Origin: Microthyrium microscopicum
Taxonomy: Eukaryota; Ascomycota; Dothideomycetes; Microthyriales; Microthyriaceae
Reading direction: 5' to 3'
Length of the DNA stretch: 64,000 nucleotides
Assembly (NCBI GenBank): GCA_010405405.1
Contig: MU004240.1
Span: 698,217-762,216 of the forward strand
Below are positions 1-64,000 of this stretch, piece after piece (within the stretch, counting starts at the first letter, position 1; each line of letters starts with the position of its first letter). Below the pieces are notes generated by a model. The model saw only the letters and a list, made by a program, of their open reading frames with translations. It had not been told where the DNA came from and searched no databases. Position numbers and translations under genes: made by a program.

Positions 1-2060
1 TGTAGCTCGACCATCCTGCACCAGCTGAGAGCCATGGACTCTGGTTTCCCAGTTATGTTGCTCTTTCTTGATAGATGGTAATTCTTCTTTGTGTGAAGCG
101 ACGTCGCTTGACTTGATCGCTGTTGAATTTAGCTGAGAGAGAGGAAACTCGACTGGATTGCACCGTTCGACTTGGAGCGGCCGGCGGATCTGATCACAAC
201 CTCTATCAGTCCAAGCCTGGCGTACCTGAGGTGGGTAGCTTAGTGTAAAGCTGGGCTGAGGTCTTGCTATGAAGGGCATCATGTTGAAGAAAGGGTAATA
301 AAGTGTGTTGACAATAGGACAGGAGGAATCGCAGGTTAGCTCGGATATATAGGAGAAGGAATCTTGGAAGGACACCTTTACGTTGCAATCAAGTCATACG
401 AACCCTTAAATTTATGTAATAATTTCTAGAATGGAAATTGTGGGCAGAGTTTGGTTGAACTTTCAAGACGGTCTCCACAAGCACTTTTGCAGCCTTTGGC
501 AAGCAGAGTTCGACATTTCTCTTTGATGCTTACAGTGGTTGCCTATTGCGCCTATGCAGACTAGACCAGTGTTTATACAGAGAAGTACCAAGCTAACATA
601 CCTTCATACCTACGTACTGCCACCAACTCGAAATTGCATGTTAATGGGTAGGTAGTAGGAGATAAACCCGGACAATTCTGAAATTAGATGTCTGAAGTCC
701 CAGGTCGCATTTGAAAGGGAATTATACGGCACGTCAAAACTTGTAGAGCAGAAGCAAGCTCATCTCCTCGACTATCGAATGAAAGTTGGTGAGTATTTTA
801 GCCTGTTACGCTGCTTTTTAGAAAGTGATTGCACGATATGCGCGACACCCTCCCCTTCGAATGGTAGTCCTTCCAGAAATCTGCTAATCACAACTGGGAC
901 AGCCTCTAAATTGGAGCCTTCAGAACGCTAAGTCAATAACACTGAATCTTCTACCAACTTGCCTATAGGCTATGGCAACGATGATTGGCTACCGTTAGTG
1001 AAGATTACTGTAAACGGGAAGAGTGTCGCGCAACCACTTTCTACAAAGCAGTGTACAACTGTTGAAACAAATTGCCTAGTTGACTGGTGAATCTGTTTTC
1101 GAGTTGATACCGAATCAAGTTTCTCGCAATGCTTTTGAAGTGGAAACACTTCTGACTGCCACAACGCTGTTCACAAGCAATATCAGTCGAGGTCAAATAT
1201 TCTAACCTTCAACCCTTGCCGAGTACTGGACAAAAGAAATGACGCGCCCCATCTGCCATAATCTGCCATAATCTGTTATCAATTGCTTCAATTTCCAAGC
1301 CTGGTTTGAAGTGCTTGTCCCTATGTCGAATGTAACAGAAAATATAGCATCTTTGGTGTAGAAGCATTGGTGGCAGCCATGGAATTCGGTAGGGGGACGT
1401 CAGTTTGGAGGTTTCCAACCACCCGGCCTCATTTTTGAGTAACGCGGGATCGCAGATCCTACTGATAGTAGTATATATGATATCTGCACAGGGATAAGAG
1501 CTTGAAGTGACATTGAATTCCGGTGTGCCCCGTGATAAGCAGCTATTGGACTCGATTATGACTCCTTTGCATCCTCAATTTGGGTGGATGAAGGCACGGA
1601 AGGTCTGGCCCCCTGAAAAAACAGGCGGTAATCAATGAAGAGACCGCAACTGTGGCTCAGCAGTTGGAATCGACCAACAACAATCTTTCGCTAAATCAGC
1701 CAGTCATCGCATCGGAGAGGGTCGGCAGCACAAGATATCTTGATCACTCCACTTTTCTGAAGGTTGACAACTGTAACCTCTTTGGGCCTAGTCTTTTGCA
1801 AGGATATAAGAGGCATCTTACTATCTTTGTCAAAATCTAGCTATCTTCCGTTAGGGAGACCCACAAGTGATTTAGTATAAGACGCTAAAGAGGAGTAAAC
1901 TACGCTATCACTAAGTAATAGCGCATATCACTCTTTTTAGGTGATTTTCACTTGAGCCACAGTTAAACCAAATTAGGACGAAAGAGTAGTATCGGATCCT
2001 GATCCGTAACTACTCGGATGCGGTTTTTCAAGGTGGCCGACCCTCTCCATCCATCGCTCC
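1..2060. other. Gene-free left end
   Basis: I see no supported gene here. All open frames are short, start without context and resemble no family I know. On the minus strand an ATG at 35 with an open frame to the edge could be the first codons of a gene lying to the left, but 35 bases cannot support a call. The DNA just before the BCS1-like gene carries a MITE copy, described separately. Confidence 0.5.
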
Positions 2061-2366
2061 TGTAAGTCGTCAAAATAAGTGGGTCAGAGGATCGTTCAAT
2101 TTCGACGGATATTCCCATCGAGTTAAGAGGTAGGTACGGTCTCCCATCGAGTACGATGTCTCCCATCAAGTACGATGTCTCCCATCGAGTACGATTATTC
2201 CCATCCATCACGCTATATTATCGAGTGCTCTATTTCCATCGAGGGCGTTCATTTCCCAACAATTTATCGAGTACGATGGGAAATATAGGACCTGTACTTT
2301 TTATGCAAGACATCGTAGTCGATGGGATTCATTGTCTAAAAGGCTCGCTTATTTTGAGGACGAAGA
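2061..2366. mobile_element. MITE copy A (expanded, diverged)
   Basis: The terminal inverted repeats contain CAAAATAAG near 2071 and its complement near 2349-2356. The inner segment at about 2210-2290 (TTATCGAGTGCT, then AATTTATCGAGTACGATGGG) aligns with the inner part of copy B at 19450-19530. The element is about 95 bp longer than its three relatives. The extra DNA includes three head-to-tail copies of a 19-bp unit (CTCCCATCGAGTACGATGT) at 2141-2197. GCTCCTG occurs at both outer flanks and may be a remnant target-site duplication. It ends about 270 bp upstream of the BCS1-like start codon, so it sits in that gene's promoter or 5' leader. It has no coding capacity. Confidence 0.6.
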
Positions 2367-2639
2367 AAGCTCCTGAGTCCTGGAGGAGTCAGGATTATTG
2401 CGGGCGGTGAGCAATTACAGCATGGGTATTAGGCTGCAAGAGGTGGCGCAGTTGAAGCCTCCAGCAGGTGTGCCTGACAAACACCGCATATCAAATATCT
2501 GCTAAGCCTACAGCACACATGCAGTAGCAAACCTCATGATAGGCAACTGTTGGACCGGTATATAAGTTTCGAGGTCCCCCTTCTTCGAGTTTTTTCTTTC
2601 CCATCCATCCACTCTCTCGAATCAACTCCACTGGCTGTG

Positions 2640-4460
2640 ATGGAGACCTTAAATTTCAACAACGCCACCGCTACCATGGCACCATCACCGTTGATGACCA
2701 TGCTAGAGGTGTCGATTCCAGGATTTTCTCTCATTCAGCGATTCCTGTCAGATTATTTCAATATCGACCTGTCTCAGTATCTTGGAGCTCTTCTTCTTGT
2801 AGCCGGTTTCATCACAGCTTCCAACTATTGCTGGGAGCGATTTCGAGGTTCACTCAATCAATATTTCACATGCAGCGCAGAAGTCCGTTACAACGATGAA
2901 ATTTACAACTATCTCATGTACTGGATCAGCAAAGAGGGACTCTCGAAAACGTCATCGCACTTCGTGGCTGGAACACAAACCAAAAGCTCCGCTGTCTATG
3001 GGGGGGATGAGACTGAGGACGAGGACTACCCCGATGTTGAGGACAGCGAAATGACCGAGGAACTCGCTCTGAGTCTGAAAAATTGGGACCGCATGAAGAA
3101 AATCAAGTTTACACCATCAACCGGAACACACAACTTCAGATACAAGGGCCACTGGCTTACCTTCACTCGCTCTCAAGAAAAGGATCAAGGCTTCTACGGC
3201 TCAACCAAGACTGACGAAATTTCCATTTCTTGCTATGGCAGAAATCCTCAAATTCTCAAAGATCTGCTCCAAGAAGCCCAGGTTGCTTACCTGGAGCGCG
3301 ACGGTAACAAGACTATCATCTATCGTGGAGGTCGCGGGTATGGCGGTTCTATGGACGACCTGGAATGGATTCGATGCATGTCTCGCCCACCTCGTAACAT
3401 GGATACGGTGGTTCTTGATGAAGGTCAGAAGGCTCTTGTTCTCAACGATATGAAGGAATACCTCCGCCCAAGAACGAAGAAATGGTACTCCAACCGTGGT
3501 ATTCCATATCGTCGCGGATATTTGCTTCATGGCCCACCTGGTACTGGCAAGACATCTCTCTGCTTTGCTCTGGCTGGTCTCCTCCATCTCCCAATCTATG
3601 TCGCAGGTCTCAACTCTGGAAAAGTCAGCGAAGAGGGTCTCGCTAGTCTATTCCGTGATCTTCCAGAGCGCTGCATTGTACTTCTTGAGGATATCGACTC
3701 TGCTGGTCTGACGATGAAGCGCAAGGATGACGAGACACCTGCTGTGGAGGAAGACAAGACTGACGACAACAAAGACTCGAATAAGGCTGCCGTTCCATCC
3801 GGCCAACAAGGTCCAGCTCCTGCAGCTGATTCCAACAGCAAGGGTGTTAGTCTTTCTGGTTTCCTCAACATCATTGATGGTGTAGCTTCTAGCGAAGGTC
3901 GCATTTTGGTCATGACTACCAACCACCCAGACAAACTCGATGCTGCCTTGCTTCGGCCAGGCCGCGTTGATCTTTCCATTCAATTCGGTTATGCTAGCTA
4001 CGATGTGCTCAAGGGTCTTTTCATGGCTATCTATTCCACTCGTGGTCCAGAGGTCGCCAAGATGAAGGCGAGCAAGAAGAGCGAGCCAGAGATGAACGGA
4101 AACGCCAACGGAAACGCCAACGGAAACGCCAATGGAAACGCCAATGGACTCGCCAACGGAACTGTCAACGAGAGCAATGGAGTCTTGACCAATGGTATCA
4201 CCGAGAAGACCCCAAAGCACCTTCTCGGTCGTCCTATCAATACCTCATTTTTGGCTCATGGCAAATCGGAAGAGCAAGTTGTTGCTTGGGCGACTAAGTT
4301 TGCTGAGCTGGTTCCTGCTGATGTTTACACTCCAGCGGAAATCCAAGGTTATCTTTTGCAGCATAAGACAGCACCAGAAAATGCCATTGATGAGATTGGC
4401 ATGTGGATGGACACGATGAAGAAGAAGAAGGCTACTACAGCGGCATTGGCATCAACATAA
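2640..4460 (+). CDS. BCS1-like AAA ATPase
   Basis: A single-exon, 606-residue protein. Bcs1 is a mitochondrial inner-membrane AAA protein that translocates the folded Rieske Fe-S protein during complex III assembly; filamentous fungi carry many paralogs of less certain role. Visible features are a hydrophobic segment at about residues 49-65, the BCS1 N-terminal region (about 70-255), Walker A GPPGTGKTS near 297, Walker B CIVLLEDID near 345, and the sensor/arginine region LLRPGRVDLS near 435. An acidic, low-complexity insert of about 45 residues follows Walker B. A run of five Asn-Ala-Asn-Gly repeats (12-bp units, 4096-4150) lies before the C-terminal alpha region. Both inserts are typical of paralogs rather than canonical Bcs1. 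I chose the ATG at 2640 because the frame upstream has no ATG. Membrane AAA identity is firm; the substrate is unknown. Confidence 0.9.
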   Translation: METLNFNNATATMAPSPLMTMLEVSIPGFSLIQRFLSDYFNIDLSQYLGALLLVAGFITASNYCWERFRGSLNQYFTCSAEVRYNDEIYNYLMYWISKEGLSKTSSHFVAGTQTKSSAVYGGDETEDEDYPDVEDSEMTEELALSLKNWDRMKKIKFTPSTGTHNFRYKGHWLTFTRSQEKDQGFYGSTKTDEISISCYGRNPQILKDLLQEAQVAYLERDGNKTIIYRGGRGYGGSMDDLEWIRCMSRPPRNMDTVVLDEGQKALVLNDMKEYLRPRTKKWYSNRGIPYRRGYLLHGPPGTGKTSLCFALAGLLHLPIYVAGLNSGKVSEEGLASLFRDLPERCIVLLEDIDSAGLTMKRKDDETPAVEEDKTDDNKDSNKAAVPSGQQGPAPAADSNSKGVSLSGFLNIIDGVASSEGRILVMTTNHPDKLDAALLRPGRVDLSIQFGYASYDVLKGLFMAIYSTRGPEVAKMKASKKSEPEMNGNANGNANGNANGNANGLANGTVNESNGVLTNGITEKTPKHLLGRPINTSFLAHGKSEEQVVAWATKFAELVPADVYTPAEIQGYLLQHKTAPENAIDEIGMWMDTMKKKKATTAALAST

Positions 4461-4721
4461 GCGCTTGATATTTGGCGGTTGCATTGTAATATACTCATGG
4501 CTATAGACTTTATGAATACACCTCACGCTCATAGGCGTTTATGACACTAAATACTCCTTTGTTTACCTTAGCATTGGCAGTGACTTAGAAGTGTTTCCTG
4601 ATTCCATGAAGAGGATAAACAGGTTCATGATGCTTCTTTCCTATAAGCCATATTTCAGCCACAGCTTTCTACTCAAATATCTCCCAGTCATACAAATGTT
4701 TGCAAGCAAATTTAATGCAGC

Positions 4722-6265
4722 CTACTGCTCCGAAACGATCAAACCAGCCATGCCCATTCCCTAGAATTATTAGCATACTTGAAAGTCAAGTAAGAGGAAC
4801 AACTTACTGTTCCAACACACATGGTAGTGACCGCAATCTTCTTATTTTGGCGTTTCAATTCTGATATGGCAGTAACGATTTGACGAGCACCGGTGCATCC
4901 AAGAGGATGACCCAAAGCACTGAGCAGTATTAGTTGTGCACATGAAAAGAAAGTCAAGTTCTCTTACATTGCTCCTCCACGAGGATTTACCTTCGCTCGG
5001 TCAACTCCAAGAGTTTGAGCGCAGTGAACAAGCTGTCGACCATCAGTATCCTATGATAGCAGTCGACTTGGGGAATACTTACCACTGAGCCAAATGCTTC
5101 GTTGATCTCCCAGATGTCGACATCCTCCTTGTTCACTCCAAACTTCTTGAGGCTAGCATCTCATTAGTCCCCAATTTTGTCCACTGTTGGTGTAGAACTT
5201 ACAGCTTTGGCACCGCAACAGTTGGTCCAGCGCCCATAATCCGTGGTGCCAATCCAGCAACCGTCGAGCCCACATACTTCGCCAAGATTGGCTGTCCCAG
5301 CTCCTGAGCCTTCGCTCTCGTCATCATCAAAAGAGCAGCAACACCATCCGTAATCTGAGACGCATTTCCACCCGTCGTTGTGGCTGGCTCCCATTGTGGA
5401 AACGCCTGTCGGAGCTTGGCCAAGCCTTCCTTGGTCGTGCCATACCGCACGCCATCATCACGATCCGCCACTACCGTCTTGACCTCACCCGTCTTTGGAT
5501 CCTTGACTTGAACCGTAATTGGAGTAATCTCATCCTTAGGCCAACCCTCCTTCTGTGCTCTCTCCGCCTTCTGAGTGCTCTCTGCTGCCCAGTCATCCTG
5601 AACATCTCTTGCAATACCATAGTCACCGGCCAAGTTCTCAGCCGTCCAGCCCATCGGCATCTTAAGGTCCTTGCCATTAGGATCGTTCATGATCTTGGGA
5701 CCGAGTGGTGGCGCGCCATTATCCTTGTTCTGGCTCATGCTTTCCGCACCGACGGCGATACCAATGTCAATGACACCGGTGAGAATCTGGTTGGCGACGG
5801 ATTGGGTGGCGAGAAGGCCAGAGGAGCACCAGCGGCTGGCGATAGAGGAGGCGGTTGTTGGTGGGAAGCCGGCAGCGAGGAGGGCACCGCGGGAGATGTA
5901 GTTGGCATTTGGCTCGAGGACGTTGCCGACAACGATTTCTTCGACGAGATCGGGAGAGATGTTGGACTTTTCGCGGACAGCCTGATTGATGGTTAGAATG
6001 TATGTTGCAGTGTTGAAAGATGGAGATATACAGTCAAAATTGGAATTAGCAAGTCCTCTAGCTTGGTATCTTTGAATGCACCCTTTTTGAAATGAGTGAG
6101 AGCTGAACGAGTGGCATATGTAATAACCTGTACTATTAGCTTTGTTTGCAATTCATGTTCTACATAACTTACGATATCATTGGGGTTCTTTGCAAGGATG
6201 GCCGATTTGCCTCCTGCTCCATTGAGCTGACCCGATAGCTGTGTTAGTCTCTGTTGTGCTGACAT
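4722..6265 (-). CDS. Peroxisomal 3-ketoacyl-CoA thiolase
   Basis: Seven exons: 6265-6173, 6127-6032, 5981-5203, 5152-5083, 5032-4968, 4919-4808, 4760-4722. They close to a 417-residue thiolase. It catalyses the thiolytic last step of beta-oxidation, releasing acetyl-CoA. The nucleophilic Cys lies in SRWCSSGLLA (about Cys115). The active-site His lies in ALGHPLGCTGAR and the second Cys in CVGTGMGMAG near the C terminus. Residues 6-14, RLTQLSGQL, fit the PTS2 consensus (R/K)(L/V/I)x5(H/Q)(L/A), which predicts Pex7-dependent import into peroxisomes. The short intron after GSV was placed at the CAG acceptor (5033), because that restores the family spacing between NEAF and the following Cys. Closest known family members are fungal POT1/FOX3 proteins. 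Confidence 0.93.
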
Positions 6266-7265
6266 TGTGATACGGATAATGTGAAAAGAATGGAAAGATC
6301 GAAATGCTGAAGAATCCGAGGCTACCGAAACTTTTTAAAAGAATCCGTGGTTCAGTAATTCGGCGTAGGTTGATTATCCAATCCTTGTGCCGAGTATGAC
6401 GGCAAATCCCTCGGTAACATCAGCTCGACGCATCTCGACCACAGGGCTGGTGGTTGGACTACTGCAAGGGTTCATGCATAACAGTTAGCGCCTAGACAGA
6501 ACTTTGATATCAAAGTCAACAGAACTAGTAGCTGTATATCGAATAGTTTGCAGTCACATATTTTCGATTTGAATTATTAGGCCTTGTTGCTGAAAATCAT
6601 GGGCTAGTGTGCTATTGTGAAATCTGAACGACAGCAAGAATTATAACATTCCATTGAGAATATTAGAAATATGATACAAGATGACTTGTATAAGACAAAT
6701 AATCAAAGGTTCGTAGCATTCAAGTGTCTGGATATGATGCCTTGGAGAGGATACGCTACTGGTCTGAATATTTTTGCTTGAACAACTACATATCTGCTTG
6801 TACACAACATTGTGTTCTTTTTGATAAGAAGCAAGGTAGTTAAGAAAGATATGATGAGGTCGAATAGAAGATCCTCTTCCACAGATGATTGAGTTGGTAA
6901 AGCTAAATTTGCTAGAACCGTTATACTTTTAACATCGTATGATTCAGCCTCCCTATACGGTAAATTGGACATCTACCTTGTTACAAGACTAGTTACCTAT
7001 TCTTTTTGGAAGTCATGCTCCAGAGCTTTAGATTTTTTGGATTATAGAATAAACTCAAGTAAATGGCTTCCAATTGCAACATAATCTTTCAGTATCGTCA
7101 AAACAGCCTTGAACTTCGTTGTAGTCATTCATTCCCAGATATCTTGCTCGTAACGATGGCTGACCGCAGTAGTAGAGTAATATCGGTCTTTCTCTAAATC
7201 TTTGCAAAGAACGTTCTATAAACCCATCAACATCATCTTGCCCGAAACTTAAGTAATCAACCAAC
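6266..7265. other. Intergenic, thiolase to O-methyltransferase
   Basis: About 1 kb serves as the promoter side of the thiolase gene and the 3' side of the methyltransferase gene. It is AT-rich between 6540 and 7050. A 90-codon minus-strand frame at 6703-6972 has no family resemblance and I do not call it. No repeat or RNA gene is seen. Confidence 0.5.
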
Positions 7266-8130
7266 TCACGGCGCCTCAACCACCTTCGTGATCTCCACAA
7301 TCGACTAAAAATCGTTAGCATCACCTAATCATTCAAGATATATCAAAACTCACTGGTCCCCTCGACCCCGGACTCGCCGTAGAAACTGACTCCGTCTCAA
7401 ACTTATACCCACCCTCCTTCCCACTCCCACCAGCTCTCACATACGCCAAATACTTCGGCGCACCAGGCATATCAGTATTATCCGCCACCAAAAGTCCACC
7501 CTTCCTCAACACACCCAACTCCTCCGCAAGTTGCAAATCCGGCAGATAGAACTCCTCCCAGTGATCAAAAAACAACACATCCACCTTTCCTTTGCCCAGC
7601 TTTCCCTCCACTACTAAAGCCTTCAATGTCTCACCAGCTTTCCTCCCAGCACAAACCTCCACCACTCCCTCAAGGCCAGCCAAACCCACAAAGTCCTTCG
7701 CAATACTGGCAATGCCCTCATCAAGCTCGCACGCATAAACTTTACACTCATTCTTCAGCACATCCGGTTGGTCGGCCCAGATATCGCTTAAGATAGAGCC
7801 CCAGCCGATAGCACTGCAGCCAATATAGGTTCCAAGCTCGACGATGATCTTCGGTGGTGGACTCATGGCTTCGAGCGCGGAGCGGGCGGCGGCGAGTTTG
7901 GGTCCTTTGAATGTCATCATGCGTTCGGGGGATGCATTGATAGCAGCGAGGACGGCGGTGGGTGAGTTTTGGAGGGTGGAGCGCTGGGACATGATTTGCG
8001 AGTGGAGGGTGGCTTCGCGGCCGTCGTTGAACTAGTTGAATTGGTTAGTGGGTGGGTATATTTGGGGTGGCATGGGAGCGGTTACTTTCATGCCTGTTGG
8101 GCGTTGTTGAGAGTTGTTTGGTGGTGGCAT
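7266..8130 (-). CDS. COMT-type O-methyltransferase
   Basis: Three exons: 8130-8086, 8031-7354, 7304-7266; 253 residues. It is an SAM-dependent methyltransferase of the catechol/caffeoyl-CoA group, which methylates hydroxyls on small aromatic compounds with a bound metal. FNDGREATL near the N terminus matches the usual DDGRE start of fungal COMT-like proteins. VELGTYIGCSAIGWG is SAM motif I. A CELD motif binds the ribose. VDVLFFDHWEEFYLPD holds the metal-binding Asp, and a later VADNTD continues the site. The 39-nt last exon ends the protein with PSIVEITKVVEAP, matching the family's final beta strand. The start follows an in-frame stop. The true substrate is unknown. Confidence 0.88.
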
Positions 8131-8632
8131 TTTGAGAGTTTGGCTAGAAGTTCAGAAGTAGCAGGTTTATTTTTGAAGGGGCGAGGAACTCTCGTGAAGG
8201 AAGGTATGCTATGTGATTTTATACTCGTACATGTTATCAGTTGCTTTAAGAGCGTATGAGGCGGAAATGTTGTCGACTCGGACTTCGGGCTTTGCGCTGC
8301 TGCGAGCTTGCGATAGGGTTGTTGCGACAGCGAAATGAGTCGACGACTTCGAGAAGATGCACCATACAAATGTGGAGCTCATGGACATGTCACTCCATAA
8401 GTTTCCATATTCGTTGTAGAAGACGCGAATGGGCTAGCGTAGGCCATAGTTGGAACACTCTTTGGTTAAAATGTGTTATGGCAGACCTCGTAGTCGAGGG
8501 ACTGGCATATTTTTGATCGAGTTCAGAAGAGAATAGTAGTCATTTTTACAACAATTTTATTATTCTTGATTACATTAATGATCAAAGAATATGATCGCGA
8601 TCAGCGGAGATCAACCATTTTCATCCCTAAAC
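8131..8632. other. Intergenic, shared flank
   Basis: About 500 bp between the start of the O-methyltransferase gene and the 3' end of the PAP2 gene, both on the minus strand. It would hold the methyltransferase promoter. Nothing else recognisable was seen. Confidence 0.5.
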
Positions 8633-10117
8633 CTACACGACATTATCGGTACGTCCTAGATGATGACTGTCATTGACCACTCCATTGTTGTGTGCTAGGC
8701 CATCATGATGAACTCCGTTATTGTGTCCCAGACCATCATTATGGACTCCGTTATTGTGTCCCAGACCATCATTATGGATTCCGTTGTTGTGTCCTAGAAT
8801 ACCATGGTTGGTATGTCCATCATGAGCCAGTGGACCACCGGTAGAACCAACTGGACGACGGTTGACACTTGCGCTATTGGTGTTGTTATGGTTATGATGA
8901 TGATTTCCAAGAATACCACCACTACCGCCCATTCCTCCACCAAGTCCAGATGTTGCATCAAATGGTGCTCCAGTGGCCATGCCAGACTCCTTATTGCCCC
9001 AGCCAACCTTGCGCGTCCAGATGGCGTCGCGGAAGCCGTTGAACTCTCCTTGGCCGTCCGTGTAGAAGAAGGCTGTATTGCGAGACAAGGGGATGTGATT
9101 GAAACGGAAGTCCCAAACGCTTGCGTACACCATGCGATAGGCAGAAAAGGCCATGACAGTACCAATGATAGCTCCAGCAAGACAGTCGTACCAGTTGTGA
9201 AACTCATCGATAGTAAGAGCTCCAGCAATTAGCACCGCGCCTAGAAGAGGGGCGTAGAGGGCAATCAACTTCCACATGGCCGGGTGATAGTTGGCAAAAA
9301 CCTTTAGCTTGGCATTCAAGTAGAGATAGAGGAAGACGAAACCGGCAAAGGCAGCCGTTGTATGGCCAGAAGGGAAAGATTCCAAGGAGTCGTTGATTTG
9401 TTTCTGATCACCAGTGCAGATTGAACGATCAAACATGATTTGTTGAAATCCGACACCCGCGCCCTGTACTGCAGCAAGATCGGGCTGGCATACGGTGAGG
9501 AAGTGTGGTCGAAGACCGCCGATAAGCCATTTGAGGAAGACCTGGAACACAGCTGCAGAAATCAGGGAGTACAAGAGACCAATGACAGCGTTGTTAAAAT
9601 CCCAGAAGCTTCGCGCGCGGATTTGTACGATCAGAAAGACGACGAATGGGACAAAGAAGGCAAGCATAGCGGCAGCCCAAATTGGGATAATCTCCTTGCG
9701 AAGAGGATAGGAGAACTGAGGGTAAACAATTTCACCGTCCTTGAAAAGGATTGGGAACGACCGCGAAGGAGCTGGGTCGGCGAAGTAGACCTTTTGAATG
9801 CGTTAGTCAACTTGTGGTGTAGGATAGTAGTGTGGAAGAATGGTTTTACTTACACCAAGGCCGATCATGCCCATGACCAACATGGTCAAGAGGTCCAGAA
9901 GTGTGAACTTGAGCCATTGTCCGAACGATGGCTTTGCTCCATGGGTGTGAGTATGTTGATGGCGAGAAGCATGTGTGTGCTCAGCCTTGGTAGGTGTCGT
10001 ATGGTGGTGGTTCGTGTCAGTCATAGGGATTCCGGCGTTTCCAGTGGTTGTGGTTGTGCCAGCAGAGTGCCGGTTTCGATTGAATAGACCCATCCTGATG
10101 TTTGGAGAAGAGTTCAC
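8633..10117 (-). CDS. PAP2-family lipid phosphatase
   Basis: Two exons (10117-9854 and 9790-8633); 473 residues. Integral membrane phosphatases of this family dephosphorylate phosphatidate or diacylglycerol pyrophosphate (Dpp1/Lpp1-like). Several hydrophobic segments flank the catalytic motifs. Motif 1 is KWLIGGLRP (about 175-183), an exact K-x6-RP. Motif 2 is PSGH (228-231). Motif 3 is TIDEFHNWYD with the catalytic His near 286. In motif 3 the usual Arg six residues before the His reads Leu. The N terminus is a His/Thr-rich cytosolic tail. The C-terminal roughly 50 residues are an 11-residue tandem repeat rich in Asn, His and Gly (33-bp units, about 8670-8800). The first ATG was used; a second Met lies nine codons in. 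Confidence 0.88.
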
Positions 10118-11143
10118 GTGGTGAACAGCAAACTTGATGGTGAGGAAGAAGTGTGAAGGTAGAACTTAAAAAAGTGGGGGAGCTGGAATAAATAGTAGAC
10201 CACCTGCAGGCTTTGGGTGTTCCAACCTCTCTTGCTTGCCCATATAGTAAATACAGCAAAGACCAAACGCGACTTCCAAGAAAGAGGACGAAGCAGCGGC
10301 AATTGGCATTGGCACGACAAGCACAATGGGCAGAAGGGCAAGAAACAAGGCAGCATCCGTGCACATCGTGCTTCCTGCATCGACATGTGTACGACTAGCG
10401 TGTTTTGGAGGCGACCCAACCACTTGGGCAACTACATTCTTTTCCTTCCATGAACATACCTATCAATTCCATATCATTCAAGCTTTATGTCCATTAATTT
10501 CACTCACCAAAGAGTCCTTTCCCAACCATAGCATTTTCAAATGCAAACGTGATCCGATGGGAAATGAGTTGGCTGCCAACAATTTACAACAACGCGGGTG
10601 CGACAAATACGGCTGCTGGCACGGCAAGCAAGGCTGAACTTGCCTGCTATTGGTACAAACCCTGTGGCTGACACGCAGCTCGACGTCATGGCCCTGCAGC
10701 TCAACATGCCAGAGTGGCGCAGTATTTCCTGTTTTTCCTGTTTACATCTTTCAGTTTCACGATTCATGTTCAGATTTACGATCGTTGTCACCGCCTTGCA
10801 TGTTTTAAGCTGCAAGTTTTTCCAGCAGCGCGTCTTGGCGCAATTTCCTCTTCGGATAACCGCGTCTTGATTCAAACAAGCATCTGAGCTTGCCATTTTG
10901 AAAAATTTCCAGGGTCCTGCCATGCGGCTCGGGACTGGGGTACGTTCGCACGTGCAATTTGGAGCTTCAGCCACCCGATTCTCGGTCCGATCGCTCTTTC
11001 CCTATGCAAACATCGTGGCTGCCTAAATTGCTCTAGCGCTGACCTATATGAGATTATTCTTGAGTGATAGCCTTGATATATTTCGAGATGTTGTTCGACT
11101 CAATTGTCTGACTTCCTGCCATCTTAAGTATCAAATACTCATC
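10118..11143. other. Divergent promoter region, PAP2 and GNAT
   Basis: About 1 kb between the start codons of the PAP2 gene (minus) and the first acetyltransferase gene (plus). It should contain both promoters. The open frames present have no family signal and no repeat was noticed. Confidence 0.5.
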
Positions 11144-11930
11144 ATGCTGATACGTCCTTTGGAGCCCAGAGATATATCAGCAGCTGCTGACATCGCGCTG
11201 GCGGCTTTCATGCGCGATGAGCTCTTGGTCTGGTGGTATCCGCGTGCTGACCAACACCTCGAAACACTAAGACGGGGCTGGCTACAGATGATTCGATATC
11301 GAATGGCGGAACCTGGAGCAAGACTATTCGTTGCTGAAGACGAGGATCAGCAGATAATGGGATATGCTATTTGGAAACGCAAAGGCACTGATCAACTGGC
11401 ACAAGAATGGCTGAAAGACAGTTTAGCACACAGTCAGTATCTTGATTTTCAAGGTTCATTCAAAAACTTACATATCGATGCTAAACTACATTCGTTACAT
11501 AGAGATGGAGAGGAAGTTGATCCAATTTGAAACGTTATACTATGGTTTTCTGGACCGGGCGGTGAACCAACAGGCCAAGAAGCAGTATGCCGCCGCTCGT
11601 CTCGGGTTCTACCAAAGACTGGAAAAGACGGGTTATTGGCATCTACAAGGTCTGGCAGTCTCTCCTCAGCATCAGAGAAAGGGGGTTGGAGCAGATTTGA
11701 TGCAGTGGGGGCTGAAAAGAGCTTCGGAAGAGAGCATTCCAGCTACTCTCGAGTCCAGTATCATCGCCCGCGGCCTATACGCTAAGCTAGGATTTGCAGT
11801 TGTCGAACAGAAAACAATCAAAGATGGTTTGGACAATGTTGGCATGCTCTGGGAGGCAGAGAGGCAGAAAGGAATATGGCTAGACGTGGATGATCAAGGG
11901 AACACAAGACTCAAGAACGAACTTCCATGA
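11144..11930 (+). CDS. GNAT-family N-acetyltransferase
   Basis: Two exons (11144-11432, 11503-11930) joined through a 70-nt intron; 238 residues. GNAT enzymes move an acetyl group from acetyl-CoA to an amine. The N terminus MLIRPLEPRDISAAADI is the usual first strand and helix. LAVSPQHQRKGVGADLM is motif A, with the acetyl-CoA pyrophosphate loop Q/RxxGxG/A present as QRKGVG. The final YAKLGFAVVE is motif B. Donor GTCAGT is the only nearby donor that keeps frame with the downstream exon. It belongs to the fungal small-molecule GNAT group; the acceptor substrate cannot be read from sequence. A MITE copy begins 41 bp after the stop codon. Confidence 0.87.
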
Positions 11931-11970
11931 AATGCCGTTACCTTGATTACGAAGGCAACGGTTTCATGCC

Positions 11971-12181
11971 AACTGATCAGAAAAATAAATGGCCAATTCC
12001 ATCAAATGCTATGGTTCCCACCAATGCTGTTGGGCAAAAGATGATAAGATTCCCATCATACTGGATGAACCATGTTGAGATAAACGCCTCTTTTGGGACT
12101 TCAAACGCTCGATGATAGAACGAAGCACATGGGAGCCACCGTAAGCTGATCTGGCCATGCCATTTATTTTGTCGACCTGTT
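11971..12181. mobile_element. MITE copy D, 211 bp
   Basis: Ends are inverted: AACTGATCAGAAAAATAAAT at the left, and at the right, read on the minus strand, AACAGGTCGACAAAATAAAT. Both align with the 22-bp end of copy C. The inner DNA, read on the minus strand, contains ATCGAGCGTTTG and AGTATGATGGGAA, matching the ATCAAGTGCTTT and AAGCGATGGGAA blocks of copy B. Its length equals that of copies B and C. No target-site duplication is recognisable, so it is probably older than copy C. Confidence 0.7.
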
Positions 12182-12603
12182 GATTGTAACAAGCTGTACG
12201 GCATACAAGGGAATGAAGTTGTCTCTGAGCTAAGGCTATTAAAGCTAGTGGCATTCTTACTAACCTTCGGAGAAAGTGCTAGCCTAGGGCTTTGGAGCAG
12301 CACGAGAAATCTCCAGACAATGTGACACCAAGCTCCTGATCTTCATCAATCTACCTTTATTAACACCTTAATCTGGTCTCTAGGCCTTTAACATTGCAGG
12401 TTCTTACCGCTGGCAGTCATTGCTATCTCGTGCTTTCCAAGCCATCATGCACTTCATCGCTTCGTAGCTTCCAGCCGGGCCGGTCCGATGGATCCATGTT
12501 TGCTGATTACTAGCTCCAGGCGGGCGAATTGACGCCATTTCCTATCTGACTTGATCTTATCCAACCTCTTGCTCTATCGTAAACATCTTTTCAATAGTTG
12601 GTC
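12182..12603. other. Promoter region of the lipid-kinase-like gene
   Basis: About 420 bp between MITE copy D and the next start codon. It becomes pyrimidine-rich near 12540-12600, as is usual before fungal start sites. Nothing else was seen. Confidence 0.45.
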
Positions 12604-14118
12604 ATGAAGAAGTTATTCAATTCTGTCTTGACTTCGCTCAAGAGCAATAAGAAATCGTCGAGACAGCCACCTCTGCCAGACCCTGCTTCTGCCGGGGCGA
12701 GTTCGTCAGGCCTGGATCTAAACAGCTCGGCTCAAGTAGAGGCCGGTGATGGAATATCAAATGGAGAGACCGAAGGCCAGAACACGGCGAGCCAAGATTC
12801 AGCGAATCCAGGGTCTTCAGATCTCGAGTCTACGAATCAGGAAAGCTTGAATCAAAAGAAGTCAGTCATCTTAACGGGTGCGGTCATAGGTCGCACTGCG
12901 AACACGTTTTATTACCTAAAAGTACCCAAGGATGATGCCGAGAAAGAGCTTCCAGAGCTAGGAATCGAGGCAAGGCATGATGTGGAGAACGCGGCTCAAT
13001 TGGCTTACCCTTTCACACTACCCTCTGATATCGTTGATACCAAAGTCTACGTTGTTATATCTACACTCTCTGGAACTCAACTTGCTACGTCTTTTTACGA
13101 TAATATTCTTGCTCCACTTCTCAAGAGACTGAAAAGCGAGCTAGACATATCAGAAACTATTCATGTTGAACGGACCAAGGACGCCAGATCCGTAATCGAC
13201 CTCACCAATACCTTATTTGCTAGCAATGCGAATCAAGGCATACGTCAGCTAATCATACTCTTATCTGGTGATGGAGGCATTGTCGACGTCCTAAACGAGT
13301 TACCGACTACCATTTCTAGCAACTATTTACCACCACAAGTTTCGCTCATCCCTCTGGGCACTGGAAATGCGCTTGCGCAATCGTCAGGTATCGCCGATGA
13401 AACCTGGGGGCTTTCTACGTTGGCGAGAGGGCATGCCAAAGCACTACCAACTTTCATAGCCACATTCTCTTCTGGCGCCAGGCTCTTGGTCGATGAAGCA
13501 CGGCAAGAAGAGGAGCTATCTTTGAAAGACGAGAAAGGCCACCCCTACATGCGTGGTGCAGTAGTTTGTAGCTGGGGCATGCACGCTGGACTAGTTGCGG
13601 ACAGTGATACTGCCGAATATCGCAAGTTTGGAGTCGAAAGATTCAAAATGGCTGCTAAAGAAGCTTTGTACCCCGAAGATGGCGCAGGCCCACATCACTA
13701 CAAAGCAAAACTGTCTCTCCTCCCTAAAGGATCTACGCATTGGAAAAAGATTGAGCGCACAGAACACGCCTACGTCTTGACTACACTTGTCTCCAACCTC
13801 GAAAAAGGCTTTACCATATCCCCCGAATCAGCTCCACTACAAGGATCCATGAGAATAGTTCATTTTGGACCGATGGCTGGCGATGAGATTATGCAGCTAA
13901 TGACAAAGGCATATCAAGGAGGCCAACACATTTCCGAGGAAAGTGTATCGTATGAAGAGGTTGACGGTGTGCGGATTTCTTTCGAAGGACGCGAGGATGA
14001 TGCTCGCTGGCGAAGGATATGCGTTGATGGAAAAATAATACGGCTGGAAGCAGATGGCTGGGTGGAAATACGCAAGGAGCCTCGCCATCTTCTTAGTCTT
14101 CGACATCTGAGCCGCTAG
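12604..14118 (+). CDS. Diacylglycerol/sphingoid-base kinase-like protein
   Basis: A single exon encoding 504 residues. The DAGK catalytic-domain fold begins near residue 150 (VISTLSGTQLA, in place of the usual NPxSG). LLSGDGGIVDVLNELP near 220 is the nucleotide-binding GGDG-type loop, here SGDGG. PLGTGNALA near 250 is the second signature. The C-terminal strand RICVDGKIIRLEADGW resembles the end of sphingosine kinase domains. The first 120 residues are Ser/Gln-rich and probably disordered. No C1, PH or membrane segment is visible. The family phosphorylates diacylglycerol or long-chain bases with ATP; the loop departures make the real substrate, or even full activity, uncertain. The ATG at 12604 follows a TTG-GTC context with no upstream ATG. 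Confidence 0.82.
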   Translation: MKKLFNSVLTSLKSNKKSSRQPPLPDPASAGASSSGLDLNSSAQVEAGDGISNGETEGQNTASQDSANPGSSDLESTNQESLNQKKSVILTGAVIGRTANTFYYLKVPKDDAEKELPELGIEARHDVENAAQLAYPFTLPSDIVDTKVYVVISTLSGTQLATSFYDNILAPLLKRLKSELDISETIHVERTKDARSVIDLTNTLFASNANQGIRQLIILLSGDGGIVDVLNELPTTISSNYLPPQVSLIPLGTGNALAQSSGIADETWGLSTLARGHAKALPTFIATFSSGARLLVDEARQEEELSLKDEKGHPYMRGAVVCSWGMHAGLVADSDTAEYRKFGVERFKMAAKEALYPEDGAGPHHYKAKLSLLPKGSTHWKKIERTEHAYVLTTLVSNLEKGFTISPESAPLQGSMRIVHFGPMAGDEIMQLMTKAYQGGQHISEESVSYEEVDGVRISFEGREDDARWRRICVDGKIIRLEADGWVEIRKEPRHLLSLRHLSR

Positions 14119-15205
14119 AGTCGGCTAGGCAAGACACTTCTGGAAGAGAAGATGCTACCCAGAACTTCGAATGCAGAAAACGATCCATGGAATATGCTGT
14201 CTGGCGTGCGGAAAGCGAGGAATGAAATCCGTAGCCTGCTCGCGTGGCTTATACCATCTCGTTCGCCCATCAGGCTTCGAAGCGACGAAGCACATTTGCT
14301 GCAAGACGACGCGTAGAAGACATTAGAATACATCACTGTTGAAGTTGGATTTAGATACAATTATTACATTCTTTCGAACCAATAGATATCCCCTTTCCCT
14401 CGTCAGATGTCTCTTATTGATTTCGTGAGGATGGCTGATTGAGCTTTGAGAGTCGCCAGCCCTGCCGGTCCATCAATCAATGCTATATAGCGACCGGTAA
14501 GACTTGCTGCATAGCTTCTAGAACCTTGACTCTGTGCCATCCTTGCGCTTCCCCGGGCTCGCATGCGTAAATCTATAAATTTATCCACTGTCTTATGTAC
14601 AGACCACTACACTCGCCGTCAATATGCACAAACAAGTTCGCATGCATGCGCCAACCAGCCCTTTTAGTTCCTGTCAAATTTTCCATTAGCGCGAAAATTG
14701 ACATCCTTAGAGTATATGCTGTAGACAGAAATAATTGGACTCTCTATTTCGAAAATGGTGGATTACGAGGTACACAACCGGTTGACTGGAAAGCCGTGCA
14801 ATATTGTAATTATGGGGTAAGCCACGGATCTCTTAAACGCCTAGATTGCTTAGCTGCAAAGAAGACTACTTTATAACGACAAGCGATTTCATGGTAAAGT
14901 GGCCAGGGCTCCCTATTCTATGTAATTGTTTATAGGCAAAAGCAGCTAAATTGGGTTACGAATACAGAGCACAACCACCATGATTGGAGGCCCTGTATAT
15001 AGTTCCTTTCTTCAAAGGCGTAAAACCTTAATACTTCAGTTGTATTGATCTTCCGATTTTCGTCCTGTGCGCACCGGGCAGAGCTACTTTGCAATCGTCT
15101 GGTTTGCGCGTTCACCTACAATCAACATAAGGAGCTTTGGCTGCTAGCGAGTGCTCAGGCGGTGGTGATATACTTTTGCAGCGTCCGAATTGACTTCTAC
15201 ACAAT
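14119..15205. other. Intergenic, lipid-kinase-like to FAD oxidase
   Basis: About 1.1 kb holding the 3' flank of the lipid-kinase-like gene and the promoter of the FAD oxidase. Short open frames on both strands show no family resemblance. Confidence 0.5.
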
Positions 15206-16896
15206 ATGTGGAACTTCAGTCATTGCGGTAGTTTATGGCTGCTGTTGAGCGCCGCAGTGTTGGCGCAAAATTCCACATTGAGCCCATGTGTTAGTTGTCC
15301 AGCATGAAAACACTGAACTCCTTCTCTACTAATAGACCATTTAGTGTCAAGCTATCGCAGTAGCTCTTCCTCAAGGATTCGTTGACGCAGGGCATCAAAC
15401 GAACTACAACACTCTCAAAGCCTCGTACTGGTCATTCCTAGAAGGCGACCTATCACCCGAATGCTTTGTTCAGCCCACAAATGCCCAAGAAGTTTCGACA
15501 GTGATCAAGATCTTGAATAAACCAGAATATCGCAATGTCGAATCTTGCAAGTTTGCCATAAAAAGTGGAGGGTAACGTTTGCTCACTTTCTGATATATCT
15601 CACGGCTAATGTTTCTTAGTCACTTGACATATGCTGGCGCCGCAAACATCGAAGGAGGCGTGACGATCGATCTCGCAAAAATGAAGGAAGTCGCAGTCTC
15701 CCCAGATCAAAAATGGGTATCGTTGGGCCCTGGTAACAATTGGAGAGAAGTTTATACCAAAATTGAACCCATGGGTCTGGCTGTCACGGGCGGAAGATGG
15801 GGTAATGTTGGCGTAGGAGGATACTTACTCGGAGGTTCGTACGTCTTTCAAAGAAGAAAAGCTGGAGCTAATCCTCCACCCAGGTGGTTTATCATTCTTC
15901 CAAGGCCTCGAAGGCCCAGGCGTCGACGGAATCTACAACCACGAGGTCGTCTTAGCCGATGGCTCCATCATTAACGCCAACAATACCGCCAACCAAGATC
16001 TACACAAGGTTCTAAAAGGCGGTAACAACAACTTCGGTATCGTCACCAGATTTGACATGAAAGCATATCCAGTCGGCAATATATGGGGCGGTACCATCGC
16101 AGGCGTGCCCGGACGAGCAAACCTCCCCATGAAGTGGTTCGAAGAATATGCGTCACCAAGGAACGCTGATCCCAACGGCATGATAATGTTAAACTTCAAC
16201 TACATGCTAGGAACCTGGTCACACAGCTCCTTCATCACATATGCCAAGAATGTGACAACCACACCAGCATGCTTCTCTGGTCTCGCCAACAGCTCCATGC
16301 TGAATGCCGTCTTCCCCACGTCCTATCTGGCTGTCGCGCAGCGCAATGAGCTGATGACATATATGGGTGGTCGGAGCCTCATGGCGACATTTTCATACGT
16401 CAACTCGGCAGCGTATATGGACAAATTGCTTGATTTGGCAGCCAGCTTTTCAAGTTCGTTACCGTTCCTTTCTGGATTGATTCTCATATTCCAACCATTA
16501 TGGACCACGTCGCGGCAAAAGTCATTCAAGGTGCATGGTGGAAACATCCTCGGTCTTGACGAGCATAGTGATGATGTGGTGATTGTGCTAGTACAGACTG
16601 GATGGTTGACAGCTGCAAGTGACGAGGCTGTCAATCAAGCTGTCCAGCTCTTCATCGAGAAGGCGGGTAAATTGGCAAAGGAGATGGGTACGTATAGTCC
16701 ATATGTGTATGCCAACTATGCAGCTGGCTTCCAGTCTCCTATGGAAGGATACGGTCCTAAGAGCATGGCGTTGATGAAGGCGGCAAGCAAGAAGTATGAT
16801 CCAGCGCAGTTGTTCCAAGAACGACTTCCTGGTGGTTTCAAACTGGGGGGATCGTATCAAAGCAGGATGAAGCAAAATAAGGGTAGCTCACACTAG
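15206..16896 (+). CDS. Secreted FAD-linked oxidase (BBE-like)
   Basis: Four exons (15206-15289, 15345-15571, 15620-15834, 15884-16896); 512 residues. The first exon encodes a signal peptide (LWLLLSAAVLAQ), so the enzyme is probably secreted. The PCMH/FAD-binding domain follows. IKSGGHLTYAGAA supplies the His (about 105) that would carry 8-alpha-linked FAD. GGRWGNVGVGGYLLGGG is the second flavin loop; it has Trp where bicovalent berberine-bridge enzymes have Cys, so a single covalent link is expected. LKGGNNNFGIVTRFD is the family core motif. The C terminus (YDPAQLFQERLPGGFKL) ends as in other BBE-like proteins. These enzymes oxidise alcohols, sugars or alkaloid-like compounds with O2. No biosynthetic cluster surrounds it, so its substrate is open. 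Confidence 0.9.
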
Positions 16897-17056
16897 TTGA
16901 AGTTCAAAATAATAGCGATGGACAAAATCTGCATGTTTCGAGGCGATTCAGAGAGTATTTCTCCCAACTTGGAACGTGATCTTACAGTAATCGCTAACCG
17001 CCCATCTCCCAAAACGCCTGGCCAAGCCTTGAACCCATGGTATCGTACACATCTTT

Positions 17057-18767
17057 TCAAAACCAATACGACTCGCCGCTCTTACTGATTTCAAAGTCGC
17101 AACCCAACCCTCGTCCCTGCGACTGGTTGTACATCTCATGTGCCTTCAATTCAGCAAGTATACATTCCTCCGGCAGCTCTCCATCCTCCATGCTGTCCTT
17201 GACGTGAACAACCACCACCCGTAGGCCTTGTAGCGGCCCGCCTGAACTTACTTCGCGCCGCGGAATTGGTGGTGACATGGGCTGTGCGCCCAGTGTGGGT
17301 GCTCCCTCTGCAATCAGACTCGCCACACCAGCCATACCGCTCGAAATCGCCAATCCAGAGCTTGCTAGACCGCCAGAGATACCACGCGGTCGTCTTTTCA
17401 GTAGTCCTTCATCTCCCATACTCATGCGTTTTCTCTTAGCGGGCGATCCTACCACACCGAGCCCTGTCTGTGTACCGGCTACGCCTGCAGCGGCTGCCAT
17501 CTCGGCGCGCGCTTCTACAGTCATCTCAGCCAAAACGCTCAACTCTGCAATCAGATGTCGAGGCGCTAGATGGCCAAATAATACAGCATCTGGCTGTGAA
17601 TCACTGTAGCTACACTCGATGAATACGGCCGCCAATGCCCCTTCCGCGATTTTGCGTGCTGCTTCTGCCCATACAATGTGCGTGCGCGGTAACATGCTGA
17701 GTGAGTCAGGCTCGACGTCACCAAATACGAGGATTTGCCGACCAGAGGGCTCAGCACGGATAAAGTAGGCGGATGAGTCGACGACAACGGCGTCCTGCGC
17801 TTGTGTCACGGATGGTGGCTGCGGTGGTGCATATGGAGTTGGTGGGGTGGAGACGTTAAAAGCAGAGAGTCGCCGGGGTGTGAGCTCAGAGATTGGTGTA
17901 CGGACGCTTGTCGAGTGACTTGGGTCGCGCGGCGCTGGCGGGTGCCAGTGCGGTGTGTCCGGAGGAATAGAGCCGTTAGGTATACTCCCGCGCCGAGATG
18001 GATCGGGAGCTGGATTGTGAGGTGGATGGGAGGCACAAGTCCCGTGGGATACTCGAAAGCCTTTGACAGCGAGACCATCGCAGACTTCGATGTAGCCACT
18101 CGACTCACCATCTCCAAGGATAACATTCCCGCCTTCAGTAAGTCGCTGGAAAGTGACTAAGCCAACGCCAGAGTCTTCGTCGGTCAGGTTGGGCCAAATG
18201 ATGTCGTTGAAGATGTGCGTTTTGATGGCATTAACAGTAAACGGTAAAGCAGCGAATCGTTTGGGGCGCGCGGTGTTGTGGTAGCAGGCAGTATTAATAG
18301 CGAAACCAGAGAAATGATCCATGTGCGGGTGGGTGATGAGATAAGTACTAACATGCTCTCGGACGACATGTACGGCGTTTGCTCGAGCTGAAGCATGGGG
18401 GAAGCTGAGGCCGGCAAAGGGACCCTCAGAGAGAATGGTGCCCGGATCTGGGGTTTCTTGGCCTTGCGAGTCTGAGTCTGTTTCAGAAACAGCTCGTTTT
18501 GGTGCTACGAGTGGGAAATGAGTGTTCAATATCCGAGTTATGGCAGCCAAATGTGATCCAGCATCAACAGCCAGAATAGAGCCTTTGCCCCATTTGGATG
18601 AAGTAGATCTCACGAGCAAACCTGAAACATTGTCTTCACTTGGTCCGCCACCAGATCCCTATACAACAGTTAGTATTTATTTGACCAGCAACCGATGAAG
18701 CAGTGGAACCAACCAGACAAATGACTTGCAATGAAGGTCCTTCAACAGTGCTACGTCTACGAGCCAT
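17057..18767 (-). CDS. Class II cyclic-nucleotide phosphodiesterase
   Basis: Two exons (18767-18714, 18658-17057); 551 residues. The low-affinity cAMP phosphodiesterases of yeast Pde1 type have a metallo-beta-lactamase fold and hydrolyse cAMP, tuning PKA signalling. The first exon carries the strand SLQVICLGSGGGPSEDN. THPHMDHFSGFAIN (His128, His130, Asp132, His133) is the class II HxHxDH metal site. KGFRVSHG and IFIEC/VFIECSYSDSQ-like segments supply further metal ligands. AELKAHEM near the C terminus matches the family end. A Pro/Ser-rich stretch of about 80 residues (from CASHPPHNPAPDPSRRG onward) and a second one near 440-480 interrupt the fold and are probably loops. The gene converges on the FAD oxidase, 160 bp away. 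Confidence 0.9.
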
Positions 18768-19391
18768 GACGGCTACAGCAAGCCGGATGGCTGCTCGAGC
18801 GAGAGCCAAGAGCACAACCAGATGGCCAGGACTCGAGAAGTAGATCCGAGACTGACAAGACAGGGTGTCGGTCCGGTTCAGAATTGAAACTGAAGACGGG
18901 AGGCTCGGGAGTATGCAACGTGCCGCTGAGCCAAGACAGCTGCTGAGACATGCAATTGAGCCGTGAACGATGAAAAGCGCTATCAAAAGACTCGAAAATA
19001 GAATTTGTCCCGACAAATGTCGAGAATGCTGGAGCAGAGTTAGCTGGGGGCTGAACAAGAACAGCAAACAAACAAACCAAGAAGGCGACTGTACGATATA
19101 TGTAGGAACTAGGAATCAAGGGCGGGGCTACAGTACTAGGTAGTTTTATGCAAGGAGAAACAGGATTAGGAAAGTAAAGAATCCGCAATTAGTGAATGAG
19201 CGGGGAAGTTGTAATAATCACCTTCACGGGTAACGAAAGAACAGGTGGGTGGGGAAAGTATTGGTGGTGTTGTAGTTGTGACTTGGTACCAAGACTGAAG
19301 GTGAAGTGAGCCGACTCCCAACACGGAAGGCGGTCACGAAATGCGAAGTTGGTCCTTCAACCCTCAAGTTTCAACTTTCAACTGCGCCATC
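18768..19391. other. Promoter region of the phosphodiesterase gene
   Basis: About 620 bp upstream of the phosphodiesterase start, up to MITE copy B. The minus-strand frame stays open a long way upstream of the chosen start, so a longer N terminus or a leader exon cannot be excluded. No other feature was seen. Confidence 0.45.
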
Positions 19392-19602
19392 AAGGGTTGA
19401 CAAAATAAATGGCGGGTTCCCAGCGAGTGCGATGGCTCCCAGACAAGACGATCGATTATCAAGTGCTTTATTTACCACCGACCGCGTTCAGACTTGGGCA
19501 ATTTATCGAAAGCGATGGGAAATATAACACCTTTTAATTAGCAGCGTTTTGTGGGAGCCATCGACGCTGATGGGAGAACGCCAGTTATTTTGTCATGCGG
19601 TT
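19392..19602. mobile_element. MITE copy B, 211 bp
   Basis: The left end reads TTGACAAAATAAATGGCG. The right end, on the other strand, reads ATGACAAAATAACTGGCG. The repeats extend about 45 bp inward with roughly three-quarters identity by eye (through a GATGGCTCCCA block). The inner sequence GATTATCAAGTGCTTTATTT aligns with copies A and C (C on the opposite strand). GCCATC lies beside both ends but not in perfect register, so a target-site duplication is only suggested. It has no coding capacity. Confidence 0.75.
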
Positions 19603-20173
19603 GGCCATCTCCAGAAAGACTTGGTCTTTGATGCTCGCCTAAAGTCTAGAGTCATCTAGTTTCGGTTCTTACGGGCCGCTCCGCCTTGTCAATATCACCT
19701 TCAAACCCTCCTACTACGGGTAACCGACAGATATACTTTGGCAACATGGGCATATAGCTCCTTATACATCACTGCTCAGCTCATGAGTTCTCTGAACTGT
19801 TTGCCAACATATTATCCTTGTGTACTTCCAAGGTTTGTGTGGAGAAAGCTGGGCGGTTTCACCTGCACCTGTATGCTTTTGTCTTCTCAACGTTGAAGCC
19901 AAAGACTTTCTTCTTACTGGCCACCCTATCCGATATTCTGCAGCTGAACCACTGCAGGGTTTCCCAGCAAAAGCTTAAATATATCCGACCCTGCCTCACT
20001 TCATGCTTTCTCCACACCATCCGCCTATCATGCACCTAGTTAAAATAGTTATATCATCAATTCAATGTTTCACATTCCTCAATACAGCATACAGCATGTC
20101 TACGCCGTTTTATTGTTGTCGTCCCCTTGCAAACCCCGCTCAAACCTTTGCTACCCCACAGTGAACCCGGCCT
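19603..20173. other. Intergenic, MITE B to eEF1B-gamma 3' end
   Basis: About 570 bp that would include the eEF1B-gamma 3' untranslated region. A 73-codon plus frame at 19818-20039 has no recognisable similarity and is not called. Confidence 0.45.
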
Positions 20174-21691
20174 TTACTTGAACACTTTACCATCGGCATG
20201 AGGATACTCCTTACCCTTGACAACAATGGGCTTCTCCCAGGTCCATTGGGAGTTGACGAACTCCTTGTCTTCGGCCTTGGTGTGGTCGAGCTTTGTGAAC
20301 TCGTAGCTTTCCCAATCTGGAGCAACATCGAATGCATGGGTAGCATTGTCGCCACGGATGAGGAATGCACCTTGAATAACAGAGTCGTTGTTGGTGCCGT
20401 ATACACTGGCGCATCCGAAGATGAATTTGCGGCTGCCCTCCAGACGTGCGAAGAAACCACCTATAGCTCATTAGAAAGCTGTTGGACACCAAGTCATAGA
20501 ATAAACTCACCGATGAGGTTGGAGGACATGAAGACCTGAGTTAGCTCCTCGTTGTACTTGTAGTCAATCTTCCACAATGTGTACTCGTCAAAGTTGACTT
20601 CCTTCCAGAACCACTCCAGAGCCTCGGGCGTCTCGGCATTAGAATACTTGCGCTTCCAGTCATCGAGAACGAACGTTGAACGTGGCAACAAATCTAATGG
20701 ATGCTTTGGCTTTGGTGCTGGCTTGTCTTCCTCCTCTTCTTCTTCAGCAGCGGCAACTGCCTTCTTTGGGGCCTCCTTCTTGGCCTCCTTCTTAGGTGCT
20801 GCCTCCTTCTTTGGTGGTGTGTACTTGATGGCTTCGTCGATGAAGGTGGCAGATGGTTGAGTGTAGATTGGTTGCTTGGTTACTGTTTCGTACCACCGGG
20901 TGAAGCTGACATGCTCTTCACGAAATTTCTTGTCAAAGACATTTTGGAATCCACGGAGCATGAGAGTAGCAACGAAGATATCGGCTAGGGTAAGACGCTC
21001 GCCAACAAGGTATGTGTTGACTAGAAGATAGTCTTCGAGAACCTTGATACGGGCTAGAGTAGCCTTTTGAGCATCATCGACCTGCTTCTTGTTGTAGAAA
21101 GCCTTTCCAGCGAGAGGTGCGAACCATTGAGCGAGGTTTCCAAGAATCTCAGAGTTGGCGAAGGACATCCATTTCAGAATAGACGCATAATCTTGCTTGG
21201 TCTTACCAAGAAGTGTGGTCTTTTCGTTCTGGGAGGTGACTATTTTGATAAAGCTGTTAGCATATGATGGAAACAGCTAAAATAAAATTTGTGATGGAGA
21301 TGTTCGGATCAGAGTGTGAATAAAAGTCAACAGATGTATGTTCAGACAGGGATAACTGTGGTTAAAACCTCATCATTGAAAAAGGTAAGGAGGAAATATG
21401 ACTCGATGACTGGACGTACTGTAGATTGCAATGGCGATGCACTCGCTTAAAACATAGCCATCAGCACCAACGAATGTTGGGATTTTGCCTAGCTTGTTGT
21501 ACAACAAGTAGTCTGCTGGGGCACTGGCACCAGTCTCGGTCTGGACAATCTCGAGGTCGATGTCGTTGGCTTTGGCGACAATCTGAATCGCAGTGGTGCG
21601 AGTGTTGTCCTATAACTTTGTGAGTCTAAGGCAAAGAGGGGTGTTCGAGAGGACCACTTACGTCCTTGGTGTAGAGTTTTCCAAAAGACAT
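20174..21691 (-). CDS. Translation elongation factor eEF1B gamma subunit
   Basis: Four exons (21691-21662, 21609-21420, 21239-20511, 20460-20174); 411 residues, the normal family length. eEF1B-gamma scaffolds the complex that recharges eEF1A with GTP. Residues 1 to about 80 are a GST N-terminal domain (ECIAIAIY near its end). Residues 90-215 are a GST C-terminal domain (LVGERLTLADIFVATL). A Lys/Ala/Glu-rich linker comes next, then the conserved EF1G domain, from KPKHPLDLLPRSTFVLDDWK to the C-terminal YPHADGKVFK. The second intron is 180 nt, against about 50 nt for its neighbours, and carries a snoRNA on the same strand (separate entry). Yeast homologs are Tef4 and Cam1. Confidence 0.96.
21304..21382 (-). 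ncRNA. snR38: Box C/D snoRNA, snR38-like, inside eEF1B-gamma intron
   Basis: On the gene's strand the intron contains box C ATGATGA (21376-21370), box D' CTGA (21345-21342), a plausible C' TGTTGAC, and box D CTGA (21312-21309). The spacing of about 68 nt from C to D suits a C/D snoRNA. The 13 nt directly before D' are CAGTTATCCCTGT, the exact complement of the universally conserved large-subunit rRNA stretch ACAGGGATAACTG near the peptidyl-transferase centre. By the D'+5 rule the methylated base is the second G of the GGG, which corresponds to yeast 25S Gm2815, the snR38 target. Yeast SNR38 is encoded in the intron of TEF4, the same host gene. The terminal stem is weak (TTC/GAA only), so the exact ends are approximate. 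Confidence 0.88.
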
Positions 21692-21969
21692 TTTGGCTGT
21701 ATGCAAAAGGCGCTCGAGGAAATAGAATTGAAGGGAGGAATGCACGAAAACAAGTCCTTTGGGGAAGAGGCTGTGAAGTTGATGGTGGTGGGGTGTGGAG
21801 ATTTTGAAAACTTTCAGAAGGTTGGGCTCTAGCTTTGTGTCAGAAAATCCAGGTCACATGACTCATTCGGTCAAAGCTTGATCTTGTCAAATTCTAGTTG
21901 AACATCACCAATTAAGGAGTACAGTCTACTCTATTGCGATCCATATCAAATCGCATGATCTGCTAACCA

Positions 21970-23020
21970 ATGGTGCGATATGCACTCGTTCATTCCATCA
22001 GGAATGCTGCCTCGCTGGCAACCACACCTTCGCGCTCCATAAGTCGCCTCCCCATTATCAGACCTTTCTCCACATCTCGAATACTCGCGCTCGAGCAACA
22101 AGAGGGCAAACAGCTGTTAACCATACAACCACCGCTAGACATCGAATACGAAGATGTTGAAGATCACCCCAAACCTCTTCTAGAACGAGTTCGCATCGTT
22201 CCCGACTCACAATCATACTTCTCTGCCCGACCGAGTTTTACAGACACCTTTCTCGGCGTCGAGCACTTATATCTCAAATGGAAAGTCTTACCGCGGACGG
22301 CAACGCCACAAGACACACACTGGACAAGTTACGATGAAGTTCGAGCCATGACAGGCAATGAGCCCGTTCCAGAAAAAAGATATCGCGAAATGATTCGCAT
22401 GTTGAAAGACCTCGACAACATTGAGCCAGTGGTGATGCCAACAGAGGTGTTGAGGTTAATTGATGAACATAAAAGAGCTTTTCAGCCAAATCAGGTCAAG
22501 CCCAAAGTTTTCTTGGTAGACGAATGGGGTAGATCGTTGGGTGTTGGGAAGAGAAAGACGTCTACCGCCAAGGCATATTTGGTCATGGGCGAGGGTGAAG
22601 TGCTGGTCAACGGCAAGAGCTTGACAGAATATTTCGGTCGATTGCATGATCGAGAAAGCGCTCTGTGGGCACTCAAAATTACGGAGCGGATACCAAAATA
22701 CAATATATTCGCTCTGGTGGAAGGTGGCGGTGTTACAGGTCAAGCAGAGGCGTTGACGTTGGCTATCTCTAGAGCGTTGCTGGTACATGAGCCTCAATTG
22801 GAGCATAGGTTGCTGGAAGGTAAGTCATCCATCCCTGCCACTACCATCTCGCATCGGATGTATGATCTTAGCATACTGTTATGATACCTTTCTGTTTTCC
22901 GTTGAACTATGCTGACCAAATCTTATAGCCGGCTGCCTATTCCGCGATCCACGTAAAGTGGAAAGAAAGAAACCTGGACACTTGAAGGCACGCAAGATGC
23001 CAGCCTGGGTCAGGCGTTGA
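21970..23020 (+). CDS. MRPS9: Mitochondrial small-subunit ribosomal protein uS9m
   Basis: Two exons (21970-22819, 22929-23020); 313 residues. The N terminus ([16 protein letters not shown]..., Arg/Ser-rich, no acidic residues before residue 40) is a mitochondrial presequence. The C-terminal half is the uS9 domain: [17 protein letters not shown], then [19 protein letters not shown], and after the intron [20 protein letters not shown] with a basic tail ending in Arg-Arg. uS9 places its basic C-terminal tail near the P-site tRNA. The region between, about 100 residues, is the usual fungal mitochondrial extension. The intron is 109 nt. The gene is divergent from eEF1B-gamma with under 300 bp between start codons. 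Confidence 0.95.
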
Positions 23021-26000
23021 TCGAGGAAGTTATACCTTGCTTCATGGGCGTTCGCTGAAGAACTAGTGATTGAAGAAAAGCTTCATCACTGGAATAAACT
23101 TCAACAATTCCACAACGCAATTCTCCCTTCGTGTATACTAAATTCGAACGAAGTAATGGAACATCCACCTTCTGGCAAGTGTAAGACTTCCTGGCATGTA
23201 TCATATCAAGCAATATATCCCCTTGTACTTTAAGCCAAGGCTCGTACGACGAGAATTCTCAAGAATCGACTTCACATCTCACAGCGACTTGATCAATCCA
23301 TTTCAATTTGACCAACTTTGAACCGTTCACTCCATCATGGCAGACGTTAACCTCTCATTTCAGTGTAGTTACATTCGCAGCAAAGCCAAAACCAGCGATT
23401 CAGAAATTTCCCATTCAATCCAACAAGCCCAACGGTCCAAGGGAGAGCAAAAGCGTTGGGCACGAAAATCCCGACAGGAGAGGAATTCCGAAACAAGTAT
23501 TTATCCTATACCCAATTCCTACTCTATCCTTTTAGCCCAGCGCACTGAATTGGCGCATGTACTCATTTTTACTCACCTCTAGCCACAATTTACATCACCG
23601 TGCCATTCTATTGGTGGTGTTCCGATTGCTCAGACCGCAAAGAGTTTAAAAGACTTACTTATTAATGTTTTGCAAGATATAGCTTCTGGCTCGGCCGTAA
23701 GCTTGTCTTGCGTGAGGCTCAACTGGTGGCCTGGCTTTGGATAAATACTGCACATATGTACAATGCTTTTTGGATCTCCCGAACGCGGAGAGTCGGAGAC
23801 ATGGGCAGGAGATCAATTTACTGGGTACTATAGCTAGGGAGAAGCAATGGCAAGTTGTTGGTGCTATAGCAGGTGATGGACCTATATCGGGCAATGTTGT
23901 ATCGGGCATGGATAAATGAATATTTGGAGAATTTGCGACGCGCTTATTGGTAGTATATTGAAAGAGTCGAGTGCTCTCATTGGATGACAATCAAAATAAA
24001 AGGGCCGAATACTAGTTCTTTATATGGGAGGTCTTTGAGGCATCCAACGATACTTGCATTGGCATGTTTCGTGCATTGAACTCGAGGTAGCAATGTCTTT
24101 CGCAGACTGCTCTACTTGCGTGTCTTCATTGTGACGTTTCACGGTTCTGACAGGTTGGTAGTAAGATAAATGGCTGGTTCCTTGCATGGAAGATCGTTCG
24201 AATGCTGCAGAGAAGCGAGAGATGCGTGGCGTCAGACGTTGGAAAATGGAGCTTGTGTTCGCGAGCAACTGGGATATCCTCGTAAGAAATGGTGTTAGTA
24301 GATGTGCCACGATGCATTTGATGCAGGTCAAATACAACCGCAACTGCTCTCTCGCAGACAAAATCAGAGGACTTGTTTGATAATTGGATCATACGCTGAG
24401 TGGCTAAGGAGTAGCTCTATTTTACAAGTAGATATTACACATCTATCAACTCCTCCGATGCCGTGTAATATAAAATGTAGAGGCCTTACGGTAGGGCTCC
24501 GGCGCATTGAACGAGGTATCCGGTTGGCATGTGCAACCGTTCAGTCAGGTCATGCAAGTGGTTTACAAAAGACTCATGGATCACTTCGGTAGATGATGGT
24601 TCACTGAGAGAATCTTGCTGTTCACACTGACTTTAGTCTGGGGTCTCATGTCAAGCTGTTCTGTGACAAGTTAGGTCGTACCTGGCTTACAACCCGTCGT
24701 GCCACGCGAGAAGCATGGGGCCTTGTTGTTTAATGAACTCTGATTATAGGGTAGGATCTTGAGAAATTGATTGTTGGAGTGGTGTTGAGTACCTACCCGG
24801 CCAGTGCTCACTGCTCACACGACTCGCGCTGCAATGTGCTACCTCCATCGTTATCTGGTACGGAACGGGTATCCGATGTATCAAATACTTTGACCGAAAT
24901 CGAATCGGGTCTTGGACAAAATCCGATCATGAATCTGTGATTGGTGAAGTTCTTATGATTATGAAAGTGGCGGATGATATTCATCATTGTCGTGGAGTCT
25001 GCCACGTGTGTGTCGGAACGTGTATGAAGCTCGGATCATCAACTCCACGACTCATGGAATGTGGCACCTGATCATGACGGAGAGTACTCCGAGCATCCAT
25101 GGCATGAGCAGTATGGTCTTTTGGTAATTCGCATGTGGATCATACTATATATCATGCATGTTGCCGTTCAGTGGCTTCCAACGCGGAAGCAACCTCAATT
25201 CAATTCTCAACTGGATATAGACCTCGGAGGTAGCCACTGGAGGACGCATGTCAACGATTTAAGCTTTGGTCCATGACCGTTGAGTACTACCATAATGTTG
25301 CTAATAGTCAAATCAAAGAGCTCGAGATGAGCCATGGCTGAAAACAACAAAAATCTATCATAACGTAGCCAATGGGATCTCGGGAACATGTAAATTACTC
25401 GTTGCTGGTGGATAATGGCCTCATAAACTCGCCCCTGCAAGTGCAATGTAGAGTTCGGTACGAGAATCCTTGAGTGGTATTGTGGTAGACATCATTGGCC
25501 AAAGCTATGGAATCTGGAACAAGGCATAGGCCAGACTGAGATCGGAGGTTTTCTCAAAAGCTGCAGTGAGCAGGCTAGCTCACAGCTCGTAGATTAATTG
25601 TGCAAGCTTGCCAGCATAGAAATTCTACGACCACTCTTTCTCGGCTCCAATTGCCTGCTTGGCCCATATGCGGTGAAGTCGAATAAAGTACTAGGTTACT
25701 AACATGCTCTACGGGTATTCATAGCCTCACCCCCACGAGTTGTGCTATAAATCTGTGAGCTGTCAAGACTCAAGAGAAATTAGCAGGCCGTTGCATCCGA
25801 TTTTGTCTGCCCAATCCGATGAGAATAATGACAAAGGTTAAGTTGAGTGTTGTTGGTGTGGTTCTTGGTCAATGGTGGCGTTCGTAACGTCGGCTGTGAA
25901 CCGTAATCACTGTCAGTGGTGGTTTGAGAAAACGACCACACAGTTTCTTTGCGGCTTCTAGAATGCTTCAATCAGAGACATCGTAATTGACGGGTGGATA

Positions 26001-27861
26001 CCATTACCGTTCTCGAAATATGGAAGGTTTGGAAGTTGGAAGAGCCGAAGTAGCAGAAACACCAGTTCCGGTCAGACATGTCGCTTTGAGCAATCGTCCT
26101 AGCTGTCATTTGCCAGCCATAAAGTATCAACTTGCCGAATGTTGCTCTGCACCTAAAGCCCTAGCACCAAAATCCCACTCCAAGACGGCAGCGGCTCTTC
26201 GAATTTTTGATCGAATAGCATCTCGTAGACGTCTGCATACAATAATCTGACTGTCCCCAATCTCCGCTCTCGCTTCCCTTGCTCTTCATCAATCTGTCGG
26301 ACTATTCCAACTACCTTGAAGCTGCGGCCATCGAACCAGGCCACTAGGTGTCTCTGCACATCGTTTTTTTGGTGCTACAGACCGCGGGCTGCGATAGCCC
26401 TGTTGAGCACTGTTGGATAATTCATTCCCCATTGCAATTTGAGTCGTCTTTTAGGACGGAGTCGTTTTGTTGCGGCAGGCGCGAGCTCAACGGCTGGCTA
26501 CTTGCTATACTTGGACAAATCCATTGCCATTACGAGCAGCTAATACTCGCTGAATAACCCTACCCCATTTGGCCGTCTAACTGCTTTCGTTCTTTCCTCC
26601 AGAATTCAGATAGCACCTCAAAAGACTGCCGCTTTGCAAAATCCACAACCAACTTCCAACATTCAAAATAGCAGCATCGCCAACCCGCACATCATCACCT
26701 CATCATTGACACCTGGAAACCCAATTGCTAAAACATCAGCCTTGGACCTAAACTGAATATCGAATCTGGACAAGGACTTTGGGTTGCCAACTCGACGATC
26801 CCAGTTCACCCCACGTAGTTCACTTTGCTGCCCCAGAGTGGGAACGATTCCAGTGTACATCTTGCGCAACAGCTCCATAACTCAAAGACCTCAACAACCT
26901 TGGAACCTTGGGAAGCTCTGGCATCGGCCAATTTCTACGATCCGTCCAAGGAATCAAGGACAAGGCCCATCAGATTATTGCAAAGTTTGGATACCCGAAT
27001 TTACGGCACGGTGCATGTTTCTGCGCCTCATTTAAGCCCTAGACGATCGGCTTACAAGGACTTACCCTTGGGACCGGTTTCAAGCCCTGTTGAAACCCAG
27101 GCCCATCGACGTATCAACTCTTTTCATACACTTCTGAGATCCTCGACTTCTTCCCCGCCGTCGCCGCTCTTGTATAGCCTGTGTATCAATCTTTCCATTT
27201 GACAAGTCAGAAAACGCTTCAGGCTCGCTTCCTGTCTACCGCCCGCCGCCGCATGTACTGCACGACTACCTATTCCAGTATTCTTGGCCGCTCACCTCTT
27301 GTTTGAGCACATCTTTGCTTGACATCCGCCTCATCCTGGACCTGGACTTCAGACACCCTGGTCACCCACCACCCACTTGCATCTGCGTTTCCATCTGCCT
27401 GCGTCCACCACGAGGCTGCGCGTAGATCTTAACATCTGGCCCCGGTCAATATATACCTTCGCGCTAGTTTTTGTGCACATTGGCCCGAGTATCCTCTTGC
27501 AATACAGAGTACTTGCCCTGCCTCCTTCTCCAGTCACTACAATCTTCCCAGGACTCTAATATCTCTCCATCCCAACCTATTCCTGCAACCCCTGCTTTTG
27601 TTTCCATTTGCTAACACACGAGTTCCCTGTTGTGTGTAAATCCTCTTGTACTGTCGCGTTGCCCTAGGCGCGCCTATTATCAGTTTCAACCTCAACAGTC
27701 ACCAATATTCGGCGAGCGTCAGGTAGCTTTTTGATATCTGAATCGGCCCAATCACCATCGAAAAGCTGGCCATCGTCTATGCTAGTCCGCCATTGTCGCC
27801 ATCGGCGCACCCAACGGCGGTCGATCCGGCTTTGGCATCCGTAAAAGGCCGGGCTGCTGGC
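23021..27861. other. Long gene-free stretch
   Basis: Nearly 5 kb without a gene I can support. The best small candidate is a plus-strand frame from an ATG at 23337 (MADVNLSFQCSYIRSKAKTS...) to 23582, with a good ATG context but no family resemblance. From about 27120 to 27700 the plus strand is pyrimidine-rich (repeated CCTC, CTTC and TCCC runs), as expected of a long 5' leader or promoter for the Gln-rich gene that follows. I see no tRNA, tandem array or intact transposon. Confidence 0.5.
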
Positions 27862-29234
27862 ATGGACAGTCATGAGCGCCGGTCACGACATAGTAACGCA
27901 GGTTTTGGAGCTTCACAAGCCGGCGCGACAGGAGCCAGCGGCTTACTCAACCAGTCTACAGGACAATACCCATCCGTCAGCGCAGCAGGCGATCGATACC
28001 AAGTACGAGGCACTTCACAACTTCCATCAGCTGCTTCCACAGGACGAGGTGCGAATATGCCTTCATATTCCTATCCTGCAAACGCAGCAGGAGCCTATCC
28101 AGAACTGAACTCGTCAAATTTGCAGTATGGAGGCGCATCCGCTGATTATGGCGCATCGCAAGACTCTACACAACGCGCCTCACAACAGGCACAACAGCAT
28201 CAGAGTACGCATGCCGCACAACAGCAACAAACCCAACAAAATCAACAGCAACCGCACCAAGGTCAACAACCGTATCACGGCATTTACGGTCAACAACCAT
28301 CTCCGACTTCCCCTTACGACCCTGTGCAACAGTATCCACCTCGGCAGTCTGCCGCCATTGAGGTTCTGTCAAACCAATTTGGGGGTGTAACACCAGCGTA
28401 CTACGTCGCCGGAGAGACCGGGCCGACGAGTGCACCAAATACTGCCATAACTCCACAATCTGGGTACAACCCAATTTCTTATACCACGCAAAGCCCTGTG
28501 GGTCGCGATTCGCTTGCGTCTGCCTACGCTGCCGGAATGGCAGATCCTTCGCAAGCGACTGGCTCGCAGCCTGGATATGGACAACCAGCATCATATTCCA
28601 ATCAAACTGCTGAACTCGACAATGCCTTTGGCTCGTATCAGGATGCACTTCGTAGATCGTTTGAATCCATACGGGACGGTAACTTGGCCGAGGCTGGAAA
28701 CACCATGATTAGCATCACAGATTGGCTTTTATCAAATGCTGAAGTACTGGGTAAGTTTGGCTCGATATTTTATTCTCTTGTACGGTGAACGAGCAGCTGA
28801 GATTGACTAGGTCTAGTTCGGGATGATGAATCGACCCACGCTGAGCGACTAAAGCTTTGGAGCGAGTTTAACACTTGTTGGCTGGCGCTGCTCCAGAGAC
28901 AAAGAGAGCTCGCCGCCGAAATGATTCAAATTGGTCAGCGACCTGCTCCCCCAGCAAGTTTACTTGAATACGACCAGATGGAGACAATGGGTAAAGAGCT
29001 TATAAGGCTCTGTGACAACATGGAAAAGCATGGCCTAGTCGATTATCAAATGGGCGTTTGGGAAGAAGACATAATATCTCGTTAGTACCACCCTTATGGC
29101 ATCCATATACACCCTACTAACTATGAATAGTCTTAAGTTTATGCTTAGAGCAGCTCAATCCCGACCCGGAAGGTCATGGCTCAGGAGCAGTTAACAACGT
29201 TCCCCAGCCCAGCTCCTCTCGTGGACGACGTTAG
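27862..29234 (+). CDS. Gln-rich conserved fungal protein of unknown function
   Basis: Three exons (27862-28750, 28811-29080, 29131-29234); 420 residues. The first about 230 residues are low complexity, with a strong Gln tract (HAAQQQQTQQNQQQ region) and many Ser, Ala, Tyr and Pro, so probably disordered. The C-terminal third is a helical, evenly composed region (FGSYQDALRRSFESIRDGNL, SEFNTCWLALLQRQRELAAE, LIRLCDNMEKHGLVDYQMGV) that looks like the conserved part. I do not recognise a named domain. Gln-rich disorder followed by a helical bundle is common in transcription co-regulators, but this is only a resemblance. Both introns have good donors and TACTAAC or similar branch sites. The start is the first ATG in the frame. 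Confidence 0.75.
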
Positions 29235-29851
29235 AAAAATACAGTGTTTTCAGCACACATCCCGAATAGATTTCCTAGGTGTTTAGTCCGACTTGCTTTT
29301 TGATCAGAGCATGGCGTATTCGTCGCTTTCGAGATATCCATTCATGCCTTTTATGGCTTTTATGTCCGCACACGGCTGGTATAGACGCGAGAGCTCCCGC
29401 TCGCAAAGGGGCTGGAGTTTTGGCAGGGCGTTGCACACCCTTCTCGAATCCATTGTACATAGTTTCTATCTGCATATTTTGTTTCTTTCGATGTTTGCGC
29501 GCGTTCTTTACGCGCGCCGTAATCATAACCGCTCGATTTAAATTATGGCTCTGACATCATCATTATTGGGTGTTTTTCTTTTGATTTCTGGTCTGCCCAA
29601 CTTCTTCTCACATGATTAAGGCAGCAAGTTGCAAAGGTACAGTGCATATGGGTTTTGGGTATCCTTTCAATATGGAGTTGGTACCAGATGATCGACATAG
29701 AATTCCTGTGATCGACGCACATAATCCCAAGTGCATCTGGGGTAGGGCCTTACGATTTGCATGGGTATATCGCCTGCCTTTTTATATGCCTACTCTTGAT
29801 CTGGTCTGCCTGGCTACCCACTGTTGGGTATCTCAGACCTGTCGAATTATT
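29235..29851. other. Intergenic 3' flank of the Gln-rich gene
   Basis: About 600 bp. Three overlapping plus frames between 29279 and 29554 are Arg/Phe-rich and have no homolog I know. No repeat or RNA is seen. Confidence 0.45.
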
Positions 29852-30202
29852 CTAGAACCAAGATTCCCTCTCCATCTCCAGCCACCTGAATTGTCCGCAT
29901 CTAATCCTCCTCAGCTGACCACCAAAGCGGTGAGCGAACTCAGCTAACATATCCACCCCTGCAACAATCCCATCATCCCATGCACATCCCCAAGCGGTCT
30001 GCCAGCAGCCAACATCATCCGCGGCAAACGGAAACATGCCACATACCACATCATCAAACCAGTTCTGTCCACCGCGGACCGAACGGTTCCTGTTTGCGCA
30101 ACCAACTCCTGTCCAACGACCCAGCGCACAAAACGACCCGTAGCCGCGGGCGTAGAGTTGCTCTCGGGTGTAACAATCTGCCTTGTCCATAGTCTGTGAC
30201 AT
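29852..30202 (-). CDS. Possible small Trp/Cys-rich protein
   Basis: A 116-codon frame that I do not recognise. Composition is unusual: seven Trp and seven Cys, many Gly and Asp, with stretches such as FCALGRWTGVGCANRNR, NWFDDVVCGMFPFAADD and CWQTAWGCAWDDGIVAGVD. No signal peptide or membrane segment is apparent. The block is richer in G+C than its surroundings. The minus strand just upstream (30240-30600) is C/A-rich and purine-poor, as fungal leaders often are. It could be one exon of a larger gene: the frame contains GTATGT and GTTAG-like splice motifs. It could also be a chance frame. It has no informative neighbour. Confidence 0.35.
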   Translation of the reverse strand: MSQTMDKADCYTREQLYARGYGSFCALGRWTGVGCANRNRSVRGGQNWFDDVVCGMFPFAADDVGCWQTAWGCAWDDGIVAGVDMLAEFAHRFGGQLRRIRCGQFRWLEMERESWF

Positions 30203-31644
30203 CCCGGATGCTCAGTGTTCGCTACACGGGCGATCGTTGGGTTTGCTGTAGTGCGCCCCCAGCACGCCCCAGCTGCCAGGCACGGCAGTGACAGGGGGTG
30301 GGAGTCGTTTGTTCAGGGTCGGTGGTATCACGAACCGGTGGGCTGGGAATGGACAGGTCTGTGGTGATCTGGTCTTGGCTGCCACGCGAGGACTGGGGAG
30401 GGGAGGGTCCGTGGGGTGGGTTTGATGGGTTGTGATGGGTATGATGGATGCTGTGGGGTTTGATGGCTTGGGGTTTGATATTGTGTCTTTGGTTTGGTGT
30501 GGGTTTTGGGATCAAATTGATGGATGATTGGGCGGTTGGATTTCTATGGACGGCGCCACGGACTTTCTCAGGGATTGGATGGAGTTGCAAGAATCAGGTC
30601 CAGATTGGTAGTGGAAGATCGAAAGATTGGTCTGATATCGGCGCTGGATGGGAGAAGCCAATGTCAAACCGTTCGCTTCCCGGATTTTTCATGTGCGGTC
30701 CAGAGGCATAACTTTCTCCAATGGTCGTAATTTTGAAGCAGGCATAAGCACATTAATACCTTAAATTTAATCCTTTCTGCCTGTGTACTTGAATCAAAAA
30801 GACATTCAAGACCGTCTAGGGTATTCTTTTGTCGCATTAAAGGAAGGGGTGAAGGTGAAGTTGTTATTGTCTTCTTGAAAGGATTTTGATCTCAATCAAA
30901 GCGCGTAAATGACGGCTTTTGTCAATAAGTTGACACCACCAGATAATTTAGACTTGAAATGTAGCTTAATTAGCAAAAAATAGATAATTTATTTGGCAGC
31001 TAAAAGAAATTGATCGCAAATATGTTTTGCGAAATGGTTGTTGGGCAATATAAATTTCGAGGGAATGGGGCGAGCATGCACCATATATACCAATTATTGT
31101 GAACTATTTTTCGTAAATGGTGCAGATTACGGGTCGGCTCGATTCCCTTAAATTCCTTTCCCAAGGGGGGTTTGCAGATGCTTACTGTCAGTTTCGAACA
31201 AGCTTAAAATTAGCCATATACGCCAATAAACCAACCCGCAAGGGTAGAGTTTGCCTAGTAGTACAATTTCTTCGCAAGGAATTAGTACGCCATCTAGTTT
31301 TTGCCTTTTGAAATTCTAAAATAGGCCTTGGAAATGGTGTAGAGCCTCTTTTTGGGGGGGCACCGTGGAGAGCTATCGTGGTTTTATACACGATGTGGAA
31401 GGATTGCGGTTCAACTCTGGAGTCGTGCACAACAAAATGTTCTAAACTTTTATTTTTTATTGGATGAAACGATAAAGACTCTCATAATTAGTATCATTTT
31501 TATTTTTGAATGATGTAACAATGTTGTTTGCATTTTTTTGGGCTCGAGAACCTAATGAATGATGACTTTCACTCACCATTGCGGACCTACGTCTTTCTTA
31601 ACTTCACAACGAAGACTTGCTCGTTTCGCCTAGGCTTTCTATGT
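30203..31644. other. Intergenic, G-rich block then AT-rich DNA
   Basis: From about 30390 to 30550 the plus strand is strongly G/T-rich with several G-runs. From 30720 to 31560 the DNA turns AT-rich with many A and T runs. Open frames in it are short and unconvincing. No gene, tandem repeat or transposon end was found. Confidence 0.45.
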
Positions 31645-33104
31645 TCATATGTCTAATCGCCGAGCTACCCAAAATGAAGCATAGAACATGTTTGTTTCCA
31701 TCGCTTTGGTGTCGTGGATATATCCTGTCGCTCGGGCGGACGAGTCCTCATAGTGGATTATCTCGAAACCAAAGGAAGACAAAAGTTGGAGAATGTCAGC
31801 CTCTACCAACTCTACTGCTCCAGGATTCCCTATTCCACGATCTTGCTCGATATTTTTCTCAGCCGGCCCATCTGATGATGCAGCGTCAGACTCGTTCTCA
31901 AAGTGCCACTTTAGAGGTCCCAGATTCATCCACAAGCCACCTGGCTTCACACAGTTCGCAGCAGTTTCCATATATGCGAGTGGATTCTTTGCTGTGTCCA
32001 GGAAGAAGACTGTTGCAAGGACGTCGTACTGACCGCGGTTCTCGGGAGTGTTGAAGACAACACTAAAGTCGCCCGATGATATACCTAGCCGCTGTGATAT
32101 TGGCACTTCAGAGAGATGTGACACCGCAGCTTGGACAGCGGCGGGATGAATGTCAGGGACCATGACTTGTCGAAGACGGTTATCTTCACTGAGATGATTG
32201 GAACCATTGAGTACGAAAGGATAGATACGGTACTGCTCGGCTTTTTGGGTGGCGTTGAGGAGGTGCATAGAGCCAAATACCATGTGGTATGAGATTTCTA
32301 TGCCTTCAGCTTCAAAACCTAGACATCCTAGATCGAACACAAATCGTCCCAGTCCACTTCCGGGATTAAGGATCTTGATTTGATGTCTCTTCTCGCGTGG
32401 GATGCCAGAGTAGTAGTTTTCGAGATATTGCAGCAAGGGATCGAAGCAAATTGATCGCTCGCGTGCTCCCTCTGAGCTCCATTCTCGATATAGGTGGCGG
32501 ATTGTACTCGAAGCTTTACTAAAATCCAAGAAACTTGGTGAAGACTCTAGGCCTGGGACAGCTGGGAGGCCAGTTTGGGGGTCAATGACAAACGGGTTGC
32601 TTGTAGACGCTTCGTCCATGGCTTCTAGAATTCGACCAAGACCCGTCCATTGCATGCCCGTTCGCATGATATCTCTCGCACAATCGGCGTTTGTGTCAAT
32701 GGCATTCTCAATCTTTTGGAATCGCTCCAGCATATTGAAGGGCTTTCCAGTGAGAATTTGCTGATGTCGCGATGGTAGTGCAAAGAAGGCTCTCCGCCTG
32801 GAGTCAGTTATAAGTCGGTGATGATGTACTCCATAGCCACTAATTCGACCGTTAGTAAATGTTTATTTATTTTTTAGACATTTAATTACCAGAATGAGTT
32901 GATCACTCGGCTGACCAAAGCCAATTCTTCGTCGTCCCATCTATCACCAATGGTTGCATCGTCAGTCTCCACATGAACCTCCTTCGCTGTGTCGCCATCG
33001 TCCATACTTGAGAACCTTCTGCGCTTCTGATTTTCAACTTTGAGTGCGATGGTATCTTGAGACGGGATATTTCCTTTTTCACCTTCAAAGCTCAAATCTC
33101 CCAT
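31645..33104 (-). CDS. Carnosine N-methyltransferase-like (N2227 family)
   Basis: Two exons (33104-32890, 32839-31645); 469 residues. Members methylate the histidine imidazole of carnosine-type dipeptides with SAM; yeast has the homolog YNL092W. The splice gives ELALVSRVINSFCGYGVHHH, which matches the family opening (E..H...V..AF..Y..H). RRRAFFALPSRHQQIL and ILNPGSGLGRFVFDLGCLGF (about 228-245, SAM motif I) follow. DVLATVFFLDTAKNPLAYME and GGLWMNLGPLKWHFE supply the later family motifs. The first 60 residues are a variable acidic/basic tail. The frame is open upstream of the chosen ATG to about 33128, so a short extra leader exon is possible. The natural fungal substrate is unknown. Confidence 0.9.
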
Positions 33105-33821
33105 CAAGCTGTCGTCATTTAGCGTGGTGCACTAAGAAAAACAGGTTATGTGCTCAGAACCACGAGTTTGACATGTTCATAGCGTCGAAGCCTTTGCAGC
33201 GATGTACTGCCTTGTGCTCAGCGAGAAGCTCTAGGTTAAAAATACAAGATGCTAGGATGCCGATATGGCCCGAACAATCTGGCGTTGAGGTGTAATTAGA
33301 GCACCTCTGTTTGCAAGGCTTCAACACTCTCCCCGCATCAAAATGCATGTGCTTCTGAAAACAATCAACAGAAGACCAATTATTAGTGCTTTGTACGCTT
33401 GGTACTAGTTAATTTAATGACCTGAAGCTAACAGTTCTTGATCGTACAGAATTAGCAAATGCCATAGCTGACTGAGATCTTCGATGTGAAAAAGAATTAA
33501 AGTTTCATGAAGTAATATCTCTCACATTAATTTTCACCACAGAATACTGAGACCAAGTTGTGCGAATACAGTACATTTGCTTTCGCACACCCTCAAGGTC
33601 AGGATTCTCCGCTGTTACTAGATCGGCTCACCGCAGTTGACGATCGAGCAAGGATGGAAACAGAGATTCTAATAGGATCTAATTATAGATATCGCAGCCA
33701 TCTTGTGTATAAAATCACAGCCATATACTGTTACATCGATTTCAAGTATCATAACATAAACACTTCTAAGCTCTTAGACAATATCATCCCAACTACCTCT
33801 CTACAACCAACTTCATCAACC
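33105..33821. other. Divergent promoter region
   Basis: About 720 bp between the start codons of the N2227-type methyltransferase gene (minus) and the second acetyltransferase gene (plus). A 64-codon minus frame at 33154-33348 with several Cys and His could be coding, but it does not splice convincingly to the methyltransferase. Confidence 0.45.
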
Positions 33822-34571
33822 ATGACAACCTCAACCACAATACGGCCCATGGCCTACACAGACATGCCCATCCTCCACGGCGACTGGGACAAGTTCGCCG
33901 ACGACAGACACACGCATCTCAAACGTCTAGGCAACGTCATCTATCTCCAACCAGGCTTCTTCCGCAACGAAGACGTCAAACAACTACAAAACCGCAAACT
34001 CATCGGTCTCACCGCAGTAGACAGTACCACGGACGAGATAATGGGCTCTTGCTCATTATGGTTCGTTGGTTTTCAGCCAGAGGAAGTCCCATGGACTGAG
34101 CCAGGTCCAGAACCCGAGTCCGAGATCCGCTGGTGTGAAGAGAACGCAAAGATACTCGCGGAACTCAACGCGCAGCCTGTGGATGAAGCGAGGAAGGAAG
34201 CAAATGCTATGATTGATAGCTTGGATGCAATGGAAGACAAAGATATGAAATACTGGCAGAGTGTCCTTATGCCACCCGGCTCCAAGTGTATTGTCGTGAG
34301 TGGATTCTCTGTTTTGCCTCAATATCGGCATAAAGGGGTGGGTGGAGCGCTGTTGAAATGGGGTACAGATCAGGCAGATCGATTTGGAGTACATATGTGG
34401 GTACATTCGTCAGAAGCAGCTGTGAAGGCCTATTCAAATGCTGGATTCAATGTGGTAGGTGAATTGGATGTTGATATGGACAAATATGCGCCAGGTCCAC
34501 CGCCGGAGGGAGTAGATGTGCCATGGGGTCATTATATAATCCGGTATATGAAACGACTTCCCAAAGAATGA
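33822..34571 (+). CDS. GNAT-family N-acetyltransferase
   Basis: A single exon of 249 residues beginning at MTTSTTIRPMAYTDMP. Although the frame is open further upstream, the leader before this ATG has no other family sequence. SGFSVLPQYRHKGVGGALL is motif A with the acetyl-CoA loop RHKGVG. MWVHSSEAAVKAYSNAGFNVV is motif B. A Glu/Pro-rich insert of about 70 residues separates the third and fourth strands. It shares family layout with the other acetyltransferase in this window but the two differ strongly in sequence, so they are not recent duplicates. The likely role is acetylation of a small molecule; the substrate is not predictable. Confidence 0.87.
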   Translation: MTTSTTIRPMAYTDMPILHGDWDKFADDRHTHLKRLGNVIYLQPGFFRNEDVKQLQNRKLIGLTAVDSTTDEIMGSCSLWFVGFQPEEVPWTEPGPEPESEIRWCEENAKILAELNAQPVDEARKEANAMIDSLDAMEDKDMKYWQSVLMPPGSKCIVVSGFSVLPQYRHKGVGGALLKWGTDQADRFGVHMWVHSSEAAVKAYSNAGFNVVGELDVDMDKYAPGPPPEGVDVPWGHYIIRYMKRLPKE

Positions 34572-34916
34572 AGCAATTCGTTACAGAGGAACTGCGAGGT
34601 TTGGGAAAAGATGTGGTGAGCATTGCGCAGTAGATATTGAAGAAAACAATTCATGTTCTGCTCTACATATAATAGAGCCCACCAATTCTATATCCAGTCC
34701 TCCCGTCTATGTCGTGGGTAATACCGACCCGCAAAAATATCATACACAGCTATGCTGTCGCTCAGGTAAACGCCAGCGCTGAAGCAAACAATAAGTACAA
34801 AAGAAAGAAAGATAAAAACAACAACACGCTAATCACATCCATCACTGCTCAGAAGCGATCTACCATGCGCAAGACTTTTGACGAAATGACCACGTATAGC
34901 ACCCCAATATCGTCGA
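34572..34916. other. Convergent intergenic gap
   Basis: 345 bp between the stop codons of the acetyltransferase gene and the large DH/PH gene. If the last intron of the DH/PH gene is retained, its coding frame would extend into this gap, to 34849. Confidence 0.5.
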
Positions 34917-37900
34917 CTAACCCGTTGGTTGCTGGCTCGTCAAGATCGTGAACATCCAATCTCTCACACTTTCGCTGGGGAACTAGAGAAAAGGTTAGTT
35001 TAATGTCATCTTCTAATGAAAGGATTGTGCTCACGTTGGTCAAACAAAACACGTCGCTCAACAGCGTCCCTACGCCACCAGTGCTTGCCACTTCTCCGTT
35101 CTCCTTCTCGGCCCACACATGCACAATGATGCCACGTGGATCCAGACTGAAGCAGCTCGGCGGTAGCACTTGATCCAATAGAATGGTAGTCTCATTCGCC
35201 AACACGACCCGCCATCCGGAAGTTCCATCATGAATACCCTGTGGCCCTCGGAAGCCCGCTACATCGCCTGTAGGATTACGCGGCGCATGTAAAATGTGCA
35301 GACTGGCACGACCCCATGACTTTGCAACGCGCGAGCGTTTCGTCTTCTCCCAGTGAACGATCTTGCAGCCAGTCGAGCGCATTATATGCTGCAGCTCACC
35401 TGGTTTTGTCCTAGAGAAAAAGTCCTTGGGCCCTTCGCTAGCAGCATCTGCTTCACGGGAGCTATCAGCTGACTTCTTGAAGATGGTGGACTTGTCGATG
35501 TTGAAGTTTGTAGTCTTTGCCAGTAACGACGTTAGGCCACGACGAATACTGCTTGTGGTGCGCGACGAGTACTCAGTGTTTCCAACGGTGGAACCAGAAC
35601 GGGTATGAGTCTTGCGGAAGCTGTTGGAGCGTTTGGAGCCACCCCACCAGGAACGCTCTCTGGATTGCGGTGTGGAGCCGGGGTTTTGCTTGTCAAAGAT
35701 CTCGGCTTCGGTTTCCTGTGGTGGTCGGGCGCGGTCAAAGGCGAGGACTTTAGGATTTGTGTGCATGGCACTGTGGGTGTGTTCGAGGAGATGATGGCGG
35801 TGGATGGCAATACGAGCGTGGAAACGAACTTTTGCGATGCGAGAGTGGCCGCCCACGACTTGGAAGCGAGAGTCTGGTGTAGGCTGGGAGCTGATGAGAA
35901 TGTCGCAAGCATTGAGTGTTTGAATCACCACCATTGGGGTAAGCTGGAGGCCGATGACAGGCGGCTGATTAGGTCGCTTTTTGCATTGGAAGCCTTTTGG
36001 TGCGTTGACGTCGAATATAGTTTCATAGGCACAGATTTTGCCCGGGCCAACTTCAATCAAGCATTCTTGATCGTGTATCTCCACGTATTCACCCATCTGC
36101 GGATTCCATCTCGAAACTGTTGCTATAGTTGTATGATATACTTGGCTTGCATCAGGGAGCTGTTGGTATGGCCCTTGCGATGCGGATTGGGAGGGAGTTA
36201 GGGAATCTACAACACTTCCTCCCACTTTTGATTCGTACTCATCAATGCGAGACATAATGTCGACAATGTCATCCTCTGCTTCACTCTCCGAGGTGTCAAG
36301 TTCTTCGAAATCATCCGAGACAGATTCATCAGAAGAGCAATCCTCAGTTTCAGACTGGGCGTGCCATACTTGTTTGAGAGGAGATGATGATCGTCTCTTG
36401 ACTTTGGAATCTGGAGTCAACTGAGGTCCACTTGTGGCGAGCTTGGGCGTCTTCTTTGAGAACGGCGTCTTGTGAGGAGGCGGAGGAGGCGGACCTTCTG
36501 CTGGCTCCGAAGAGGCTCGTTTGTGTCGGTCTCGGCGGTCGTCGTGTACCGTTCGATGAGCTGGTGGTGGAGGTGGTTGATTCTCGGAGATATAAGAGAC
36601 GTCGCTCAGCGAGGATGTTGTTAACGAGCTACGCGCTTCGACAGCACGGTGTGCAGTTGGAGGTCCACCATGTACAGGCATTGATGTCGAGCGCTTATGA
36701 ACACTGGGGCGATGTGTGGGCGTCTCAAAGTGTAGTGCTTCATCCTCCTCAGAGTCACTATCCCCAACGGAAGATGAAGGCATCCAAACACTGAAGCCAG
36801 ATGAGCCAGAATTGGATTGGGAGTCGATGTTATGTTTGCCTGTAGAATATCGATCTCGTGACGATTGCGCTGGACCTCTGCTGGTTTTGTAGGAGGCGGA
36901 TTTTCGAGCATCGTCAAGCGGCGTCTTAGGAGTCGTTGGCGATGCTGGAGCGTTGTTTCGTCTTAAAGAACCCGCCATCCGCATCGCATCATTAAGGTCA
37001 TGAGGAGCACGTTCATAATCGCCGTTGCCCCTACGCAAGTCTGATGTTCTTCGAGTTTGATCGTGATGGTACCTGGAGCCATGCCGAGGATCTGAGCTTG
37101 CAAAGTAATTATCTTCTCTAGAGAGATCACTAGGAGGCGTAATGGGTGACGCGGAATATGATCTTGAATGCTTGTTGTCCGGCGTTTGAGAGCACCATTT
37201 TTTGGCATCCGGGCCTGCTTTCTCTCCAAGAGGAAGTTCGACAAAGCTTGGGGATGGCGAACGAGTTATTTCCGATGAAGTGGAGTCCGTAATGACCGAA
37301 GCAGTCAAGAGTGACGATCCTCTGCTGCTAACAGGACGTCGACGTGTCTCTTTAACAAGCGCTGCGTGAGAGAAGGCAGGCGGTACTGGATTTGAACCGA
37401 GCATTTCGAGCCACTCTACAGCAACTTCCTGGTCCTTGTTCTGAAGAGAGACGAGTTCCTGCCAAGGACGACCGCTGGTACTAAGTCCTCGAAGCATGAC
37501 AATGAGCTCGGTATTAGAATCTCCCATACGAGCTGACACATGTTTGAGGGTGACAGGAGGGACAAACAACCACCGCTTGTGGCTATCAGACTGACAGATC
37601 AAAAGGTCACCATCATTACCTTTACCGGGTGCGTCATCTCGAAGTAGTATTTCGATTCGAGATATAACCTCTTGTCCACTGGAATGGATCATGTGCATCT
37701 CGAAAAAGTCTCGCGCGCGAACACATCGATTGGCATCGACTTTAACTCCGGTGATTGCGGCCAAGCTAGCTGGGTCGCGTGCTCGACGGACATCAACTTG
37801 AGCTGCTGCTTGATCTTCCATACGAGCCTTTTCATTGTTGACCTTTGCTCGGGCAGTTTGCATTAATTCCTCGTACTTTTTGGATAGCGTCTCTGACTGT

Positions 37901-40754
37901 GCGGATGGTTGGATAGTGTTAAGAGCCTAAAGCTGTTAGCAAAAATCTGCAAAGAGCCGTGATAACTTACAATGATAGTCTTGCTCAGGTTCTTCAACCG
38001 AACCAATGGACGCTTAAGTAAGAATGCAACGTCTACTAGTTGACCCTGTGCATTGACAACATAGCCCTCCGCATTACGAGGTAGAGCGTCTGCCATTGAC
38101 CCTTCAATGTCTCTGCCAGAGACAGCAGAAGCATCGTCAGCTGGGACCAGGCTGACAACAACATCTTGAAAGCCTAATCTCCACGTTCGGACATACTCAG
38201 AGTATATCTTATGAGCTCCTTGTGCCCAGGCTAGAAAGCCCGATACATCCTTTTTCGCAATGCGGGAATGATAACTCTTTAAGCGCTCAAGTGCTACGCC
38301 CATCTCATGGATTGCTTTAGTCGCATCCTTCTCGCTGCCCTCGCCTGAGAACTTGCTGAACAGACCAGCAGCGACAGCAGCATCAGATCTTGACAAGACA
38401 GCCTTGAAAAGCACCTTTATTACTCCTCCTACCAGAGTCCGTAGCTCAGGCATATATGATTCTTCTTCGGCATTCAGCTCATCCAGTAGATCCGGGAGAG
38501 CCATGTGTGTTCGTGAGCGTATTGATCGGTTGCTACGTATAGACCGATTACTACGCGTCGAAATAACAGACTTGGACTTTTTGACACCAGAGGTTTTGAC
38601 CGATAGTCTTCTGGGCTTGCCTTCTGACTCGGTGATGAATGAAGTGTCCTCGAGGATGACAGGATGCTTTCTCGAGTTCGATCTGCTTAAAGCGCCGTCG
38701 GCATGTCTGGCTTCGGTCCGCATCGTTTCTACAGATGCTATAGTGGATAATCGTTTGCCAGTAGATGGAAACTCTCTCAACTCTCGCTTTGGAACCAAGG
38801 CCATTCCTCGATTAGGATCCATAGCCGTGTCCATGGAAGTCGCTGTGAAGCCAGAGCCTGTAATTGATGTTCCAGTTATCTCGGTGCTGACGTCCGACTC
38901 CGATATTATTGAAACGGACTTGGACCGAGTCTTTGTAGGAGAGGCGCCATTTCTACGAGCACCTCTGCGCTTTAAAGTTGGTGTTGAGGCGTTTGATGAC
39001 AATTCGGTAGATACCTCAGAATAGTCTGTAGATTTCGTTGTGGCACTTTGCTGAGCTGTAGATGTAGATATTATCGATTCGGTTTGAACGGGTCGTCGCG
39101 GTTGCCTCGCAGATTTCTTCACTGATGAGATGATGTCGCTAGGATGGCTAGAAAGCTTTGTTGGTGTTTCGTCAGTCAGCACACTTTCGTCGTCTCTCGG
39201 TGATCTCAACTCCGCCTCCCTTGGCTCATACGAAAAGGCTCTTCGCTTGGAGCTCTTCGATTGCTTCGGCGTCTCAACAAATGGATCAGGTGTTGCAGTC
39301 AACCAGGTTTCCACTAGAGTTGGTTGATTGTTTACAATGGCTGCGCCAGCCGCGGCGAATGCAGGAATTACATCTCCAGCATTATACGATGGTTTCCTCA
39401 GTCCGTGGTTGTCTCGCGACTCCGGAAAGGCGTTTCGTGCTCCGCTCATCATATAAGAGTCCGGTGGATCCTCACTTAGTGCTCTACGATGCCGTTCCCT
39501 TCTCGACCGTCTCTCCGCTTCTCGCTTGGCATCCACGCGACTTGCTGAAGATGACACGCGGTCATCGGCTTTTAGCCACTCGGCTGTGCGATCTCCTTCT
39601 GACCGGCGCGTAGATTGCCTATGTGATCGGGATAAGGGTGGTGTTTTCTGCACACTCGCGTTGCGCTTCAATTCCGTATCTTCGCTGAGCGAGTCATCAG
39701 AACTGCTACTGCTGCTGCTGTCCAGGCTTAGTACTTCCGTCGGCCGTTTTCGACGAACTGTGCCTTTGGGTCTTTGTGCTGGAACAGAGAGGTCGCTTTC
39801 CGTATCATCGTCCGAGTACACTTCTCTCCGCAGCGGCCGTCGCGCGCTGTCAGTAGGGCCGTCTCCGTGCATGCCGATGCCAGTGAATACGCCAGGATTA
39901 AATAAATTGGCCTTTTCGCCGGGTATGAATTGGTGAAGAATGGGTTTCTTTAGTTTGTTGGTAAACGTGCGGACATTAGATGGCAAAGAAATCTCGAGTT
40001 GCGGTGTAGGTTTGACTTCTTCTTCGCGTCGAGGCAGTAGTGGTGGTCGAACCCAGGCAAGCTTGACAGCTGGTTTTGGGGGAGGCGGAGGAGGTTTTGG
40101 TGGTGACTTCTTCTTCGGGGGAGGAGGCTTTGCTTTGTGACGCACCCAATGGCCGTCACTAACGACTCTCTTCTTGGGTGCGCTGGCCTGCTTAATTTCT
40201 TCATCCAGCTTATTTTGACGTGGTCTTCGGGTCATCATTACCGGCTGCTTTGCTGGGGCTGTGGCGGGACTTCGGTCGACGATAGTTGGCTTTGTAGGTG
40301 TAATTGTTACGATTTCTGGCGGAGGATTGGGCGAGGTTGCGCTACGAGGTCGTGACTTGTGCTCCGAACCTGCCTCGTCTACCTCTGAAGTGGCCTGTTC
40401 TGTCGCAACTGCTTCAACAGTCTCCTCCGCGACTTCCTCATCTGCCCCTGCCACTGCCTCCTCTTTCGCCGGAGTATCATCATCAGAATCTACCGTCACA
40501 ACAACCAATGCAACACCCTCGGATTCATGTGTCGATGAAGCCACACCCTCAATTGCCGGCGCAGGTTTCTGGCTATCAACAGTTGACGTTGAAGTCGACG
40601 CCTTTTCCGCCGTATCTTCAGATCCGCTGTCCTCGGACCCATACAGACCACCACCCGTCTTGTTCCATTTCGACACCTTATCTTTCACCGACGCGGTTTT
40701 GAAGGGACTCGAGCCAGCGAGGCTGAAGTTGCGCGGTTTTTTAGCGGGGGCCAT
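34917..40754 (-). CDS. Large DH/PH-domain protein (RhoGEF-like)
   Basis: Three exons (40754-37971, 37926-35035, 34982-34917); 1913 residues. The first 740 residues are disordered, rich in Ser, Pro, Lys and acidic runs (a PPPPPPK region near 220). A DH-like domain starts near 752: PDLLDELNAEEESYMPELRT resembles conserved region 1, and AFLLKRPLVRLKNLSKTI resembles the LLKRPxQR helix. A PH-like region follows (about 997-1110, FFEMHMIHSSGQ to VAVEWLEMLGS). The C-terminal half is again mostly disordered, with one conserved-looking block around TPMVVIQTLNACDILISSQ. DH/PH proteins load Rho GTPases with GTP; the window also encodes Rho2, but a link is conjecture. The last intron has clear signals (GTGAGC, ACTAAC, TCTCTAG). 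Retaining it gives a different C terminus ending at 34849. Confidence 0.8.
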
Positions 40755-42012
40755 TCCAATCTGTGTCGCAAGAAGTGTCAGCGATCATACAGTGGAGACG
40801 AATCTCGTCATATGCAGGAGAAGAAGATGTTTGTTTACCTACTTTTCACCGCGGGGTTACATGAGCGCGAGAGAGCAACGGTGTAACAGTATAGACGATA
40901 TTGTTTGATTGAGGACGGAACCAGCTACTGTGCAAGCGCGGGCTTGGAGTGGTACAGCATGGGTGGTTTTGTTGCTTGTGAAAATGGCTGGTTGCGATGG
41001 GACCGGCTGAACAGAGTTTGGTGGTATAGCGCTAGATTCGAGGGCGAAAGTCGCAGTTTCTGGGCGTTAAGACGGGACGATATGGCAAACAATGAGTCGA
41101 GAATCGAGTTGAGACAGTAATTGAGGTGCTTGATGGGTAGATTGGGTGTGGAGTGGTTTGTTGGGCCAGTGTTTGGGAGATTCTAGGGATTGTTGACAAG
41201 CAAGATCCGAGTCGCCAAAGCTCCTCAGCCTAGCCACCAGGATCCATCGCAAGCAAGAGGCCAATCATACAGGGCTACCTGGCTCTTAGCGTCATCTAGC
41301 GCAACCTTATTTATGGAGCTGTGGTCTTATTAAGCATCTTCACATGGATCAACCTCGATCGGTTCCCTTTCAAGGTTCCTATCTTGGTTCTCCATCTATT
41401 TACAAGTTCCTCCTGCTCAGATCTGGATCTCAGACGCTTCCAGGGAGACAGCAGAAGTGCTCAGTATCAATATGCGCCGAGAACCGCAATACCTGCACAG
41501 TCAAACAGACACTTTACTTTCTCCGATCGAGATAAGCTATTCCTTCATCCGCCACGCTCGATATAAGATTTGGTATTTATACAGGGTATCCAGCCTCTTT
41601 CTGTATAAACAAACCAGATTCGTTGCTTGCTGTGACGTGGCAGTAAGTTCTATCCCGCAACGACAGGGGAGAGTATCTGAACTGTCCTGATCGATGAGCA
41701 AGATGGTACATCTTTCTGCGGATCATACCAGATGGGTAAGGTACACGAACGATTTCAATATGAGTTGGACATCCAACAAACCCGACATTCAAAGTTCCAA
41801 TCATGCCCATTGAGAAGTATCATTTTTTCAATTATCATTTTTCGAACTATCTATTTTCAGAGTGGCGAACATACCATCTAATCCGAATCCCTTTTTTTAT
41901 CATTGCCGTGGACACATATACAATCATCAAACACCTTCCTTTTTCCCGGTGCATACTCGTTGTTTCATAGCAAACTGAGCACCGACAGACTTCTTCACCG
42001 AGCGGAAAATTC
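40755..42012. other. Intergenic, upstream of the DH/PH gene
   Basis: About 1.26 kb between the DH/PH start and the AGM1 stop, both minus. It would hold the DH/PH promoter. A plus frame at 40905-41120 is Trp-rich but unsupported. No repeat was found. Confidence 0.5.
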
Positions 42013-43955
42013 TCAAGCGCCAAACCGCTTCACCAAATCTGCCACTCTCGTAGCCAACTGATCCGCTTCTGCTCTCGTCGCAGCTTCCGCATACACACGC
42101 ATCGCATCCTCTGTTCCCGACGGCCGCGCAAACGAGCGCCCATCCTTGTACTTTTGTACCAGCTCATTTAGCTGCGATTGGATGTTCTTGGGCTCTTCCA
42201 TTTGGCGCTCTGCATCGACTACTTTGAACATGCCGCGATCACGTACTTCGACCCGGACAAGGCGGTTTGGCAGATCGACGTATGTGCGTGTCCACTCAGT
42301 CATGCCCCAGCCTTTGTGCGCGAGGATCACTTCGACGAGCAACATGTCACTGAGCGCGTCACCAACAGCCTGGTTGATCAGATCGAGGAGGGCGCGGAGT
42401 GTGTCGAGAGCGGTTTTTTGCGCAGGTGATTGTGGTTCGTAGGCATATGTCAGCTGCTTGACGGCCTTTGGACTAAAAAGGACCGTGCCGTGGCCGTTGG
42501 CCTCGAAGTACACGCCAATGTCGAAGCGGGTCGCCGCGTGGTGCAGATGCTTGACACCGGTAGCGGTGCAGACGACGGGTAATTTGAGGTCAGACGTGAT
42601 GTAGTGTGTGGACGCTCCATTAGCGTAAGCGGTTTGCACGACACCGACGGCAAGTTTCTCCGAGAGACCTGCTTGGCGGCTTAGGTCTGCGAGAAAGGAA
42701 GCAGCGAGTGTAGCAATGCGGTCGCCATCGAGGAGTTGGAAGGCGTTGTCTTTGGGGTTGACGAAGTAGTACACAATCCGATCTGCGTCGCCGTCGAGAG
42801 AACAGCAGCGGTCGCCTGGAGAAGCTTTGGAGCTGGGTGGTGCTCGTTGGCCAGTCTTGACATAGTCTGCTCCGCACTAGGTTTTGTTAGAACTTTCAGA
42901 AGTAAGTGGCGAGATTATACTGACGTTCATGTTCAAGGCTTCCGGTTTGAGGACGTCATCATTGACAACTTTGATGTCGATGCCTCCATCAGCAGCAGTG
43001 GGGAGGTATTTCAGAAACTCTCGCAGCTTTGGTCCGCCAACTCCATTCGCACAGTCCACCGTAACAGCTCCTGAAACTGTTTTTCCCTTGATAGCTCGCT
43101 TGAAAGCATCGGCCAGCTTCTCGTAGTAACCCTTTTCGCTGACTTCGCCATATTCGTACTGGGTTCCTTTAGTGTTGATACAGCGCACAAGGTAATGCAA
43201 TTGTGGTGTAGTAAGAAGCTTGTAGTCCGTGTAAACAGCACCAGAAGATTGCAGAGCATCCACAAGCGAGGCAACCAACGAAGAGCCAGAAGCACGAGTA
43301 TCGCGGGCGTAAATGACATTGGCCTTGTTCTCGAGGTTGATCTTTAACTCGCTAGCAATGGTGTGATAGCGTTCCACAACAGTCTTGTCGTCAGGCGAAT
43401 TTGCCAGCCAAGTCGCATGCGACTCCCAGGATTGCTATAAAATTGAAACTGTCAGTATGATGGTGCAATTGACACAAACATGACCAATAATTGTGAAATT
43501 ATATGCAAACGAACCTCTAGCATCTCACCCTACAAATATGACGTTAGCATCAAATTTTGATTGCAGGCCAACTTTGTGCCATACCATTGGGTCCACAAGC
43601 TTGATACCATTGTCCTCTGGAGGATTATGACTGGCAGTAATCATAACTCCAATTGTTTGTCCATTTAACTTCCGAGAGCGGAGTGAGGCGAGTAGGCCAA
43701 CGCGGAATACGACTGAGTCGAGAAGGTTTCTGTGGAGTTATGACCATTAGCCATGGTGATGCGAGATAGCGGGAGGTTCTCAGAGGACATACGCCTTCAT
43801 GCGGAACTGAAATGAAAGAATATTAGCTACAATCTTCACATATGAAGGCAAGTTATCCGAGCCGAGAAATTACTTACACCAGCAGTTCCATACTGAAAAG
43901 TCGTGTCAGGCTTTGGGTGTTTGGCCGAAGCCGCAAGGATTTGTTCCGACGGCAT
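42013..43955 (-). CDS. AGM1: Phosphoacetylglucosamine mutase
   Basis: Six exons (43955-43878, 43806-43793, 43729-43585, 43529-43515, 43434-42925, 42876-42013); 541 residues, the family length. It interconverts GlcNAc-6-phosphate and GlcNAc-1-phosphate on the route to UDP-GlcNAc, and so feeds chitin and glycoprotein synthesis (yeast Pcm1). FQYGTAGFRMKA opens domain 1. [12 protein letters not shown] carries the phosphoserine (Ser64). [13 protein letters not shown] is the metal-binding loop. [14 protein letters not shown] is the sugar-binding loop, and [17 protein letters not shown] is the phosphate-binding loop. Two exons are tiny: 14 nt (FRMKA) and 15 nt (GEMLE). Both are needed to restore conserved sequence and both are flanked by normal introns. 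Identification is firm. Confidence 0.95.
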
Positions 43956-44501
43956 AGTGAAGGACAGGATGGAATGAAGTAGATTGAAAGAGAGATGGAG
44001 GAAAAGTCTATTTAAATAGTCGGCACAGAAGAGGCTGAGGTTGATGGTGGGAGCAAGGTACAACAGGGGAGTCAATGGTCGTCAGGCAAGTTTGGCCCCT
44101 GGTACTGTAGCTGGATATTCAGGGTAGTTCTGGCGGTATACGCGGTGGGATGGGGATTATTCATGCAGTGACATGGATTTGCGACTTTTGAACCTATTGC
44201 GACAGCAAGAGACCTTATGCACATCAACTTCTAGAAGCTGCAGCACACGCTCAAGCGAGACACGAGATTGGTGCCTTTGACTCTGGAGATGCCGCTGTCT
44301 GCTGGACTAAGCCTTGTCTCACCACCGACAGTTCGCAGCTGCCAATCGAGAATTCTACTTGGATACTCACAGTGTGAGAAGACAATCGAATGATGCTGTG
44401 GAGCGCTGAACGTCTGAAGATTCGGCCGTGTTGCTCGTATTGGACTTTATGCGCTCCAGGTCCGATATCAAGAGTTTATGAGGGGTTCCACCATAGCAAC
44501 C
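43956..44501. other. AGM1 upstream region
   Basis: About 550 bp between the AGM1 start codon and MITE copy C. The AGM1 promoter should lie here. Nothing else was seen. Confidence 0.45.
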
Positions 44502-44712
44502 AACGGCATGGCAAAATAAATGGCGTACTCCCATCAATTCTGATGGCTACCACCAGCGCTGCTAATCAAAGGGCGCTTTAATTCTCATCGTATCTAATAA
44601 ATACGCCCAATCCGAACGCCCTTTATGGCAAATAAAGCACTCGATAACAGACTGTAGCCTCTGGGCGCCATCAGAGTTGATGGGAGTACGCCATTTATTT
44701 TGCCATGCCGTT
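44502..44712. mobile_element. MITE copy C, 211 bp, youngest-looking
   Basis: Terminal inverted repeats of about 46 bp start AACGGCATGGCAAAATAAAT and differ by one base between the two ends, so this copy is the least decayed of the four. The flanks are TAGCAACC (44494-44501) and TGGCAACC (44713-44720), a likely 8-bp target-site duplication with one change. Eight-base duplications are characteristic of the hAT superfamily, although the ends do not begin with the common CAGNG. The inner region aligns with copies A, B and D. It lies between the divergent AGM1 and mL40 genes and has no coding capacity. Confidence 0.88.
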
Positions 44713-45137
44713 TGGCAACCAACACTCCGTATCTGGCAGCTTGTGCAGGATGCCTTTTCTTATCACGCCAGTCTTACCTGATCATGTGGTGAGCACTGCT
44801 TCTGTAAATCTAGACTGGACCAAATTCATCTCATTGACTCATGAATTTCGTGGCGTTGACTGCTATCACATACATTTCAGCCAGCTTCAAGGCTGACTTT
44901 CAAGGTGTTTCTGCAGTGCGAGCTGCCCCACCAAAAAGATTTCCCACTAGCGACTTCCATAAAATACACTAGCAACCACTAGCGTATAATACACCAACCC
45001 TGTCTCCAAAACTTTTGATGTCCAGACTCCATTGCATCGTGAAGTAAGACATCCTCAACTCCATACATATACACCGCTCCTAATTCCACGGACATCAGCA
45101 CACCATCTCAGCTCCCGGCCGAATCACATTGCCCAGC
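44713..45137. other. mL40 upstream region
   Basis: About 425 bp from MITE copy C to the mL40 start codon. It becomes C/A-rich near 45050-45130, consistent with a leader. Nothing else was seen. Confidence 0.45.
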
Positions 45138-45728
45138 ATGACCACAATACGGCATACCCATATGCTCTTCTCGTCGATACGCAACCACTCCGGAAAGCAA
45201 CTCACCCAAAACGCATCTTTCTCAACAACCACCATCGCCCTCGCCCGCTCCAAAGGCCCTAGCAAACACGACAAACGCATAGGTCCGTTCATACTCTCCC
45301 ACCCACACCAATGCCATGACCAATCAATCCCAAATGCGCAGCACTAACCCCCTCCAGGTCTCCTCCAACAACATCTCTGGCACCCCCTAACACCCCGTCC
45401 CCTCCGCCTCTCACGACTCCGCCAACTACGCCACTGGACCATCAACGAAGCCTGGAAAATCTTTACCGCCAAGCGCGCGCACCAACAACGACTCGAGCTC
45501 ATGAAGCAATGGCAAGCAATGCAGGCTGCCTGTGAAAGGCTGCGCGTGCTAGGCGATGATGGGGTCGTGGGCGGTGCGAACACGGGCAGGTTGTATAGGC
45601 AGAGTTTGGACAAGGATGGGATTTGGGCGGGTGCGCCGATTGAGTATGCGCGGACGTTGACGGATTGGCCGAGTAAGAAGGGGTGGAATCATGAGTGGAA
45701 GAGACGGGTGGTTAAGGCGAGGTCGTAG
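45138..45728 (+). CDS. MRPL28: Mitochondrial large-subunit ribosomal protein mL40
   Basis: Two exons (45138-45282, 45358-45728); 171 residues. mL40 (Mrpl28 in yeast) is a mitochondria-specific large-subunit protein. The N-terminal about 35 residues (MTTIRHTHMLFSSIRNHSGK...) form a presequence. The conserved core begins at DKRIGLLQQHLWHPLTPRPL. It continues through LSRLRQLRHWTINEAWKIF, then a Gln/Lys-rich helix (LELMKQWQAMQAACERLRVL), then GRLYRQSLDKDGIW, PIEYARTLTDWPSKKGWNHE and a basic tail. The intron has donor GTCCGT and branch CACTAAC and restores GLLQQHLWHPLTPRPL. The start is the first ATG with a suitable presequence. Confidence 0.92.
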
Positions 45729-46180
45729 GATTTTGGAGGGTGGGTTATAAATGAGCGTTGAAGCGTGAAGGAAAGCATTTGATAGCCAGGTTGCAGGAAG
45801 AACTTTTGGAGAGCGGATTAGAGATGTATGATATGTAGCAATGTTTTGATTCAGCCTTGCCTTGTTCCTATGTACCTACTAAGAATAGTAAAGACTAGCT
45901 CTCATGCCCATACTACCCATTGAAAACCTCCTTTAGACCTTTTTCCGTCCCAGAGTGTCCAAATGGCCGCCATTCCAACCAACGTCGCAAAGAAACAGCG
46001 CTCATTGCTTCATAATGCCCATCTGCCATACACCAGCGCTACAAATAGAAAACTCCTCGCAATGCCATGAATGCTTTTGTACCCAAAAGATCCTCCAAAA
46101 CAGCCCAATAATGAACCCCCAAAACTAGCAACGCTTCACATATAAACGCTTCACACGACCCAAACCCCTTCAAACCCCAA
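45729..46180. other. Convergent intergenic gap
   Basis: About 450 bp between the stop codons of mL40 (plus) and Rho2 (minus), holding both 3' ends. No other feature was recognised. Confidence 0.45.
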
Positions 46181-46940
46181 TCACAGCACCACACAGCAAC
46201 CCGGCACCCTCCTCTCCTTCCTATCACCCCCCGCAATCATCGCCGCCCTCGTCGCCGCCTCAAACACATCATCCACGCCCTCCCCCGTCAAACTCGAGCA
46301 CTCCAAAAACTTCCTCGCCCCAATCATCTCCTTCATCTCATTGCCCTCCTTCGTCGTAATAAACTGCTGACTCTTCTTGCGCATCTCCTCAATAACTAGC
46401 GGATCTTCCCGTAAATCTTTCTTCAGCGCGACGAGGATGAGGGGGATGCCGGGGCAGCGTTCACGTGCTTCTTCTGCCCATTTCGCTTTGACGTTTTCGA
46501 AGCTGTCGGGCGAATCGACGCTGAAGCCGATGAGGATTACGTGGGCTTTGGCGTAGGCGAGGGGCCGCAGGCGCTCGTAGTCTTCTTGGCCGGCGGTGTC
46601 CCAGAGGGCGAGCTGGACTTGTTTGCCGTCGACGCGGCAGTCTGTTACGTAGTTTTCGAAGACGGTGGGGGTCTGGGTTTGTTAGGGATAGTAGATGGTG
46701 AGGGAGGGTAGATGTACGTAGCGCTACGAGATATGTTAGTCTGGAGAGGGTATGGGGGAAGGCGGGCGGACGTACGGTGGGAAAGTAGCCTAGTGTGAAG
46801 ACGCTGAGGAGTGAGGTCTTGCCGCAGGCTCCGTCGCCGATTATGACAAGCTTCCTAGGTCCTGTTAGAGAACATTCTGGAGACAATTGGGTTTTTGAAG
46901 AATCGCACCGCCGCATAATGTCATCGCCGTTGTTCGCCAT
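46181..46940 (-). CDS. RHO2: Rho2-type small GTPase
   Basis: Four exons (46940-46909, 46854-46776, 46723-46718, 46672-46181); 202 residues. Rho2 acts at the plasma membrane in cell-wall integrity and polarity. GDGACGKTS (17-25) is the P loop. TRYTPTVFENY is switch I, spanning the microexon. LALWDTAGQEDYERLRPL is switch II, and ALKKDLRED is the base-recognition loop. The C terminus GCCVVL ends in a CaaX box with final Leu, predicting geranylgeranylation, next to a second Cys that could be palmitoylated. The 6-nt exon (CGCTAC) encodes Arg-Tyr where homologs have His-Tyr. The 54-nt first intron is a multiple of three and stop-free, so its retention would add 18 residues. Rho2 rather than Rho1 or Rho3 is inferred from VTDCRVDGK and AYAKAHVILIGFSVD. 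Confidence 0.94.
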
Positions 46941-48407
46941 GCTTGCAAACACGAGCTATGGAGAGCCTGGTGACAAACAATGCTTTGATATGATGTGTAC
47001 TGCAAAGGATGCGGGGAGGAGGATGGTAGGAAGGATTCGTGAGGTTAAAAGAGGATTGCAGACGGCGAGGATTATAAATTGGAAGCCAGAAGAAGGCTGA
47101 GCAAAAGAAGTAGTAGAAGAAAGTAGCAATACGGGAGAATAGTGTTGTTTAGCAGCTGCAACACCGAAGTAGGTGATGGCAGGCAGGCAAGCAGGCAAGC
47201 AGTGTGCAGGGAGGCTTTGCTCTCTCCAGTCTCCACTGACCTGCTGCAATGTTCTATTTCTAGAAGAGCTGAATGCTCGGTATTCGCTAAGCCTAATACG
47301 AGAATTGTTGACAAGTATAAACTTTGCGCTCTACCGTTCAAGAACAACTGATGAATAGACGAGCCAATGCACAAGTGACGAAAATTCTCGATGTGCCATC
47401 TTCTACCTAGGCTTTTGAGCTGAGTGTTGTACGGAGTGCCTCCCATCAAGTGCGCGAATTTCGAGTCCAAATGTCGACTACTCTAGAGTACATATGAAAT
47501 TGTAGCGTATACTATTCAACAAGAATTATAGCAAATGTCATACATGGAGCACTAAGTACTTATTCCATGGGGCATTACGTTTCGTCCTCTTGTGCTCCGA
47601 TACCGACATGTTATGCGACTATCTTGGTACGTCTAGAGAACTACCTTCAAAAAATGGGTTCATAAGGAGGTTAGGAGGTAAGATATGTCCTAGTACCTTG
47701 AAATTAGGTGGAACCAGGGGACATAGTAGAAGGTCTTGGAAGACAACCTTGAAAATCCAATTGTGGCAGCATCGATAATTGTATGCTTCGCCGCATTACT
47801 GCATGATCTAAATAGTGGATAGTTGTTGCACAATTAGCAGCCAGATGCAAACTCTGCTCCTGCATCTAATCGGTCTAATCTGTCTTCTGAATCTCCTTCT
47901 CCCTCTATCGTTCCTGCCTTTTCTAGTCTTTTAAAATACACTAGCACCCTAAACGGGTAGTAGATCCAGCCAGCCACCAGCCAATGAGCCAAGGCCTTGT
48001 CGTTACTAAGCACCCTGCAATCTCGCAGCCACCTTTTGACATCAAGCTGTTGCTGCAAGCCTGTAACATCCAAGATATCTCCCACTTGCCTATTCCCAAC
48101 ACCAAGCTACCGAGCCTGTTCCTCTGGCTGACACCTTCAACTGCTTGGCCTCAATCCCTCAACGCCCTCCCAGTTGTGGTGAGACTCCTTCAAGACCGCG
48201 CGGCAAGGAGAAGTAATCGACCAACGGACAAGTCCCTTCTTACGCCAACCCTCTCGACATTACATCTCGTCACTATTGCAACAATCCCAGGCTTGGACCC
48301 TACCTTAACACTCTTGATACCCAAAGCACATCACCCTTACTCCTCTACAACTGTCACTTGCCATTGACAGCTGTCCCCGACTCTTCCACCCCACTACAAC
48401 CCTCGTC
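46941..48407. other. Divergent promoter region, RHO2 and NST1
   Basis: About 1.5 kb between the two start codons. The 500 bp before NST1 are pyrimidine-rich and probably transcribed as its leader. They contain a 127-codon open frame (47984-48367) that ends 40 bp before the NST1 ATG. No transposon was seen here. Confidence 0.5.
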
Positions 48408-51400
48408 ATGGCCCAAGGCACGAAAGGTGCCGGACGGTCTAGCCCGCCTTCCTCCCTTCCTATAGCTGCTCCCAACGGAACTCCTGGCCTTCCAAATGCC
48501 TCTCAGACTGGAACTGTCAATCGAAAGAAACAAAAGAAGCGCCAAAAGGCTGCCGCCAAAGCCGCTGCTCTCAACGATTCTCTTGCCCAGCAATCCGCCT
48601 CTCACATCTCCGGCCAAACTTCTCGAAATGGTCACCCGACCTATCACAATCATCCAGCTTCCTCTCCACCTCAGCAGAGACTTCCAATACGAGGCGGCGC
48701 ACCTGGATATGATGTTTCATCGCCTCCTGAGCTCGACGACGACAGTACCAACGAATCTGATGACGACGACCCGCTGTACAACACCCGTCACGGTTCCGCA
48801 ATGGGTACCCACGCTATCAACGGTCATCAATCCAGTACTATGTCCGCCAATGGAGCAAAGAAAAAGTCCAAGAAAAAGAAGAAGAATAAAGGCGGCTCAG
48901 CTTCGGGGGAACCAATGCCTCACGACCCATTCCCAATTTCCGCCGCTTTCCCCACTCATATGCGCAACGGTGCAAGCAAAGATCGCATATGGAATACGTC
49001 GACGCAAGAAGAACGTGAAAGAATAAAGGACTTCTGGCAATCTCTTGGCGAAGATGACCGCAAATCCCTCGTCAAGATTGAAAAGGAGGCTGTATTGAAA
49101 AAGATGAAGGAACAACAAAAGCACTCATGTAGTTGCTCTCTTTGCGGTAGAAAACGGAACGCTATTGAAGAAGAGCTAGAGGTTCTGTATGATGCATACT
49201 ACGATGAACTAGAACAGTACGCTCTCCTTGCGGGACCTGAAACAACAGGTCCCCGTATGTTTTCTTATGAGAATTCCAGCCAACTTCATAACAGGTTACA
49301 TCCTGACGGTGCTCTCATGCATGCCACGACTCGACCTTCGCTACCAGATCTACCCAATGACGCTTTTGAGGATGACGAGGACGAAGACGAAGAAGAAGCT
49401 GAATATAGTGATCAGTATGATGATGAGGAGTATAGCGAAGAGGAAGATGAAGACAGCTACCAATCTGCACCGGACTACTTGGGCTTTGGAAACAGTCTGA
49501 CTGTTAAAGGTTTGCTATTTGGTAATTCTTGCATCTAGAGCTAACTTGTATAGGTGGTATCCTCACAGTGGCCGACGATCTACTCAAGAATGATGGCAAA
49601 AAGTTCATTGACATGATGGAGCAAATGGCCGAACGTCGCATGCAAAGAGAAGAAGAAGCTCAATCAACTGCCACGACCCCGTACAATGGCCATGACCATG
49701 GTGTCGAAGAAGAAGACTACGATGAGGAAGACGAGGAAGAGTATGATAGTCAGGAAGACATGGAAGATGAGGAGGACGAACCGGTAATGTGTGATGCTGG
49801 GGCTATGGACTTGATCTAACGTTAGCAGGAGACTCTGAACGAATCTCAGCGCATGGAAGAGGGACGTCGAATGTTTCAAATATTTGCAGCTCGCATGTTT
49901 GAACAACGAGTTCTAACTGCATATCGGCAAAAGGTGGCTGACGAGCGGCAAAAGAAGCTTTTAGAAGAACTGGATGCCGAGAAGGACATTGACGTGCAAC
50001 GAGAAGCCAAGAAGCAACGCGATGCTCAAAAGAGAAAGGAAAAGAAACAGCAACAGAAGCAAGCCAAGGCGGAAGAAAAGGCTCGTAAGGACGCTGAGAA
50101 GAAAGCAGAAGAAGATGCTGCCAAACGTCTAGAAGAGCAGAAGCAGGAAGAGGCGAAAAAGAAGAAAGAGGAGCAGCGCAAGAAGAAAGAGGCCGAACGG
50201 AAAGCGCAAGAGGCAGAGAAGACTCGCAAAGAAGCTGAACGCGTCAAGCGTCAGCAAGAAGAACGAGAGAAACAACAAGAAGCTGAACGAAAGGCTCGAG
50301 ATCAGAAACAGCAAAAGGAAAAGGCTCGAGATGAAGCTCGTCGCAAGGCCAAAGAGGAACAAGAGGTCAAGGAGCGTGAAGTGGCAAAGGAAAAGAAGGC
50401 ACAGGTTGACCAAGCACGTCGCGATCAAGAAGAGAAAAAGAAAGCCGAAAAGGCAGCTTTGGAGAAGCTTGTGCAAGAGAAGTCTACCGAGAAAATCCGT
50501 CGAGATGCTCAACAAAAGCGTCCAGCTTCAGGAGCAGCCGTCGCGGTTCCGTCACTCCAGCGTAATATCTCCAATATTTCTTCGCCGCATGTCAGTATTG
50601 CAACACCAGCGTTACCTAAAGCGCCTACTCCTGCTCGGCGAACAGGTTCACAGCAAGGCTCCAAAGTCTCGTCACCGAAAACACCCATTGCACCTGCGAG
50701 CATGGGCAAATCTGGATCGCCTGCTGCTAGTTCTCAACAATCCTCAAACATTATGCAGCAATCAGTTTTAGCGAAAGCTCCTGCAGTCTCAATGCCCATA
50801 CCACATGGAATGCCTACCAATCCAGGACCTTCTCATAATATCGCTCCTCCCCCTGGTTTGTACGGATTCAATCCGCCACCGCAGGGCATGAATGGATTTA
50901 TGCCACAGAATGGCCTTCCCAATCATCAGGCAAATTCGATGTATTCTCAGCCGCCACCTGGCAACCAATATCGGTATCCTTCAAATCCTTTACCACAACA
51001 TCTTGCTGGAATCCCTGGATCTCGGCCTTTTGGGGATCAAATGCCCAACATGTCGGCACAACTTCCAGTCAACACTCCTCCGCCACCAGGATTGGGTGGT
51101 TTTGGCCGGGATATGAAGCCAACCAATCAAGGTCAGCATACTCGACAAACTAGTGGCTCGTCAGGATACGAAGGGTCGATCACTGCACCAATTCAACGTC
51201 CTGCACCAATTCAGCGACCATCAAGTGTGAAGCCACACGAACAGCATGGCGGCCAGCGTCTAGATATCGACGATCTAAGCACTCAGTTTGGTAGCAGCGC
51301 TCTGCTCGGTGATTCAGATGATATTCTTGGCGACTCGAATTCACATGGTCACTCGTCCATGCCGACAATGAGAAGCGGTGCCTCAAACATGTCGTCGAAC

Positions 51401-52030
51401 CTGGCTGGAGCGTTTGGGGCCTCTCCGCTGTTCCACCAACAATCAAATCCCTTCGCCATGGCTCCTGGGACCACACCAGGTGGTTCATGGGCCTCTCCAC
51501 AACTTCCATTTGGCACCACACCCACCATATCCCCATCCAACAACCCAGCGTCAAATTGGGGCAGTTCTTGGGCAGCAGCTGCACCAAAAAGCGGCATCAA
51601 TTTCGGTACGCTTGCCGCTGGCCAGGCCCGACCCACTTCGCAGCAACTTCGAATCAACGTTGTTGCTGCCTGGCATCAGATCACTAACTCGATCCGTGGA
51701 ATTGCTGATGGCTACGTTGAGCTTGCGACAATCATGACGCGACTACCTAACAGCTATCCGCCCGTGCGCGTCCAAGACGTACTCAACATCTGCGAGACCG
51801 AAGGCGCGCACAACAATGGTGGCGGCTTCTTTACCATCAAGCCCACCACGCCGGTTGAGAAGACGCTTATCAAGTACTCTGCGGATCAGAACGCGCCTGT
51901 GCGTGGCTTTGGCGGCGAGATGATGCGGAGCCCAAGTTTGAGTAATAGTATTCCCTCAGGTTTGGCGCCTGGTGGAGGCCCGCCGGTCCCGCCTGGATTT
52001 CTGCCGAATCTCGGACCTCAGTTGCTTTAG
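48408..52030 (+). CDS. NST1: Stress response protein NST1
   Basis: Three exons (48408-49509, 49554-49783, 49829-52030); 1177 residues. Yeast Nst1 is needed for salt tolerance and binds the splicing factor Msl1; filamentous-fungal homologs share its layout. The N-terminal region is Lys-rich ([18 protein letters not shown]). The conserved core is [20 protein letters not shown], then [20 protein letters not shown], a Cys-rich motif typical of the family. A long acidic stretch ([20 protein letters not shown]) follows. Next comes a roughly 240-residue Lys/Glu/Gln coiled coil beginning at [18 protein letters not shown], then a Pro/Gly/Asn-rich tail. The conserved tail ends with [20 protein letters not shown]. 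Introns of 44 and 45 nt are at the lower limit for this genome. Confidence 0.93.
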
Positions 52031-52769
52031 AAGAGCCAGCCAAAGCAGCATTGTGCGATAAGATCATTGGGAGCGCTTCCTAAGCAGTAGCTTCTAAAGT
52101 TCAGAGAAATCTAAACAGTTGTATTATTCGACTCAATGTTCGTTGGGATGCAGTTGCTTGCATTACTAGGCCTTGGTTGCGGATGTCAAAGAGATGAGTC
52201 TCGAGTTCAGAATCGAAAACTTAATTGTATCCTATTCCTGAAGGTCTACAGTTGCCGTGTTTTGGCTGTAGAGCTTCTTTCGTCTTTTGCTCAATGTCTG
52301 TACGGAGTTGGGACTATCTTGGGCTTGTAGCATTGTCAGTCCTCATTGAAATCATCGCTGTTGCCAGTAGGCAATATTATAAACATCACATTGGTATTAT
52401 CCATTCACGTGTCTTGCAAGTGCTATTCGAACGATCTTTGGGTCGTTAATGCGCGGTCAAACTGGTCGCCAGAAAGATGGCATGCCACACAGAAGAGTTG
52501 TTCATGTAAGAGAGGACTTTTCTTCATTAATCAACAAGCCTACACCTATGTTTTCGTCAAGAATTTGATATCGTACAGAAGACCGCCTGATCCAATTGAC
52601 TCCTCCAACCAGTATTCTGCCCAGTTTCACATCATAGTCATAACAAGATCCTTCAAGTAAGAAGGCATATCACAGCCATCCAACCAATCCCCTCTTTGAA
52701 TAGGTAAAAGCAAGACGCCGTCGCTAATAATGATTCGCAAGTATACGTTCCATTTCTTCAAAGACCCAA
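52031..52769. other. Convergent intergenic gap
   Basis: About 740 bp between the stop codons of NST1 (plus) and the PRELI/UPS gene (minus). Short overlapping plus frames look random. No repeat or RNA is seen. Confidence 0.45.
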
Positions 52770-53450
52770 CTACGACGCCTCCCGATCCTTGCGCATACCT
52801 TCCAGCACCGCGACCATACCACCATGCCTCAGCCGCTCCATCACAATCTTCATGCCCTCCATAGCATTCGGCTGCGACTTGCTCGCTCGGTTCAACCCAA
52901 TTGACTCAATCGTGCTTTGCAACGATGCCTGCGACCACCTCGCCAAAAAGTTCCCCTGCGGTGCCTCCGCCGCACTCTCCCTCGCGCGCCTAAACCGCTG
53001 CCCAAGTCTCGAATGCAGCGTAACCGTTGTCGCCACCTCCGTGCCCTCATCTCCAAAGTTCCCCTTTGCTTCCAGCGGCCTCTTATACGTCTGTCGTTCA
53101 ATCACATCCAATACCGTTGTAAGTTCCAAATTCCGGCTTTCCGTCGCCATCCAGCCTTCGCGCACATCGACGACACTGCGCTCGAGGATGTAGGCTTGTG
53201 AGTCGCCATTTGCGGATGCGCCGAGTAGACTGCGCGGGAGGAGCTTGACGACGGCGGCGGGCAGGCGGGAGCGCTTGAGATGGAGGCGGGTGGTGTAGAG
53301 GCGTTGCGTGGCGGGGTCGAAGGTGCGGTCGAGGACGTCGGTGGAGAGGACGTGGCGGGAGTAGGGGTTTGGATAGCGAAGGAAGTAGGCGAGGGTGACG
53401 GTGGCGAAGGGGTAGTCGTAGGCGTAGTTTTGGGAGTAGACTTTGACCAT
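52770..53450 (-). CDS. PRELI/UPS-type mitochondrial lipid-transfer protein
   Basis: A single exon of 226 residues, starting directly with the domain: MVKVYSQNYAYDYPFATVTL, LRYPNPYSRHVLSTDVLDR, then LYTTRLHLKRSRLPAAVVKL. Ups1 and Ups2 pair with Mdm35 in the intermembrane space and move phosphatidic acid or phosphatidylserine between mitochondrial membranes for cardiolipin and phosphatidylethanolamine synthesis. A Gly/Ala-rich insert (LLGASANGDSQAY) lies after the first sheet. The C-terminal helix (GMKIVMERLRHGGMVAVLEG) closes the lipid pocket. I cannot decide between the Ups1 and Ups2 subgroups from reading alone. The gene is divergent from MRP51. Confidence 0.9.
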   Translation of the reverse strand: MVKVYSQNYAYDYPFATVTLAYFLRYPNPYSRHVLSTDVLDRTFDPATQRLYTTRLHLKRSRLPAAVVKLLPRSLLGASANGDSQAYILERSVVDVREGWMATESRNLELTTVLDVIERQTYKRPLEAKGNFGDEGTEVATTVTLHSRLGQRFRRARESAAEAPQGNFLARWSQASLQSTIESIGLNRASKSQPNAMEGMKIVMERLRHGGMVAVLEGMRKDREAS

Positions 53451-53883
53451 TGTGTATGATGTTGGCGCGGCGGATTAGCCGGCCTGGGGCATTGTTTGGT
53501 GGTTGATTGGTAGTTTGTGAGATGAGGAGCTTAGGATATAGGTATTATTGGGGGATTTTGAGCTGGAGGATTGGTGTTTATAGGGGGAATGGTTGTTGGG
53601 GAGTATGATGGCGATGGTCTCGTGCTCTGATGATGGTGAGGTCAGTCTTCAGATCTGATGTTTCATTTGAGATGTTTCAGACGCTAGGCGAAAAGAGGAC
53701 TGCAAATACGGCTAGGTGCACTAGAGCACTAGCGGTATTTAATGCCATGATTTTCCAACTCCTTGTGAAAAAGATATGTGATGCTTTTACATCTACAGCA
53801 ATTCAATTGCACCTCTTGCCAGTCCAATTCACAAACTCATGGCATCGATATAGCTATAACCACCCTGCTGGGTCTGCGCCGTC
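53451..53883. promoter_or_regulatory. Shared promoter of two mitochondrial genes
   Basis: 433 bp separate the start codons of the PRELI/UPS gene (minus) and MRP51 (plus), so both promoters must lie here. No specific element was recognised. A 90-codon plus frame (53630-53902) overlaps the MRP51 start and is probably not coding. Confidence 0.45.
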
Positions 53884-55968
53884 ATGTCTGCCTCTACAAT
53901 AGCGTCAATATCGCGCGTAAGTAAACACCGATCCAGCCTGTGAAGCCGACAAGAGCTTCCATTTAAACAACGGCGCAGTATCTTGATGATGCTAACAAGT
54001 TAATAGCTAACGGAGAACTCTCCTACGGCGCATCTCTTGCGGTCCTCTCGTCTATTCTCAATACCCGCACCTCTTCCTCGACCGAATCTGCATAGTCTTC
54101 GATCTGGAAAGACTCACATCTCCGACACAGCAACGTCTCCTTACCCTACACACCAAGTCATTACAACAACAGACTCCTCAAGGCATCGTGGCGATTGGGG
54201 CTTGAAACGATCTCTACCACTGAAGACTACATCTACTGCCAGAGCCTTGCGCGTAACTGCACTGGATACATTTGATGAAGTCACCGAATACCAACATGCG
54301 CATGACCACGCCAAAACGCTAGCAAAACTTCAAGAACTTAATCTAGACTTTGTTCGACCACCACAAGGAACACAAAATCTAAGAGGTCGCCCAAGGCAGC
54401 CCAGTGCTTTTGAACCGCGATATGACCAAACGGCACCGAAGCCAATGTCTTTAGCCGAAAACATAACTGATCGCGCGCTCGGGTCCGGAGCCAAAGCAAC
54501 ACTACCGTCCCGATGGAAACGAAGAGGTCCAGAGCTGCGAGATATGCCCGAGGGCCAGTTCACCCAGTATCTGGATGGAGTTTCCTCACAATCCAAGGAC
54601 TTTGTACGCTTCCTCAAAGCCCACTATATCACAGAAATGGCACCAAAATGGGCAAGGAGGAGGCGACCTCGTGGAATGCTACTAAAAAAAGATTTTTTCC
54701 GGGCTGTAGCAGCAATGACCCATGCCGAAGCTGAAGCCTATCTACTTGGAAGTTTCCCCGATTTCGTTGGGCCTGTGGATAAGGCGTCAACATCTCGACC
54801 TTGGTTGGAATCGAAGCCTGTCGAGTTTTCCATGGCGGCAAGAATTGCGAGAGATAAGCTTGCATACGAGCGACTAAAAGCAGCAGAACGCGAGGCGGAG
54901 CGGCTTGCAAACGAGCAAGTTGCGACCGACAGACTTGTGGCAATGCAGGTTGAGGAAGACAGCCTGGCGAAGGAATCCAATGAATACCTTGATTCACAAC
55001 CCGAGGCCGGTGAGTCTCAAGAATGGGCTGGATCAACCCCCGAGACCAGACGCAGAATCCTGGAAATGGAGGAGTCACATACATCACTACAAAATGCCGG
55101 CACAGAGTCAGCAGAAATTCTGAGCAACGCTCAAGAAGAGTCAATGCTGCGAGAGAGGATGAGTAAGTTACAAGAACATGTGGAAGTGGTAGAAAGACAG
55201 TTTGGGCTCTACATCAGCGCTGATTGGGAACCCTACTTGATCCGTTTCCGTAACTCCTCCGCCGATCCACGATACAGCGCCCTCATTGAGTACTTCTTTG
55301 ATCTTCCAGAAACCCAGACAGGCTTTGCTGAGAGGAAAGCTGAACTCACCACTCACCCTTCCGCAGGTGTTTCCTACCGCCGAGCGCCCACCGCGGTTGT
55401 CAATCATCCTGAATTTGGTCCCATGGCCGATCCACTTCCTCACATGGCCCGTCAAGTCGTGGGCAGAACGTTTGCACTGGCTGGCACCAGGGAGCCAAGA
55501 TTTAGTGGCCAGCCGACTGCAGGCGATTCCGACAAACCTGGTCTAGCTGGTCTCGTTGTTACGCCGGCATACAGCCAGTACCCCATACCGTTCTCTACGG
55601 ACCGAAATACCAACAATATCGTCTCCTCCAAGTACAAGTCATACGACGCTCAGACCGGCGAGGCAACAGTAATGCAGCGAGGAACAGCCAAGGGTTGGGT
55701 TGTGGTGAATCAAGCGCGAGTTGCGGCAAGTGGTCGCTTAGAAGTTCAAGTCAGCCAGCCTATGACTGGCACGACGAGGGTCGCAGAAGGTGCATTGTAT
55801 GATCTGATCGCAAAGCAGAAGGCACCTCTAGGAAACCCATTGGATGAGGAACCGAAGTTCAGAGTTCAGAAAGCAAAAGGTTTTGAGGATAAGGAAATTT
55901 CTGATGGCAAGCCAATGATGGATCTGATGCAAGATTTCATAAAGAAGGGAGAAGAGAAGGGATACTAG
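53884..55968 (+). CDS. MRP51: Mitochondrial small-subunit ribosomal protein MRP51
   Basis: Two exons: 53884-53916, and from about 54007 to the stop; 664 residues. MRP51 (bS1m-related) is a fungal mitochondrial small-subunit protein involved in translation of mitochondrial mRNAs. The short first exon gives MSASTIASISR, and the second continues LTENSPTAHLLRSSRLFSIP with a clear family signature, SSRHRGDWGLKRSLPLK, about 65 residues in. The large exon has no ATG near its beginning, and a GCTAAC branch with TTAATAG acceptor lies just before it, which led to the upstream exon. The middle is an Ala/Glu/Arg-rich helical region. The C-terminal part (ALIEYFFDLPETQTGF, VVGRTFALAG, GWVVVNQARVAASGRLEVQV) is conserved in the family. 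The exon-2 boundary may be off by one base in my count. Confidence 0.9.
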
Positions 55969-56195
55969 ATCCCATGTACATTAAGTAATATAGCATATAT
56001 GTCAACATATTCACTCAGCTACATCTAGACTCGAGTCTTTACGAGGACGAATGGTTTCGATTACTGTTTTATGTACATCAACTATCAATTACACCAACTA
56101 GCTCGCCAGAAGGATCATTCAATATGTTGCTATCTATGCCGCCAGATAATTCGACGTTTGAAGGAAGTCATAAGTTTCCTATCAGGGTCTAGTAC

Positions 56196-56750
56196 CTAGA
56201 CACGAAGAGCACGAGCAGCTCTCTTGCTTGCACTTCCGCCAAAGAAAACGATTCCATTGTTCAAGTCCGTCACAACAGCCTGTGCCTGGTTGTTGGCGAT
56301 GCTCTGCGCAGCACTTGGCACCTTGCTAACCACAGCCGCAATAAACGCCTGGCTCGCCGTCTTCTGCTGCTGCAACTGCGTTACGACAGTACCGTCTGCG
56401 TTCGCTGCATCAACAATGCTCTTCTTGTTCTCCAAATCTGTAACAGTCGTGTTGACAGCGCTCACAAGGCTGTTGGAGCTGGACAACAAGGTAATGGAAT
56501 CGGTCAAGCTCAGGTCATCTGTGGCAGAGACGGTGGTCGTGCCAGAGTTGAGCGCATCGGTGACGGCGTTGGATTGGCTGACGAGCGTGTTGATGGCGGT
56601 GGTTGGGTCGGTGGAGGAGGTGAGGCCGTTGATGGAGTTGTCGAGGTTGGTGACGGCTGCTTGGATCTTGGTGAATTCGCCTTGGATTGTGGCGAGGTCA
56701 GCGGCGACGAGGCCGGTAAGGGCGAGGGTGATGAGGTTGGAGAAACGCAT
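56196..56750 (-). CDS. Secreted HsbA-like surface-binding protein
   Basis: A single exon of 184 residues. A clear signal peptide (MRFSNLITLALTGLVAA) is followed directly by the helical HsbA domain (hydrophobic surface binding protein A; cell-wall galactomannoprotein group). The domain is rich in Ala, Thr, Ser, Asn and Val with heptad-like spacing (GEFTKIQAAVTNLDNSINGL) and, as usual, almost no aromatic residues and no Cys. In Aspergillus the founding member adsorbs to hydrophobic surfaces and recruits polyesterase; others are cell-wall antigens. The C terminus SASKRAARALRV is basic and unusual. A GPI signal is not visible. Confidence 0.9.
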   Translation of the reverse strand: MRFSNLITLALTGLVAADLATIQGEFTKIQAAVTNLDNSINGLTSSTDPTTAINTLVSQSNAVTDALNSGTTTVSATDDLSLTDSITLLSSSNSLVSAVNTTVTDLENKKSIVDAANADGTVVTQLQQQKTASQAFIAAVVSKVPSAAQSIANNQAQAVVTDLNNGIVFFGGSASKRAARALRV

Positions 56751-58130
56751 GTTGATATAGAGTCTGAAATAGGGCTTTTGATGTGCAAACTATTGATCCG
56801 TGGGAAGATATGCTTTGATGTTGATGTTCAAATTCATAGATCTCGAGGTCATCACTAACATGTTATATACTACTTACGAGAGTCTACTTGCTTGAATCAT
56901 TCTCTTCACATGGCATCCAATTTGAAGAATAGCATGTTGTGATCCGAGGCGCAAATTTCTAGGTAGTCATTTGATACCTCCAAAACAACCGGATACTTTT
57001 GCTGAAAGGGTAGGTGAGTGGACAGTGGAGCTCATGCTAGAACCAGGGGAGAAGAAAACTTGGGGAAATAGTTCCTGGACCTGGTATAGTTGATCATGAA
57101 CTGACATGAAAGCTGGGGTACGTAAGATCTTCATTTCAAACCATGTAACCTTGAACTATAAAACCGTACTTGGGAGGATTGCGCCTTGTAATAACAGTCA
57201 CTGAGGTGTTTTTCAACAACCCAAGCCAAGAGGAGAAGTTGAGAAGAACAGCAAGAATCTTCTAGAGCGCTAGTTCAGTTGATAGGTTGGAAGTACTATG
57301 TCATGCCGTGTTATAAGGCTGGGAAGCGTTGTATAGAATGTTAATATACATGACACACTTTCCTCTTGAGTCGCTTGACAGCCGCCTTTGACTTACGCTT
57401 GCCAGGATCTGGCCGAACCAGGATCAAGTACCTGCTTCGAATAGCTGTAAGCCTGTAATATTACCGCCGAACATGCGACAAGCTGTGTGGAACCGTTGGC
57501 AACGTGGAGAACGTGGACAGCTAAGGCACGTAGCCAGTATCCTGGTTACATGCTTCTGCTTGCTATGTTTGGCAGCTGAGATGTCAATGGCAACATCCTC
57601 ATTCTACACTAGCTATGCACTCCGTACAATTTAGCCGTGCTTGTGTATGGGTCCGAAATGATGGTGAAGAACGAGTTGCCGGGATTTATTCTTTCTCGAT
57701 CTGCGATCGGGTTGACCAAAAACTAGACCGAGAAAACACCAGGACAGTGGCTTCTCCTTACTTGTAATCCGTTGTTCTACCATTCTCCTTTTCGGTGATT
57801 ACCTGGATGCTAGAGAGTTTGAGAGAAAAGTCAGATCCAGGTTGCTTTGCCGCCTGAAGATCAGACAATGTAGCTGCTCAATGATGACAGAAGCCAGGTA
57901 TATGGTGACTAGTCGCAACTTGCCTGGTTGCTCGGCTTTCGAATGCAATGGATGCCATGTCGAAGCTTGTGACAGCAATTGCAGTTATGGTTTTTGCGAT
58001 CACACAGCCAGGATGAATACAGGCCAGGAATGGTCTTCACCGAACCAATAGCACATCAAGCTTGTTGAACGAGCATTCTTTTCAATTCTTGAGGGTAAGT
58101 TCTTGCATTAAGCATGTTGGCATCGCCGGT
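56751..58130. other. Intergenic, upstream of the HsbA gene
   Basis: About 1.4 kb. It contains the HsbA promoter side and the 3' side of the ZRG17 gene. A 69-codon plus frame at 57842-58051 is Cys-rich (nine Cys) but has no signal peptide or convincing upstream exon, so it is not called. Confidence 0.45.
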
Positions 58131-59477
58131 CTATCGTTCTATCGTGATCTGCGTCGAGATTTCCCACTTCACTCCTTTACTCCCTTCTCCATAGCCACCA
58201 CCCAGGCCATTTTTGACTAGTCTCGCCACACGTTCCCGTAGCATCTCGACCTGGTCGCGACTCCGCACCCGAAGTTTGAAGTTTGCCATACACAGTCCAT
58301 AGTGCACTTGCCACACTTTCGCCTCATCAACCCCGCTGACGGCGGGCTCTTTGGTTAACTCTTGCACGATCTGACGTACACCTGGTCCGCTATACGACAT
58401 TAACAGCATTCGGCCTACGCCGTAACAGAGTCGCGAGCCGAGAGTAACCATTCCTATGGCGTAGGTAAAGCCAAGTATGGGGTCAACAATGCCAGACATG
58501 TGAACTCCAAACAGTGGCAGTACCAACAAGAAGATCGAAAGCGATATTGGCAGGAAGTGGCTTGGATTTCGGAATGCGCTAGGTAGAGACTCGAAAAGCG
58601 GGAAGCGGATAGCCTTACCAATCCGCGCATGGTTTCCTAGAGTTGATGCTGATATGACGGTACACATAATAGCGGCCAGAGGAGCCAATATCAATCCATA
58701 CCCGCTAGGAGGATCATGGCGATGCCCATGCGCTGCACCTGGGCCTTCTGAACTTTCAAGTGCGTGGGTCAGTCCGTGAGAGAAAAGATCCAATCCCATG
58801 AATAACAGTATAATGCTCATCGCCAGTCCGGCGAGTACTTCGCTTCGTTCCAAGCCAAACGGGTGGCTTATGCTGCTTCGATTCCATACTTCAAAGTTCC
58901 GGGAAACATCAACAGCCATGCAAAGAAACGCGCCGAGTACGTCGAAGAAGAGTAAGTGAGACAGAGCGGTCTGAGACAAGCTCTCATGAGCTCGAATCTG
59001 AACATACGCAGCCACTGCCAAGTGACATAGACACCATATCCATCTAGTCTTTTGCTCCTTCGTCATGCTGGCTCTAAACTCTCTAAATGTAGGGACCGGA
59101 AGTGATATAGGTAGTTGTAGAGGGGTTCTAGGGGCCGGGGATAGGATAATATGGTGTGATACGGAGCTTCGCGCATATTTGTGACCGCGACGTCGACCGA
59201 GATCCTACTCAATTAGAACGTGATGCATACATATAGGAGATCTACTACATACAGATTTTAAAGAGTTTGGAGCTGGGCCTACTAGGTATTGCTCTGTCTC
59301 AAAATTGAAGGGATTTGGGGTTGATTCTGTGCCAATAGCATCATTCTGGGACGATCGACGAGGCGAATACGGCCCAGCTGGACTAAGCGTGCCTTGAGAG
59401 AACGATACTGATCGCGGAGAGGCCCGCGGAGGGAAGTTCTCTGGTGGGGGGACGTTGATTGTTGGCGTGGACTGCAT
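58131..59477 (-). CDS. ZRG17: ZRG17-like CDF zinc transporter subunit
   Basis: Two exons (59477-59253, 59204-58131); 432 residues. In yeast Zrg17 pairs with Msc2 to carry zinc into the ER. The Pro/Ser-rich N terminus reads MQSTPTINVPPPENFPPRAS. The splice produces SDLGRRRGHKYARSSVSHH, matching the RRGH(R/K)YKHSSVSHQ motif of fungal ZRG17 proteins, then the conserved ASMTKEQKTRWIWCLCHL. About six hydrophobic segments follow, with a His-containing loop (GPGAAHGHRHDPPSG) before the fourth. The cytosolic C-terminal domain (VWQVHYGLCMANFKLRVRS) has the alpha-beta fold of CDF proteins. The usual HxxxD zinc site is not obvious, as expected for Zrg17, which is a partner subunit. Identification rests on motifs and order. 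Confidence 0.88.
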
Positions 59478-59989
59478 GTTGAAGGAATGGACGAGTGTCG
59501 GGTTGGCTCAAGCGCGAGACAATCAGCGCAACATATTCTACAATTGCCTTGGCACAACCAGCTACCTGTTATGAATGCACAAAGGAGTGATAGTCGCTAA
59601 GTGAAAAGAAATACAAAAGTGTCGAAGCTGAGGTTCGATGTCTTCACAGATGTCAGTTCACGATATCCACTTCTAGAAGTGACTAGCGTGAAGCCCCTGG
59701 ATCTTAAGCTCGCACGTGTCAAGTCGCCAGCCAACTTCATCCCTTCTTATTCACTATCAAATTCCCTTTGAAATCTTACTCGTATCAGTGGTTAGTGGTA
59801 CCGTAAGTTGTTCCATTGAAAGAGCGCGGGAAAATGTTGAGGCCAAGAATAAATAAAACAGGCGACCTGTCTAAGACTGAGCACGAAATATGACGAGTCA
59901 ATCAAAGCCTTGGACTTTGGAACCAAGCAGAATCTCAAGCAAAATGCCTCGATCATTCAATATGTGTATACTGGCGGTAGAGAGTCAAC
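59478..59989. other. ZRG17 promoter region
   Basis: About 510 bp between the ZRG17 start and the stop of the next minus-strand gene. No element was recognised. Confidence 0.45.
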
Positions 59990-61514
59990 TTAACCCCATC
60001 TCTGGCAAGCTTTCAACTCAGGGTTGTTCTTCCACGCACAATAGGATATCCAGACTTGTAATGCCGAGAACACGGACGCCAGGATACCGAAGAACACCGC
60101 AAAAGTGAGAGCCAGTACTCCGGCCCAATACATTGACCTTGGGGACTTCTTGCTTTCCGACCACCATCCGAGCTTACTAACAGGCGCCGGATCATCCGCA
60201 TCGAGCCACAGTTCGTAGAGCCGCTCTCCCCAATGTGGAAATTTCTGATAAAGACTGTCCACGTCAGTGGGCTGAAGAGCGTCTCCGGGGCTTTCATGTT
60301 GTTGCTGGTAACGCTGCAAAGCCAGCAAGCGGGGATCGGCCTGAAGTGTCTTGATGCCTCTGTTTAGTATGGCGCGTGAGCGCCTCTCATGAGGTGGAAA
60401 TAGCATCTCTAAACTACGGAGAGTTTCGCCGACAAGTTCCTGACTGAGACATCTGGATATTGCTCTAACATGACTGTTAATTGATATCAAAGACCAGAAT
60501 GCTCATGCATACTTCTCATCAGCACACTGCTGTGTTCGAGCGAGACATTGCTCCAGAAATCCTGTGTGAGAGAAGACATGCAGATATTTTCCATTAGCCG
60601 TTCTTTCCAACGTTAGATGATCCGGTAGATGAACCGTCCATTCAATTTCAATATCTGCATATCGTTCAAGATACGATGCTGTCAGCTTTTTGAGGTGGAT
60701 CCGTTCCCAGCGCTCTAAGCTCTGCCTTGTACCCTGTGAGTTGAGAGGAAATGTCCGTGCAAGAAAGTTTTCCAGACTCTCAGCATATGACCAGGATGGT
60801 CTGAAAATTTGTCCTGTTGTTACAACGTGGCCGGGAGCTGAAGACCGCGGTGTTACTAGGAATACCATTCTTACTACTAAATCCAACGCCCAATCATCCA
60901 CATGTGCATCCTCATCTGGTGAAGATGATGTACTTGTATGCAACAGCTCAGTGAGCTCCTGGCGAGATTTTCCCGGCGATCGATTTAGGATGTCAACGAT
61001 AGCGATTAGGCGATCGTGTACCCGGTGGTTGCCTCCTTCTGGCGCTACAAGCGACGGATGCAAATGGGCTATTGGAGCTATTTCATCCGCGTAGTACTGG
61101 AACCAGTGATCCAGTCGTCGCTGAGCCTCGTTATTCCAGCTACCGCTCCAAATCGCTGCTGCTAAGTCCTTTCTGGTCTCGCTGTCGATCTCGAAAAGAA
61201 CGTTTGTTTCTTGCACCTGAGGTGGCTCTGTTTCTTGCAACATCTCGAAAAAGCTTTTTGATTTACAGGTTAACGTTTCTGAAGGGGGGCTGAGCGCTTT
61301 ATCTCTGCAACGTCCTACTTTCTGCCTTGCGCTTGTCAACAGGCTGAGGCTGAGCTCCAAGTCTATTCTCTGCCAAGGAATGCATCTGTTTCAATCTTGA
61401 CGCATAAGCGCAACTGACAAGCTCAATTCGCGCGCTTTCTTTTTTGAGTCTGTCTACTTGCGCACTTTCGTATCTCTTCTTTACCATTCTGCAAATTCCT
61501 GATATGGAGCTCAT
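59990..61514 (-). CDS. Coiled-coil protein with C-terminal membrane hairpin
   Basis: Three exons in my model (61514-61319, 61278-60513, 60464-59990); 478 residues. It belongs to a widespread, uncharacterised Pezizomycotina family. The N-terminal about 65 residues form a charged helix (RMVKKRYESAQVDRLKKESA). The core includes LFEIDSETRKDLAAAIWSGS and WNNEAQRRLDHWFQYYADEI. HLPDHLTLERTANGKYLHVF and LSQELVGETLRSLEMLFPPH are the family's repeat-like motifs. A Trp/Arg stretch leads to a strong membrane segment (VLALTFAVFFGILASVFSAL) near the C terminus. The second intron (60465-60512) is well supported. The first is only 40 nt and uncertain; if absent, translation would start at 61243. Function is unknown. 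It is head-to-head with the protease-like gene. Confidence 0.72.
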
Positions 61515-61671
61515 GACTTATTAGTACGGGGGAATTTCCTTGTGGTTGTCGTCCCATCAATTCCACGTCTCGACGCGTACGGAGTAATGCCTAATATGTC
61601 GTAATTACCTACCAAGATCGGTACAACTACTCGGATATACAGCTCCTGGCGAAGGAATTCCAACAACGGCC
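61515..61671. promoter_or_regulatory. Compact bidirectional promoter
   Basis: Only 157 bp separate the two divergent start codons (up to about 430 bp if the minus gene starts at 61243). Both genes must share this control region, which suggests joint regulation. No specific binding site was recognised. Confidence 0.55.
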
Positions 61672-64000
61672 ATGAGTGGTAAAAATCTGGAGGACACACA
61701 GCCGGGAGCTCTCTTGCCTGTCCATCCGGCCGACGCAGGCCAGGCGATCTCAACGAAACCCGGGCTACGCTCACTACTACTGGCAGAAGGTTGCCGTTTG
61801 GGGAACAGCGTCAGACGTAACAGCATCCCCAGGATAAAGCCAAGCAATTCCGATGTTGGACCACCAACGCCGAACATCCTGATCAATGGCCAGGAAACTT
61901 CAGCTCGAATTGTTCAGCACACCCAGACAGTGAACAATACTGCCAATCTTCCGAAAGCAGAGAAGTGCGTGATTTTTCGCCCAATTACTGAACGATTTAC
62001 TCGGCCGTTATTTGCGTCTCACATAGGAGTTCGGGTCAAAAGCCAACTAACTTTCCGAGATGAAGAAGAAAAGACCTCATGCTACGCCAAGTTGCAGAAG
62101 TTCGCTGAACACGTTGACAAAAATTCCCTTGGGTTGTTTCGTGGTCACGGCAAGCCGACTCTAAGTTTTGACCTCGTTTCCGTTGAAGGCCTGCCTTCAT
62201 ACGAAAAGCAACCTTGTATTATGATTCGTGGTCTCAAATCAACAAAAGATATTGCCTATTTCCATGGGTTCATGTCAATAAAAGCTGTGCGATCGGTTTA
62301 TATTCCACTAAAGCTATGCTATGATCCGTCTCGTCTCAGGCGACCCGCAAGCAATGAATACGAAGTGTCCTCAACTACGGCTGATAAAACTCTCTGTGGG
62401 CAGCTTATACAACACAGAACAGAACACGGGAATTCGACCTCAACCATTGGCGGCATCATCGAGGTTGACGGCAAATATCTAGCATTGACTACAGCTCATG
62501 AGGCCTCACAAAACACATTGGCAAGTCTGCGCTCATCTCCAACAACCGACATGCTCCTAGATGACTGGAGCTCAGACGATGATGATAGTGATGATGATGA
62601 GGAGGATCTAGAGGGTCAACGGGCCCTGATATTAAACAACGAAGTCTGGAAGCAACAAAAACAGAATCGTTATGTCACACAGGAGTCAAATCCAGAGGTC
62701 ATTGAGATCGAGTCACCTCTGTCGATATTCCTTGAGCAACCCATGGCAGAAAACGCCAATACTTCTGACTGGCGGCTACACCCTATCGCTGCTAAAGATA
62801 TACGACCAAATCTACTGGAGATTGGGGATGTACAAAAGTATACGAGCTCAATAGAACCTTCGCCTAAGTCGGAGAATGTCTACATTCAGTGCGGGAAAAG
62901 TGGCCAACTGACGGGGGAGATTTCTCCAAACCTGTCCTTCTTGAAACCGAGCCCAGATAAGCCTTCCTTACTATGTTGGATGGTAAGTCTCCACAACAAG
63001 AATCATATCGACTTTATCATTCCTCCATGTTCGGTCTGAAAGCTGTTCTGTGAGGCGTCACAGAGTATCCTCTAGACAGATTCGTACCAATCAGGCTGGC
63101 TATCATCAATTACCATGGAACAATGCATGAGAAGTCACTAACACTTTGCAGGTTGTCCTTAGTATTGGTAACAGTGAGTTATGATCCTACGTGGCCCTTG
63201 ACATCGCTAAACAGCCCAGCTCTAAATACCGGCGATTCAGGATCATGGGTGATCGGCGAGTCTGGCAACAATGTCTTCGGTCATATCGTCGCCTGCACAG
63301 GCAAGGTATGCTATCTGATACCGATGCATGACATTATGAAAAGCATCAACGAGCTCCTCAAACCCACTTTCGCGCCTCGGTTAGCACAGCCTTATTATAC
63401 ACTAGCCATTACCGCATACCATCTTTTCCAGAGCGACGTCACGAAGCATCAAACCAGAGCTGTCACCTTAGCTACCCAGGCTGCATCATCAAATGTCCAG
63501 TCGAAAATCCTGGAGACCAATGATCACAACGGCCCTGCTCTGACTGTGACTGCAGAAAGCGACATAGCTAGGAAAATTTTAGCCGAACTCATATGCATCT
63601 GCGGACCCACGTTTGGTAGTGCCATCGATAAACCTGCTGGTTGGCTACAAACTCACAGCAAAGATATAGTTAAGGCTTCTCGCCTATTTGGTACATCGTA
63701 CTCTGGCGAGCAATATTTGGAGTGTCTTAGACTTTTTGCTGCCATCAACCGAAACCTACCTACGACTTGCTCAAAAAGTCTACTCTCAGTTCTCGCTGGG
63801 GATGACTGGTTCAATTTACGAGTGCCAGCAAGGCTCACAGCCACGCCAACGAAGTTTGATCTCACTAGCCATATATTGCCCTCAATGCCATCAGCTGTGT
63901 TTCCTGCCACGCTTGATCCTGTGCTCCAAACCGACGATACAAGGTCTCGCAAGATTGCCGAATCTTCAGCAGTAGGTGAGGGACAACCCGAGTTCCATTC
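61672..64000 (+). CDS. Chymotrypsin-fold serine protease-like protein (partial)
   Basis: Exons 61672-62982, 63152-63173 and 63220 to the window edge; the frame is still open at 64000, so the C terminus is missing. A trypsin-like domain is visible. CGQLIQHRTEHGNSTSTIGG begins the first barrel. LALTTAHEAS holds the catalytic His (276). NTSDWRLHPI fits the family's DWALI strand with the Asp (366). TLNTGDSGSWVIGESGNNVF contains the nucleophile Ser (451) in GDSG, followed by GHIVACTGKVCYLIPM. An acidic loop (DDDDSDDDEEDLEG) sits between His and Asp. The N-terminal 250 residues contain a conserved-looking block around SCYAKLQKFAEHVDKNSLGL. No signal peptide is seen, so an intracellular role is likely. 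About 190 residues after the protease domain match nothing I know. Confidence 0.75.

Follow-up and report, generated by a model that had tools for sequence, protein, structure and literature searches.

What fills the unusually long second intron of the eEF1Bγ gene of Microthyrium microscopicum, and does that intron stand where budding yeast has an intron with the same cargo? In yeast, the intron of TEF4, which encodes eEF1Bγ, carries snR38, and the first-pass annotation of the window (the whole 64,000-nt stretch of DNA analysed here) had proposed an snR38-like RNA for this locus, naming the yeast gene and protein as published papers do.

The eEF1Bγ gene and its introns

The host gene lies on the minus strand and is interrupted by three introns:

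20174-21691, minus strand: eEF1Bγ gene with three introns, from the start codon (21691) to the stop codon (ending at 20174)
21610-21661, minus strand: intron 1, 52 nt, phase 0, GT..AG
21240-21419, minus strand: intron 2, 180 nt, phase 1, in codon 74 (ECIAIAIY^ITSQN), GT..AG, the putative snoRNA host
20461-20510, minus strand: intron 3, 50 nt, phase 1, GT..AG

As had been claimed, intron 2 with its 180 nt is more than three times as long as its neighbours. The spliced frame comprises 411 codons, and Pfam recognizes GST_N, GST_C and EF1G domains in the 411-aa product. When compared with known structures at E<=1e-10, the protein (the query being one Glu short) gave five distinct matches, which include Elongation factor 1-gamma, Elongation factor 1-gamma 1 and a putative glutathione S-transferase.

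Box C/D elements within intron 2

By consensus, box C/D snoRNAs have RUGAUGA (box C) towards their 5′ end and CUGA (box D) towards their 3′ end, and their internal D′ and C′ boxes are often degenerate. The guide, at least about 10 nt long, is complementary to rRNA and adjoins D or D′; a terminal stem closing C and D is not found in every such RNA. In intron 2 we found the following:

21309-21376, minus strand: snR38-like box C/D snoRNA (candidate, by boxes, guide and layout), 68 nt from box C to box D
21302-21383, minus strand: span of the Rfam RF00213 match over this element
21370-21376, minus strand: box C, ATGATGA, with 43 nt between it and the 5′ splice site
21346-21358, minus strand: D′ guide CAGTTATCCCTGT, 13 nt, complement of 25S ACAGGGATAACTG (duplex -20.5 kcal/mol)
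21342-21345, minus strand: box D′, CTGA
21326-21332, minus strand: C′-like TGTTGAC
21313-21322, minus strand: TATTCACACT, adjoining box D, a 10-nt complement of 28S AGTGTGAATA (duplex -11.3 kcal/mol)
21309-21312, minus strand: box D, CTGA; 69 nt separate its end from the 3′ splice site, and about 50 nt separate it from the branch-like A
21256-21261, minus strand: branch-like GCTAAC

The four boxes listed in the first-pass annotation (ATGATGA, CTGA as D′, TGTTGAC and CTGA as D) are thus all present on the sense strand of the intron, and the extent it gave, 21304-21382, is correct within a few bases. Boxes C (ATGATGA) and D (CTGA) agree with the consensus, D′ is an exact CTGA, and the C′ core TGTTGA differs from TGATGA by one mismatch. 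The distance of 43 nt between box C and the 5′ splice site is inside the range of 41-60 nt that is given as usual for intronic snoRNAs of Neurospora crassa in the published excerpt. Intron 2 very probably harbours an intronic box C/D snoRNA that is equivalent to snR38.

Folding does not add to this assignment. In the terminal stem of RF00213, three of the seven pairs are non-standard at intron 2, and the minimum-energy fold of the snR38-like stretch is without a closing stem. This stretch folds no better than its shuffles (z +0.59), and the whole intron, with z -0.47 against shuffles, gives no support for a structured RNA.

The predicted rRNA target

The guide is complementary to ACAGGGATAACTG, a stretch of fungal 28S that appears in a published Phialophora 28S primer and in oligonucleotides for yeast rDNA. 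All 13 nt of the guide pair with this stretch, which upholds the exact rRNA complement claimed at first pass, and counting along the pairing puts D′+5 on the second G of GGG, the residue already proposed there as the equivalent of yeast Gm2815. The comparison was made with 28S words of other fungi because the assembly yielded no rDNA. An assembly-wide word search for the organism's own rDNA returned zero matches for ACAGGGATAACTGGCTTGTGG, zero for AGTGTGAATACAAACC and zero for 5.8S; with no 5.8S match and none of the 28S core words, this assembly seems to lack ribosomal DNA.

In the available rows of a modification table, snR38 guides yeast 25S Gm2815, and an excerpted yeast rDNA study gives nucleotide 2815, on the same rRNA stretch, as its target. 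The numbering differs among the yeast papers excerpted (2815, 2812 and 2811), and we take 2812 and 2811 to be older numbering of the same G. The putative D′ guide points to the counterpart of yeast 25S G2815, a position listed within the peptidyl-transferase region and, as Gm, in yeast, human, Arabidopsis and Dictyostelium in the tabulated extracts.

We are highly confident that intron 2 encodes an snR38 equivalent of about 70-80 nt which is spliced out and guides methylation of the G2815 equivalent. Such an RNA would be transcribed together with the eEF1Bγ host mRNA and, by analogy with intronic C/D snoRNAs, would be freed from the spliced intron by lariat debranching and exonuclease trimming. 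Its C/D and C′/D′ motifs would then be bound by the usual C/D snoRNP proteins, the D′ guide would pair with 25S ACAGGGATAACTG, and fibrillarin would methylate the 2′-OH of the G2815 equivalent.

Chance expectation and uniqueness in the genome

If intron 2 were simply long, its boxes and guide could be a chance arrangement, and we therefore weighed how often such an arrangement turns up. The bare 13-mer guide occurs at four places in the genome, which speaks for chance; by eye, none of the other three looks like 28S in the 241 bases viewed of each. A first, loose box pattern was also at chance level, with 372 + 338 places in the genome vs 365 + 308 for the reversed pattern. The complete layout of boxes and guide occurs once in the 36.9-Mb genome. 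Allowing up to three mismatches, the 17-mer made of guide and CTGA is found at two places in the window (one exact, one with three mismatches) vs a mean of 0.11 per shuffle over 100 shuffles. Without the guide, the box layout arose in 14 of 200,000 simulated introns that had the same neighbour frequencies as intron 2, and in 36 when the first base of box C was left free. For guide plus CTGA, the expectation per 180-nt intron of such composition is about 1e-8, falling to about 4e-11 when an upstream TGATGA is included.

A scan of public genome contigs amounting to 257 billion bases gave a single match to the snR38-like motif, on a stretch of Agrobacterium. This motif (L013, a MAG contig, 4389-4431, minus strand) scores 33.6 bits with RF00213 and is taken as a chance, false-positive control. 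In viral contigs the motif had no matches, the 28S word had none, and the protein of eEF1Bγ exon 3 gave 276 pattern matches, of which zero were confirmed. The bacterial case shows that a chance match to the motif exists, but it took 257 billion bases to yield one, and the element studied here sits in the very gene that hosts snR38 in yeast. Together with the expectations above, this makes a chance arrangement extremely improbable.

Comparison with Rfam models

The first-pass annotation had proposed a search with the Rfam snR38 model, and the outcome of this search was divided: intron 2 tops the candidates that were scored, but its 36.5 bits with RF00213 (snoR38) are under the gathering cut-off of 45, so that the element is classed by its boxes, guide and host and not as a threshold RF00213 hit. 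The E-value is 0.00012 for a stretch of 261 bases and 0.004 genome-wide, and of the 15 Rfam matches listed for the intron 2 stretch, RF00213 ranks first. At gathering thresholds, an Rfam scan of the whole window had zero matches. The RF00213 search of the organism's own genome gave no match at E<=0.001 and two at E<=10, with intron 2 first; at E<=10, 9 of the 14 prokaryote control genomes also had a match, none of them above the cut-off. A search of the genome for SNORD24 (RF00069) gave no match, a null that is uninformative because the control genomes were likewise silent.

Since the chance match in Agrobacterium reaches 33.6 bits, the RF00213 score adds little beyond the motif itself, and the bacterial match serves as a warning on sub-threshold Rfam scores in general. 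Our case rests on the rarity of the motif together with its place, not on the RF00213 score. The low score could also mean that intron 2 holds a degenerate, inactive copy of snR38 while a working one lies elsewhere. Against this, boxes C, D′ and D fit the consensus, there is a single mismatch in the C′ core, the guide is paired over its full 13 nt, and when 62 of the 3120 first-look candidates from the genome were scored, intron 2 ranked highest and the next reached 22.0 bits; a degenerate copy is accordingly very improbable. The runner-up itself (L016, genome contig C7:512552-512661, 22.0 bits, E 8.85) is probably a chance match.

Known relatives of snR38

Homologues of snR38 in filamentous fungi are already in print for Neurospora and Fusarium. 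CD23 of N. crassa is likewise an intronic box C/D RNA, of 72 nt, whose D′ guide is directed at 26S Gm2773, and it is given as the snR38 homologue; the published extract lists 11/0 pairing for it, compared with 13/13 here, and one target. SnR38 of Fusarium graminearum, like the intron 2 element, is described in an excerpt as a putative intronic snoRNA, and when the debranching enzyme Dbr1 is lacking in Fusarium its level falls and snoRNA-bearing lariats accumulate. With the model of Aspergillus fumigatus Afu_328 (RF02403), intron 2 aligns in box C, the AGUUAUCCCUG guide core, the CUGUUGA C′ and box D, yet the model has GCAGA at D′ where the window has TCTGA, and the score is 33.6 bits vs a cut-off of 70.

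In Saccharomyces cerevisiae, snR38/TEF4 resembles the present case in host protein family, in intron place within about 1 nt and in its target, 25S G2815, which is a predicted one for the intron 2 element. The C′/D′ motif of yeast snR38 is described in part of one paper as being without one sheared pair, and the 11 bases quoted for yeast snR38 in another excerpt pair to a Cas9 guide and not to rRNA. The main text of a Candida paper (PMC5033589) has zero mentions of snR38 or TEF4. One study treats the snR38 family in its section on the C/D snoRNA set of the last eukaryotic common ancestor.

Position of the intron in comparison with yeast TEF4

Intron 2 is in phase 1 and splits the codon directly downstream of ECIAIAIY between its first and second bases. 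Published primers for removing the TEF4 intron, as extracted, end and begin at ALAIQFY/VANQVA, and setting ECIAIAIY^ITSQN beside ALAIQFY^VANQVA puts the intron after a homologous Tyr codon in both. The predicted intron place is hence common to eEF1Bγ of M. microscopicum and yeast TEF4 within about one nucleotide, which narrows the earlier reservation that the position might differ. The primers are compatible with phase 0 or phase 1 in yeast, as one G fits either side. The yeast protein presumably has Leu after this Tyr, which makes phase 1 the likelier. Peptide strings of TEF4 with Leu or Val after the Tyr had no match in a literature search. In the extracts searched, we found no statement of an eEF1Bγ intron position common to yeast and filamentous fungi.

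It could be argued that snR38 entered the eEF1Bγ introns of yeast and M. microscopicum on separate occasions and was not co-inherited, and snoRNAs can change their place in a genome, as the title of PMC3511168 states. However, the two introns coincide in protein position to within about 1 nt, and a second translation-factor gene, described below, has an intron with a U18-like sequence that fits yeast EFB1 in place and phase. We regard independent placement as improbable, and we infer that the two introns would descend from one ancestral intron.

The eEF1Bα-like gene and a U18-like sequence

In yeast, TEF5 (EFB1) hosts snR18 (U18), as given in the extracts. The EF1_GNE domain has one match in the genome of M. 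microscopicum (L017, on genome contig C8), and we read this gene as eEF1Bα. Its intron is as follows:

L017 2352-2160, genome contig C8, minus strand: eEF1Bα-like intron, 193 nt

This intron interrupts the Gly codon of SYIVG behind its second base, and yeast primers place the EFB1 intron in SYIEG; the predicted intron shares position and phase with that of EFB1. It contains ATGATGC, GGTCCGTGTTT and CTGA. Among the Rfam matches of the locus SNORD18 (RF00093) scores best; at 25.2 bits it is below the cut-off of 41 (E 0.12), and it ends at 2257, short of the putative box D CTGA at 2229-2226. If this CTGA is box D, the U18-like span from C to D would be 87 nt, and U18 homologues of 89 nt are given for N. 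crassa in the published extract. The U18 assignment is clearly weaker than that of snR38 because box C and D′ depart from the consensus and the score could be due to chance.

A possible second guide next to box D

The stretch adjoining box D, TATTCACACT, is an exact 10-nt complement of 28S AGTGTGAATA, which lies in primer Cg28S_F2 of an excerpted lichen paper, and it may be a second or accessory guide. This pairing was looked for because the rRNA stretch was known beforehand. A match of this kind at offset 0 or 1 arises in 162 of 20,000 random sequences of 5.3 kb, so that a second guide is suggestive only. We take D+5 of the candidate guide to be yeast U2731, two bases from Um2729. In yeast, Um2729 is guided by snR51, whose N. 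crassa equivalent is CD6, according to the excerpts, and U2731 was not found among rows 2278 to 2975 of the yeast modification table. The Afu_328 model of A. fumigatus, unlike intron 2, is without the TATTCACACT stretch.

A wider proposal would join these observations: that the TEF4/snR38 and EFB1/U18 guide-intron positions have both been kept since the ancestor that yeasts share with M. microscopicum, and that the box D element of the snR38-like RNA pairs with 28S AGUGUGAAUA. Taken as a whole, we consider this proposal rather unlikely. If true, the AGUGUGAAUA pairing in the lineage of M. microscopicum would serve either to guide a second methylation or as an accessory clamp.

Implications for guide-bearing introns

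Budding yeast lost many introns, according to an extract of PMC4937481, and the excerpted literature has already reported snoRNA-bearing intron positions common across fungi for RPL7 and NOG2 and argued, for these two genes, that introns are retained owing to their snoRNA cargo. What is added here is same-place evidence for both eEF1B genes. As host gene and intron place both match yeast, the putative snoRNA-bearing intron can be traced across Ascomycota, and its shared position suggests how long the guide has stayed in the eEF1Bγ gene. The similar pattern of eEF1Bα and U18 makes the idea that introns are kept because they carry snoRNAs a testable one. If the wider proposal is true, it would mean a long-lived coupling of ribosome-modifying RNAs to the genes of translation factors.
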